From: Pyrinomonadaceae bacterium
GTDB taxonomy: Bacteria > Acidobacteriota > Blastocatellia > Pyrinomonadales > Pyrinomonadaceae
Length of the DNA: 47,064 bases
Direction: 5' to 3'
NCBI GenBank assembly: GCA_023717605.1
Contig: JAMQPH010000183.1
Span: forward strand, 1 to 47,064
The notes under the pieces were generated by a model that was given only the letters and a program-made list of their open reading frames with translations, was not told where the DNA came from and did no database searches. Both the position numbers and the translations under genes were made by a program. This document shows, in pieces, positions 1 to 47,064 of this stretch. Positions within the stretch are counted from its first letter, which is position 1, and each line of letters opens with the position of its first letter.

Positions 1-672
1 CGCGCCTTCCAGAAGTATTGACTGCCCTGCGGCGGCGGCCGCATTCAGATAGTGTGTCGTATCGCCGATAAAGTTGCCGAGTCGTTCCGTAAGACGCGAC
101 ATCTCGTTGAAGATCTCATCGACGTCGAGTTTCTCACCGCCATAAGCCTGGATGATCCGGTTCGCATCTTCGAGATTTCGCTCAATCCGTGAACGCAAAA
201 CATCAGGCACCAGCGCGTCGGCCGTGCGTATCCCCCGTCTCCCGGCCTTGTCCTCGTAAGCAGGACCAATTCCTCGCAGGGTAGTGCCAACTCTCTCGTT
301 GCCCAGCCGCTCCTCGCTCGTGTGGTCCAGAGCCCGGTGGTAGGGGAGTATCAGGTGCGCACGTGAGCTAATCTTCACCCGTTCAGGTGAGACCTCAATA
401 CCTTGAGCCTCCAGTCGATCAGCTTCTTCAAAAAAAGCTTTCGGATCGATCACCATGCCATTTCCGAGCACACAGGTCTTGCCCGCATGAACGATCCCGG
501 AAGGAAGCAAATGCAGCACGAAGGAACGATCACCAACCTGCACGGAGTGGCCGGCGTTGTGCCCGCCCTGATAGCGGACCACAATGTCGAAACGCTCAGC
601 GAGCAGATCGACGATCTTGCCTTTGCCCTCGTCACCCCACTGGGCACCGATCACGACTATAATCTTGGACAT
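1..672 (-). CDS. purA: Adenylosuccinate synthetase, N-terminal part (runs off the window)
   Basis: This cytosolic enzyme joins IMP and aspartate using GTP, the first committed step from IMP to AMP. The reading frame is open from an ATG at 670-672 to base 1, giving 224 residues of a family usually near 430; the C-terminal half lies outside the window. Visible signatures are the N-terminal GTP-binding loop WGDEGKGK (about residues 12-19), GGHNAGH (about 37-43), and a final LLEGA, which is the start of the family LLEGAQG motif. No close upstream partner exists: a palindromic repeat separates it from the next gene, which is on the same strand. The family assignment is secure. Only the missing 3' part prevents judging whether the gene is intact. 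Confidence 0.96.
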   Translation of the reverse strand, partial: MSKIIVVIGAQWGDEGKGKIVDLLAERFDIVVRYQGGHNAGHSVQVGDRSFVLHLLPSGIVHAGKTCVLGNGMVIDPKAFFEEADRLEAQGIEVSPERVKISSRAHLILPYHRALDHTSEERLGNERVGTTLRGIGPAYEDKAGRRGIRTADALVPDVLRSRIERNLEDANRIIQAYGGEKLDVDEIFNEMSRLTERLGNFIGDTTHYLNAAAAAGQSILLEGA

Positions 673-684
673 TGATCTTTTCTG

Positions 685-796
685 GTCTTTGAGCTTTGTA
701 CTTTGTTCTTTGTACTTCTAATTCAGGATTCAGGCTTAATCGCAGGTTTACGTGCCGAAGAGAAGAACAAAGTACAAAGAACAAAGTACAAAGGAC
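685..796. repeat. Intergenic inverted repeat with 7-nt units (CTTTGTA type)
   Basis: The left arm (about 685-719) is built of units such as CTTTGTA, CTTTGTT, CTTTGTA. The right arm (about 761-796) is its complement (ACAAAGT, ACAAAGA). The spacer also begins with two ATTCAGG heptamers. The element fills the gap upstream of purA and downstream of the YkgJ-type gene, both on the minus strand. It could fold into a long hairpin in RNA. It belongs to the heptamer-phased family described in the findings. Confidence 0.8.
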
Positions 797-808
797 AAAA
801 ACCGACCT

Positions 809-1213
809 TCAGCTAGCTTTTCCCAAACGGATCGGTTTTTCTATGAAATAGTAACTGCAGGTTCCGCGCACCTCTTCGATGTCCCGTCTTTCAATGGGGA
901 ACAGGCGGCAGGAGTTTGGTCGGTTCTCGTAGATCCCGCAGATCGTGGAGCCATCTGATTGCTTCTTCAGAAAAGGGCATTTGAAGAGCAGCTCGCAACA
1001 GGCCCCACACCGATTACAGTCACCACGGCGCAGCGCAAGGGCTTCAATCATCTCCTGCTTGCGAAAATTAGTGTTGATTAAGCGTCGAATCTTCCCCTGA
1101 GCTTGTCGCGCACGCAGCTTAGCATCCTCCACCTTGCGTGAGCGCAACCTTTCCGCCAGTCGCTCTTCAAACGAGCGCTGTCTTGCCATTGCGGCCGCAC
1201 GGAGTGATCTCAT
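809..1213 (-). CDS. YkgJ-family cysteine-cluster protein
   Basis: A protein of 134 residues. The N-terminal 55 residues are rich in Arg and Lys and probably helical. The C-terminal half holds the metal-binding cysteine cluster: CNRCGACC near residue 70, then CPFL, CGIY, NSCRLFP and a last Cys in GTCSYYF. This spacing matches the YkgJ/UPF0153 family, thought to chelate zinc or iron; the biochemical role is unknown. The ATG at 1211-1213 has no clear ribosome binding site, so a later ATG at 1187-1189 (MARQRS) is possible. It lies alone between trxA and purA. The family call is firm and the function is open. Confidence 0.85.
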   Translation of the reverse strand: MRSLRAAAMARQRSFEERLAERLRSRKVEDAKLRARQAQGKIRRLINTNFRKQEMIEALALRRGDCNRCGACCELLFKCPFLKKQSDGSTICGIYENRPNSCRLFPIERRDIEEVRGTCSYYFIEKPIRLGKAS

Positions 1214-1307
1214 TTAGAAGTGTTGCTCAAGTAAACAGGCGACAAGTGTGGTTGCAAGACCTATCGTAGGAATAGCAATGACACGCGTCAGGTCTTAAAA
1301 CGCGAAA

Positions 1308-1342
1308 CGGCGCGAAGCTCCGTTAACAGTAACTCCGCGCCG
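1308..1342 (-). terminator. Candidate terminator downstream of trxA
   Basis: Read on the minus strand just after the trxA stop, a 7-bp GC stem (CGGCGCG paired with CGCGCCG) encloses about 21 bases and is followed by TTTCGCGTTTTAAG. The U-run is interrupted, so this is only a plausible intrinsic terminator. Confidence 0.4.
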
Positions 1343-1352
1343 CGACTGGAAA

Positions 1353-1694
1353 TCACGCCGTCGCTGCGGTGACGTGTTTGTCAATCATGCGGGAAATGGC
1401 TTCTTTGGAAGTTGCGCCTACCACGCGTTCCTCTTCCTTACCGCCCTTGAACAGAATGAGTGTCGGGATACCTTTAATCCCATAGCGTTGGGATATGGAC
1501 GGGTTGTCATCGACATTAAGTTTGACTACCACTGCGCTGGCCGCATACTTTTCGGCTACCGCGTCCACCGTGGGAGCCAGCATCCGGCAAGGCGCACACC
1601 AGGCGGCCCAGAAATCCACCAGGACTGGTTTGTCTGATTGCAGAACGTCTTTTTCAAAACTGCTGTCACTAACTTCGGTTACATGCTCGCTCAT
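1353..1694 (-). CDS. trxA: Thioredoxin
   Basis: A 113-residue thioredoxin, close to the usual 105-110. It carries the redox motif WCAPCR (about residues 31-36), the conserved FWA before it, and the cis-proline segment GIPTLILF (about 74-81). It would reduce protein disulfides in the cytosol with thioredoxin reductase as electron donor. The start is supported by AAGGAG seven bases upstream of the ATG. A hairpin resembling a terminator follows. No reductase gene is next to it, so it looks monocistronic. Confidence 0.96.
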   Translation of the reverse strand: MSEHVTEVSDSSFEKDVLQSDKPVLVDFWAAWCAPCRMLAPTVDAVAEKYAASAVVVKLNVDDNPSISQRYGIKGIPTLILFKGGKEEERVVGATSKEAISRMIDKHVTAATA

Positions 1695-1800
1695 TAAAAT
1701 CTCCTTGTCTTCGTACTAATTGCTATTGTAGCAGCCTTGCGGTCAAGGCGGGCCTCTCTCGCAGCTGGTGTCCTAACCTATTTCTTCAGTAGTGGGTTAG

Positions 1801-1859
1801 TTTAGGGTTCAAACTTCATTTGTGGCCACAAAACGGCAACCTGAAGGTTGAACTCTAAA
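1801..1859. repeat. Short inverted repeat abutting the glgA stop
   Basis: TTTAGGGTTCAAACTTCA (1801-1818) pairs with 1842-1859 with two mismatches around a 23-base spacer. The right arm ends one base before the glgA stop codon, so the hairpin would form at the very 3' end of glgA mRNA and could end or protect it. Confidence 0.7.
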
Positions 1860-1860
1860 C

Positions 1861-3288
1861 TCAGAGCTTCGAAACTTCCTCGTAAATCTCTAAATACTTC
1901 TTAGCTGCTGCGGACCATGAGTTGTCCGTGGTCATGCCAGTTCGCTGTATCTGCTGCCACGCTACTGGCTTACCATAAAAGTAAAGTGCTTCGCGTATTT
2001 TTTCAAGCAGCGCAGAGGCGGTGTACGGACGAAACTTGAACCCGTTCCCAGTGCCTCGCTCCGGATCGAAGTTTTCCACCGTGTCGTCAAGGCCGCCCGT
2101 AGCGCGAACAATAGGGACTGTGCCGTAGCGCATGCTGTACATCTGGTTCAACCCACAGGGCTCGTAAAGCGAGGGCATCAGGAACATGTCCGCTCCGGCT
2201 TCGATCTGGTGGGCCAGCGGCTCGCCGGCGTAACCCTTGTAGATACCCACACGCTGAGGCGCGCTGTCGTGCCAGCGTTGTAGGAAATCCTCATATTCTT
2301 TTGCCCCGGCCCCCAGAGCAATAAAGAAGGAGCCGGTCTCAAGAATTGCACCCGCTGCCTGGCGGATCAAGTCGTAACCTTTCTGTGCAACCAGCCGGGA
2401 GATGATGGCGATGATCGGCCTTTCAGGCTCCAGCGGCAGTCCGAAGCGACGTAATAGATCGAGTTTGCATTCACGCTTGCCGGTTAGATCCTGTGCGGAA
2501 AAGTTCCCCGCGATATGCGGATCCGTCTCGGGATTCCAAGTATCGTAGTCGACGCCGTTGGTTACGCCGGCGAAGCGGTCGCGACGTGCTCGCAATAGCC
2601 AGTCGAGACCATATCCCTGCTCGGGGGTTTGCACTTCCTCGGCATAGCGGCGGCTCACCGTTGAGAGGGCGTCGGCGGCGATTAAGCCCGCCTTCAAGGC
2701 TGAGGCAGCACCCTTGAACATGAAATCGTCGCGTTCCGGCGCGTCGCCAAAACCCAGCCACCAGAGGTCCTGGGGATCGAAGGCACCCTGATAAGCGATA
2801 TTGTGTATTGAAAACAGGGTGCGCGTTGGCTGGTAAAAAGCGTCGTAACGGCGGCGAGCACGTAGCTCGGTTGTGGCAAAGCCGCATGGCCAGTCGTTTC
2901 CGTGAATGATGTCCGGTTGCCAGTCGAGATGTTTACAAAGCGCGAGTGCCGCGCGCGAGAAGAAAGCAAAACGCTCGTGATCGTCTCCATAGCCGTAGAT
3001 AGAAGGCCGTGAAAAATATTCGGGTGCTTCGATCAGGTAGGCCGGAGCTCCGGCCGCGTCGCTTTGCCAAACCCGGGCGGGCCGAATCCCACCGCGCCAC
3101 TCCACCGGAACGTTCTGGATAATCTTGTTAGTTAAGAAGCTGCGATCGATTTGGTCGTAGTGAGGAAGGATAACGATTGAGTCCGTACCATGTGCCCGCA
3201 GGGCTTTGGGAAGCGCCCCTGCGACATCGGCAAGCCCTCCGGTTTTTGCGAAGGGCACAGCTTCAGAGGAGAGTAGAGCTACACGCAT
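1861..3288 (-). CDS. glgA: Glycogen synthase (ADP-glucose type)
   Basis: A 475-residue GT5-family glycogen synthase that transfers glucose from ADP-glucose to the non-reducing end of alpha-1,4-glucan. The N-terminal glycosyltransferase-5 half begins MRVALLSSEAVPFAKTGGL, with the ADP-glucose-binding KTGGL at residues 15-19. Later landmarks are HNIAYQG and SRLVAQKG, and the C-terminal GT1 half has MPSLYEPCGLNQMYSMRYGTVP and RATGGLDDTV. Length is normal for the family. No other glg gene is adjacent, so its partners (glgC, glgB) must be elsewhere. Upstream of the ATG on the complementary strand are four 7-nt repeats. Confidence 0.95.
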   Translation of the reverse strand: MRVALLSSEAVPFAKTGGLADVAGALPKALRAHGTDSIVILPHYDQIDRSFLTNKIIQNVPVEWRGGIRPARVWQSDAAGAPAYLIEAPEYFSRPSIYGYGDDHERFAFFSRAALALCKHLDWQPDIIHGNDWPCGFATTELRARRRYDAFYQPTRTLFSIHNIAYQGAFDPQDLWWLGFGDAPERDDFMFKGAASALKAGLIAADALSTVSRRYAEEVQTPEQGYGLDWLLRARRDRFAGVTNGVDYDTWNPETDPHIAGNFSAQDLTGKRECKLDLLRRFGLPLEPERPIIAIISRLVAQKGYDLIRQAAGAILETGSFFIALGAGAKEYEDFLQRWHDSAPQRVGIYKGYAGEPLAHQIEAGADMFLMPSLYEPCGLNQMYSMRYGTVPIVRATGGLDDTVENFDPERGTGNGFKFRPYTASALLEKIREALYFYGKPVAWQQIQRTGMTTDNSWSAAAKKYLEIYEEVSKL

Positions 3289-3297
3289 GAATGCAAA

Positions 3298-3436
3298 GGA
3301 TGAAGGCGGAAGGATGAAGGATGAAATATCTTAACGAATCAAGACAGGGAGAAGGGGCGACGGGGTGAAACGGAGACTTCCTAGAAAGAACCGTAGTTTC
3401 ACCCTGTCTCCGAGTCTCCCCGTCCCCGTGTCTCTG
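3298..3436. repeat. Heptamer tract plus imperfect inverted repeat between rho and glgA
   Basis: At 3298-3325 four consecutive 7-mers read GGATGAA, GGCGGAA, GGATGAA, GGATGAA. Next to them is an imperfect inverted repeat: about 3342-3372 (ending CGGGGTGAAAC) against about 3393-3436 (starting GTTTCACCCTGTCTCC). The region sits in the 150-base gap between the rho stop and the glgA start. It may end rho transcription and form part of the glgA leader. Confidence 0.65.
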
Positions 3437-3441
3437 CTCTT

Positions 3442-4830
3442 CTAGCTCTGCATCGAGGCCAGGAAGTCGGCGTTTGACTTCGTCTTCTCGAGTCGCTCGA
3501 GCACGACTTCCATCTGCTCAACGGGGGACAGGGGATTAAGGACGCGGCGCATCACCCAGATTCTGGCTAGGTCCTCTTTACTCAACAACAACTCTTCCTT
3601 GCGTGTTCCTGAGCGCTGCAGATCGATGGCCGGAAACAGTCGCTTGTCGCTGAGTCTCCGGTCGAGGTGGATTTCAGAGTTACCTGTGCCCTTGAACTCT
3701 TCGAAAATGACGTCGTCCATACGTGAGCCAGTGTCAATCAGGGCTGTGGCGATGATGGTTAGCGACCCGCCTTCCTCGATGTTGCGAGCGGCGCCGAAGA
3801 ATCGCTTCGGTCGCTGCAGCGCGTTTGAATCGATACCGCCGGAGAGAATCTTACCGCTCGGGGGAACCACCGCGTTGTGGGCCCGCGCCAGACGGGTGAT
3901 CGAATCAAGCAGGATTACGACATCGCGCTTGTGCTCCACCAACCTTTTTGCCTTCTCGATCACCATGTCCGCAACTTGGACGTGGCGGGTGGGTGGTTCG
4001 TCGAAAGTGGAGGAGATCACTTCGCCCTGTACTGACCGCTGCATGTCCGTTACTTCTTCCGGGCGCTCGTCAATCAGGAGCACAATCAGAGTCACCTCCG
4101 GGTGATTCTGCGTCACCGAATTAGCGATGGCTTGTAGCAACATGGTCTTTCCGGTGCGCGGCGGTGAAACGATCAAGCCGCGCTGGCCCTTGCCCAGGGG
4201 TGTGACAAGGTCGATGACGCGCGCCGAGAGGTTTTCGGCCGTGACCTCCATTCGAAGTTGCTCATCCGGATAGAGAGGCGTCAGGTTGTCGAAGAAAACT
4301 TTCTCTCGGGCCTGATCGGGGGACTCGAAGTTGATGGCTTCAACTTTGATCAGAGCGAAGTAACGCTCGCCCTCCTTCGGGGGCCGAATCTGTCCGCTTA
4401 CCGTGTCGCCGGTGCGCAGGTCAAACTTGCGAATCTGCGAAGGCGAAACATATATGTCATCCGGGCCGGGAAGGTAGTTGTATTCAGGCGCCCTTAAGAA
4501 GCCAAAGCCGTCGGGCAGGGTTTCGAGAACACCCTCCGAGAAGATGAGACCGCTCTTCTCGGTTTGCGCTGCGAGAACCTTGAAAATCAGTTCCTGCTTG
4601 CGCATTCCCGTGGCTCCCGGAACGTCCATACCCTTGGCAATGGAGGTGAGCTTCGAGATAGACATTTCCTTGAGATCGGCGAGGTTAAGGAAACCTTCCT
4701 CGCGGTGCTCTCGGCCGTCTCGGCTCTCTTTCTCCGGAGCTTCAGCGGTAGCTACGCTGCTGCCGCCGTTCTCGTCGTTAGCGTCATTATTGTTCGCGCC
4801 CGAGGCGCGTGATCGTGGTCTTTGTGGCAT
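3442..4830 (-). CDS. rho: Transcription termination factor Rho
   Basis: A 462-residue hexameric RNA-dependent ATPase that ends transcription of untranslated RNA. Order: a polar, Asn/Glu-rich extension (about 1-45) not found in short Rho proteins, the Rho N-domain ([19 protein letters not shown] onward), the RNA-binding cold-shock-like domain ([22 protein letters not shown]), then the RecA-like motor with Walker A SPPRTGKT, Walker [14 protein letters not shown], and the RNA-binding Q-loop region up to GTRKEELLL. The Walker A has RTGKT where E. coli has KAGKT, a common variant in other phyla. An ATG at 4828-4830 opens the frame. A hairpin lies in the leader. Confidence 0.97.
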
Positions 4831-5179
4831 ATGAATTCTCTATCTTAGTCTAAATGAAATTCGCGGCCTCTCGTGTGAGGCCAAGGATCCTCTGGTTGCT
4901 ATTGAAATTCGAAGTTGAGAATCGGGAATGGCTCAACGGCTGACTACAGGGCGTCTCCATAACCCATGATCATTCGCGAGGTAAAGATTTCTCCTCAATG
5001 ATGTTTTGCAATGGATTTCGATGGCAGCGGATTTTCTTGTGCATCGCTCTGATGCGGAGTTGCCCACCGCGCGTGGCCTAAGCAAAAAAAGAGATGTCCA
5101 AAAAGGGGCTTTGGGAAGTTTCACTGCAATTGTTCAAGGAACAGGTAGATTCTACGAGTTTTTTACGGTAATTGAAAAT
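4831..5179. other. Gap between engB and rho: probable rho leader with a small hairpin
   Basis: No credible gene is seen in these 349 bases; short frames here have no family features. Near the rho end, GGCCTC and GAGGCC (4865-4882) form a 6-bp hairpin with a 6-base loop, which would sit about 35-50 bases upstream of the rho start codon in the transcript. Rho genes are often autoregulated through their leaders, but nothing here proves it. Confidence 0.4.
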
Positions 5180-5767
5180 CTAAAACTGAGAAACGGCCAG
5201 GGCATCCTCAATTGTGCGCCAAACCTGATCCCGCCCACGTCCGGTTTTAGCGGAGAAAGCAACCACGCTGTCTTCACCAAATGCGCGCTTTACGCGGGAC
5301 ATGCTCTCCCGCAACTCGTTGTTAGACAGCTTATCGGATTTCGTGGCAACAATTAATCGTGGCTTTGCACTGTGCTCTAGCCAGTCGTGAAGCTGCAAAT
5401 CCAGTTTTGTGGGTTCGTGGCGCGAATCTACGATGTGAATTGATAACACAAGCTGAGCACGCTTGGCAAGGTAGCTCGTAACCATCTCGCCCCAGGTGGC
5501 TTTAATGCTCTTCGGAACGCGCGCATAGCCAAAGCCCGGAAGATCTACAAAGCTGAATTGCCCATTAATTAGGAAGAAATTTAACGATTGAGTCCTGCCC
5601 GGTGTGGAGGATATCCGCGCCAGCCCATGGACTCTCAGCAGGGAGTTTATCAAGCTCGATTTGCCCACGTTTGAACGCCCCATAAAAGCAATCTCTAATC
5701 CGAGGTTGTGTGGCCAATCAGCCTCCGTAAACGCGCTCTTGATAAACTCCGTGCTGGAGACCCTCAT
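5180..5767 (-). CDS. engB: Ribosome-biogenesis GTP-binding protein EngB/YsxC
   Basis: A 195-residue small GTPase needed for large ribosomal subunit maturation. The G1 loop is GRSNVGKSS (about residues 30-38), the G2 region is STPGRTQSLNFF, G3 is DLPG in FVDLPGFGYA, and G4 is TKSD (about 143). SAK near the C-terminus is the G5 motif. Length equals the family norm. The ATG at 5765-5767 gives the expected N-terminus. It lies downstream of a small unrecognised gene on the same strand. Confidence 0.95.
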   Translation of the reverse strand: MRVSSTEFIKSAFTEADWPHNLGLEIAFMGRSNVGKSSLINSLLRVHGLARISSTPGRTQSLNFFLINGQFSFVDLPGFGYARVPKSIKATWGEMVTSYLAKRAQLVLSIHIVDSRHEPTKLDLQLHDWLEHSAKPRLIVATKSDKLSNNELRESMSRVKRAFGEDSVVAFSAKTGRGRDQVWRTIEDALAVSQF

Positions 5768-5864
5768 CGCTTTTGCCGAACGTTCGCGCCACCGAACGGA
5801 GGTGCATCCTTATTTCGAAAAGCTCGGCACAGGCCGAAGTTCAGACGCCAGACGCCATTCGCTT

Positions 5865-6338
5865 TCAACTTTGCGAAGCTGAAGCCACTGCCGCTGCGGC
5901 CTGAGTCTTCGCCGCTCGTTCCTCGCGCATCTCCGCAAACTTCTTCATGCGCTCTCTCATGGCTATGAGTTTTTCATCAATATTCGGAATCCGCTTCACT
6001 AGCGTCTCGAGATTGCGCAGGAAGTCGGGCGAACCAAACAACGTGCGGATGTCCTCCAACACCGGTTCGACCTTGGAATAGACGAAGATGTGTTCGCCGT
6101 TCGTCTCATTGAACAAAGTCTCATCGATTGCACCGTTGTTAACCATCGCCGCAGCCATATCCCAATAGCTAATTACCATGCGATAGTGGCCACCGTGCTC
6201 ACCTAAGAGCGTGTCGATTACGTCCTGAACGCTGGTGGGGTTGAAGGTGAAAATCCAGTTGCGAGCCTCGCGCATTACCGGTTCGCGTCTAAGGTCATAA
6301 AGCTTAAGAATCAACTCAGCATCATCATGTTTGCTCAT
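5865..6338 (-). CDS. Conserved-looking protein of unknown function
   Basis: I do not recognise a named family. The 157-residue product has no signal peptide or membrane segment. It is mostly acidic-helical, with a Trp/Tyr-rich middle (RNWIFTFNPTSVQDVIDTL, then HYRMVISYWDMAAAMVNNG), a charged coiled-coil-like region (about 115-145) and a low-complexity Ala/Ser tail. The pattern of a short cytosolic helix-rich protein with a DMAA segment resembles DUF4760-like proteins, but this is a guess. It lies between lon and engB on the same strand, about 110 bases after lon. It could be cotranscribed with lon, with no evidence of shared function. An ATG at 6336-6338 is preceded by GGAGATCCCCAC, a usable ribosome binding site. 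Confidence 0.7.
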   Translation of the reverse strand: MSKHDDAELILKLYDLRREPVMREARNWIFTFNPTSVQDVIDTLLGEHGGHYRMVISYWDMAAAMVNNGAIDETLFNETNGEHIFVYSKVEPVLEDIRTLFGSPDFLRNLETLVKRIPNIDEKLIAMRERMKKFAEMREERAAKTQAAAAVASASQS

Positions 6339-6451
6339 GTGGGGATCTCCTGGAAAAGTAGTTTAAGAGTTAAGGTAGGCAAGCAGACTTCCGAAGGTCG
6401 ACGCCTCCCAGGCGACGACCTATCCAAAAGGTAAGCTCGATTTCCCGCTTG

Positions 6452-8881
6452 TTAGCTTGTTGGAATTCCGTGTGAAGGCTGCTCGGTCGACCACAGCGGA
6501 GGCGTCTTCGACTCGTGCGGAGCCTCAGCGTCAGTGGGGCAGACGTCTTCGAGCGCGAGCGCGAGCACTTCATCGATGGTTTCGACCAGGTGGATGCACA
6601 ATGCGTCGCGCACTTCCACCGGCACCTCGGGCAGATCCTTCTCGTTGTCCTTGGGCAGGATAATGGTATCGATTCCAAAGCGGTGCGCGGCAAGTAATTT
6701 TTCCTTCACACCACCTATGGGCAGGACGCGACCACGTAGAGTGATCTCTCCAGTCATTGCCACGTTTCGTCTCACAGCCGCACGGGTCAGCGCTGAGGCC
6801 ATGGCGGTGGCCATCGTGATGCCCGCGGATGGACCATCTTTCGGTATCGCGCCTTCGGGAATATGGATATGCAGATCGCGCTTACGGATAAAATCCAGAC
6901 TCATTGCCAGCCGCTCAGCTCGCGCCTTGATGCAGGTGAGCGCAGCCTGCGCCGATTCCTGCATCACATCTCCGAGCTTGCCGGTAAGGGTTACACCCCC
7001 GCGACCTTTAACCAGGGTGGCTTCAATCTGAAGTACCTCGCCGCCAACCTCAGTCCAGGCAAGTCCCGTTGCCAGACCGATTTCGCTCTCAGCCGCAACA
7101 CCTTGCTGCCGGAATTTAATGGGGCCAAGCATCTCACGGACTCGCTCCGCGTCTAATGTGTCTTTGAAATCCGCCGCTACATTCTCGGAAACAAACTTGC
7201 GGGCCAGCTTGCGGCAACAGGAACCAATCTCACGTTCCAGGTTTCGCACGCCTGCCTCGCGTGTGTAATGCCGGATGATTTCCAGCAAGCCCTCATCTGA
7301 GAAAGTGAACTGCTCCGTCTTAAGACCGTTGCCCTCAGCCTGTTTCGGTACCAGGTGACGTTTGGCAATCTCGAGTTTCTCGCGCTCCGTGTAACCAGAG
7401 AGACGGAGGATTTCGAGGCGATCCTGCAACGCCGGCGGAATAGTGTGGAGCACGTTGGAGGTCGCTATGAAAAAGACCTTCGACAAATCGTACTCTACAT
7501 CAAGGTAATGATCCTGGAAGGTATGGTTCTGTTCGGGATCGAGTACCTCCAGCAACGCGGCACTCGGGTCGCCACGGAAATCAGCGCCAAGTTTATCGAC
7601 CTCATCAAGCAATAAGACGGGATTAACTGTGCCTGCCTTCTTCATCATCTGCATGATCTGGCCAGGCAAGGCCCCGATGTACGTGCGACGATGGCCGCGG
7701 ATCTCGGCTTCGTCGCGCACGCCTCCGAGTGACAACCGCACAAACTTCCGGCCCGTAGCCCGAGCGATGGATTTACCGAGACTTGTTTTCCCGACTCCCG
7801 GCGGGCCAACAAAGCAAAGAATGGATCCTTTCGGGTTCTTTACCAACTGGCGTACGGCGAGATATTCGAGAATCCGCTCTTTGATCTTTTCCAGGCTGTA
7901 ATGGTCCTCGTTCAGAACCTCTTCCGCCTTGCTCAGGTCCCTGATCTCTTTGCTCTTCTGTTTCCAGGGCACACTGACCAGCCAGTCGATATAGGTACGG
8001 GACACTGTGCCTTCGGCAGACATGGGTGGCATTGCTTCGAGCCGATGCAATTCCTGCAGCGCTTTCTCTTTGGCCTCATCAGTCATACCGGCCTCTTCGA
8101 TCTTTTTCTTCAGATCTTCGAGTTCGGCTTTCTCGTCTTTGCGTCCCAGTTCTTTGTGAATGGCTTTGATCTGCTCATTGAGGTAGTATTCTTTTTGCGC
8201 CTTCTCCATCTGGCGTTTAACGCGAGTCTGGATGGTGCGGTCGAGCTGGCGCTTTTCGATCTCCATCTCCAGCAGCTCAATCAATCGCTGCAGACGCGCC
8301 TGGGCGGAAAACAGTTCCAGCAAGCCTTGCTTGTCTTCAACGGAAATACGCAACTGAGAGGCAAGCGCGTCGGCCAGATGAGAAGGTTCCGGGTTGCGAA
8401 GTGCCGTTTGGAGAGCATCAGTCTGGGTGTCAGGCGCCAGACGGAGATGCTGCTCAACGAGCTGCCCTACCTTCTGAATCAGTGCATCCAGCCGGGTGCC
8501 CTCTTCATTAACTACTGGCGCACGTTTCACCAAGGCCATAAAAGTCCCGTCGGTATTCTCGACGCGAACCGTGGTTGCACGCTCGCGACCTTCTACCACG
8601 CCCTTGATCTGACCGTTTTCCTGTTTCTGGGACTGTAGAATACGTCCGAGCGTGCCCACGCCATAGATTTGTTCAGGCGCGGGTTCATCAACCGTGGCAT
8701 CGTGCTGGGTTGCCAGATAGATGGTGCGATCCGCGGAAAGCGCCTGTTCCAACGCCCGCACTGAACCCTTGCGACCGATTTTGAAAGCTACTTTTGTAAA
8801 GGGGAAAATCACCACGTCCCGGATAGGCACCATCGGATACCAGGCGACGTCGGCGGGGGAATGATCTGAATATTCTTCCAT
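6452..8881 (-). CDS. lon: ATP-dependent Lon protease
   Basis: An 809-residue LonA-type protease that degrades misfolded and regulatory proteins in the cytosol. The N-terminal LON substrate-binding domain starts at [18 protein letters not shown] long helical region follows ([20 protein letters not shown]). The AAA+ module has Walker [14 protein letters not shown] (near 355) and Walker [13 protein letters not shown]. The C-terminal S16 protease has the catalytic Ser in PKDGPSAG and the Lys in [12 protein letters not shown]. Length is typical. It is the first of a run with clpX, clpP and tig, all on the same strand, but a 150-base gap with a hairpin separates it from clpX. Confidence 0.98.
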
Positions 8882-8918
8882 GTTCTTATTAAACGATTAA
8901 CCTTACTCTGTTTGCAGT

Positions 8919-8950
8919 AGGGGCGAGCCGCTCATTGGCGTCTCGCCCCT
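8919..8950. repeat. GC-rich hairpin between clpX and lon
   Basis: AGGGGCGAG (8919-8927) pairs perfectly with CTCGCCCCT (8942-8950) around a 14-base loop that itself contains complementary CGC/GCG. On the minus strand it lies after the clpX stop and before the lon start. There is no U-run, so it may be a processing or attenuation hairpin rather than a simple terminator. Confidence 0.55.
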
Positions 8951-9030
8951 CATAAGCTGGGTCAATTGTAGATCATTTCCCAAGTACGCGCCACTTTCGG
9001 TATTTCAGCGGATTCGCGCGGCAAAACGCA

Positions 9031-10275
9031 TTAAGCCGCGGCGCCATCAACGCCCGTGAGGCCCTCGCCCGGAATAGCCCTGCGCCGTTCAACCATTTCG
9101 CTGTTGATCACAAACTCTTTGATGCGTTTTTGCGACGGCAAGGTATACATGGCATCCAGCAGCAATTCTTCCAGTATCATCATTAGGCCGCGAGCGCCGA
9201 CCTTGCGCTCCACAGCCTGGCGCGCGACTGATTTCAGCGCGTCGTCCGTGAACTTCAGCTTCACGTTATCGAATTCAAACTTCTTCTGATACTGCTTCAC
9301 CAGAGCGTTCTTTGGCTCAGTGAGAATCTTAATCAGAGCGCCCTCATCGAGCTCGTGTAACACGCCGCAAACAGGTAGCCGGCCTACAAACTCGGGAATC
9401 AAACCAAAACGAATGAGGTCTTCCGGCTGCACCTGGGCCAGCGCTTCGGCATGGCGGTGCGAGCCAGACTTAACCTCGGCATGAAATCCAAGTGATTTGT
9501 TGCGCAAACGCCTTTCGATAACTTTTTCCAGACCAACAAACGCGCCCCCGCAGAGAAACAGAATATTTGTTGTGTCTATTGGAAAGAACTCCTGATGAGG
9601 ATGCTTTCTGCCACCCTGAGGAGGAACATTGGCGACCGTACCCTCTAGTATCTTCAACAATGCCTGCTGCACGCCCTCACCCGAGACATCGCGGGTAATT
9701 GACGGGTTCTCGTCCTTGCGGCAGATCTTATCGACTTCATCTATGTAAATGATTCCTTGTTGGGCCCTTTCAACGTCGCCATTAGCCGCCTGCAGGAGCT
9801 TCAGGATAATGTTCTCAACATCTTCTCCGACATAGCCCGCTTCAGTGAGTGTCGTAGCATCAACAATCGTGAAAGGCACGCTCAACAATCGAGCCAGAGT
9901 TTGGGCCAGGAGCGTCTTGCCTGTTCCCGTGGGCCCAATCAGGAGGATGTTGGCTTTTTGAATCTCAACATCGGAGCGCCGGCGCCCGATTTCGATCCGC
10001 TTGTAGTGCTGATAAACCGCGACAGCGAGACGCTTCTTCGTCTCATCCTGTCCGATAACATACTCGTCCAGAAAGCTTTTGATCTCGCCGGGCTTCGGAA
10101 GCGGGGGGCGTGTGGCCACGGATTCGGCTTGCTGGTCGTCGGTGATGATCTCATTGCAGATGTCGATGCATTCATTGCAAATGTAAACGGTCGGACCCGC
10201 AATAAGTTTCTTCACCTCGTTCTGCGACTTCCCACAGAATGAGCAGCGCAGCGTATCGTCGGTTCGTCTTACCAT
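9031..10275 (-). CDS. clpX: ATP-dependent Clp protease ATP-binding subunit ClpX
   Basis: A 414-residue AAA+ unfoldase that feeds substrates to ClpP. The N-terminal zinc-binding domain has CSFCG and [10 protein letters not shown] (four Cys within about residues 11-40). The motor has Walker [13 protein letters not shown], pore loop GYVGED, Walker [11 protein letters not shown] and sensor-region motifs down to EFVGRLPV. The ClpP-docking loop is LGF (in NKSLGFHAE) where E. coli has IGF, a conservative variant. The gene follows clpP and a separate zinc-finger gene on the same strand with short gaps, so an operon is likely. Confidence 0.98.
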
Positions 10276-10305
10276 ATGTGTAAGGGAGCTCCTTCGAATT
10301 CAGGC

Positions 10306-10527
10306 CTACTGAGGAACCACCACCGGCGTCTTGGAAACCTTCGTGCCGGTGACCATCTGGTAGTAACGGCGCACGCATTCGTCACAGATGAATGCGCTCT
10401 TGCCAATCATTCGTCTGGGAACGCCCGGCAGCCGCTGGGGAGTCCCCGCCATGATGTCCGCCACCTCATCTCTAGACCTTCCACAGAATGAACAGTGGAA
10501 CCCTTTGGCTTTCATCTTCGCAATCAT
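10306..10527 (-). CDS. Stand-alone ClpX-type zinc-binding domain protein
   Basis: A 73-residue protein that is little more than a ClpX N-terminal zinc finger: HCSFCGRSRDEV (Cys 12 and 15) and AFICDECVRRYY (two further Cys). It resembles the N-terminus of the adjacent ClpX ([11 protein letters not shown] ... YICNEC) but has about ten extra residues between the two Cys pairs (RLPGVPRRMIGKS) and no ATPase domain. It starts 25 bases after clpP and ends 30 bases before clpX, which still has its own finger. The family domain binds zinc, dimerises and contacts substrates and adaptors in ClpX. This gene could therefore encode an adaptor or competitor for ClpXP. That role is inference; the domain assignment is clear from the Cys pattern and flanking residues. 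MIAKMK allows a start four codons later. Confidence 0.85.
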   Translation of the reverse strand: MIAKMKAKGFHCSFCGRSRDEVADIMAGTPQRLPGVPRRMIGKSAFICDECVRRYYQMVTGTKVSKTPVVVPQ

Positions 10528-10552
10528 TCGTCCAGGTCTCCAACGTCGCGCG

Positions 10553-11137
10553 CTACTCTCGATGCGCGATTACCTCGTCTATTAAACCATACTCCTTGGC
10601 TTGCATAGCAGACATTATTTTGTCACGTTCAACGTCGCGCTCAACCGTCTCATAGGATTGACCGGTATGTTTAGCAATGATTTGAGAGGTGAGTTCGCGC
10701 ATTCTCAGGATCTCTTCGGCCTGAATTCGAATGTCGGTGGCCTGACCTTGAGCACCACCAGTTGGCTGGTGAATGAGAATGCGACAGTTGGGGAGGGCAA
10801 AACGTTTACCTTTTGCGCCGGCAGCCAATAGCATCGCGCCCATCGAAGCGCACTGGCCAACGCAAATCGTGGTCACATCCGGGCGAATAAACTGCATGGT
10901 GTCGTAAATTGCCATGCCTGCCGTAATCGAGCCGCCCGGCGAGTTGATGTACACGTTGATGTCTTTTTCCGGATCCTCAGCCTCGAGAAATAGTAGTTGC
11001 GCCACAATCAAATTGGCGATCTGATCATCGATGGGTGTTCCCAGGAAGATAATGTTGTCTTTCAGCAGTCGTGAGTAGATGTCAAAAGCGCGTTCGCCGC
11101 GCGACGTCTGCTCGACGACCATTGGGACTAGGGCCAT
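10553..11137 (-). CDS. clpP: ATP-dependent Clp protease proteolytic subunit ClpP
   Basis: A 194-residue serine peptidase that forms the double-heptamer chamber used by ClpX. The oxyanion segment is [11 protein letters not shown]. The nucleophile Ser is in [11 protein letters not shown] (the family usually has GQAASMGA), the His is in LIHQPTGG, and the Asp is in [14 protein letters not shown] chose the ATG at 11135-11137, with AGAGG five bases upstream. A GTG two codons earlier is also in frame. It heads the zinc finger-clpX group and follows tig across a palindromic repeat. Confidence 0.97.
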
Positions 11138-11165
11138 ATGCACCTCTTAGAGTAAAGACTCAAAA

Positions 11166-11267
11166 ATTTCCATTTATCATTTTTCATTTCTCATTGTGTG
11201 CTGTGTCTGATCGTTCTGATAAATGGCAAATGAGAAATGGAAAATATGGAAAATGATAAATGGAAAA
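11166..11267. repeat. Heptamer-phased inverted repeat between clpP and tig
   Basis: The left arm (11166-11194) consists of units like CATTTAT, CATTTTT, CATTTCT. The right arm (11229-11267) is the complement (AAATGAG, AAATGGA, AAATGAT). The right arm stops one base before the tig stop codon. The folded RNA would place a long A/U-rich stem directly behind tig. Confidence 0.8.
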
Positions 11268-11268
11268 T

Positions 11269-12639
11269 CTATTCTGCTGCGGACTCTCGCTTTATCGGTT
11301 CTTGACTGTCGGCTTCGGGCTCAGTCTCTTCAGTCCACTCGACGTCGGTTACGCGCGCATTTTCTCTTAACACGTCAAGCGCTTTTCGATTTCGCAATCT
11401 GTTCGCGATGCTACGTTCGCCCCCATCCTTTGTCAAGACGCCACGCACTTGTTCTTTCGACTGTCGCGAGGCCCTTGCAATCGCATCGATCTCAACTTCA
11501 ATCTCTTCATCCGAGACGTTGATTTGTTCCTCCTCAGCGATGCGCTCGAGTAGCATTGAGCCGCGCACGTCCTCCTCCGCCTGGGTCTTCAACTCTTCAC
11601 GCGCGCCTTCCCAGTTGAGTTCCTGACTGCGTGGATCGATGCCTCGTCCGATCATGTCGCGCACAACACTTTCGAGTCGGTATTGAGTCTGATGTTCTAC
11701 CATGGTCTGAGGCACTTCGAATTGGTGAGCTTCCAGAAGCTTGCGCATTAATTCACTGCGCAGACGATTGTCGGCTTCCGCGATAGCACGGTTTTCCAGG
11801 TCCTGGCGAATTTTCGTCCGCAAAGTTTCCACCGAATCAAACTCATCACCCAGGCTTCTGGCCCATTCATCGTCTAGAGCGGGAAGCTCCTTTACACGCA
11901 CCGCGCTTACCCTGGCTTTGTACTCGACCTTCTTTCCCGCCAGCCCTTTCGATGAAAAATCCTCGGGATAATCGACCACGAACTGCTTTTCGTCGTCGGC
12001 TCTTACCCCGGTCAGGTTATCAGTGAACTCCCGCTGAACAGTTGCGCCGCCAAGGGTTACGTCGACATCTTCGACGTTGATGTCTTCATCCTCGGGGTGG
12101 TCGACGAACTTTCCCTGAAAACTAACGGTGACCGTGTCTCCCGATTCCGCGGGGCGGTCTTCAACTGGTTGCAAAGCAGCGGAAGCCTCGCGAAGTCCTT
12201 CCACCGTGCGGTTGACGTCTTCGTCGGTAACCGGGCGAATTCTGCGAGTAGCCTCGATGCCTTTGTAGCTACCCAGCTCAACCTTTGGCAGAACTTCGAC
12301 ATCTACGTGAAACGAAATCGCATCTTCGCCGATTCGCTCTAAAGCCTCGTTAGTGTCGAGATGAACGTCCGGTTCGCCGATGGCCGCTAGTTCGTGTTTT
12401 TCGATTGCATTGTTGACGGCGTCGGGTATCAGCTCCCGTAATACGTCGCCTCGAATCTCACTCTTGAAGCGAGTGCGCACTACCGCGCGCGGAGCATGCC
12501 CGCGGCGAAAGCCCGGAACATTCATTTGCTTGGCGTAGCGATCACTAATGCGATCGAACGCGGCGCGGACTACTTCCTGCTCAACCTCGATTTTGATCTC
12601 CTTGCGTGTCGGAGAAACATCAACCAGTTCTGTCTTCAT
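11269..12639 (-). CDS. tig: Trigger factor (ribosome-associated chaperone)
   Basis: A 456-residue ribosome-bound chaperone and peptidyl-prolyl isomerase. The N-terminal ribosome-binding domain contains the signature PGFRRGHAPRAVV (normally GFRxGxxP). The FKBP-like domain covers ESGDTVTVSFQGKFVD onward. The C-terminal helical cradle carries MLLERIAEEEQINVSDEEIE and an acidic tail. The frame is open further upstream, but that extension runs through repeat DNA, so I start at MKTELVDVSPTRKEIKIEVE (ATG 12637-12639), where homologous N-termini begin. It precedes clpP in transcription order, the common tig-clpP-clpX arrangement. Confidence 0.96.
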   Translation of the reverse strand: MKTELVDVSPTRKEIKIEVEQEVVRAAFDRISDRYAKQMNVPGFRRGHAPRAVVRTRFKSEIRGDVLRELIPDAVNNAIEKHELAAIGEPDVHLDTNEALERIGEDAISFHVDVEVLPKVELGSYKGIEATRRIRPVTDEDVNRTVEGLREASAALQPVEDRPAESGDTVTVSFQGKFVDHPEDEDINVEDVDVTLGGATVQREFTDNLTGVRADDEKQFVVDYPEDFSSKGLAGKKVEYKARVSAVRVKELPALDDEWARSLGDEFDSVETLRTKIRQDLENRAIAEADNRLRSELMRKLLEAHQFEVPQTMVEHQTQYRLESVVRDMIGRGIDPRSQELNWEGAREELKTQAEEDVRGSMLLERIAEEEQINVSDEEIEVEIDAIARASRQSKEQVRGVLTKDGGERSIANRLRNRKALDVLRENARVTDVEWTEETEPEADSQEPIKRESAAE

Positions 12640-12649
12640 AAATGATCCG

Positions 12650-12853
12650 TTGTTCGTTGTCAGTAGTTCGTTGTCAGTTGTCAATGTCATGTGAACTCAG
12701 TACTTAGTACTTGGAACTTAGTACTTGGCTCGCTATTCGATCGCCGCAGGTAGAGTCCGATGTCGAGTGGAGGACGAAGTACAAAGCACGAAGTACAGAG
12801 TACCAAGGAAAATTTCGAACAACTGACAACGGACAACTGTCCACTGACAAATT
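12650..12853. repeat. Nested heptamer-phased inverted repeat between tRNA-Leu and tig
   Basis: There are two nested arm pairs. The outer pair uses GTTGTCA-type units (about 12650-12689) against their complement (about 12816-12853, GACAACT/GACAACG). The inner pair uses ACTTAGT/ACTTGGA units (about 12691-12729) against ACGAAGT/ACAAAGC/ACAGAGT (about 12771-12810). The outer arm abuts the tRNA 3' end. Unit length is 7 in both pairs although the words differ. Confidence 0.8.
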
Positions 12854-12938
<85 letters not shown>

Positions 12939-12961
12939 AGCCTCTCGGTGCAGCGAAAAAG

Positions 12962-12990
12962 AATATCACGGGAGTTTATCTTCGTCACAA
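12962..12990 (-). promoter_or_regulatory. Candidate sigma-70 promoter for tRNA-Leu
   Basis: On the minus strand, TTGTGA (12985-12990) and GATATT (12962-12967) are separated by 17 bases. The predicted start would be about 15-20 bases before the tRNA 5' end. It is based on consensus resemblance only. Confidence 0.42.
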
Positions 12991-13074
12991 CGTGGGACCC
13001 GATCCACGAAATAATACAAACCATCACGAAACCTTGTTCGTGTCAGTCATGGATCTTGTTTTGAGGGAATAACG

Positions 13075-13332
13075 TTACGCCACCCGGTAGGTAATCTTGG
13101 CCTGCCCAAGAAAGTCTTTCCCGGTTTCTTTTTTAACCAACCCGGCGCGCTCCAGTTCGAAGTAAGCACGCTGGATCTCGCCGCGATCCACTGAGAGCTT
13201 CTTGGCCAGCGCGGCAGGGGAGGGCAGGGCTTCCCCCGAAACAATCTGGTTGCCTTTAATTTGACTTTCGATCTCCTGTCGCACTTGCGCATAAACAGGG
13301 CCGTGAGAATTGTCTTTCAGTTCAATATTCAT
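13075..13332 (-). CDS. Minimal GntR-type winged-helix protein
   Basis: An 85-residue protein equal to a GntR DNA-binding domain: PVYAQVRQEIESQIKGNQI (helix 1), PSPAALAKKLSVDRGEIQRAY (recognition helix-turn-helix region) and LERAGLVKKE (wing). There is no C-terminal effector or aminotransferase domain, whereas full GntR regulators have 230 residues or more. The ATG is at 13330-13332. It lies 43 bases after the NagB-II-like gene on the same strand, an arrangement that suggests it regulates that locus (inference). A second protein of this minimal type lies at 42073-42372. Confidence 0.82.
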   Translation of the reverse strand: MNIELKDNSHGPVYAQVRQEIESQIKGNQIVSGEALPSPAALAKKLSVDRGEIQRAYFELERAGLVKKETGKDFLGQAKITYRVA

Positions 13333-13375
13333 GACGCGGATCTTGCTGCTTTCATTTTGGAAATCGGATTAAACA

Positions 13376-14410
13376 TTATAACGTCCTCGTCACCTTCGAC
13401 AACGACCTGGGAGCATCCGGATCCAAACCCTTAGCCTCAGCCAGCAGCGCGGCAAACAGTTGGCCGGGGATTATGTAAGGTATAGGAGCCAGAAACTCAT
13501 CAATCTCGCGGGGCATTATGATCGCGCGCGAACAAGCGGCCGCAGCGTCGAGGTCCCCGGTGATGACCAGCGTGTCTGCATGCAGTTCCTTTAGACGTCC
13601 GATAAGATGTTTGACTCCCGGCAACATCACGCCCGGTGGTGCGAACAAGATCACCGGGAAGTGACGTTCAACCATGGCCAGCGGTCCGTGTAAAAAATCC
13701 GCCGAAGAAAATCGCTCCGCTACCAGGTAACAAGTTTCCATTAACTTCAGCGCCAACTCGTACGCATTCGCATAAGCGAGGCCGCGGCCAACCACTACGC
13801 AATTTTCCATGAAGACATAACGCTGGACAAGTTCAAGCAGCGCAGGCTTTTGCTCGAGCGCCCGCGACGCAAAGTCGGGTATTGCTTCATAGGGCAAATT
13901 GGGCGAGCTGCCGCCAAGTTCTGCTGCCAGCATATAGAACAGCATCATCTGGCCGGTATATGTCTTGGTCGCGGCAACCGACCGCTCGCGTCCGCCATGC
14001 ATCACCAAAGTTTCATCAACGATGTGGGTCATCGAGGATGCGGGCTCATTGGTGATGCCGACTGTGTACGCACCACACTTCCGCGCGTTTTCCAGCACCA
14101 GGTTGATATCTTCGCCCTCTCCCGATTGGGATACACCAATCACCAGGGCATGCTGCAGATTTAGTTTTGCTTTGTAGAGGGTATGGACCGAGGGGGCGGA
14201 AAGCGAAACCGGAATGCCGGTCTTAATTTCCAGCAGGTAGCGACCAAAAAGGGCCGCATTGTCTGAACTGCCGCGCGCCACCAGTACGATTAGATCGATG
14301 TCGCGGTCGTTTAAGAACTTCCCCAACCGACCAATCTTCGCACGCTCGGCCTCGATCGTGCGAACGAGTCCTTCCGGCTGCTCGGCAATTTCCTGAAGCA
14401 TTAACGACAA
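13376..14410 (-). CDS. SIS-domain sugar isomerase, NagB-II / GlmS-isomerase-like
   Basis: A 344-residue protein with two SIS sugar-phosphate-binding modules and no N-terminal glutaminase, so it is not a full GlmS. Landmarks: ARGSSDNAALFGRYLLE (about 45-62), GVSQSGEGEDI (about 92-102), GGRERSVAATKTYTGQM, then module two with VVGRGLAYANAYELALKLMETC, SADFLHGPLAM and a C-terminal DPDAPRSLSKVTRTL. This layout matches glucosamine-6-phosphate deaminase NagB-II, which converts GlcN-6-P to Fru-6-P and ammonia. AgaS-type isomerases are the alternative. I keep the TTG start because GTGAGG lies about seven bases before it; an ATG three codons later lacks that spacing. It is followed by a minimal GntR gene and is divergent from a NagX-like gene. 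Confidence 0.85.
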   Translation of the reverse strand: MSLMLQEIAEQPEGLVRTIEAERAKIGRLGKFLNDRDIDLIVLVARGSSDNAALFGRYLLEIKTGIPVSLSAPSVHTLYKAKLNLQHALVIGVSQSGEGEDINLVLENARKCGAYTVGITNEPASSMTHIVDETLVMHGGRERSVAATKTYTGQMMLFYMLAAELGGSSPNLPYEAIPDFASRALEQKPALLELVQRYVFMENCVVVGRGLAYANAYELALKLMETCYLVAERFSSADFLHGPLAMVERHFPVILFAPPGVMLPGVKHLIGRLKELHADTLVITGDLDAAAACSRAIIMPREIDEFLAPIPYIIPGQLFAALLAEAKGLDPDAPRSLSKVTRTL

Positions 14411-14553
14411 ACTGATTCCTCACCTAATCCGGTCTAATGCGCGTATAGTGCGCCCGACCGTTGTTTTCGCACTCGTTTTCGGTTAAAAGGTGTTCCGCGG
14501 CGCGGCCAGCAAAACTGAACCTAAACTCAACTACAGTCGCTAATAGTGTCTCG

Positions 14554-15687
14554 ATGACAAACACTCTAACACGGAGTGCAACTGATCGACTGATCTCGCT
14601 TGATGTGTTCCGCGGGATCACAATCGCCGGGATGGTCCTCGTCAACAATCCCGGATCATGGAGCCACGTCTACTGGCCCCTGGCACATGCGGAATGGCAT
14701 GGCTGGACACCCACCGATCTCATATTTCCGTTCTTTCTCTTTATCGTGGGGGTGGCGATTCCACTGGCTTTCGGAAGACGCGTCGACGCCGGTGGCACGC
14801 ATAAGGATCTTTACCTCAAAGTGATCAGAAGGACGCTGATCATTTTCGGGCTGGGACTATTTCTTAACGGGTTCCCATTTTTCAATCTTTCGACAATTCG
14901 GATCCCCGGTGTGCTGCAGCGAATTGCGGTGTGCTACCTGCTCGCCTCAATTATCTTTCTCAAGACGAGTGCTAGAGCTCAAGTTGCGATTGTGTCGGCG
15001 TTGCTCCTGGTCTACTGGCTGCTGATGGCTCGCCTAAGTGCCCCCGGTTTCCCCACTGGTGATTTGAGTAAAGAGGGGAGCGTCGCCTCGTTCATCGACC
15101 GGGTTGTCCTGGGCAGCCACATCTGGTCGCAAGGCAAGGTTTACGATCCCGAAGGACTGCTGAGCACGATTCCCGCGCTGGCTACTACTTTGTTAGGCGT
15201 GCTTACCGGACAGTGGCTGCGTACGACCAAGTCCGACTACGAGAAAGTCGCGGGGATGTTTGTGGCCGGAATGTGTTGCCTGGTTATTGGGTGGGGCTGG
15301 AACCCTTTTTTCCCCATCAACAAGTCGTTATGGACGAGTTCGTATGTTTTATTCACAGGCGGCCTGGCCCTTCAGTTCCTGGCGTTTTGTTACTGGCTGA
15401 TCGACATCAAAAACTATCGCGCCTGGGCAAAGCCTTTTGTGGTCTTTGGCGTCAACGCGATTGCGCTGTTCGTGGGTTCCGGCATCATGGCGAAGCTGAT
15501 GGGGATTATCAAAATACCCGTGGCAGATGGCTCGCGACCGGTGCTGAAGGCTTGGCTGTTTACAAATTTCTTTGCCTCCTGGGCACCACCCAAAATTGCC
15601 TCGGTGGCTTTCGCTATTGCTTTCATTCTGCTGTGGCTGGGACTAATGTGGATACTCTACCGTCGGAAGATTTTCATCAAGGTGTGA
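14554..15687 (+). CDS. NagX / HGSNAT-like integral membrane acyltransferase-fold protein
   Basis: A 377-residue polytopic membrane protein. The N-terminus [25 protein letters not shown] and [24 protein letters not shown] are hallmarks of the COG4299 family, which includes heparan-alpha-glucosaminide N-acetyltransferase and bacterial NagX. About ten hydrophobic helices are visible, ending in [22 protein letters not shown]. In proteobacterial chitin/GlcNAc loci NagX sits with nagB-II; here the NagB-II-like gene is divergent, 143 bases away, which supports an amino-sugar uptake or modification role. The ATG at 14554 is preferred; a TTG at 14461 would add 31 non-hydrophobic residues with no support. 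Confidence 0.86.
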
Positions 15688-15693
15688 GGAACT

Positions 15694-15791
15694 GTCCAAC
15701 GTCCAATGCCCAAAGTCCGGCGTCCGTCTGATGATGATGATCTTGGAACTTGGTCTTAGGAACATTGGACGTTGGAAATTGGACGTTGGAC
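15694..15791. repeat. Heptamer-phased inverted repeat (GTCCAAC type)
   Basis: The left arm (about 15694-15728) starts GTCCAAC GTCCAAT. The right arm (about 15764-15791) reads as its complement (GTTGGAC with ATTGGAC units). The spacer has ATGATGATGATC and a half-matching CTTGGAACTTGG. The element lies between the NagX-like gene and the GYD gene, just upstream of the GYD ribosome binding site. Confidence 0.8.
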
Positions 15792-15811
15792 TTTTTGGAA
15801 GGAGAATCAAG

Positions 15812-16102
15812 ATGCCAACCTACATTGCATTGATGCGTTGGACCGAACAAGGGATCGCGAAGGTCAAGGACAGCCCGAAACGGCTGGACGCAGGCCGCAA
15901 GGCTTTCAAGAAGCTTGGTGTGGAAATCAAGGACACTTATCTGACAATGGGCCGCTACGATCTCATCTGCATTCTTGAAGGCCAGGATGATGACAGCGTA
16001 GCGCGCGCGTTGCTGACCCTGGGATCTCAGGGAAATATTCAAACTGAGACGTTGAAAGCCTGGAACGAGGACGAATATCGCAAGATCACCGGCTCAGTGT
16101 GA
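15812..16102 (+). CDS. GYD-domain protein
   Basis: A 96-residue cytosolic protein of the GYD family: MPTYIALMRWTEQGIAKVKDSPKR at the start and GRYDLICILEGQDD for the (G)xYD motif. This is a ferredoxin-like alpha/beta fold related to dimeric alpha-beta barrels. Function is unknown. The start is fixed by AAGGAG (15799-15804), seven bases before the ATG at 15812. The frame is open further upstream but only through the palindromic repeat. It ends convergently with the next gene, seven bases away. Confidence 0.9.
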   Translation: MPTYIALMRWTEQGIAKVKDSPKRLDAGRKAFKKLGVEIKDTYLTMGRYDLICILEGQDDDSVARALLTLGSQGNIQTETLKAWNEDEYRKITGSV

Positions 16103-16109
16103 TTTCAGA

Positions 16110-18743
16110 TCATGGCCCAAAGCGATCACGGTACTCGCCAGAGAGGATAAACGCCTTGACCATTTCGGCGTTAACGAAGTTTCCGCCGAACAGGTTGAGC
16201 TTCGCCAACCAAAATTGGTAGCCGTTGTCGTTCCCGTCAGGCGCGTCGGTAGGACTTCTTCTTAGGTAGCCGTAGTACTGCATTAGCACAAACGCCGGGT
16301 TGAACTCGGCGTTCGTCAATGAGGTTGAGTCAGCCACGCTCCGCAGCGCCGCGACGCGGCCCGCAGTGCCTCCTGCTCCAAAGGCCGTGATCGCCGCCTG
16401 TCTCTCAGACGATGTCGGAGTAACCATCGCAGAGAAGAAAAGAGAGTCTGCGTACTGGTCAGCGCTTAGCACGATCGGAAACCTGGTAATGAAGGCTGAG
16501 CTGGTAACGATTTCCGTCGCGTAAGCCTGCTTGTTGGCTTCGAGCACTGCGTCGGCTCCGGGTTGTCCCATCACCACGCCTTCTCCGACCTGGCGCGCAT
16601 CTCTCATAAACTCCTGATACATGAAGCGAGTCGCCGCCGAGTCAGACTTGTGTCCAAAAGCCGCGCGTTGGACGCGGATGACAAAGAAGCCTGTCTCCTG
16701 GAACTCGATGGAGAGGAAGAACGCTGCAGACGTGTTGATCCGCCTGATGTCAATACATTGCAGGTCTCCGGCGCAGGACGTAATTTGGTTAACCCAAAAA
16801 GCGAGACCATCCACATCGGGCTGGCGGTTCAGGAAGTCGTGGTAGTGCTGACCAACGAAAGCGCCTGGTTCATCGTTGACGTTGCTGGTCGGCTCACTGA
16901 AGTCATCAGTAATCTGAATGGTCGTGGTCCCGATCGGGCCCACGCCGGCGCCGCCTGTCGGGTTACTTAGGCTAACGGTGAATGCTTCGAGGTTTTCAAT
17001 TTTAGAATCTTCGCTGATCAAAATGTTAATGGTCTTGCTCACCTCGCCCGGTGCGAAGTTGAGAGTGCCGAGGGCTATGGTGAAATCTGCTTTCTGCGTT
17101 GCCGTGCCGTCGGTGGTGGCAAAATCAACAGTCGCCGCTCCAGAGTTGTTTCCGGCACGCAAGACCGTCACCCGAGAAAACGTAATATCCTCAGCAACTG
17201 TGTAGGCAGAAAGATCAAAGGAAAAGGTAGAAGTCGTCGGACCAGGCGTCGGTGTTGGAGTTGGACTTGGAGTGGAGCCGGGACCGGCCAACCTAATCAC
17301 AGCCGTCGTAGCTGGTCCGGATCGCGGCAACGCTTCCACCAAAACATATAAGCGGTTAGCGCCTGTTCGTGCGACACCAGTAACGAACTGCAAGTTTAGG
17401 CTCGCACCGATCGCGAGCGGCGTCGCCAGCGTCACACTTCCCGCCGACCAGGTACTATTAAACGCGCCACCAATCAGTTGATTAGGCGGCGCCTCAACCG
17501 TCGTACCCTGCACGACGGCGTTGCAAGGAGCTGAAGCAGGCGCGCAGGTAGTGGGGTCGTTGACGGAAACCAAAGCCCCAGCCGTTGTCACCGCGCGCAG
17601 ATCCGCAACGCAGCTAGCCGGTGCGGGTTCAACACTACACCCAATGCCGATTGACGGCCCCGTTGTGACATCGACGATGCGAAAGCGGAGCCGCGTGATT
17701 GTTTGTCCGACATTGTTGGTGAGTCGTCGCCTGAAAGTCAGCGTCCCGAAACCGCCAGTTAAGGGATCTCCGGGAGTTGTATTCCGGACGCGATTTGGCG
17801 CAGCGTCCTCTGGAACCGTCGAATCGAGTCGCGAGACCACCAATCCGGGGCTCAGGATTCCGGCGACCGGGCTGGAGAGATTCTCAGGTCCGGGCGCACC
17901 CAGCCGTTGGCTGGATCCGAGGTTCGTTCCGCCGGTGTCGGCGTAAAGAAAATCGTTTGCGTTATTCCCGGTGTCCTGCGGATACGTACTGGAAGGACCG
18001 GGAGTGGTGTTGACTAACGGCACAGAGTTGCAGTTGCCCGAGCCTGAGCCGGTGCAACCCCCGGTTAGTTTGCGGTAGAAACTGCCCTCCAACGCTAAGG
18101 AACCGATGGCCGGATAGCCCACGCCCTCCCGATAAAGCGCGTTGGTATCAGCGTTAGAGCCGACGGCGTCGATACGGTTTGCCGGCGTGTAGTTCCCGGC
18201 GAAAGAGGTTTCAAAGAGGGCAATGCCTACGTTGTCGGGAATCTGTATCGTGTAATTGATGTCTCCAACTGCTGTGGTCCCATTCCCGGCCGGATAGTTA
18301 GCAATGCTGTAGCCGACGGAGTTAACAGCGAGGAAGTGTCCCCGCGCTGGAATCACCGTGCCATTTGGAATGACGAACCTGGTTGATACCAATCCGTCGT
18401 TTATGATGGCGTTCGAAGATCCAACTAACGCATAACCCGTTGAGCCGTCGAACGCGCTGACAATGTGGGGAGCGTCGCTATTGTTGTAAATTTCCACGAA
18501 CTCATCGTTGGGTCCGTTCGGCCCGCGCAAACGAAACTCGCTGATAATCAGAGGCGCAGTCGCAACGGTACCGGCTGGTTCGAATGACTGAGACAATGCA
18601 AACGCATTACCCGAAGTGCCGCTTGAGAAATACGGAGCAGCTAGGGAAGGGAACCAGAGAGTGGAGGACAAACAGGCGAGCGTAATAGCTATCGCAATGA
18701 GTATGGTGGTGCGGCGTCGGACTGAAGCTGATGACGGTTTCAT
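16110..18743 (-). CDS. Secreted lamin-tail / Calx-beta / DUF4214 protein
   Basis: An 877-residue exported protein. Order: N-terminal signal segment (TTILIAIAITLACLSSTLWF), a lamin-tail-like domain (PLIISEFRLRGPNGPNDEFVEIYNNS, about 70-190), a beta-rich region of unknown type (LVVSRLDSTVPEDAAPNRVR to about 510), a Thr/Pro linker (STPSPTPTPTPGPTT), a Calx-beta domain (AYTVAEDITFSRVTVLRAG to SNPTGGAG, about 530-625) and a C-terminal DUF4214 module (FVGQHYHDFLNRQPDVDG; NAEMVKAFILSGEYRDRFGP). Calx-beta domains bind calcium; DUF4214 occurs in surface and S-layer-like proteins. The start (ATG 18741-18743) has GGGAGA six bases upstream; a longer frame lacks a signal peptide. The C-terminus is homologous to the protein at 30046-32865. 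Confidence 0.9.
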   Translation of the reverse strand: MKPSSASVRRRTTILIAIAITLACLSSTLWFPSLAAPYFSSGTSGNAFALSQSFEPAGTVATAPLIISEFRLRGPNGPNDEFVEIYNNSDAPHIVSAFDGSTGYALVGSSNAIINDGLVSTRFVIPNGTVIPARGHFLAVNSVGYSIANYPAGNGTTAVGDINYTIQIPDNVGIALFETSFAGNYTPANRIDAVGSNADTNALYREGVGYPAIGSLALEGSFYRKLTGGCTGSGSGNCNSVPLVNTTPGPSSTYPQDTGNNANDFLYADTGGTNLGSSQRLGAPGPENLSSPVAGILSPGLVVSRLDSTVPEDAAPNRVRNTTPGDPLTGGFGTLTFRRRLTNNVGQTITRLRFRIVDVTTGPSIGIGCSVEPAPASCVADLRAVTTAGALVSVNDPTTCAPASAPCNAVVQGTTVEAPPNQLIGGAFNSTWSAGSVTLATPLAIGASLNLQFVTGVARTGANRLYVLVEALPRSGPATTAVIRLAGPGSTPSPTPTPTPGPTTSTFSFDLSAYTVAEDITFSRVTVLRAGNNSGAATVDFATTDGTATQKADFTIALGTLNFAPGEVSKTINILISEDSKIENLEAFTVSLSNPTGGAGVGPIGTTTIQITDDFSEPTSNVNDEPGAFVGQHYHDFLNRQPDVDGLAFWVNQITSCAGDLQCIDIRRINTSAAFFLSIEFQETGFFVIRVQRAAFGHKSDSAATRFMYQEFMRDARQVGEGVVMGQPGADAVLEANKQAYATEIVTSSAFITRFPIVLSADQYADSLFFSAMVTPTSSERQAAITAFGAGGTAGRVAALRSVADSTSLTNAEFNPAFVLMQYYGYLRRSPTDAPDGNDNGYQFWLAKLNLFGGNFVNAEMVKAFILSGEYRDRFGP

Positions 18744-18839
18744 GAATTCTCCCGAACTAGCGATTAGTCTGTCGGCATTTCCAGTTCTGAGAAGTGTTCT
18801 AACTGAGAGGTGGGGGCAGGTCCACAACTACAGTTAGAT

Positions 18840-18868
18840 TTTCTATCCGCAATTGAAGGGTAAGTCAA
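18840..18868 (-). promoter_or_regulatory. Candidate sigma-70 promoter of the lamin-tail/DUF4214 gene
   Basis: On the minus strand, TTGACT (18863-18868), a 17-base spacer and TAGAAA (18840-18845). The implied leader is about 90 bases. The rest of the 280-base gap to the next gene shows nothing else recognisable. Confidence 0.55.
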
Positions 18869-19023
18869 GGACTTCCATTTTCCGGTAACGCGACGATTGT
18901 GCTCAGTCTGGTTGTCGGGATTTCGTTTCTGATTGATGATTTACGCCATTTTCGTCGATCATTAACGCCTATACCGTTAGTAGTTCAGACAAGTTCCACA
19001 TGCTTAGTCATACCAAGCGAGCG

Positions 19024-20727
19024 TTACTTCTTGTATCCGGGCCCGCGCAACGGGCGACCTGCAAGTGCTGAAGTTCTTTGACCTCCGTCTACACTGATCT
19101 GGCCGTTGACGACTACATATTGAATGCCCTGAGGGTATTGGTTCGACATTTCGAACGTCGCCCGGTCAATCACGGTCTTAGGATCGAAGACGGTAATGTC
19201 AGCGAACATTCCTGCGCGCAGAAATCCGCGATCGCGGAGGCCGACTCTCGTTGCGGGCATGCCGGTCATTTTCTGAATCGCTTTTTCAAGTGTCAGCAGA
19301 CGTTCTTCACGAACGTAACGACCCAAAATCCTCGGATAGCTGCCCCAACCGCGCGGGTGCGATTTCGCTCCGGCGAGTGGTCCGTCGATAGCGCGGGCAC
19401 CACTATCGGTGCAGAAACTGACAAAAGGCGCGAGCATTGCAGCCCGCAAATCCGCCTCGCTCATCATGAAATAGATTGCCCCGGTCTGTCCGTGGTCGGC
19501 GAGGATAAGATCAAAAACTGCATCCAGCGGTTCTTTCTTTTGTTCAGTAGCAATCTCGGAAACACGTTTACCCTGTGTCCACTCCAGCTCGCGTGTAAGA
19601 ACTGAGCCGATTAATACCCCGCTCGCGCCACCGCTGCCCAGATAAATGTTTTCCCACTCCCTGGAATCAGTTGAGATCTCTTTCTTGAGACGCTCGCGCG
19701 TCTGGGGATCGCGGAGGCGTCCAAGCATTTTTTCGGTTCCGCCTTCGAGTGCCCAGGGCGGTAGGCAAGCACTTAAAGCGGTGCTTCCGGCTATATAGGG
19801 ATAGACATCAGCCGTGATGTCTAAACCCTGCGCCCTGGCTTTCCGGATTTTCTCGAGAACCTCGGGCATGCGACCCCAGTTCTTTTGATAGGCAGTTTTC
19901 AAGTGCCAGATTTCGACCGGGATCTTTGCCTGCCGCGCTATCTCAAAGACTTCTTCGAGAGATTCATCGAGACCGTTGGCTTCGCTGCGCTGATGGGTTG
20001 CATAGATGCCGCCATGCCGCCGCGCGACCTTGGCCAGTTCAATGATCTCGTCAGTCTTTGCAAAGCGAGCCGGTACGTATTGAAGCGAGGTCGAAAGCCC
20101 GAGCGCTCCCTCCTCCATTGCCTGGTTCACTAATTGTTTCATTTCGGCCAACTCGGAAGGAGTGGGCGGCCGGTTATCGAAGCCGATTACGTACGCACGT
20201 ACCTGGGTGGCGCCGACAAACGTCCCCATGTTGACTCCGATGCCCTGCTTCTCGAGCCGGCGAAAATACTCGTCAAGCGTGCGCCAGTCGACTGTGAGAT
20301 TGTAGCGGCGGGTGAAGTCTGCCTGCTCCTTTATTAAGCGATCATTAAGCGGCGCTATCGATTCACCTTCGCCGGTAATTTCCGTTGTCACACCCATCAT
20401 TACCTTGCTCATTGCCCGGTTGTCGATCAGCACATAGGTTTCCGACTGGCCGAGCATGTCAATGAAGCCCGGGGCGACGACGAGTCCAGCGGCATCGATT
20501 ACCCGAGTGGCCTTCGCGTTTCTTAAGTTACCAATCTGGACGATGCGGTCACCCTTAAGTGCGAGATCCGCCTTGTACCCCGGTCGACCGGAGCCATCAA
20601 TGATCGTGCCGTTCTTTATGAGGAGGTCATATGGAGGAGGCGAGGCGGAAGCCGTCGTGTCAATCGTCAGAGAAGAGAAAATGAGCATACCGGCGAGGCA
20701 TAAGCTAACTGAAATTCTGGTTAGCAT
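19024..20727 (-). CDS. N-acyl-D-amino-acid deacylase (D-aminoacylase family)
   Basis: A 567-residue amidohydrolase with an N-terminal signal peptide (LCLAGMLIFSSLTIDTTASA), so it is probably periplasmic. Landmarks: IKNGTIIDGSGRPGYKADLALKGD, metal-site region VVAPGFIDMLGQSE, the LGLSTSLQYVP segment, ATHQRSE and IWHLK metal ligands, CTDSG, and the C-terminal GLRDRGFLRAGMFADITVFDP. The FIDMLGQSE stretch replaces the more usual FIDxHTHD, so the first His pair (HxH) is missing. That is unusual for this family and could alter metal loading. Likely substrates are N-acyl-D-amino acids or D-amino-acid-containing peptides. It lies next to murE, divergent. Confidence 0.86.
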   Translation of the reverse strand: MLTRISVSLCLAGMLIFSSLTIDTTASASPPPYDLLIKNGTIIDGSGRPGYKADLALKGDRIVQIGNLRNAKATRVIDAAGLVVAPGFIDMLGQSETYVLIDNRAMSKVMMGVTTEITGEGESIAPLNDRLIKEQADFTRRYNLTVDWRTLDEYFRRLEKQGIGVNMGTFVGATQVRAYVIGFDNRPPTPSELAEMKQLVNQAMEEGALGLSTSLQYVPARFAKTDEIIELAKVARRHGGIYATHQRSEANGLDESLEEVFEIARQAKIPVEIWHLKTAYQKNWGRMPEVLEKIRKARAQGLDITADVYPYIAGSTALSACLPPWALEGGTEKMLGRLRDPQTRERLKKEISTDSREWENIYLGSGGASGVLIGSVLTRELEWTQGKRVSEIATEQKKEPLDAVFDLILADHGQTGAIYFMMSEADLRAAMLAPFVSFCTDSGARAIDGPLAGAKSHPRGWGSYPRILGRYVREERLLTLEKAIQKMTGMPATRVGLRDRGFLRAGMFADITVFDPKTVIDRATFEMSNQYPQGIQYVVVNGQISVDGGQRTSALAGRPLRGPGYKK

Positions 20728-20865
20728 CGTTTCACCAATTGATTGAGCTGTTCGAGCGAGGAATCGTAATCATTTGGTCGCAGACTTGTCTACATCAGTT
20801 AAAGGCCAGCTTGGCTAATGAGACACTTGCAAGACAAGGACAGATCTAGTCTCGGTGAATTGCAA

Positions 20866-20945
20866 GTCAGGAAGGTGGACCCTGTCCCCGCTCTTGGCTG
20901 AGTGGCTTTCAAGGTTGAGGCGGGGACAGAGTCCACCTTCCTGAC
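20866..20945. repeat. 26-bp inverted repeat between D-aminoacylase and murE
   Basis: GTCAGGAAGGTGGAC followed by CCTGTCCCCGC (20866-20891) pairs with 20920-20945 (GCGGGGACAG, then AGTCCACCTTCCTGAC) with only a single-base difference, around a 28-base spacer. It sits in the shared upstream region of two divergent genes. Confidence 0.85.
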
Positions 20946-21047
20946 TGTGAGGTAACTGAGCTTGAGAGGTTGAACATGACCGGTAGCTTCCTAATCTCGC
21001 CATGTGACTTTCAACTAACGTCTGCGTAGAATCCAATTACCGAGACT

Positions 21048-22532
21048 ATGCAACCAATAACACTAAAAACAATCGCTACTGCTACGGGCGCTGCGCTAAC
21101 AGGAAATCAAAACCTGTTGGTATCAAACGTCACCCACGATTCAAGGCAGGCTGGGCCGGGCGTCTTGTTTGTGGCTATTCGCGGCGCGCTGCTTGACGCG
21201 CACAAATTCATCCCCTCGGTGATGGGCGCCGGTGCTGTAGGAGTTATTTCCGAACAGGAGCGACCTCAGGACTTCCAGGGTGCCTGGTTGCAAGTCGGAA
21301 ACGTGCGTCGCGCCATGGCTCTCGCGGCTGCGGAAGTTCAACATCATCCTTCGCGTGAACTGCAACTAGTGGGTATCACCGGCACCAACGGCAAAACGAC
21401 TACCGCCTATCTGATCGCATCCATTCCGGAAGCCGCCGGCGAACCGGTCGCTATGACAGGAACGGTCGAATACCGTATCGGCAAGGAACGTCGCCCGGCC
21501 GAACGAACAACTCCGGAAGCGACAGACATGCACCGGTTGTTACGACGGGCAGTTGAAGTTGGTTGTCGCACGGCCGTGATGGAGTGTTCTTCGCAGGCGA
21601 TGGATTTTCATCGCTGCGATGCTCTCGAGTATTCCGTGGCTGTCTTCTCCAACCTGACGCGCGATCACCTGGATTACCACGTCACAATGGAGAACTACTG
21701 GTACGCGAAGCGCCGTTTGTTCGACGGACGGCTGGGCAGCAAACCGAAGACTTCGGTGATCAACGTAGACAACTCTTACGGAGTTGAACTGGCAGATGAC
21801 CTAGAGCGCGAGGGTTTGAAAGTCGTTCGTTACGCACTGCATGCCGACGCTGACATCACCGCCCGCAATCCTGAGTTTTCCCTGGATGGAATGAGATTCG
21901 ATCTTCACACGCCGTCCGGTGATCGAGAATTCGTTTCGCCTTTAGTTGGCCCCCCGCATGTCTATAACACCGTGGCGGCGGTGGCCAGCGGGCTGGCGTT
22001 GGGATATGACCTTGACGTGATTACACGCGCACTGGCGCAATGTACCGGCGCGCCCGGGCGTTTTGAACGGGTGGCGCACTCGGGAGACTTCGCGGTGGTA
22101 GTCGACTATGCACACTCGGACGACGCGCTATTGAACGTGCTGAAAACGGCCCGTGAGGTTACCAGGGGCCGAATCATCACCGTCTTTGGCTGCGGCGGTG
22201 ATCGCGACTCATCCAAACGCGCACCTATGGGAGAGGCCGCCGGCAGTTTGAGCGATGTCGTAATCCTTACCTCCGACAACCCGCGCACTGAAGATCCGCA
22301 ACAAATCCTCGCCGATGCTGAACTGGGGATACAGAAGACTGGGAAGCCTTACCGGAAGATCGCGGACCGGCGCGAGGCAATCTATGAGTCGATAGCGCAA
22401 GCTCGCAGCCAGGATTTGGTATTGATCGCCGGGAAAGGCCACGAAGACTACCAGATCATCGGTCGCGAAGTGTTCCATTTTGACGATAAGGAAGTTGCTC
22501 GCGAAGCGCTAAGTCAGAACCGCGAGACGTAG
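21048..22532 (+). CDS. murE: UDP-MurNAc-tripeptide ligase MurE (meso-DAP type)
   Basis: A 494-residue Mur ligase adding the third residue to UDP-MurNAc-L-Ala-D-Glu in the cytosol. ATP loop GITGTNGKTTTAYLI (about 106-120), DHLDYHVTMENYWYAKRRLF with the lysine that is carbamylated in the family, DYAHSDDALLNVL, and the substrate-selecting motif DNPRTEDP near 410. DNPR with Arg indicates meso-diaminopimelate rather than lysine. YAHSDDAL has Asp where YAHTPDAL has Pro. It is alone here, outside any division/cell-wall cluster (no murF, mraY or mraW near), so a second copy may exist in the genome. The ATG start at 21048 matches the family N-terminus. Confidence 0.95.
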   Translation: MQPITLKTIATATGAALTGNQNLLVSNVTHDSRQAGPGVLFVAIRGALLDAHKFIPSVMGAGAVGVISEQERPQDFQGAWLQVGNVRRAMALAAAEVQHHPSRELQLVGITGTNGKTTTAYLIASIPEAAGEPVAMTGTVEYRIGKERRPAERTTPEATDMHRLLRRAVEVGCRTAVMECSSQAMDFHRCDALEYSVAVFSNLTRDHLDYHVTMENYWYAKRRLFDGRLGSKPKTSVINVDNSYGVELADDLEREGLKVVRYALHADADITARNPEFSLDGMRFDLHTPSGDREFVSPLVGPPHVYNTVAAVASGLALGYDLDVITRALAQCTGAPGRFERVAHSGDFAVVVDYAHSDDALLNVLKTAREVTRGRIITVFGCGGDRDSSKRAPMGEAAGSLSDVVILTSDNPRTEDPQQILADAELGIQKTGKPYRKIADRREAIYESIAQARSQDLVLIAGKGHEDYQIIGREVFHFDDKEVAREALSQNRET

Positions 22533-22603
22533 AGGATGTATGAAAACTCGGGAATCATGGACAGAAGCTGTTAGAAAATTGAGATGGATTGGGGTACCAC
22601 TCA

Positions 22604-23578
22604 ATGAAGAAAAATAGCAGATATAGATTCACCCTGTTCTGTTGTTTGTTGCTGGCAATGGTTTCCTGCCAGCAGGCGCCGGTGCCGGAGCGAGCGCAAG
22701 CTCGTCCAGCGGCTAGCGCGTCACCCGGATCCTCCAAAAGAACTACCGAAACCTACGGACCAGCAAGAAGGATAGCAGTCTTAAAGGACCCTGCGATCAA
22801 GGAAAGCAGTGGCCTGGTTGCGTCAAGATCCACACCCGGCCTTTTTTGGACCCACAACGATTCAGGCGACGGCCCTTTAATCTATGCTTTCAATAATCGC
22901 GGTGATCGAAAAGGAGTTTGGCGCGTGGTCGTCGCCGGAGCTCGCGATTGGGAGGATATCGCCGCTGGACCTGGCCCGGATCGCAGTCGAAGTTATCTTT
23001 ATATCGGAGACATAGGAGACAATAATGAGCGGCGTTTCGATATCATTGTGTATCGGGTTCCCGAGCCAAAGGTTACTGCTGCTGATATCTCCTCAACAAA
23101 GAGAAAACCTCTAGTGACAGAAAGTGCTGAGGCTATCCACCTTCGTTATCCCGATGGAAAGCACGATGCGGAGACTCTGATGGTCCATCCAGTTACCGGT
23201 AGCATCTTCATTGTTACAAAGGTGGCGTTCGCAAATCCGAGTGTCTATGAAGCTGACGGTCCGGTGAGCTCTGAAAAGACCATCACACTCAAGCGTCTTG
23301 GTGAGCTAAACATTCCGAGTCTACTCGGCGGGATAATTACGGGCGGAGATATCTCACCGGACGGGCGTCGCGTCGCTCTTTGCGATTACATGCAGGGATA
23401 CGAGATTGTGTTGCCGGATGGGGCAGCCTTTAACACGATTTGGACTCAGCCGTTAAAGCCAATCGATCTGGGAAAACGGAAGCAAGGGGAAGCGATCGCT
23501 TATCGTCTGGATGGAAAGGCGTTGCTGGCGACAAGTGAAGGTTCGCCTGCGCCGCTGATTCAAGTTTTGCGGCGTTGA
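22604..23578 (+). CDS. Predicted lipoprotein, beta-propeller-like
   Basis: A 324-residue protein with a lipoprotein signal: MKKNSRYRFTLFCCLLLAMV then SCQQ, so the acylated Cys would be in LLAMVSC. A Pro/Ala/Ser spacer follows. The rest has short repeated beta-type segments: SGLVASRSTPGLFWTHNDSGDG, LYIGDIGDNN, IVYRVPEP, AETLMVHPVTGSIFIVTK, GGDISPDGRRVALCDY and EAIAYRLDGKALLATSEG. These resemble blades of a six-bladed propeller (esterase-like/phytase-like proteins), with DxGDN loops that could bind calcium. I do not know its substrate. It follows murE by about 70 bases on the same strand. ATG 22604 is preferred to a TTG five codons upstream because it gives a standard signal peptide. Confidence 0.78.
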   Translation: MKKNSRYRFTLFCCLLLAMVSCQQAPVPERAQARPAASASPGSSKRTTETYGPARRIAVLKDPAIKESSGLVASRSTPGLFWTHNDSGDGPLIYAFNNRGDRKGVWRVVVAGARDWEDIAAGPGPDRSRSYLYIGDIGDNNERRFDIIVYRVPEPKVTAADISSTKRKPLVTESAEAIHLRYPDGKHDAETLMVHPVTGSIFIVTKVAFANPSVYEADGPVSSEKTITLKRLGELNIPSLLGGIITGGDISPDGRRVALCDYMQGYEIVLPDGAAFNTIWTQPLKPIDLGKRKQGEAIAYRLDGKALLATSEGSPAPLIQVLRR

Positions 23579-23660
23579 CCTGTAGGTTGAATCAGAACCA
23601 TCCGCCAACCTCCGAAGGCGTGAAAAATACAATTCGCGCCCGAATACTAATCAGGATTTG

Positions 23661-23796
23661 GAAATTCGCAGGTTGGGAAGGGCGGTTTACCCCCGCTCAA
23701 GATTGGTAATCACTCAACAATGAATTAGTAATTTCAAGGACGAGTGGCTGCGAATCTTGAGCGGGGTTAAACCGCCCTTCCCAACCTGCAAATTTC
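23661..23796. repeat. 44-bp inverted repeat
   Basis: GAAATTCGCAGGTTGGGAAG and the following GGCGGTTTACCCCCGCTC (23661-23704) pair almost perfectly with 23753-23796 around a 48-base spacer. It lies between the lipoprotein gene (plus) and the permease gene (minus), which converge here, and could serve as a two-way terminator. Confidence 0.85.
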
Positions 23797-23853
23797 TGTC
23801 TCTTGAGTGGCATCCCCGATCGATATCTCATCCCGACGGGACGAAGAACTCGC

Positions 23854-25263
23854 TTACGCCGCCCGATTCTTACGCGCGAAATAAAAGTACACCGGCAAGC
23901 CCGCGGCGATGATTGCCAACCCAATCAACGACTGCAGCGGGGCGTTCTTGATAGTAAAGACAATCAGATAGATCGTCACCAGTACGAATAAGGCCGGCAC
24001 GACCGGGTAACCCCAGGTTTTATAAGGCCTCGTCGCATTCGGTTCGGTTTTGCGAAACACGAAGACCGACGCCGTTACCATTCCGTAGAAAAGCCAAAAG
24101 GCAAAAATTGCCAGGTCTGTGAGTTGGTCAAACTTTCCTGAGACCGCGAGGACTGAGGCCCAGACGGCCTGCACGATCAGCGAAATTACCGGCACGCTCG
24201 CGCCCTTCGAGACACGAGCCAGACTCTGAAAGAAAACGCCGTCGCTAGCCATTGCATATGGAATGCGTGCAGTGCCCAGGATTGAACTCTGAAGTGAGCC
24301 CCACGATGAAAGCATCATCACGGCGGCCATCAAGGTTACTGCTACGGGACCGAGAACCCTTCTGATCGCTTCGGCTGCAACCGAAGATGTCGATGAAACA
24401 CTGGCTACGTCCGTCGGAGTCATCACGTAGTAGTAACTGACGTTCACCAGCACATACAGAGCGATCATGATGATCATGCTGGCAATCAACGCCAGCGGGA
24501 GATTGCGCTCAGGGTGCTTTACCTCTCCCGCCATATACGAAATATTGTTCCAACCATCATAAGCCCAGAGTGCGCCCAGCATCGCGGCGGCGAACCCTGA
24601 CATACCTCCCCCGGTGACATCGACGCCTTCGCAAGTTCCGCCAGTGTTCGCCAACCAGAGATTGCCCACTGTGCCATCTTGATAAAAGAAAGCCGCCAGG
24701 CCGACTGCCAGCACCATTAAAACTTTGAGGATTGTAATAAAGGACGCCACGTGGCCGGTCACACTCACTGCGGCACAGTTAATCAAGGTCGTGACCGCGA
24801 TGGTCACCAGTGCCACGACTTGCAGATGGCCGAAGGGAATTTGAAAACCGCCCGGAAGGGTTAAGTTGAAATAAACTGTGTCTAGTTTTCCTCCCAGGAG
24901 ATCGTTCATGAAGATGGCAAACCCGACCGCCAGTGCCGCTGCGGATGCAGTGCGTGAGATCAAAAATTGCGACCACCCGTTGAGAAATCCCCAGACCCTG
25001 CCGTAGGCGTCTTTGGTAATGACGTACTCGGCGCCGGCGTGGGGCCGCATGGTCGTCAATTCCGCGTAGGTGAGGGCGCCAGCGAGGGCCAGCAAACCTG
25101 CCACGATCCAGACCAGGATCACTCGCCAGGGTGTACCTACGTTACAGGTCATCACCCGCGCCTTGAGAAAGATGCCCGTGCCGATAATGTTGCCGACGTT
25201 TATGGAAATCGCAGCGATCGGTCCAAGGCCGCGAATCAGCTCAGGGTGGGTAAATTGTTGCAT
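23854..25263 (-). CDS. APC-family amino acid permease
   Basis: A 469-residue inner-membrane amino acid transporter. About twelve hydrophobic helices are visible. The first helix has the family unwinding motif GNIIGTGIFLKA (about 24-35) and ALAGALTYAELTTMRPHAGAEYVITKDAYG follows (helix 2). The central ALWAYDGWNNISYMAGEVKHPERNLPLAL is typical of LAT/YhdG-like exchangers. The C-terminal helices end LVTIYLIVFTIKNAPL and GLPVYFYFARKNRAA. The substrate cannot be read from sequence. The ATG at 25261-25263 fits. Immediately upstream is one arm of a palindromic repeat. Confidence 0.92.
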   Translation of the reverse strand: MQQFTHPELIRGLGPIAAISINVGNIIGTGIFLKARVMTCNVGTPWRVILVWIVAGLLALAGALTYAELTTMRPHAGAEYVITKDAYGRVWGFLNGWSQFLISRTASAAALAVGFAIFMNDLLGGKLDTVYFNLTLPGGFQIPFGHLQVVALVTIAVTTLINCAAVSVTGHVASFITILKVLMVLAVGLAAFFYQDGTVGNLWLANTGGTCEGVDVTGGGMSGFAAAMLGALWAYDGWNNISYMAGEVKHPERNLPLALIASMIIMIALYVLVNVSYYYVMTPTDVASVSSTSSVAAEAIRRVLGPVAVTLMAAVMMLSSWGSLQSSILGTARIPYAMASDGVFFQSLARVSKGASVPVISLIVQAVWASVLAVSGKFDQLTDLAIFAFWLFYGMVTASVFVFRKTEPNATRPYKTWGYPVVPALFVLVTIYLIVFTIKNAPLQSLIGLAIIAAGLPVYFYFARKNRAA

Positions 25264-25279
25264 GAAAGTTTAGGAATCA

Positions 25280-25794
25280 GTCCAAAGTCCAAAGTCCAAT
25301 GTCCAACGTCCGAATGTCAGCGTTCTGCGCAGGGGTTTAACTGTATTTGTTCCCGCGCAAATCTGACTGCTTTAAATACTTGATGACCCAGAAAGAAGTT
25401 GGCCCACCTCAACTGCCTTAGCTGAGAGGACCTCGAACTCCAATGCGGAAACGTACTGTTGATCTAGAGCCACGTATAGTTGAGCCCGTACTTCGCCGCA
25501 TGACCCCTTCGCTACACTAAGAAACTGCACGAACTCTTTATCTCCGCCACGCTCGAAGCCTTCGGCGATGTTAGAAAGTATCGAAACGGCCGCGCGGCGT
25601 ATCTGATCTTTCAACCCGACATCGCGAGCGAACTGCCCTGTCGTAGTGGTCTCGTAGAGCTCCTTTGTCAATTCGCGAGCTTTCTTCCAAGACTCTACAT
25701 CTTCGAACTTCTTAATCTTTGCCATTCTAACCTCCTGAATGGTAAGGAAACAGGTTAAGGCCGAGTAGACGTTGGACATTGGAATTTGGACGAC
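25280..25794. repeat. Heptamer inverted-repeat arms flanking a four-helix-bundle gene
   Basis: The left arm (25280-25311) is GTCCAAA, GTCCAAA, GTCCAAT, GTCCAAC, GTCC. The right arm (25768-25794) reads GTTGGAC, ATTGGAA, TTTGGAC, its complement. The arms are about 460 bases apart instead of the usual 25-85, and the whole four-helix-bundle gene lies between them. The right arm lies inside the 3' end of the lysA-like reading frame. Confidence 0.75.
25372..25725 (-). CDS. Four-helix-bundle protein (23S rRNA intervening-sequence protein family)
   Basis: A 117-residue all-helical protein. [52 protein letters not shown] and [14 protein letters not shown] are the signature of the S23/TIGR02436 four-helix-bundle family, first found encoded in insertions within 23S rRNA genes and also common as free genes. 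Molecular function is unknown. The start at ATG 25723-25725 has a perfect AGGAGG five bases upstream; the upstream open frame is repeat DNA. AGGAGG lies inside the last codons of the lysA-like gene, whose stop is one base before this ATG, so translation may be coupled. It is enclosed by inverted repeat arms. Confidence 0.92.
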
Positions 25795-27235
25795 TTTCCC
25801 ACACGTCATTCGTTAGTAAGTCGTCGTAGGTATCTCGACGGCGTATTAGTTTCGCCGCTGCTTCGTCGTCAATCATCACAGCCGCCGGTAACGGCCGGCC
25901 GTTGTAATGAAACATCTGCGCCAGGGAGTAGGCGCCGCTGTTGAGCAGGGCCAGCACCTCGCCAGGCTGCACGTTGTTTGGTAGGAATCGATAATCAGGA
26001 AGTCTGCCGCCGCGTTCAATATCGAAATAGACGTCGCCGGAATCGCAGAGTGGCCCAGCGACTTTGTAACTGTCCTCATGGGGCTCGCCGGCGCTGGTAG
26101 CCGAAACCAGATGGTAGTACCACTTGTAATTGTTCATTGACAGCATCAGGTTGTAGCCGGCGTCGGTAAGGAGCCACACATCACCGGTTTCGGGCCGGCG
26201 CTTGATGTTGCGAACGGTGGTGAGAACGAGGCCCGCGTCTGCGATAACGCTACGACCGGGTTCCAGCAGAATCGTTACCGCATCCAGCAGATGCTCGGCG
26301 GCTGCGGCCCGGGCTGACTCGCGCGCCACTCGCAGCGCTTCACGCAGCACTGCCGAAGGCTCGAGGTTCGCACCCAGCATATCGCGCTCGTGTTCGGGAA
26401 GCTGATCTGCCTGAGAACGGTCGCGAAGGTAATTGACGGGGATCCCACCGCCGAGGTTGATATGTTCGAGCGTGTGACCTGTTTCGCGATGTATAGTCAG
26501 CAGATGTTCCCACATGCTGCGGAAGGCCTCCGCAAAAGGCTCCACGTCGGGAGTTTGCGATCCCACGTGGATATGGATCCCGCAGACGTGAATTAGTTCA
26601 GGATTCTGCAGGCCGCGACGAAAGGCATCGAGCACTTCCGAAGATGAAATGCCAAACTTCGACGTGAGTAGCGCCGTTTGCAGTCCCAGGTGCGAGCGCG
26701 TTCCGATCTCGGGGACCAGGCGCAGGGTTATGCGTACGGGCTTCACAGGCTCGGTCCGCTCCGCCGCTACCCTTCGTACCGATTGCTCCACCAGTCCAAT
26801 TTCATAGATCGAGTCGACGTTTATTGCATAAATCCCCGCGCGCACAGCTTCATCAAGCTCGTCGTCGCTCTTGCTGGTGCCGTTAAAAATGATCTGATCC
26901 GGGCGGAAACCCACCCGCAATGCCTTGAATAGTTCGCCTCCGCTGTTCACTTCGACGTCTATGCCGGATTCAAGAACGGTCCTAAGCACGGCCATATTTG
27001 AATTTGCCTTCGAGGCGTAGAAGAAGCGGATCGGACGTTCAACTGCCTGGGCGGCGAGTTTTAGTCTTTCCACATTCGAACGGATTCTGGGCGCGGAGAA
27101 GACGAAGAGTGGGGAACCGTATTCACTAACGAGTGACAGTGCATCGGCGCCGTTGATGGTCAAATGGCCGTTGGCAACCTCGAGGTAACCGGGAATAGTC
27201 CATGCCGGACTTACAGCAACTGCGTGAGACGACAT
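25727..27235 (-). CDS. lysA: Diaminopimelate decarboxylase-like PLP enzyme (fold III)
   Basis: A 502-residue PLP-dependent decarboxylase. The PLP lysine is in [10 protein letters not shown] (about 75), the glycine loop is [12 protein letters not shown], the carboxylate/phosphate site is [20 protein letters not shown] carries the active-site Cys of the neighbouring subunit, and [17 protein letters not shown] is the late family motif. These fit meso-DAP decarboxylase, last step of lysine synthesis, although a related carboxynorspermidine or D-ornithine enzyme is possible. It is about 70-80 residues longer than typical LysA. The family end is near [10 protein letters not shown]; the last 20 or so residues (RPNSNVQR and beyond) are encoded by a heptamer repeat, so the natural stop seems to have been lost. 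The ATG is at 27233-27235. Confidence 0.82.
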
Positions 27236-27358
27236 TTAGTTAAGGCTCCAAAATAGACAAGGGTCAGAATCAATAAATTGCAGCGAAGATAAACTGGGGT
27301 TTGAGCAGCGTCAAGCAGATTACGATGTGACGGTGTCCCAATTAGTTGGACTTGCTGT

Positions 27359-27880
27359 TCAAACTGGGGTGCCGCTACGGTCAAGCTTCTTGATCACTTC
27401 GCGAATCTGCTTGTAATGCCGAAGCTCATGATAACCAACGAAAGAGATTGTCGCGGCCCCGTCGATCTCTCCCAGGAAGGGATGTTTGAATACTACTTGC
27501 TTGAGACGATTTCGGCCGTGGGTTGAACACAGTTCTTTGAGCCTGCTTCGGGCGGCGTCATAGTTTGCGATCACCTCGGCCCTGGCCGGCGGGCTAAGCG
27601 GATTAACACTTCTGGGCGCCTGCACCCGCAGCAGTCGAACCGCCACGATGGAAGTAGGAATGAGCCTCCTCAGCAAACCGATTTTTCTGGGCGGACCGGC
27701 CAGTTCCGTCTCAAGCTCTTTGATCACCCTCTCTTCAACCAAACATAGGTGATGCACTATCTGGGCAACACTCCACTCTTTGTCGGCCGGCCTTCGCGAG
27801 AACACCGAGTCCTCGATTGGGGTGATCGTATCCACCAGCTTTGAGTGGATTGAGTCTAACCGGCACAGGATTTTGTTCAT
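27359..27880 (-). CDS. DinB-family protein
   Basis: A 173-residue DinB-like four-helix protein. The first helix NKILCRLDSIHSKLVDTI is followed by RPADKEWSVAQIVHHLCLVEERVI, with the conserved Trp-Ser and metal-type His in VHHL. The last helix has GYHELRHYKQIREVIKK, with the second His pair (HELRH). DinB superfamily members are metal-binding and some are thiol-dependent transferases; the substrate here is unknown. ATG 27878-27880 is used; an ATG ten codons upstream lies in a palindrome and adds residues outside the fold. No strong ribosome binding site precedes either. Confidence 0.85.
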   Translation of the reverse strand: MNKILCRLDSIHSKLVDTITPIEDSVFSRRPADKEWSVAQIVHHLCLVEERVIKELETELAGPPRKIGLLRRLIPTSIVAVRLLRVQAPRSVNPLSPPARAEVIANYDAARSRLKELCSTHGRNRLKQVVFKHPFLGEIDGAATISFVGYHELRHYKQIREVIKKLDRSGTPV

Positions 27881-27902
27881 GGCAGAAAGAATCGGCCGCG
27901 AA

Positions 27903-27999
27903 CGTGGCATAGACTTCAGTCTGTGTGACCCGCTGAGTTGCCACGACGATTAGGTTGAATCAGGCTGAGTTGAGATCACAGACTAAAGTCTATGCCACG
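27903..27999. repeat. 23-bp inverted repeat (CACAGACT family)
   Basis: CGTGGCATAGACTTCAGTC then TGTG (27903-27925) pairs with 27977-27999 (CACAGACTAAAGTCTATGCC then ACG) with one mismatch, spacer about 51 bases. Each arm contains a smaller palindrome AGACTTcAGTCT. It lies between the TonB-domain gene and the DinB gene. The same core appears at 34864-34881. Confidence 0.85.
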
Positions 28000-28017
28000 T
28001 GTCCGCGGCCGCGGATA

Positions 28018-29061
28018 CTATTGGGCCACGAAATTGTACGTAATTACGCCAGTTACTTTTACTGCTTCACCCATCAGGAACGTGGCTGCAAACTTCGACT
28101 GCAATGCGGCGTTAACTGATACTTGATGCAGCAACGGGTGGCCGGAAACCGCCCGGGCCGCGATAACGTTGCCGTATTCATCAATCGTGACCTGTACCGC
28201 GACCGTGCCCGCGGCTCTGGCAGCGCGTGCCTCGGCGGGATAATCAGGCTTCGGCAAGATGATCGCTTTCCCATTTAAGACGCCACCCGAGATCGGCGCT
28301 TTCTTCCCAGGCTGTTCGGGCGTCGGGGCAGGCGTTTCCGTCTTTTTATCCGTTGGGGTTTCGGTTGATCCTTCCGCACCGCCAGCCGGAGTTTTCACGT
28401 CCGGCTTTTGGCCCTGGAAAGTCGGTCCCGGATCAACCTCCTCCTCTGCTTTGGTTTCTTTCTTTTGCGACGCAACGGTTGTTGGAGCTTCTATTACTTT
28501 GTCAGGAAGGAAGAATGAACTCAAAAAGCGATCGGTTAGCGCATCGTCTTTCTTGGTGTTGAGGACGACGGCTGCGTAGAAGCGTCTTCTCGTCGCGTAA
28601 ACATGCGCCGATCCCGAAAGGTCGCCGATGGTGAGTCGATATTCACGGCCGGCGTGGCCGTTCAAGGTCTTCGGGCCAACCAGCGTTAGCTTTGCGACTG
28701 CATCCTTCCCTCGGACCTTCTTCGGAAACCATTGTTTGAAAGCGTCAACATAGGAGTTAACGCGTTCCATTTCTGTATACATTGCTGGGTTTGCTTTTAT
28801 TCCGCTCATCGAAGATACGGCAAACACAGGACCCGTGGGATTGGTCCACAAGTAGATCCGAGCATTCAGGGTCATCTTGTGATACGGCTCCTTGCTCGCC
28901 TCGGCCGAGGAACTCTTGGGCATTTTAATGGCAAATTCTTCGCCTTCGGGTCGCAAAGTCTCCCACTCACCCAGAACACTTGTGTTTTGTGCCCGCGTGA
29001 CTGAGGGAAAGGCTGTTGCTGCTAACAAGAGGAACGAAGCTAAGGTGGCAATTGGCCGCAT
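28018..29061 (-). CDS. TonB C-terminal-domain protein with signal peptide
   Basis: A 347-residue exported protein. Signal peptide MRPIATLASFLLLAATAFP-SVTRAQ. The N-terminal domain (about 30-205) is unrecognised, with GEWETLRPEGEEFAIKMPKS and HAGREYRLTIGD. A Pro/Thr/Lys/Glu-rich spacer follows (about 205-260, ETPTDKKTETPAPTPEQPGKK). The C-terminal TonB domain is PDYPAEARAARAAGTVAVQVTIDEYGNVIAARAVSGHPLL. Unlike classic TonB it has a cleavable signal rather than a retained N-terminal anchor, so it is probably not an energy transducer with ExbBD and more likely a periplasmic protein using this fold. Start ATG 29059-29061 has AAAGGAGT upstream; an earlier ATG overlaps that site. Confidence 0.85.
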   Translation of the reverse strand: MRPIATLASFLLLAATAFPSVTRAQNTSVLGEWETLRPEGEEFAIKMPKSSSAEASKEPYHKMTLNARIYLWTNPTGPVFAVSSMSGIKANPAMYTEMERVNSYVDAFKQWFPKKVRGKDAVAKLTLVGPKTLNGHAGREYRLTIGDLSGSAHVYATRRRFYAAVVLNTKKDDALTDRFLSSFFLPDKVIEAPTTVASQKKETKAEEEVDPGPTFQGQKPDVKTPAGGAEGSTETPTDKKTETPAPTPEQPGKKAPISGGVLNGKAIILPKPDYPAEARAARAAGTVAVQVTIDEYGNVIAARAVSGHPLLHQVSVNAALQSKFAATFLMGEAVKVTGVITYNFVAQ

Positions 29062-29145
29062 GTCTGGTACTCCTTTCAAAATGGCGGGGAATCGGATCGC
29101 CGAACAAACCTGGGAACCGAAATATATCGCAGTAAGCGTGGAATC

Positions 29146-29526
29146 TTAAAGCTGTCCCAACATCTCCGCCGGATTCCAGTAAGCGTGCAGGGTCTGGATC
29201 TTCCCAGATTCGTTAACTTCGAAAATGTCGATACCTTCAAAGTGCACCTTGCGCCCCTGCTTACTGACGCCTCGGCCAGTCCATTTAACCGCGGCCCCAG
29301 TTCCCGCAACAAAGATCTGATCTTCAGTTAAGCCGACTTCCTTGAAGGCAGAGGTAATCGTCTGGAAAAACTCTCCGAGCTTCTCATGGCCCTTCGTAGG
29401 CAGGGCCCCAACTGGATCGTAGCTGACTGCATCTTCGGCGAAAGTATTCACCCATGCTTCCTGATCCATTTTTCGGGTGGCTTCAAAATAGGCTCGCACC
29501 GCTCTCGAAACGACTTCAGGGGACAT
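29146..29526 (-). CDS. NTF2-like (SnoaL-type) protein
   Basis: A 126-residue cone-fold protein. AVRAYFEATRKMDQEAWVNTFAEDAVSYDPVG at the start and VKWTGRGVSKQGRKVHFEGIDIFEVNESGKIQTLHAYWNPAEML at the end are typical of the SnoaL/NTF2-like superfamily (ring isomerases, small hydrolases or non-enzymatic binders). No specific catalytic set can be assigned. ATG 29524-29526 with AAGGA about eleven bases upstream. Single gene, same strand as its neighbours, no evident operon. Confidence 0.86.
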   Translation of the reverse strand: MSPEVVSRAVRAYFEATRKMDQEAWVNTFAEDAVSYDPVGALPTKGHEKLGEFFQTITSAFKEVGLTEDQIFVAGTGAAVKWTGRGVSKQGRKVHFEGIDIFEVNESGKIQTLHAYWNPAEMLGQL

Positions 29527-29689
29527 TCAGTTTTTTCCTTTCACTCAGAAAGAGATTGCCAGAGCTTCTAGAAACCGGGATTAGATCAATGAACTCTTCA
29601 ACTGGCCGAATCAAGGCTGGAACCCATTATGCCGTGTTTTCCAGACGTCATGGAAGCCGGATCGGGGTTCAGTTTGCCTTCGTAACTAT

Positions 29690-29850
29690 CTCATTCACAC
29701 CGGGGCTTTAGCCCGGTGTGAAAAGCGACCTTCGACATCCCGAAACCGTTTTAACGGTTTCCCTTTAAACACCCATTCGAAACCCTTGAAAGGGTTAGAG
29801 AAGTCACAGTCAAAGCTTTACCACCGGGCTAAAGCCGCGGTGTGAATGAG
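29690..29850. repeat. Large nested palindromic element
   Basis: Outer arms CTCATTCACACCGGGGCTTT (from 29690) and the complement ending at 29850 (AAAGCCGCGGTGTGAATGAG). The arms themselves contain CGGGGCTTTAGCCCGG-type palindromes. Two inner hairpins are visible: GAAACCGTTTTAACGGTTTC (29751-29770) and AACCCTTGAAAGGGTT. No reading frame fits. As RNA it would fold into a multi-branched structure. It lies between the NTF2-like gene and the terminator region of the TIGR03118/DUF4214 gene. Confidence 0.85.
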
Positions 29851-29974
29851 AATACGTGAGCTAGCGATCCTCAAGAGGAACGTATGGATGCGGATCGGGC
29901 GGCGCTCTGGTAGGGGAATCACTTTGCTCGGCTCCTGCATTCTGGGTCTCTGACGCTCTCCTTCACAAGAGAAA

Positions 29975-30017
29975 AGCCCGTCAGCACCAAGTTATTGATC
30001 CGAGGTGCTGACGGGCT
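29975..30017 (-). terminator. Rho-independent terminator of the TIGR03118/CHRD/DUF4214 gene
   Basis: AGCCCGTCAGCACC pairs perfectly with GGTGCTGACGGGCT around a 15-base loop. On the minus strand the stem is followed by TTTTCTCTT. It lies 29 bases after the stop codon. The long perfect stem and following T-rich stretch make it the strongest terminator in the window. Confidence 0.85.
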
Positions 30018-30045
30018 CTTAGTGACAGCATGTATCTGAAGTGGG

Positions 30046-32865
30046 TTAGTTTGGTCCGAACCTCTGTCTATACTCGCTGGCCGAAATAAACGCCTTAACC
30101 ATCTCGGCGTTGACAAAGTTGCCGCTGAAGGATTCCAGTTTGTTGCGCCAGAAGTTGAAGCCTGAAAGGTCGGCATCCCGCCGCAGATAGCCGGCATACT
30201 CCATGAATACGAAGGCTGTGTTGAGCTCGCGCTGCTTCAAGAATGCGGACTCGGCAACCTGCCGCAGCACTGTGGCGCGAGTTTCTGTCGTGCCATTCAG
30301 GCCCGCTACAAGTGAGTCGCGGAAGGCGGTCATCTCCGGGAAATGACCCCGGATCTCGCCGCCCCCAAATTGCGTCGTGTGGAAATTGATGTAGGCGCGA
30401 CCCTCCTTGAGGTTTGCCAGTTGCGCCGCCAGAGTTGTGTTGTTGCCCTCCGGAGCGTCCCACTTGCCGCTGATTGTGAAGCCTACTCCGCTGCTAAATG
30501 CAGCGCTTACCACATCATTGGGATTGTTATCGTTGAACGGGTTGCCAAAGAAACCCCAGACGACCGGCCCATTGGTGGTAGGCGTTACCGACGGACCCGC
30601 GTGGATGTGGGCGGCGGTCAGGTTGTCGTTTGCGTCTCCTGGCGTCTGCGTGCCGTCGAAGTCGATATTGTTAACCGTGGCGGTGAACGTCATGGCCGTC
30701 CCCGCAGTGTTGATGCTGAACGTGGCCGTACCGAAAGACGCCGCCCTGCGATCACCCCCGGACGTCGTTGGGTTCGCCGGCGGATTCTCCTGAGCGTTTG
30801 TCATGTTGACGATAAAGTTGCTGGGCGATAGCCCCGCACTTGCCAACAAGTTATCGACATATTGTTCGTTGGTCAGAGTCGCCGGATACTTGATGACGAA
30901 CTCAGGTCGCGTGACAAAGTCTGCAAAGAACGCCTGTGTGTTGGCTTCAAGTACCTCATCGGCCCCTGCCGCTCCGAAGCTGAAGTCCTTCTGTAGCGCC
31001 TGCGTATCGCGTTCAAACGTGCCATACAAAACGGGCACGGGTGCGCCCAGTCCGAAACTCGGGCCGAACGCGGCTCGGTGGGTTAGATACGCCTCCAAGC
31101 CGGTCTTCTGGAATTCGATAGAGAGGAAGAAAGCCGCGCTCACGTTGATGCGTTTGACTTCACGGCAAACAGCATCTGCTCCGCACGACTCGATCTCGTT
31201 TACCCAGAAGTTAAGACCAGCGGTGTCCGGTTGGCGGTTTAGGGTGTCGAGGTAGTGTTGGCGCACAAAGAAAGTCGAATCGTCAATCGGATTCGTCGTC
31301 GGTGCGACAGAATCGTTGTCGGTGATTCTAAGCTCGGCGACGCTTGGACTCCCCAATCCGACGCCCGCACCCGTTGGGTTCGAGATGGCAAGGTCGACTA
31401 TCTCGTCGCCCTCGACGAAGGCGTCGTTGACGATCAGGATGCGGATAGTCTTAGAAGTCTCGCCAGGATTAAAGCTGATCTTGCCGAGCGCTATTTCGTA
31501 GTCGCTCTTCTGCGAAGCATGGCTAGGCTGCGACTGGTCGAAGGTGTTGAAGTTGACTGTGGCGGGGCCCGAAGCGTCGCCCGCGCGCGTCACCGAAACA
31601 TCGATAAAGCCGGTTCCTTCACCAATGATAAATTCGTCCGTGGCAAATTGGATGAGCGAAGTGGCCGTAGCGGTCGTCGGTTTCAATGAGCCGAACAGTC
31701 CGTGCTCCTCTTCACCGATACCTGCAGAGAAGTATAGTGTGCCAGGGTCGCCGCCATTGACGCCGTTGCCGAATTGGAGGGCCCAAAGCTCATCGATGAC
31801 TATGCCGTTGCCCGCTTCGTTTTGAAGCGGGCCGAGGAAAGCGCCAGTCGTTGGGTTGAAGGCGTGGATGCTGGGATTACCTGAGCCGAAGTTGCCGATT
31901 AGTAGTGCGCTGCCAAAGATACCGAAGGTGGAAGGAGCGATGGTGACACCCCAGGGCGCGTTGAGCGGGCCATTGTTGATTCCGAAAGTCAGGTCGCGCA
32001 CGCCGTCGGTATTAAACCGGCGGACAAAGCCATTGCCGACTCCGTCTTCGGGTAAGCCGCCCGTGCCCACCTTGGCGTACATGACGTAAAGCGAGCCGCC
32101 GATATTCTGAATGTTGTAGGGATGGTAAACGTTTCCAGCCGTCGTAGGGATGGTCGGGTCAACGAAGCCTCCGGTCGTGGTCGTCAACGCGTAGGTTCCG
32201 TCGTAGACGTCGATATTTCCGTTCGCGAAGTCTGCGGCGTAGAGTCGATTTCCGCCGGAGTTACTGCCATTGGCGAGGCCCGTGTAGACGCGTCCGCCGT
32301 GGCTCGCCGCGATGACACCGGTAGTCGAGTTTGGTCCGGCGCTCGGGTTCCAGCCCACGATGTTGCCAGTAATCGATGCGAAGATGAAGGCCGCTGGACA
32401 GGACGCTACGGCACACGGTGTGAGGGCGAAGTCAGTCGTCGCGTTGCCGATTATTCCAGTTGGCAGCCCTTCTGGTATCGTGACTAACGACAAGCCGGGG
32501 TTCTTCACCAGCGGGCTCCCCGCGACGTCGCCTCGGTAAAGGCTTGAACTGCTCGTGCCGTTGTTAGCAACCCAGAAGGGGCTTGTACCTCGGAATGCGA
32601 TACCCCACGGGTTTATGAGCACCGGGTCCTGGACGGGCGCAAGGCCAGGGACGTCCGAGACGAAGTTTGTCTGTCGATAGGCCGAACCCGCTGGAATCAT
32701 TGGTATCAGCGGAGTGATCTGCGGATCCTGCGCCACTGTTGGCTTAGGCGCCAAGTGTGCGGACGATGGCGCGAAGCTCGGCAAACCGAGACCCACCGCC
32801 ATGAGAGTCAGCACCAGAATAATAAATTCTCTCCCGCTTCTCTTTAAATGAGGCGTTTGCAACAT
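30046..32865 (-). CDS. Secreted TIGR03118 / Calx-beta / DUF4214 protein with inserted CHRD domain
   Basis: A 939-residue exported protein. Order: signal segment (FIILVLTLMAVGLGLPSFA), a TIGR03118-type propeller domain (about 60-395; NFVSDVPGLAPVQDPVLINPWGIAF, LYAADFANGNIDVYDG, LWALQFGNGVNGGDPGTLYFSAGI), a Calx-beta domain (about 410-515; FIIGEGTGFIDVSVTRAGD, NDAFVEGDEIVDLAI), then DUF4214 (about 530-690; FVRQHYLDTLNRQPDTAG), interrupted by a CHRD domain (about 690-835; LTAAHIHAGP, AYINFHTTQFGGGEIRGHF), then the rest of DUF4214 (NAEMVKAFISASEYRQRFGP). Calx-beta binds calcium; CHRD occurs in chordin and bacterial surface proteins. AAGGAG lies upstream of the ATG at 32863-32865. A promoter, a long leader and a terminator are visible. 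Confidence 0.9.
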   Translation of the reverse strand: MLQTPHLKRSGREFIILVLTLMAVGLGLPSFAPSSAHLAPKPTVAQDPQITPLIPMIPAGSAYRQTNFVSDVPGLAPVQDPVLINPWGIAFRGTSPFWVANNGTSSSSLYRGDVAGSPLVKNPGLSLVTIPEGLPTGIIGNATTDFALTPCAVASCPAAFIFASITGNIVGWNPSAGPNSTTGVIAASHGGRVYTGLANGSNSGGNRLYAADFANGNIDVYDGTYALTTTTGGFVDPTIPTTAGNVYHPYNIQNIGGSLYVMYAKVGTGGLPEDGVGNGFVRRFNTDGVRDLTFGINNGPLNAPWGVTIAPSTFGIFGSALLIGNFGSGNPSIHAFNPTTGAFLGPLQNEAGNGIVIDELWALQFGNGVNGGDPGTLYFSAGIGEEEHGLFGSLKPTTATATSLIQFATDEFIIGEGTGFIDVSVTRAGDASGPATVNFNTFDQSQPSHASQKSDYEIALGKISFNPGETSKTIRILIVNDAFVEGDEIVDLAISNPTGAGVGLGSPSVAELRITDNDSVAPTTNPIDDSTFFVRQHYLDTLNRQPDTAGLNFWVNEIESCGADAVCREVKRINVSAAFFLSIEFQKTGLEAYLTHRAAFGPSFGLGAPVPVLYGTFERDTQALQKDFSFGAAGADEVLEANTQAFFADFVTRPEFVIKYPATLTNEQYVDNLLASAGLSPSNFIVNMTNAQENPPANPTTSGGDRRAASFGTATFSINTAGTAMTFTATVNNIDFDGTQTPGDANDNLTAAHIHAGPSVTPTTNGPVVWGFFGNPFNDNNPNDVVSAAFSSGVGFTISGKWDAPEGNNTTLAAQLANLKEGRAYINFHTTQFGGGEIRGHFPEMTAFRDSLVAGLNGTTETRATVLRQVAESAFLKQRELNTAFVFMEYAGYLRRDADLSGFNFWRNKLESFSGNFVNAEMVKAFISASEYRQRFGPN

Positions 32866-33090
32866 ACAAGTTCTCCTTGAACAAAGAAATGAAAGTTGTG
32901 GGGCTCGGATCTTTTACAGCTTACCGATCCGTCAAGCTTGAAATGCAAGCTCTAGGTGAAGTGACTACCGAAAGGGGGAGACTCACGCAGGGACCACCGA
33001 CATCCGACGCCAGCGACGGCGAGGAAAAAACGAATCTGGGGACAAGCAGACTCGCTAAAATTCGACCGAGGACTCTATCTCTGGTGATTC
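32866..33090 (-). other. Long 5' leader of the TIGR03118/CHRD/DUF4214 gene
   Basis: If the promoter at 33098-33126 is used, about 225 untranslated bases precede the start codon. A visible hairpin pairs CGGATC with GATCCG (within about 32906-32931). GAGCTTGCATTTCAAGCTT next to it forms a second one. I cannot match the leader to a known riboswitch class. Confidence 0.4.
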
Positions 33091-33097
33091 GGACAAG

Positions 33098-33126
33098 ACT
33101 CTATTCACGGAGGCGCAAACTGTCAA
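33098..33126 (-). promoter_or_regulatory. Sigma-70-type promoter
   Basis: On the minus strand, a perfect TTGACA (33121-33126), 17-base spacer and TAGAGT (33098-33103). It points at the gene starting at 32865. The -35 overlaps the base of a CAAGGTTT/AAACCTTG hairpin (33124-33159) that could end transcription from the acyl-CoA ligase gene upstream. Confidence 0.62.
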
Positions 33127-33245
33127 GGTTTTTTTGCGTACTCCGGCCCTAAAACCTTGACCATTTCGCCGCCCGGAGAGAAGCCGACAATCGGACTGTT
33201 AAGGATGGTGTGGGTGTCGCATGACTCTGACTTCCAGGCGAAGGG

Positions 33246-34820
33246 TTAGAGGAGAGTTTGGGCCCCTTGGCGATCTCGCTCAACCAGCACCCGTCGCAGA
33301 ATCTTTCCGGAGGCAGACTTTGGAATCTTATCAATAAACTCTACGCTTCTAATCTTCTTGTATGGAGCCACCCGCTCCGTAACAAAAGCTATTATCTCTT
33401 CAGGAGTTGCCTCTCCCCTCAATACCACGAAAGCCTTTGGTACTTCTCCGGCTTCGTCATCAGGGCAGGGAATCACAGCAGCGTCAGCAATCGCCTGGTG
33501 CGTCAAAAGGATCGCCTCAAGCTCGGCCGGAGGCACCTGAAACCCTTTGTACTTGATGAGTTCCTTGGCCCGATCGACGATGAAAAAGTGATTGTCCTCG
33601 GTGACGTAGCCTATGTCGCCAGTATGCAGCCAACCTTCTGCATCGATGGTATGGGCGGTCGCCTCAGCTCGATTGAGATATCCCTTCATGACTTGTGGAC
33701 CACGTACGCAAACCTCGCCTTCCTTGTTTGGCCCAAGGGGGAAGCCGGTTTCCAGATCAATAATCTTGCACTCAGTGTTGGGGGCGCAAACTCCGACAGA
33801 GCCGAATTTAACCTTAGCTGGGTCGGAGGGTGATGAATGGGTCACGGGACTCGTCTCGGTCATGCCATAGCCTTGCCTGATCCGGCAGTTAAGTCTCTCC
33901 ATGCAGGCGCGAGTCAGATTCTCATCCAGGGGCGCGGCACCGCAAAAGATCGTGTTTAGCGTAGACAGATCATAGTTATCGACAATAGGACTCTTGCTCA
34001 GGGCCAGCACAATAGGCGGAACCAGGTGGGCCAAGGTCACACCATAATCATCGATACACTTCAAAAACTGCTCCAGATCGAAACGAGGCAGGGTAACGAT
34101 AGTCGCGCCTTTGTAGAGTCCCATATTTAGAATGACGACCAGACCGTAGATGTGGAACATCGGCAGCACACAGATCAACGTGTCGTCATGGGTGAAGTAG
34201 TCGAGGCCGTCCATCTGGCGAATGTTCGCGACGAGATTATGGTGCGTTAGCATCACGCCCTTGGGCAGGCCGGTGGTGCCGCTGGAATAGGGCAGCGCAA
34301 CCAGGTCTTCTCTTGGATTAATCTCCACGGTAGGCACGAGGCCGTTGACGGCAAACAGTGAGGCAAAAGGAGTGGCTCCTTCGGCCTCGCCGAAAACAAA
34401 TAGTTCCTCAATCGACGCCGCCTCGGCAGACTCACGAGCTTTTTCGATAAACGCGGGTACTGTCACCAGAAATCTGGCCCCGGCATCTTTCAACTGATGA
34501 GCAACCTCCTGTTCCGTGTAGAGAGGATTGACCAGCGTGTTGATGCCTCCCAACGACGCGACGGCGTGGAAGATAATGGCGTACTCAGGCACGTTGGGGC
34601 TTAAGATCCCAAAGACGTCCCCTTTCTTGAACCCGCGCCGGGCCAGGCCGGCTGCGACTTGATTGATCGCCTCGGCCAGTTGTGTATAGGTGATAATCCG
34701 TCCGGTTGGACCTTCGATAAGCGCGGGTTTATTTCCGAGTTCTTGCGCACGTCGAAGGACCAACTGCGTGAGAGAGACTTCAGGTATGCTGACTTCAGGA
34801 TACGGTCCACGGAAGATCAT
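33246..34820 (-). CDS. AMP-forming acyl-CoA ligase (4-coumarate-CoA ligase-like)
   Basis: A 524-residue ANL-superfamily enzyme that adenylates a carboxylic acid and transfers it to CoA. Motifs in order: YSSGTTGLPKGVMLTH (P-loop, about 182-197), the CVLPMFHIYG region, GYGMTETSPVTH (A5), WLHTGDIGYV (A7), IVDRAKELIKYKGFQVPPAELE (A8 hinge) and KSASGKILRR with the catalytic Lys. FHIYG and YKGFQVPPAELE are typical of the 4CL/long-chain group, so the substrate may be an aromatic or medium-chain acid; which one cannot be told. Full length. The ATG is at 34818-34820. It is divergent from the ATP-grasp gene. Confidence 0.93.
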   Translation of the reverse strand: MIFRGPYPEVSIPEVSLTQLVLRRAQELGNKPALIEGPTGRIITYTQLAEAINQVAAGLARRGFKKGDVFGILSPNVPEYAIIFHAVASLGGINTLVNPLYTEQEVAHQLKDAGARFLVTVPAFIEKARESAEAASIEELFVFGEAEGATPFASLFAVNGLVPTVEINPREDLVALPYSSGTTGLPKGVMLTHHNLVANIRQMDGLDYFTHDDTLICVLPMFHIYGLVVILNMGLYKGATIVTLPRFDLEQFLKCIDDYGVTLAHLVPPIVLALSKSPIVDNYDLSTLNTIFCGAAPLDENLTRACMERLNCRIRQGYGMTETSPVTHSSPSDPAKVKFGSVGVCAPNTECKIIDLETGFPLGPNKEGEVCVRGPQVMKGYLNRAEATAHTIDAEGWLHTGDIGYVTEDNHFFIVDRAKELIKYKGFQVPPAELEAILLTHQAIADAAVIPCPDDEAGEVPKAFVVLRGEATPEEIIAFVTERVAPYKKIRSVEFIDKIPKSASGKILRRVLVERDRQGAQTLL

Positions 34821-34832
34821 GATGTTAGATGG

Positions 34833-34881
34833 CTCAAACTGTGGTTTGAGCAGAAGCTGGAATCACAGACTGAAGTCTGTG
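34833..34881. repeat. Two small palindromes upstream of the acyl-CoA ligase
   Basis: CTCAAAC/GTTTGAG (34833-34850) and CACAGACTGAAGTCTGTG (34864-34881, 8-bp arms, 2-base loop). The second shares its core with the 27903-27999 element. They lie in the 143-base divergent gap between the ligase and ATP-grasp genes and might be operators or repeat remnants. Confidence 0.6.
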
Positions 34882-34963
34882 TCACTGCAGGAGCGTGCCT
34901 ACATTAACAGGGTGACCATACATCTGCAAAAGGTTATAGTAACGCCGCCACTCAATACAGATC

Positions 34964-36190
34964 ATGTCTGACTCAGAAACTCGTCCCATAAATCTTGTTT
35001 GCCTGGCGACGTATTTTAAAGGCGTTGATTTTATTCGCGAATGCAAGAGTCGCGGTTGCCAGGTGGTTCTCATTACCAAAGAGAAGATGTTGGGCGAAGA
35101 CTGGCCGCGTGAAAGTCTCGACGATCTCATTGCTTTGCCAAACGATGCCGGTCCCGACCTCTTTATTCATCTAGTAAGCTTGCTGGCTCGCCAGACCAAA
35201 ATAGATCGGATCGTGGCCCTGGAAGAGTTTGACGTTATCACCGCGGCCCAAATCCGAGAGCACTTCCTGCTTCCGGGAATGAGCGGTGCAACGGCGCGAC
35301 TCTTCCGCGACAAACTGGCCATGGGAGCCCAGGCGAAGGAAGCTGGACTCAATGTGCCGGACTTCGTTTCCCTGCTGAATCACGATGAGGTTCGTGACTT
35401 TCTCGAACGAGTTCCCCCGCCATGGGTAATTAAACCGCGGTCAGACGTTTCCGCGATCGGCATCAAGAAAGGACTGGAGCCAGGAGACGTGTGGCGCGCG
35501 ATCGACGACCTCGACCGGCGCGAGCGACTTCGCGAGCGCTCTCCACACCACCTCCTGTCGCGGTTTATTTCGGGCGACGTCTTCCATGTCGATTCGCTGG
35601 TCAGCAATGCGAGAGTGATTTTCGCTGGCGCGAATGTGTATGGCCGGCCACCCATGGATGTCGCGCACAAAGGCGGAGCTTATATTTCTCACACTATTCT
35701 TCGCGCATCGGATGACGAGAAAAGACTTCTCGAGATCAACCTGAAGTTGCTTAAAGCCCTGGGTCTGAAATCGGGTGCAGCCCACGCGGAGTTCATAAAG
35801 AACACCGTTGATGGCGAGTTCTACTTTTTGGAAGTTGCGGCTCGCGTTGGAGGCGCGTACATCGCAGACGTATTGGAGGCGGCATCGGGTGTAAACCTGT
35901 GGCGTGAGTGGGCGAAGCTTGAACTCGCAGACCAGCCAACTAGCAGGAAGCTCCCGATGCCGCGTAAGGAATACGCTGGCATCGTCTTGTCACTGGCGAA
36001 GCAGGAATACCCGGATACCTCCAGCTACAACGATCCGGAAGTTGTCTACCGAGTGAAGAAGAAGCACCATGCCGGTTTGATCGTGCGCTCTAAGAAACTC
36101 GAACGTGTGCAGGAACTCTTAACCGAATACGCAACTCGCTTCGCGGAAGATTTTGAAGCCGTCATGCCCCCGCTGGAAAGAGCTGAATGA
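34964..36190 (+). CDS. ATP-grasp ligase family protein
   Basis: A 408-residue ATP-grasp enzyme. The N-terminal Rossmann-like domain is INLVCLATYFKGVDFIRECKSRG; the ALEEFDVITAAQIREHFLLPGMSGATARLFRDKLAM segment corresponds to the purT/carB-type pre-ATP domain. WVIKPRSDVSAIGIKKG supplies the ATP lysine, and the AHAEFIKNTVDGEFYFLEVAARVGGAYIAD region supplies the metal-binding Glu and Asn/Arg residues. The family joins a carboxylate to an amine or thiol via acyl phosphate. The partner substrates are unknown, and no biosynthetic cluster surrounds it. ATG 34964. Immediately downstream is a composite repeat; the 15 bases just before the start also resemble its end sequence. Confidence 0.87.
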   Translation: MSDSETRPINLVCLATYFKGVDFIRECKSRGCQVVLITKEKMLGEDWPRESLDDLIALPNDAGPDLFIHLVSLLARQTKIDRIVALEEFDVITAAQIREHFLLPGMSGATARLFRDKLAMGAQAKEAGLNVPDFVSLLNHDEVRDFLERVPPPWVIKPRSDVSAIGIKKGLEPGDVWRAIDDLDRRERLRERSPHHLLSRFISGDVFHVDSLVSNARVIFAGANVYGRPPMDVAHKGGAYISHTILRASDDEKRLLEINLKLLKALGLKSGAAHAEFIKNTVDGEFYFLEVAARVGGAYIADVLEAASGVNLWREWAKLELADQPTSRKLPMPRKEYAGIVLSLAKQEYPDTSSYNDPEVVYRVKKKHHAGLIVRSKKLERVQELLTEYATRFAEDFEAVMPPLERAE

Positions 36191-36225
36191 ATAATGCCCG
36201 CACGAAGATATGTGCCAGCAAAAGA

Positions 36226-36602
36226 GCGCTCAATACAGAACCAGGAGCGGTAGCCGATAGATCCTGCAATCAACCCGAGCGTCGGCCACTCAACACAGAA
36301 CCATTTGCGGTAGCCAATGGATCCCTGCAGCCAACTTAAGAGGAACCACCGACCCGCAGTTAGTTTCCATGCAGTCTCGATCAGATCGCCTAAGGTAAAT
36401 GTTTGAGCGGCAAGGGAACCACCGACCTGCGGTTAGTTTCCATGCAGTTTCGATCAGATCGCCTAAGGTAAATGTTTGAGCGGCATGTTACGTTGAGTGC
36501 CGGGATCCATTGGCTACCGCAAATGGTTCTGTGCGTTGAGTGGCTGACGCTCGGGTTGAGTGTAGGATCCTGTCGCTATCGCTCGGGGTTCTGTATTGAT
36601 CG
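36226..36602. repeat. Composite inverted repeat enclosing a 73-bp tandem repeat
   Basis: Arms of about 100 bases: left 36226-36325 (from GCTCAATACAGAACC to AATGGATCCC) and right 36502-36602, its imperfect complement. Each arm is itself two related units carrying CAATACAGAACC / CAACACAGAACC and a GCGGTAGCC-nn-ATrGATCC core. Between the arms are two direct copies of a 71-73-base unit, 36342-36414 and 36415-36485, differing at only a few bases. There is no transposase frame. The whole 455-base gap between the ATP-grasp and GrpB genes is occupied. Confidence 0.88.
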
Positions 36603-36645
36603 GCGTCAGGATGCGCTGAAATCCAACTGAACCCACTAACTAGCA

Positions 36646-37221
36646 ATGGAAACACTTGCTGACCGGATCAAAAGAGTGCTGCGAGATCAAGTTTCCATTG
36701 TTCCTTACGATCCCAGCTGGCCGAGGATGTTTGCCGAGGAAAGAAACCACCTTCTCGGTTGTCTGCCTGTAGAGATGATCGGAAGGATCGAGCACTTTGG
36801 CAGCACGGCCATACCGGGCTTGGCTGCCAAGCCAATAGTCGACATGCTGGTGGAAGTGAGATCTCTGGAAGAAACCAAAAGCAGAATCGTTCCGGTTCTT
36901 GAAGCTCAGGGCTACGATTACTTTTGGCGTCCCACGCACGGGGATGACGACCCTCCTTTTTATGCTTGGTTCATTAAACGAGATTCTGCTGGAGTTCGCA
37001 CTCATCATATTCACATGGTGGAGAAAGCCTTTGAGCAATGGGAGCGTTTACTCTTCCGGGACTACTTAATTGAGCACCCCGGGGTTGCCAAAGAGTACGA
37101 GGCCCTGAAGTTGAGGCTTGCTCGCGATTATCCAAACGACAGAGTTGCATATACAGACGGCAAAACCGACTACGTAGTGCTAATTACTCAAGTTGCGAAA
37201 GAATGTTACCGGAGGAAGTGA
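36646..37221 (+). CDS. GrpB-family (UPF0157) nucleotidyltransferase-fold protein
   Basis: A 191-residue protein of the GrpB/UPF0157 family. VSIVPYDPSWPRMFAEERNHLL at the start, IEHFGSTAIPGLAAKPIVDMLVEV (about 46-69, the family signature with a GS and later Asp of the nucleotidyltransferase fold), HHIHMVEKAFEQWERLLFRDYL and the ending YTDGKTDYVVLI are all standard. Some relatives act on CoA precursors (dephospho-CoA kinase-linked GrpB); the role of stand-alone forms is not established. The ATG at 36646 is preceded by a palindromic composite repeat. No close gene on the same strand follows. Confidence 0.93.
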   Translation: METLADRIKRVLRDQVSIVPYDPSWPRMFAEERNHLLGCLPVEMIGRIEHFGSTAIPGLAAKPIVDMLVEVRSLEETKSRIVPVLEAQGYDYFWRPTHGDDDPPFYAWFIKRDSAGVRTHHIHMVEKAFEQWERLLFRDYLIEHPGVAKEYEALKLRLARDYPNDRVAYTDGKTDYVVLITQVAKECYRRK

Positions 37222-37309
37222 AGAAGGATTCGGCAGGCGTCAAGGACCAGGCAGCCCAACGCCGCTTTGTGAGTAGCGCTTTGAAACGAAGCTGTTCCGA
37301 GGTTGTTTA

Positions 37310-37410
37310 CTCCGGAGGAATGAGATGTTTATAGACCGTAACACCGTGAACTTCCGGCGCTGGGAGCTAGGTTAAATGTCTGCGGCTATAAAGATCTCAC
37401 CCTTACGGGG
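37310..37410. repeat. Palindromic element (ATGTTTATAG family), copy 1
   Basis: CTCCGGAGGAATGAGATG then TTTATAGACC (37310-37337) and CTATAAAGATCTCACCC then TTACGGGG (37386-37410) face each other. They share the GGrTGAGAT-TTTATAG core with different tips. A small CACCC/GGGTG hairpin sits in the right arm. It lies between the convergent GrpB and DUF2071 genes. A second copy is at 44011-44181. Confidence 0.65.
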
Positions 37411-37425
37411 TGAAACCGAGCGGAC

Positions 37426-38157
37426 CTATTGCAACTCTTCCAAGGGCCAGATTTCCACGCTGAGTTCTTCGGCATAGTGCAATAGCGGATCGCCGGCTGG
37501 TGTAGGCAGCTCGTGTGATTCGATCATGGTTGAATCGAAGGAGACGAGTGAGGCCCTCTGCAGTGGCCAGGGCTGGTGGTAAATGCGCGAGCGATAGATC
37601 TCGCCGTCGTCTTCGCTGTACAGGCAATACCGCTCAGTTAGGAAAAACTCCAGCGAGCCGGGATGTGAATAGTGCAGCGACTCGCCAATCTTCCACGAGG
37701 CATTAAACTCAGCGGGTGGAGCTTCGGTACGACTCAAGGTGTAGTCGATTGTTTTTCCGTCCTGATTCAGCTTTATGTCTGCGTTGTAATACGGCAAGTG
37801 AAAGAAGGTTCGGGCGCCTAAGACTGCCGCGGCACTGTTGCAGTCGAGCGAGAAGAACCACACCCCGGGCACTCGATCAAAGTGTACGTAAGTGCGCACG
37901 TTCAACTCATGCATAGCGCTCAGTCCAGGCACTGCCGGGAGGAAAGGCGGGAAGGCGCGAATGTCCCACATAGTAAACGGGGCAATGGCAATCCAAGCGG
38001 AACCATCAAAGGTGTCGATCTCGAGAGCTTTGGGAATTAAAGGACGGATCAAATTCTCCTCGATGCGCCAATGGATGAAGAGAAGCTTGCCCCAATTCTG
38101 GTGCACGAGTGGCTGACCTAGTGGTCTCTCACGTATGGAAAGGCGATCGATGTCCAC
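37426..38157 (-). CDS. DUF2071 (YqjF-like) protein
   Basis: A 243-residue protein of the DUF2071/YqjF family, related to acetoacetate decarboxylase-like barrels. GKLLFIHWRIEENLIRPLIPKALEIDTFDGSAWIAIAPF, MHELNVRTYVHFDRVPGVWFFSLDCNSAAAV and LTERYCLYSEDDGEIYRSRIYHQPWPL are the family blocks. Activity is unknown. The start is a GTG at 38155-38157, giving MDIDRLS. Isolated gene, convergent with the GrpB-family gene. Confidence 0.9.
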   Translation of the reverse strand: MDIDRLSIRERPLGQPLVHQNWGKLLFIHWRIEENLIRPLIPKALEIDTFDGSAWIAIAPFTMWDIRAFPPFLPAVPGLSAMHELNVRTYVHFDRVPGVWFFSLDCNSAAAVLGARTFFHLPYYNADIKLNQDGKTIDYTLSRTEAPPAEFNASWKIGESLHYSHPGSLEFFLTERYCLYSEDDGEIYRSRIYHQPWPLQRASLVSFDSTMIESHELPTPAGDPLLHYAEELSVEIWPLEELQ

Positions 38158-38173
38158 GCAAAAAAGTAATGAG

Positions 38174-38249
38174 CCGCGGATTTACGCGGATGTGCGCGGA
38201 TAGAATACTAGGAAGTTCCTGATCCGCGCTTATCCGCGTTAATCCGCGG
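38174..38249. repeat. Decamer-phased inverted repeat (CGCGGAT type)
   Basis: The left arm (38174-38201) has three CGCGGAT blocks spaced by 10 bases. The right arm (38222-38249) is its complement. The spacer is 20 bases. The right arm ends one base before the stop codon of the S9 peptidase gene. Same architecture as the heptamer elements but with a 10-base period. Confidence 0.85.
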
Positions 38250-38250
38250 C

Positions 38251-40287
38251 CTATTTCAGGTGCTTATCAAACCACTCGAGCACTGTGCGATACCAAAGCT
38301 CAGAGTTTTGAGGTTTCAGAATCCAGTGACCTTCGTCAGGGAACACGAGCAGCTTGGAGTCCACGCCCTTTCGCTGTAAGGCAGTGAAGAGTTGGAGGCT
38401 TTCGGTGTAAGGCACTCGATAGTCCAGCTCACCGGCCGTCACGAGTGTAGGCGTGTTGAAATTCTGAGCGTAGAGGTGTGGGGACCAGCGCTGGTACATC
38501 GCGGGGTTGGACCAGGGTGTACCTTTAAATTCCCATTCCACAAACCATAGTTCCTCCGTCGCGCCATACATGCTGGTTAAGTTGTAAACACCAGCGTGGG
38601 AAACGAGGGCTTTGAACTTGAAACGCGGATCGTTGTTATGGCCAAGGATCCAGTCGACCATGTAGCCGCCATACGACGCACCAGCGCCACCAATGCGGTT
38701 CTTATCAACGTAGCTATTGCGACGCAGCACTTCAGCGATGCCGTTTTTTAGATCAATGAAGACCTTGCCCCCCCAGTCTGCACTGATTTCGTTTACGAAC
38801 TGCTGGCCATAGCCCAAGGAGCCACGTGGGTTAGGCATGAAGACGACATATCCGGCGTCAGTGAATATCTGAGGGTTCCAGCGATAGCTCCAGGCGTTGT
38901 TCCAGGCGCTCTGTGGTCCGCCGTGGATCCAAACCGCCAGCGGATATTTTCGATTTGGATCGAAGTCCCTCGGCTTTAGCAGGAAGCCATGAACCTTTTT
39001 ACCGAGCGCCCCCGTCCACTCCATCTCTTCAGCCTCTTTAAGACCAGCAGCCGACATGAGTTCCGAATTAATTCGCGTCAGCTGCGCCAGACCAGTGCCG
39101 TCGCGATCGACCTGCAATATCTCCGGTGGCGAGGCCAGCGAACTGTTCGCAAAAACAAGTGTTCGTCCGTCGGCTGTGATCTGAAGATTGGTTGCGAAAA
39201 CGTTGTTTAGGATTCTCTGAGCAGCGCCGCCGGTTGAGGCGACTTTGTAAATCGTATGGAGTCCGCGCTCACCGGCGATGAAGTAAACGGTGGTGCCGTC
39301 GGGCGACAACACCATATCTTCCACGTTTAGGTCGAAGCCCCTTAGCAGTTCGCTGCTGGCCCCGGTCGCGCGGTTGTAACTCATCAGGCGCCAGCGGTCA
39401 GCCTCGAATCCGGCAGTCGCTTGCGAACGATAGAGGATATGTTTGCCGTCCTTCGTGTAAATCGGACTGTCTTCATAACCGCGGTTTCGAACCGTGATGT
39501 TTTTGGCCGCGCCACCTGCGGTGGGCACGATGTAGACGTCGCTGTTAGTGGAGATTGCTTCACCCTTATCTGGGTTGCGCAGGTAAGCAAGCTCCTTCGA
39601 ATCCGGCGAGAACGAATAATCGACATCACCCGCGACTGCGTAGGGCGGGGCATCGAAATCACCGGGCGTAAGATCGCGTGCTTCCCCGCCTTTGTTGCCG
39701 ACAATGAAAACGTGCGTGCGTTTGACGGCTCGCCATTCCACCCAGTGACGATATAGAAGACGATCGGTGAGATGGGCCTTTACTTTGCTTTTCGCGGCTT
39801 GTTCTTCTTTTTGCCGGTTGCAATCCTCATTCGCACATTCCGGATAGACTTCTGAGGTGAACGCAATCCATTTCCCGTCAGGCGACCAAACCGGACCTGA
39901 CGCTCCGGTGGAGATTTTAGTTACCTGTTCCTTGTCGTCCCCGTCGTGGTCCATGACCCAGATCTGGCCACCTGTAACGTAAGCGATCTTCTTGCCGTCA
40001 GGTGACCAACGCGGTCCGCTCGCTGAACTGTCACCATTCGTCAGTCGCTTTATCTCGGCCCCGCGTGCCAGCGGCATGACGAAGATATGGGTCACCGTCC
40101 GGTTAGCGTCGAAGTTTACGTCGCCGATCGTGAAGGCCAGGCTTTTGCCATCAGGCGAGACCTGAGGATCACCCACGCGACGCACCTTCAGCAGTTCTTC
40201 GACGGTAAATCGCCGAGTGCCTTGCGCAACGGCTATTGAGGAAAACGCAATCAAGAGAACAGAAATCGAGATAACAAAGCGCTTCAT
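38251..40287 (-). CDS. S9 family peptidase (dipeptidyl/acylaminoacyl peptidase)
   Basis: A 678-residue exported serine peptidase. Signal peptide (MKRFVISISVLLIAFSSIAVAQG). The N-terminal seven-bladed propeller has PD40-type repeats VSPDGKSLAFTIG, WSPDGKKIAYVTG, WSPDGKWIAFTSE and SPDSKELAYLRN (about 40-400). The C-terminal alpha/beta-hydrolase (about 420-678) has WIHGGPQSAW, nucleophile in GGAGASYGGYMVDW (near 553), Asp in TAGELDYRVPY and His in DEGHWI. It would trim peptides in the periplasm. AGAGGA lies six bases before the ATG at 40285-40287. Single gene; a decamer palindrome closes its 3' end. Confidence 0.95.
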   Translation of the reverse strand: MKRFVISISVLLIAFSSIAVAQGTRRFTVEELLKVRRVGDPQVSPDGKSLAFTIGDVNFDANRTVTHIFVMPLARGAEIKRLTNGDSSASGPRWSPDGKKIAYVTGGQIWVMDHDGDDKEQVTKISTGASGPVWSPDGKWIAFTSEVYPECANEDCNRQKEEQAAKSKVKAHLTDRLLYRHWVEWRAVKRTHVFIVGNKGGEARDLTPGDFDAPPYAVAGDVDYSFSPDSKELAYLRNPDKGEAISTNSDVYIVPTAGGAAKNITVRNRGYEDSPIYTKDGKHILYRSQATAGFEADRWRLMSYNRATGASSELLRGFDLNVEDMVLSPDGTTVYFIAGERGLHTIYKVASTGGAAQRILNNVFATNLQITADGRTLVFANSSLASPPEILQVDRDGTGLAQLTRINSELMSAAGLKEAEEMEWTGALGKKVHGFLLKPRDFDPNRKYPLAVWIHGGPQSAWNNAWSYRWNPQIFTDAGYVVFMPNPRGSLGYGQQFVNEISADWGGKVFIDLKNGIAEVLRRNSYVDKNRIGGAGASYGGYMVDWILGHNNDPRFKFKALVSHAGVYNLTSMYGATEELWFVEWEFKGTPWSNPAMYQRWSPHLYAQNFNTPTLVTAGELDYRVPYTESLQLFTALQRKGVDSKLLVFPDEGHWILKPQNSELWYRTVLEWFDKHLK

Positions 40288-40404
40288 AAATTCCTCTCAG
40301 ATCGGATTTTGAAAAGTTTTTGGGAAAGCGTCACATTATTGCACGTCAGAACGGCGAGTGGTAGCGACCCGGCTGTGTGAGATCTCGATCTTGTTGCTAG
40401 CCAA

Positions 40405-40610
40405 AGTCGAGCGGGGGTAAACCAGGGTCATTTTTCATTTGTCATTTTCCATTTCTCAGTTGTCATTGTGAGAACAGGTTCGTGGTGCCATTTCTTCTGA
40501 TGACGACCGTGGCCGATCTCACTGGATAAAATGTCAACGACTCCTTAAATGACATCTGAGAAATGGAAAATGACAAATGAAAAATGACCCTAGTTTACCC
40601 CCGATCGACT
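40405..40610. repeat. Long heptamer-phased inverted repeat (CATTTTT type)
   Basis: The left arm (40405-40468) begins AGTCGAGCGGGGGTAAACC and continues with heptamers ATTTTTC, ATTTGTC, ATTTTCC, ATTTCTC. The right arm (40548-40610) is its near-exact complement, ending TACCCCCGATCGACT. The spacer of about 80 bases has no frame. It fills the divergent gap between the S9 peptidase and the PlsC-type gene. The end motif GGGGGTAAACC resembles GGCGGTTTACCCCC of the 23661-23796 element, reversed. Confidence 0.88.
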
Positions 40611-40684
40611 TCCTTTAATTTCAAGAATCAAGTTTTCACACATAGCCACATGCAGAAACCAGAAACGGGTACAATACCCTCTAG

Positions 40685-42025
40685 ATGACCCGCCGAATCA
40701 TCGTCGCCCTGCTGAGATTTGCCTTCCGCGTCTATTTTCGGCGTGTCGAAGTCGCTGGTCTCGAAAACGTACCGCTGAAGAGTCCGGTTATCTTCGTTCT
40801 CAACCACCCGAACGCGCTGGTAGACCCGGCCTTCCTACTTTGTCTGGCGCCGCGCCGCGTTTCTTTCCTTGCTAAGGCGCCGCTGTTCAAGATGCCGGTG
40901 CTGGGATTCCTGGTCAGGGCACTCGACGCCCTTCCCGTCTATCGACGTCAGGACGAGGGCGAAGATGTCTCACGCAATCTCGAAACCTTTGCGGCTGCAC
41001 GCAAATTACTAGCGAAGGGCGGGACGATTGGCATTTGTCCCGAAGGTGTTTCACACGACGAGCCAAGACTGCGCCCGATCAAAACCGGGGCGGCGCGCAT
41101 TGCTCTCGGCGCGGTGTCGACGGGCGAAGTCACGGATCTCAAGATTGTCCCAGCGGGTCTTTACTACACTTCAAAGACGACCTTTCGCAGCGCGGTATTG
41201 CTCCATTTTGGAAAGCCGATCGAAGTGACGCGCACAGAGTTGGAGGTAGACGGCAACCCGCCGCGACCCGCCGTACGCGAGCTTTCAGACAGAATTGAGT
41301 CTGCGCTTCGCGAAGTGATGCTTGATGCTGAGCACGAGGAAGCACTGCACACCATCGCGCGCGCGGAGAGGATTTTCTCTGAAGAGGGAAACGACGCGCA
41401 AACCAGTCTCGCTGGAGAGCTGCAGCTCCAGCAAAGGTTCATTAAGGGCTATAGAATCCTACGGGATCGCGCACCTGAGCGGCTGGCAAGGCTCGAAATG
41501 CGCATGACCCGCTTCGAAGAAGAATTGAAACAGGCGGGGGTGGACCCGGACGATCTGTCACCACCGACCTCGACTCTGGACGTCTTTGGCCATCTGATTA
41601 GTCGGGGCCTGTTATTCCTGCTTCTGATCGTGCCTGCCACGCTGGGTCTTTTGGTCCACTATCCCGCCTATCGACTCGGCGGCTATCTGGCGACCAGGTT
41701 CTACCAGGACTCCGACGACGTTATCTCAACAATCAAGATCATCTCCGCAATGCTGCTCTTTCCTCTGACGTGGGTGATTGTCGGAGTGCTGACTTACAAA
41801 TTTCTGGGTGGGATATTCGTTGTTGTTGCGTTGCTGGTTGTGCCGGCGGCGGGCTACGCCGCGATCCGGTTTTCAGAAGAACTTGACAGATTCTTCGGAG
41901 GAATAAGGGCTTTGGCTTTCTTTTTGAGGAGGAGAAGGTTCTTCGTGAGGCTAATTGCTGAACGCAATGCTATTCGGAACGAAATTCTAGCGCTCGGTGA
42001 CGAAGCCGCAATTGCCACCCAGTAG
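40685..42025 (+). CDS. PlsC-type phospholipid acyltransferase with C-terminal membrane domain
   Basis: A 446-residue acyltransferase, probably for lysophosphatidate or a related lysolipid. The acyltransferase domain (about 15-210) has VIFVLNHPNALVDPAF (motif I), FLAKAPLFKMPVLGFLVRALDALPVYRR and CPEGVSHDEPRLRPIKTGAARIAL (motif III, EGxS). Motif I has five residues between His and Asp rather than four, as in the NHPNAL-D subgroup. A coiled region (about 230-300) is followed by two or more membrane helices (LLFLLLIVPATLGLLVHY; LLFPLTWVIVGVLTY; GIFVVVALLVVPAAG). It thus works at the inner membrane. ATG 40685. Confidence 0.9.
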   Translation: MTRRIIVALLRFAFRVYFRRVEVAGLENVPLKSPVIFVLNHPNALVDPAFLLCLAPRRVSFLAKAPLFKMPVLGFLVRALDALPVYRRQDEGEDVSRNLETFAAARKLLAKGGTIGICPEGVSHDEPRLRPIKTGAARIALGAVSTGEVTDLKIVPAGLYYTSKTTFRSAVLLHFGKPIEVTRTELEVDGNPPRPAVRELSDRIESALREVMLDAEHEEALHTIARAERIFSEEGNDAQTSLAGELQLQQRFIKGYRILRDRAPERLARLEMRMTRFEEELKQAGVDPDDLSPPTSTLDVFGHLISRGLLFLLLIVPATLGLLVHYPAYRLGGYLATRFYQDSDDVISTIKIISAMLLFPLTWVIVGVLTYKFLGGIFVVVALLVVPAAGYAAIRFSEELDRFFGGIRALAFFLRRRRFFVRLIAERNAIRNEILALGDEAAIATQ

Positions 42026-42072
42026 CGGGTCTTTTCGGTTATTAAAGGGCGAGGGGGACAGACAAGGCATCG

Positions 42073-42372
42073 TTATTTTTTTCGCGCCTTGGAACCGGCA
42101 GAGCTCTTGGCTGCACGCTTCTTCGTACCCGAGGCCCGCACTGTGCGACCCTTGCGCCCTTCGCTCTGAATCTTTCCGGCACGCATGAGGTTTTCGTAGG
42201 CGCCTCTTACTACGTTCCGGGCAACGTCGGCCTGGTTGGCAAGCTCACGTTCACTGGGCAGAAGACTTCCCGCTGCCCGAACTCCACTTTCGATCTGACC
42301 GGTAAGCTGCTCAATAATCTGCCTCGTTAGTGACTCAGGCTTCTTCCGGTTGACACGTATAGTTGCTTTCAC
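42073..42372 (-). CDS. Minimal GntR-type winged-helix protein with basic tail
   Basis: A 99-residue protein. PESLTRQIIEQLTGQIESGVRAAGSLLPSERELANQADVARNVVRGAYENLMRAGKIQSEGRKGRTVR is a GntR DNA-binding domain, including the standard LPSERELA motif. The remaining 28 residues are a Lys/Arg/Ala/Ser tail (KKRAAKSSAGSKARKK) in place of any effector domain. The basic tail could add nonspecific DNA binding (inference). An upstream AGGAGGTC precedes the ATG at 42370-42372. It is convergent with the PlsC-type gene and lies downstream of the P1 peptidase, but not close enough to call an operon. Confidence 0.85.
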   Translation of the reverse strand: MKATIRVNRKKPESLTRQIIEQLTGQIESGVRAAGSLLPSERELANQADVARNVVRGAYENLMRAGKIQSEGRKGRTVRASGTKKRAAKSSAGSKARKK

Positions 42373-42494
42373 TGGTTGACCTCCTTGAAATCGATCGACT
42401 GAATTATTTCTGGGGGGAAGGGAATTTTATTCGGCTGCGGATGAAGTGTCAATACACTTGTGGGCCAAAGTGAGATCGAAGCTCCACAGTCCTA

Positions 42495-42541
42495 AGACAA
42501 ATGACAAAGTTCAAAAAGACAAATGACAGACAAAGGACAAG
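42495..42541. repeat. Single-arm heptamer tract
   Basis: GACAAAT, GACAAAG, then TTCAAAA, and GACAAAT, GACAGAC, AAAGGAC-type units run through 42495-42541, ending just before the stop codon of the P1 peptidase gene. No opposite arm is visible within 200 bases, so this looks like half of a heptamer element. Confidence 0.6.
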
Positions 42542-42547
42542 TTTGAG

Positions 42548-43792
42548 CTATCTTTTAATCGCGCCGTGCTTGCGCATTATCTCGAGGGTTCGCTCGAGAG
42601 GGAGCGCTTCAACCGTTCGGCCACGTCCGGTCATGGTGTCGGCACGAAAGAGCGAGTTGTATATAGCTTCCTCTGTGGCCTCGAGTACAGCAAGAAATAC
42701 CGGCGACATAGCGTCGTTTGGCAGCGACTTCAAATTGCGCGCGGTGTTGCGATCGGCGGAATTGGCGGGTGTTCGAATACGTACGTCGACTGATGTCGAG
42801 AAGGCAATTGCGTAGTCGCCACTACCGTTGGTGCCCGCCGAACCAGTTTTCGCCAGGCCCAACATGGCTCTTGCTGCCATTCGTCCCAGGTTGCGAGCGT
42901 CAACCGGCGCGTCCGTAGCGATCACCATGATGATCGATCCGTCAGCTTCATTCGGATTCTTACCTCGAGAATTTGAATTGCGGTTTCCGAATGGATCTTT
43001 AAAGCCCAACTGGTCCTTCAAATAATACTGCCCAAGCCCGCGGCCGACCGGGGCTCCGTTGATTGTCAGAATCCCGCCAAAGTTTGACTGTACGAGGACA
43101 CCAACTGTGGCGCCACCCAACCCTACAGGCAACTTTCGCGAGGCAGTTCCAATGCCGCCTTTGAATCCAAAGGCAACCGTGCCTGTCCCTGCGCCCACCG
43201 AGCCTTCGTCAACTGTTCCGCCCCGGGCATTCTTTATTGCTGCCAGGACATCCTCGCGGGTGATATGCCGTCCGCGGATGTCGTTCAGATATCCATCGTT
43301 GGTTTCCGCCACCAGAGGGTTGACGGACTGAACATCTTCATTTCCCGGCAGGTTCAGCATGTAATCTATCAGCGCGTCAGCAACCCGAGGCACGCTCAAT
43401 GTTGAGGTCAGAAGGATTGGGGTTTCGATCTCGCCCAGTTCATTCACCTGGGTAGAACCCATTAGTTTGCCGAAGCCGTTACCTACAAAGACAGCACCCG
43501 GGACCTTCTCGCGAAAAAGATTTCCACTGTGAGGGAGGATTGCTGTAACCCCAGTGCGGATGTTTTCTTGCCGGATAATAGTGGTGTGACCAACCAGCAC
43601 TCCCGGGACGTCCGTAATCGCGTTTAACGGACCAGGAGGCAAGACGCCAACTATGATGCCCGCTTCACGCGCGCGGGGACGCTGAATATTCTGCGAAGTC
43701 AATGGAGTAGCAGATTGATGAGCAGTTAGCAGCGCCGCCGTGAGAAGCGGAATAAGAATTACTCCAGCGTTACTCAACCGACGCTTTTTCAT
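42548..43792 (-). CDS. P1 family peptidase (DmpA / L-aminopeptidase-D-esterase type)
   Basis: A 414-residue N-terminal-nucleophile aminopeptidase. A signal-like segment is present (MKKRRLSNAGVILIPLLTAALLTAHQS), so it is probably exported. Family landmarks: GPLNAITDVPGVLVGHTTI, KVPGAVFVGNGFGKLMGSTQVNELGEIETPILLTSTLSV, and the autoproteolysis region EGSVGAGTGTVAFGFKGGIGTASR, where the chain is cleaved before Ser in DmpA. MVIATDAPVDARNLGRMAARAMLGLAKTGS follows. The ATG at 43790-43792 is preferred; a TTG eleven codons upstream gives a poorer signal. It lies next to a tiny membrane-protein gene upstream on the same strand. Confidence 0.92.
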   Translation of the reverse strand: MKKRRLSNAGVILIPLLTAALLTAHQSATPLTSQNIQRPRAREAGIIVGVLPPGPLNAITDVPGVLVGHTTIIRQENIRTGVTAILPHSGNLFREKVPGAVFVGNGFGKLMGSTQVNELGEIETPILLTSTLSVPRVADALIDYMLNLPGNEDVQSVNPLVAETNDGYLNDIRGRHITREDVLAAIKNARGGTVDEGSVGAGTGTVAFGFKGGIGTASRKLPVGLGGATVGVLVQSNFGGILTINGAPVGRGLGQYYLKDQLGFKDPFGNRNSNSRGKNPNEADGSIIMVIATDAPVDARNLGRMAARAMLGLAKTGSAGTNGSGDYAIAFSTSVDVRIRTPANSADRNTARNLKSLPNDAMSPVFLAVLEATEEAIYNSLFRADTMTGRGRTVEALPLERTLEIMRKHGAIKR

Positions 43793-43814
43793 CCGAGTTA
43801 GCGCTTGATAGAAG

Positions 43815-43928
43815 CTAGTTGGCAATCAGAGCAATCAACGCAGGAATCGTTAACCATAACAATCCCTTGATGAGGAAAAATAGGAATCCCCAGAATCCTA
43901 ATGTCTTTGCCCAGGTCTTCAATCTCAT
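43815..43928 (-). CDS. Possible 37-residue membrane microprotein
   Basis: ATG 43926-43928 to TAG 43815-43817 encodes MRLKTWAKTLGFWGFLFFLI followed by KGLLWLTIPALIALIAN. It has a basic N-terminus (R2, K4, K8), a Trp/Phe-rich helix, one Lys, and a second hydrophobic stretch, as expected for a small inner-membrane protein with one or two helices. A GTAGGA about twelve bases upstream is a weak ribosome binding site. It ends 22 bases before the P1 peptidase ATG. The hydrophobic pattern is too regular to be a random frame, but I cannot name a family. Confidence 0.55.
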   Translation of the reverse strand: MRLKTWAKTLGFWGFLFFLIKGLLWLTIPALIALIAN

Positions 43929-44010
43929 TTGCCGATATCCTACTTTCAAGTCTCCTAAGACTCAACCGCAATTAGTTGCTCCGTTGCGAATAAACTTGCT
44001 AACACACAAC

Positions 44011-44181
44011 GCAATCCCGTAGGGATGAAATGTTTATAGATCCTTGTCTCGAAAATAGAGCGGAGCTCCGGAGGAGCGAAATGTTCTTACCGATGTGAGA
44101 CGAAGTGATATATTTCGCTCCTCCGGGGCTTTGAAGTTTTTAGGCTACGGTTCTATAAACATTGGGTCCCTACGGGACTGC
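44011..44181. repeat. Nested palindromic element (ATGTTTATAG family), copy 2
   Basis: The outer arms GCAATCCCGTAGGGATGAAA then TGTTTATAGA (44011-44040) and 44152-44181 (TCTATAAACATTGGGTCCC then TACGGGACTGC) are complementary. The inner arms GGAGCTCCGGAGGAGCGAAA (about 44062-44082) and TATTTCGCTCCTCCGGGGCT (about 44110-44130) are likewise. Tips CCCGTAGGG and CTCCGGAGG match the two tips seen in copy 1. No gene fits between 43929 and 44311. Confidence 0.85.
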
Positions 44182-44311
44182 GACATAAGAAACTAGCGAT
44201 CTGGTCGAAGAACTCTAGAGTCGGCGCAAGCAGGTTGCGTTAAAGAATGCTCGATGGCGATCCAGGGACATGCGAAACCCAACTATGAATCATGTTGGCG
44301 CTCCGATCAAA

Positions 44312-44464
44312 TCAATCACCACTCACTGCACTGGCCGCCTTCGGCTCCACCGGCAACTTGCCGGCTTGCCACGCATCCCAACCGCCGGTTAGCGCCCTCG
44401 CTTTTGACCATCCCGCCCTGCGAAGTTCCTGCGCCACCCGGGCGCTGGTCGCTTCGTTTGGTCA
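44312..44464 (-). other. Rest of the rhodanese domain beyond an in-frame TGA
   Basis: After the TGA at 44462-44464 the same frame stays open for 49 codons to a second TGA at 44312-44314. It reads PNEATSARVAQELRRAGW then SKARALTGGWDAWQAGKLPVE and PKAASAVSGD. This is the missing C-terminal part of a rhodanese domain (family pattern YCxCPNEATSARVA ... GGxxAW). The TGA sits where the family has Cys, two residues after the catalytic-type Cys. Either TGA is read as selenocysteine, or this is a young nonsense mutation or sequencing error. Confidence 0.85.
44431..44445 (-). promoter_or_regulatory. Candidate SECIS-like hairpin after the in-frame TGA
   Basis: GCGCC (44441-44445) pairs with GGCGC (44431-44435) around the loop CGGGT. 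Two further C-G pairs lie beyond a 1x1 mismatch. The loop starts about 21 bases after the TGA, within the range known for bacterial SECIS elements, and has Gs near its tip. The same bases encode the conserved ARVA segment, so the hairpin may be coincidental. Confidence 0.3.
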
Positions 44465-46072
44465 AGCACAGTAGGCGATGAGCCACGCATTCTTTGGAAG
44501 ATTTAGCTCACTCGCTCGCTCGACTACATGATCAGGTGGCAAACGAACTGCACCTTTTATTTGCGAGTCACTGGTTTCCAAACTCCGCTCAGTCCGTACG
44601 TCGAGGATAACAACAGGCTCACTTGCTCGCTGCAAGCGAAGCACTTCATTGATAGAGATTCGCTCCGAACTGTTTTCGTCGCTATCGTTGCCACCATCGG
44701 AATCTCGGTCATCAGCTCTAATGGTTTCCCTACGAGAGCCGCCGTCCCCTTCGGAGACCGGCTGGATTTGTACCAACTCCGGCCCGTCATCACTGGTCTT
44801 GTCGAGAGTCAGGGGAGCATTTGCCGGAGCTCCAAAGTCGCGCGCAATGTCCGCGGCCCGTGCCTCCTCCTGCGCCCGTCGCCGCGCGGCGCCAGCGAGT
44901 AGCATCGGTGAGCCGCCGTGGAGCACCACCGAAATCAGGACCACCAGGCAGCAAATCGCAAACATCCGCTCGGTCCCGGGTATCCCGGCGAACGCTGGCA
45001 GTAAGATCAGCAGCAGTGAACTAAGTCCGCGTGGGCCGAACCAGGCAATTAGCAGTTGGCCCCTCTTGTCGACTCTGGATCGATAGAGTGAGAGCAGGTA
45101 AACAGGTGGCCGAATCAGGATGATAATTGCCGCGAAGAGCAAGGTTGCGCCGGAGATTACCGTGAAGCCGCTCCAGATGAGGGAAGTGCCGAAGAGTACG
45201 AAAGTAAAAAGCAGCATCATTTCAGCAGTGACACCACCGTACTCGAGAAAACAGTCGCAGAGTTCAACGTCGAGCGCCGCAATGGTTAAACCCGCCGCGA
45301 ACGCTGCCAGAAAGCCGCTGCCATGCACAGCCTCAGCGGCGGCGAAAGCTGTGAACGCTACTCCCAACGAGTAGAGTGATTCATAGTCGCGTCTAACTCC
45401 AATGCGTTTGCGGATCAGGTCTAAAGCAGCAACGGCCACCAGACCTACGGCGACGCCCGCACCCGGCCCAAGGATAAATAAATTGAGACCAAGCTTCGCC
45501 CACGCCGCAGCATCGGTCGGACCTTGTTGGCCCATGAACGCCATCGCCACCAACACAACCGGCAACAGTACGGCATCATTTAATCCACTCTCCAATTGCA
45601 AAGCCTGGCGCGCGTTGCCTGGGATATCGCGACGACGAAGCAGCCCGCGCAGTAAGACCGGATCGGTTGATGCCAGGGCGGCCCCAAGAACTGCCGCCGC
45701 CGGTGCCGGGAGACCGAGCAGCCACCAGCCGGCGAATCCCCCAAGTGCGGCGGAGAGTAGTGTCCCTGGGCCCAGGACTCTTACCGCCAGCGCTGCGTGA
45801 CGTTGAACCTCCGAGATGTTGAGCGCGACAGCGTCAGTGAACAGGACCAGCGTCAAGCTGAGGGTGGCAACGACGCGCAGCGTGTGAGATTCAAGTGTAA
45901 CGTCGATGACCCCGAGTCCCGCCGGACCCAGGGCCGCACCGATGGCTAGAAAAACGGCTACTTGCGGAAGTCCGCTTCGATCAATTAGTCCTGAAAGAAG
46001 CGCCGACACGACAATGACGATTCCAATGATCGCCAGAGCAGCAACAAGAGCGTCGGTACTGAACCCAGTCAC
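44462..46072 (-). CDS. Cation/proton antiporter fused to a rhodanese domain (ends at an in-frame TGA)
   Basis: A 536-residue product if the TGA stops translation, about 586 if read through. The first 400 residues are a CPA1/NhaP-type Na+(K+)/H+ antiporter with about twelve membrane helices: GLPQVAVFLAIGAALGPAGLG, ASTDPVLLRGLLRRRDIPGNARQALQLESGLNDAVLLPVVL (helix 5-6 region with the ion-binding ND pair) and WFGPRGLSSLLLILLPAFAGIPGT. A cytosolic linker rich in Asp/Glu/Ser follows (DDRDSDGGNDSDENSSE), then a rhodanese fold: ISINEVLRLQ, PVVILDVRTERSLETSDSQIKGAVRLPPD and NAWLIAYC. The stop falls two residues after that Cys, inside the active-site loop. The start is a GTG (46070-46072) with GGAG about nine bases upstream. 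Confidence 0.9.
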   Translation of the reverse strand: MTGFSTDALVAALAIIGIVIVVSALLSGLIDRSGLPQVAVFLAIGAALGPAGLGVIDVTLESHTLRVVATLSLTLVLFTDAVALNISEVQRHAALAVRVLGPGTLLSAALGGFAGWWLLGLPAPAAAVLGAALASTDPVLLRGLLRRRDIPGNARQALQLESGLNDAVLLPVVLVAMAFMGQQGPTDAAAWAKLGLNLFILGPGAGVAVGLVAVAALDLIRKRIGVRRDYESLYSLGVAFTAFAAAEAVHGSGFLAAFAAGLTIAALDVELCDCFLEYGGVTAEMMLLFTFVLFGTSLIWSGFTVISGATLLFAAIIILIRPPVYLLSLYRSRVDKRGQLLIAWFGPRGLSSLLLILLPAFAGIPGTERMFAICCLVVLISVVLHGGSPMLLAGAARRRAQEEARAADIARDFGAPANAPLTLDKTSDDGPELVQIQPVSEGDGGSRRETIRADDRDSDGGNDSDENSSERISINEVLRLQRASEPVVILDVRTERSLETSDSQIKGAVRLPPDHVVERASELNLPKNAWLIAYCA

Positions 46073-46275
46073 CTCGATAGTCTCCGCCGTCTACAAGTTC
46101 AGCCGGCCCTTGCCAGTCCTCGCTTGTCAGCGAGCGCTGAGCCAACCATATAGATACTAAGAAGCGCGAACCGATGTTATGTTGATTTCGGATTTTTGCC
46201 CAGCGGCAACGATTGCTGGTAGTGTCATATTCTCATTACCGTTACAAAAACCAAACAGCCTAACAAGGATGCAAG

Positions 46276-47064
46276 ATGCGAAACAAAAAGCGCGAAATTG
46301 AACTGCCCGATCTGGTCAGTCGAGAGGGACAACAGGAAATCATCGCGGAAAACATTCGCGCCCTGCAGGCGATCTACTTCGCGGCGATGCTCGATGAGAT
46401 GAAAGCATTCCAGGTGTTGGATAGGCTTGTCGAACTCTTCCAGAACGGCATCCTGCCGGTTGGGCGTGGAAGAACGGGAAGCGATCTGTTCAGGTATTGG
46501 AAAGATACCCCGCTTCGTATTTCGGAGAATGAGCGTCGCAACCTCTATGCGCGTGTGCTCGGGTTTCCAGGGAGTGACGCCAGTACCAAACCCAACCGTG
46601 AGTTCAACGATTTATGGATTCGTTTCATTTCCAGCGTGGCCGCCTTTGCGCGTCAAAACACTGTCGGGAATGTAATTCAAACACACACTCCTGAGGCTCC
46701 CAGCCAGCAGCTTGTTCGTAAAGTAGGACGGGAACTTGCAGCGAACTTATCGCTACGCGGTTATGGTTGGGTCCATTTCATAGCTGGTGAACTGCAAAAG
46801 CAGATCAATGCAATCACTAAGCTGCTCTCAACGAGCGAGATCAAGGCTGCCTACGGCGCGCGCGATATTTGGCAGGTCATCGATCAGGTAGCAGATCTCG
46901 AGTTGGGCGGGTCGAGGAACACTAATCGTTACCGCACCATGGCAAATGCCGGCGCAACTATCATCGCCTGGCTCGCGAACAACTCCCGCAAACTGTCGCG
47001 GACAAATGACGATTCCATTCTGGATGTGGCTCGATTCAAGAGTCGACGACCAGGTGTTATCAAA
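46276..47064 (+). CDS. Unrecognised protein, C-terminus beyond the window
   Basis: The frame is open for 263 codons from ATG 46276, with AAGGAT six bases upstream, to the window end. I recognise no family. The N-terminus is charged and helical (MRNKKREIELPDLVSREGQQ; IRALQAIYFAAMLDEMKAFQVLDRLVELFQNG). A middle region, DLFRYWKDTPLRISENERRNLYARVLG, is followed by LWIRFISSVAAFARQN and LSLRGYGWVHFIAGELQKQINAITKLL. No signal peptide or membrane helix is evident and no Walker motif appears. It looks like a soluble helical protein, divergent from the antiporter with a 203-base gap that likely holds both promoters. Confidence 0.8.
   Translation, partial: MRNKKREIELPDLVSREGQQEIIAENIRALQAIYFAAMLDEMKAFQVLDRLVELFQNGILPVGRGRTGSDLFRYWKDTPLRISENERRNLYARVLGFPGSDASTKPNREFNDLWIRFISSVAAFARQNTVGNVIQTHTPEAPSQQLVRKVGRELAANLSLRGYGWVHFIAGELQKQINAITKLLSTSEIKAAYGARDIWQVIDQVADLELGGSRNTNRYRTMANAGATIIAWLANNSRKLSRTNDDSILDVARFKSRRPGVIK

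Follow-up and report, generated by a model that had tools for sequence, protein, structure and literature searches.

The clpP-clpX junction of a member of the Pyrinomonadaceae (Acidobacteriota) contains a small gene that encodes nothing but a ClpX-type zinc finger. It lies on the minus strand at positions 10306-10527 of the window, by which we mean the whole 47,064-nucleotide stretch of DNA analysed here. The gene is genuine, under selection and specific to its lineage, its type turns up repeatedly at a single genomic slot, and it shows a familiar domain family arranged in a new way. We give a probability of about one half to the reading that its product is a small ClpXP accessory protein, encoded alongside clpP and clpX, that would derive from a zinc-binding domain of ClpX.

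The surrounding genes follow the order tig-clpP-finger-clpX-lon, all on the minus strand. The trigger factor gene tig (11269-12690) is the first in the cluster and lon (6452-8881) lies downstream of clpX; both were identified by sequence and as conserved neighbours. clpP (10553-11143) is full-length, with domain and family matches, and clpX (9031-10275) is complete and carries its own ordinary zinc finger. A possible ribosome-binding site (GGAG, 10538-10541, minus strand) precedes the start of the finger gene; the site is unclear in G044 and G104. Promoter and terminator scans gave nothing beyond chance level. A structural RNA at the finger locus was rejected, as the scan returned just one tRNA, at 12857-12938.

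The open reading frame begins with ATG and translates into 73 amino acids, MIAKMKAKGFHCSFCGRSRDEVADIMAGTPQRLPGVPRRMIGKSAFICDECVRRYYQMVTGTKVSKTPVVVPQ. The Pfam profile zf-C4_ClpX (PF06689) matches this protein in two pieces flanking an insert (46.9 bits, E 2.6e-12; gathering cut-off 27 bits), and the Pfam search found no further domain above cut-off. The SspB domain (PF04386) gave no match. Against the ClpX models TIGR00382 and PRK05342 the finger reached 21.7 bits, with a cut-off of 370.75; at 73 aa, and having neither the AAA+ module nor the full-length score required of ClpX, it is not a ClpX. When the window's whole genome was searched with a ClpX-finger profile, the only matches at E 0.001 were the finger gene and clpX. 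The best sequence and fold matches were the ClpX zinc-binding domain structures 2ds5, 2ds7 and 1ovx, and the protein would have a ClpX-type fold around one zinc ion. An AlphaFold model built from ten rows was poor (mean pLDDT 54) and serves only as a coarse match to 2ds5. The protein is basic, with a net charge of +6 to +8. The initial annotation had described a 73-residue protein consisting of a ClpX-type zinc-binding domain only, between clpP and a complete clpX, and the reading frame, the Pfam match and the full-length neighbours bear this out.

Alignment of the members placed the cysteines in two CxxC pairs, CSFC (C12 and C15, 10483-10494) and CDEC (C48 and C51, 10375-10386). All four ligands are present in the window's finger and in 9 of the 10 aligned members; in the long-loop member of G104 (L053:1400-1618), C15 is replaced by Tyr (CSFY) and a zinc ligand is lost. 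The pairs are separated by 32 residues in the finger and by 18 in this genome's ClpX, which makes 14 extra residues, not 10 as first counted, and these 14 are present in all ten intact copies. A spacing of about 18 is usual in ClpX but is no Pfam requirement, so that the 32 residues found here alter the loop and not the domain assignment. The insert TPQRLPGVPRRMIG (residues 29-42, 10402-10443, minus strand) has four invariant residues, P30, G35, V36 and G42, and sits where ClpX has its adaptor-docking loop. Residues 120-123 (SSTR) of human CLPX lie between the Cys pairs and form part of this loop; changes to them abolish docking of PDIP38 and leave peptide binding intact (PMC7647994). By a check of the position in the sequence, the insert falls exactly at the SSTR loop. 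It may also be an imperfect repeat of the adjacent turn, with IMAG echoed by MIGKS and the E. coli IAGPS aligning to both. At the N-terminus, the motif MIAKMKAK (10504-10527; MIA[KR]MKA[RK] in the family) is conserved in its amino acids while its codons vary, and the MIA[KR]MKA portion is common to all ten intact copies.

We found the long-loop finger gene in 11 of 119 Pyrinomonadaceae genomes, namely nine species of the window's genus and one each from two other genera. A check of the gene order in relatives, proposed with the initial annotation, revealed that the finger follows clpP and precedes clpX in every carrier with assembled context. In one carrier (G095) the contig ends inside the gene, which shows an apparent frameshift. 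A profile of the long-loop family matched nothing else but ClpX itself in 396 Acidobacteriota genomes. A wider genome scan gave three matches outside this phylum (L055-L057), of which L055 is ClpX itself and L057 a different AAA+ protein. In the latter (L057:2890-4476, from a Kiloniellales MAG) an AAA+ ATPase of 528 aa, CDC48-like by eye, begins with a ClpX-type finger.

Seven other genomes of the genus are without the finger. Two of these are incomplete and yielded no ClpX finger of any sort; in the other five, the clpP-clpX gap measures just 36-63 bases and holds no notable ORF. In a tree built from ClpX, ClpP, trigger factor and Lon, these five species form a single sister subclade, and their empty junction is therefore best read as one loss within the genus. 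No SspB homologue (PF04386) was found in 16 genomes of the genus, the window's genome included.

The ten intact copies are each 73 or 74 codons long. Where synonymous change was unsaturated, dN/dS was mostly 0.06-0.22, indicating strong purifying selection. Over four disjoint close pairs we counted 67 differences at about 184 synonymous sites and 36 at about 644 non-synonymous sites (Fisher p ~5e-24). Most of the invariant residues, including MIA[KR]MKA and P30, G35, V36 and G42 of the insert, are spelled by several codons, so the constraint acts on the protein.

Several origins could be rejected. A chance ORF or a pseudogene is ruled out by selection and synteny (the same place in eleven genomes), and a recent copy of the genome's own clpX 5' end by synonymous sites that are near saturation (pS 0.75). 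Matches to phage or plasmid cargo were weak and partial, at 35-47% identity, and those to PHROGs were likewise weak. A functionless duplicate of the clpX 5' end that is now decaying might seem to fit the five sister species without the gene, the frameshifted contig-end copy and the copy that lacks a Cys, but it conflicts with the low dN/dS and the steady length. For the clade as a whole the selection test has already refuted it, and we consider it next to impossible. The initial annotation would have been refuted by absence from relatives together with a decayed frame; instead, the gene is conserved, selected and fixed in position.

Free ClpX fingers of other kinds occupy the same gap. In four scattered Pyrinomonadaceae (G103, G024, G010 and G028) the finger found there has ordinary spacing, differs from the finger of the genome's own ClpX chiefly at synonymous sites and is likewise under purifying selection. 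The tree of the four cluster proteins places G103 as sister to G104, a carrier of the long-loop kind. In a second Blastocatellia family (f6), all six sampled genomes (L117-L122) encode a two-finger protein between clpP and clpX that is under strong purifying selection (pS 0.91, pN 0.08 in one pair). Its first finger has ordinary spacing. The second is altered (CSFN..H): Asn or Ala takes the place of one Cys, and all six genomes keep a His at the fifth residue past the first Cys, possibly as a new zinc ligand. Like the long-loop protein, this one is of the free ClpX-finger kind, occupies the same slot and evolves under purifying selection, but it has two fingers and falls into a separate group. 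In the finger tree, which was built on about 45 columns, support was 78% for the long-loop group and 84% for the two-finger group, and the ordinary-spaced fingers did not group. Given these different kinds, the clpP-clpX slot has been filled on two or more occasions, probably on three or more. No second ordinary-spaced finger near clpX appeared among the matches listed for 159 Acidobacteriota (139 outside the class) and 100 Pseudomonadota.

ClpX-type fingers were also seen elsewhere. Two Pyrinomonadaceae loci just downstream of lon (L062:2523-2963 and L070:2301-2990) encode free fingers, one carrying a long additional domain. Two-finger proteins of the ClpX type, about 100-112 residues in length, lie outside the clp cluster (L065:2843-3178, L066:3063-3371, L067:2865-3164, L068:2866-3174), and at L127:1553-2125 a ClpX finger is fused with a helical domain, HEPN-like as judged by eye.

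The finger of ClpX itself is near-invariant, with one sequence common to 24 genomes, mostly Pyrinomonadaceae. The free finger retains only 14 of its 32 core residues and has acquired fixed traits of its own, so the initial view that it goes beyond a simple duplication holds. In E. coli, trigger factor binds a ClpX pocket that contains the Phe of CSFC and Ile46 and that overlaps the sites for lambda O and adaptors; F16 and I46 of this pocket are needed for trigger factor action (PMC7804408). The pocket Phe (F14 of the finger) is kept in 10 of 10 copies. At the position equivalent to Ile46, nine copies have Met, Leu or Ile and one has Lys. Where the helix of ClpX has Leu42/Ile, all ten carry Arg or His, a change that could make dimerisation weaker.

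How might such a protein act? Isolated ClpX zinc-binding domains fold and dimerise, and adaptors dock on them (PMC9035409; PMC7226468). The free finger would pair with ClpX fingers as mixed dimers or dock beside them; alternatively, it would bind adaptors or trigger factor in trans. Some ClpX hexamers would then present a different adaptor or substrate surface, and what ClpXP degrades would change. Along with the retained pocket Phe, the finger has an enlarged docking loop and a fixed basic N-terminus. As isolated fingers dock adaptors, and as this one has a remodelled loop and is encoded with ClpX, an accessory protein that alters docking is the simplest reading. The analysis shows the gene, its domain, conservation, selection and position and the site of the insert; from these we infer zinc, the fold, binding to ClpX and an effect on ClpXP degradation. 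The domain match, fixed position, purifying selection, repeated filling of the slot, site of the insert, pocket Phe and lack of SspB count in favour of the accessory role; the Arg/His at the Leu42 position, the ligand loss in G104, the gene-less sister subclade and the poor AlphaFold model count against it. As for the function with ClpX that had been proposed at the outset, the position, the repeated slot filling and the insert site speak for it, and adaptor, decoy and mixed dimer look alike at the sequence level. More tentatively, the finger could be an exchangeable, trans-acting docking domain of an AAA+ protease, whereby spare fingers with altered loops couple to the built-in ones and redirect the protease, a device that would have originated repeatedly in the clpP-clpX gap among Blastocatellia.

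A decoy or anti-adaptor that holds adaptors, trigger factor or substrates off ClpX and so dampens ClpXP would also make use of the retained Phe and of being encoded alongside ClpX and trigger factor, and the isolated E. coli domain is indeed bound by trigger factor (PMC7804408). However, a pure decoy should retain the ordinary docking loop, and the loop is the most altered part here, which makes this unlikely. It is similarly improbable that the protein is a small zinc protein independent of ClpX, for example a nucleic-acid binder merely resident in the operon: its basic character, the lost hydrophobic helix residues and the occurrence of ClpX-type fingers in non-ClpX proteins such as cyanobacterial sigma factors (PMC11119718) would agree with this, but at least two, probably three, separate finger kinds in the same gap would be left unexplained.

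Finally, the finger might itself be a ClpXP substrate that is bound by its N-terminus (I-A-K-M) and degraded, thereby sensing ClpXP capacity. The lambda O-type N-terminal ClpX signal is T-A-K-I. The finger's motif resembles this and is kept in all ten copies despite the codon variation, and lambda O-like N-terminal signals are a known class for ClpX (PMC8138137). Yet the motif is very short, and the consensus used for comparison found no confirmation in the literature checked; we regard this explanation as very unlikely.

Our literature search, in which coverage of subscription journals was limited, found no description of a free ClpX finger. We rate the novelty as moderate, and as high if mixed dimers that re-target ClpXP prove true. 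The gene also amounts to a natural experiment on the function of the finger and its docking loop by themselves. Compared with the N-terminal zinc-binding domain of ClpX (PF06689; 1ovx, 2ds5-2ds8), it shares the CSFC...C.EC core, the C-terminal helix and the docking-pocket Phe, but it stands alone without an AAA+ module, has 14 more residues at the adaptor-docking loop and carries its own N-terminal motif. With SspB, RssB, PDIP38 and trigger factor it would share the proposed role of altering the targets of ClpXP via the ClpX finger. The ClpX adaptors in the papers cited are unrelated proteins that dock on this finger, whereas the free finger is the finger itself, with no sequence relation to SspB, and, encoded in the same operon, it would regulate ClpXP in a different way.
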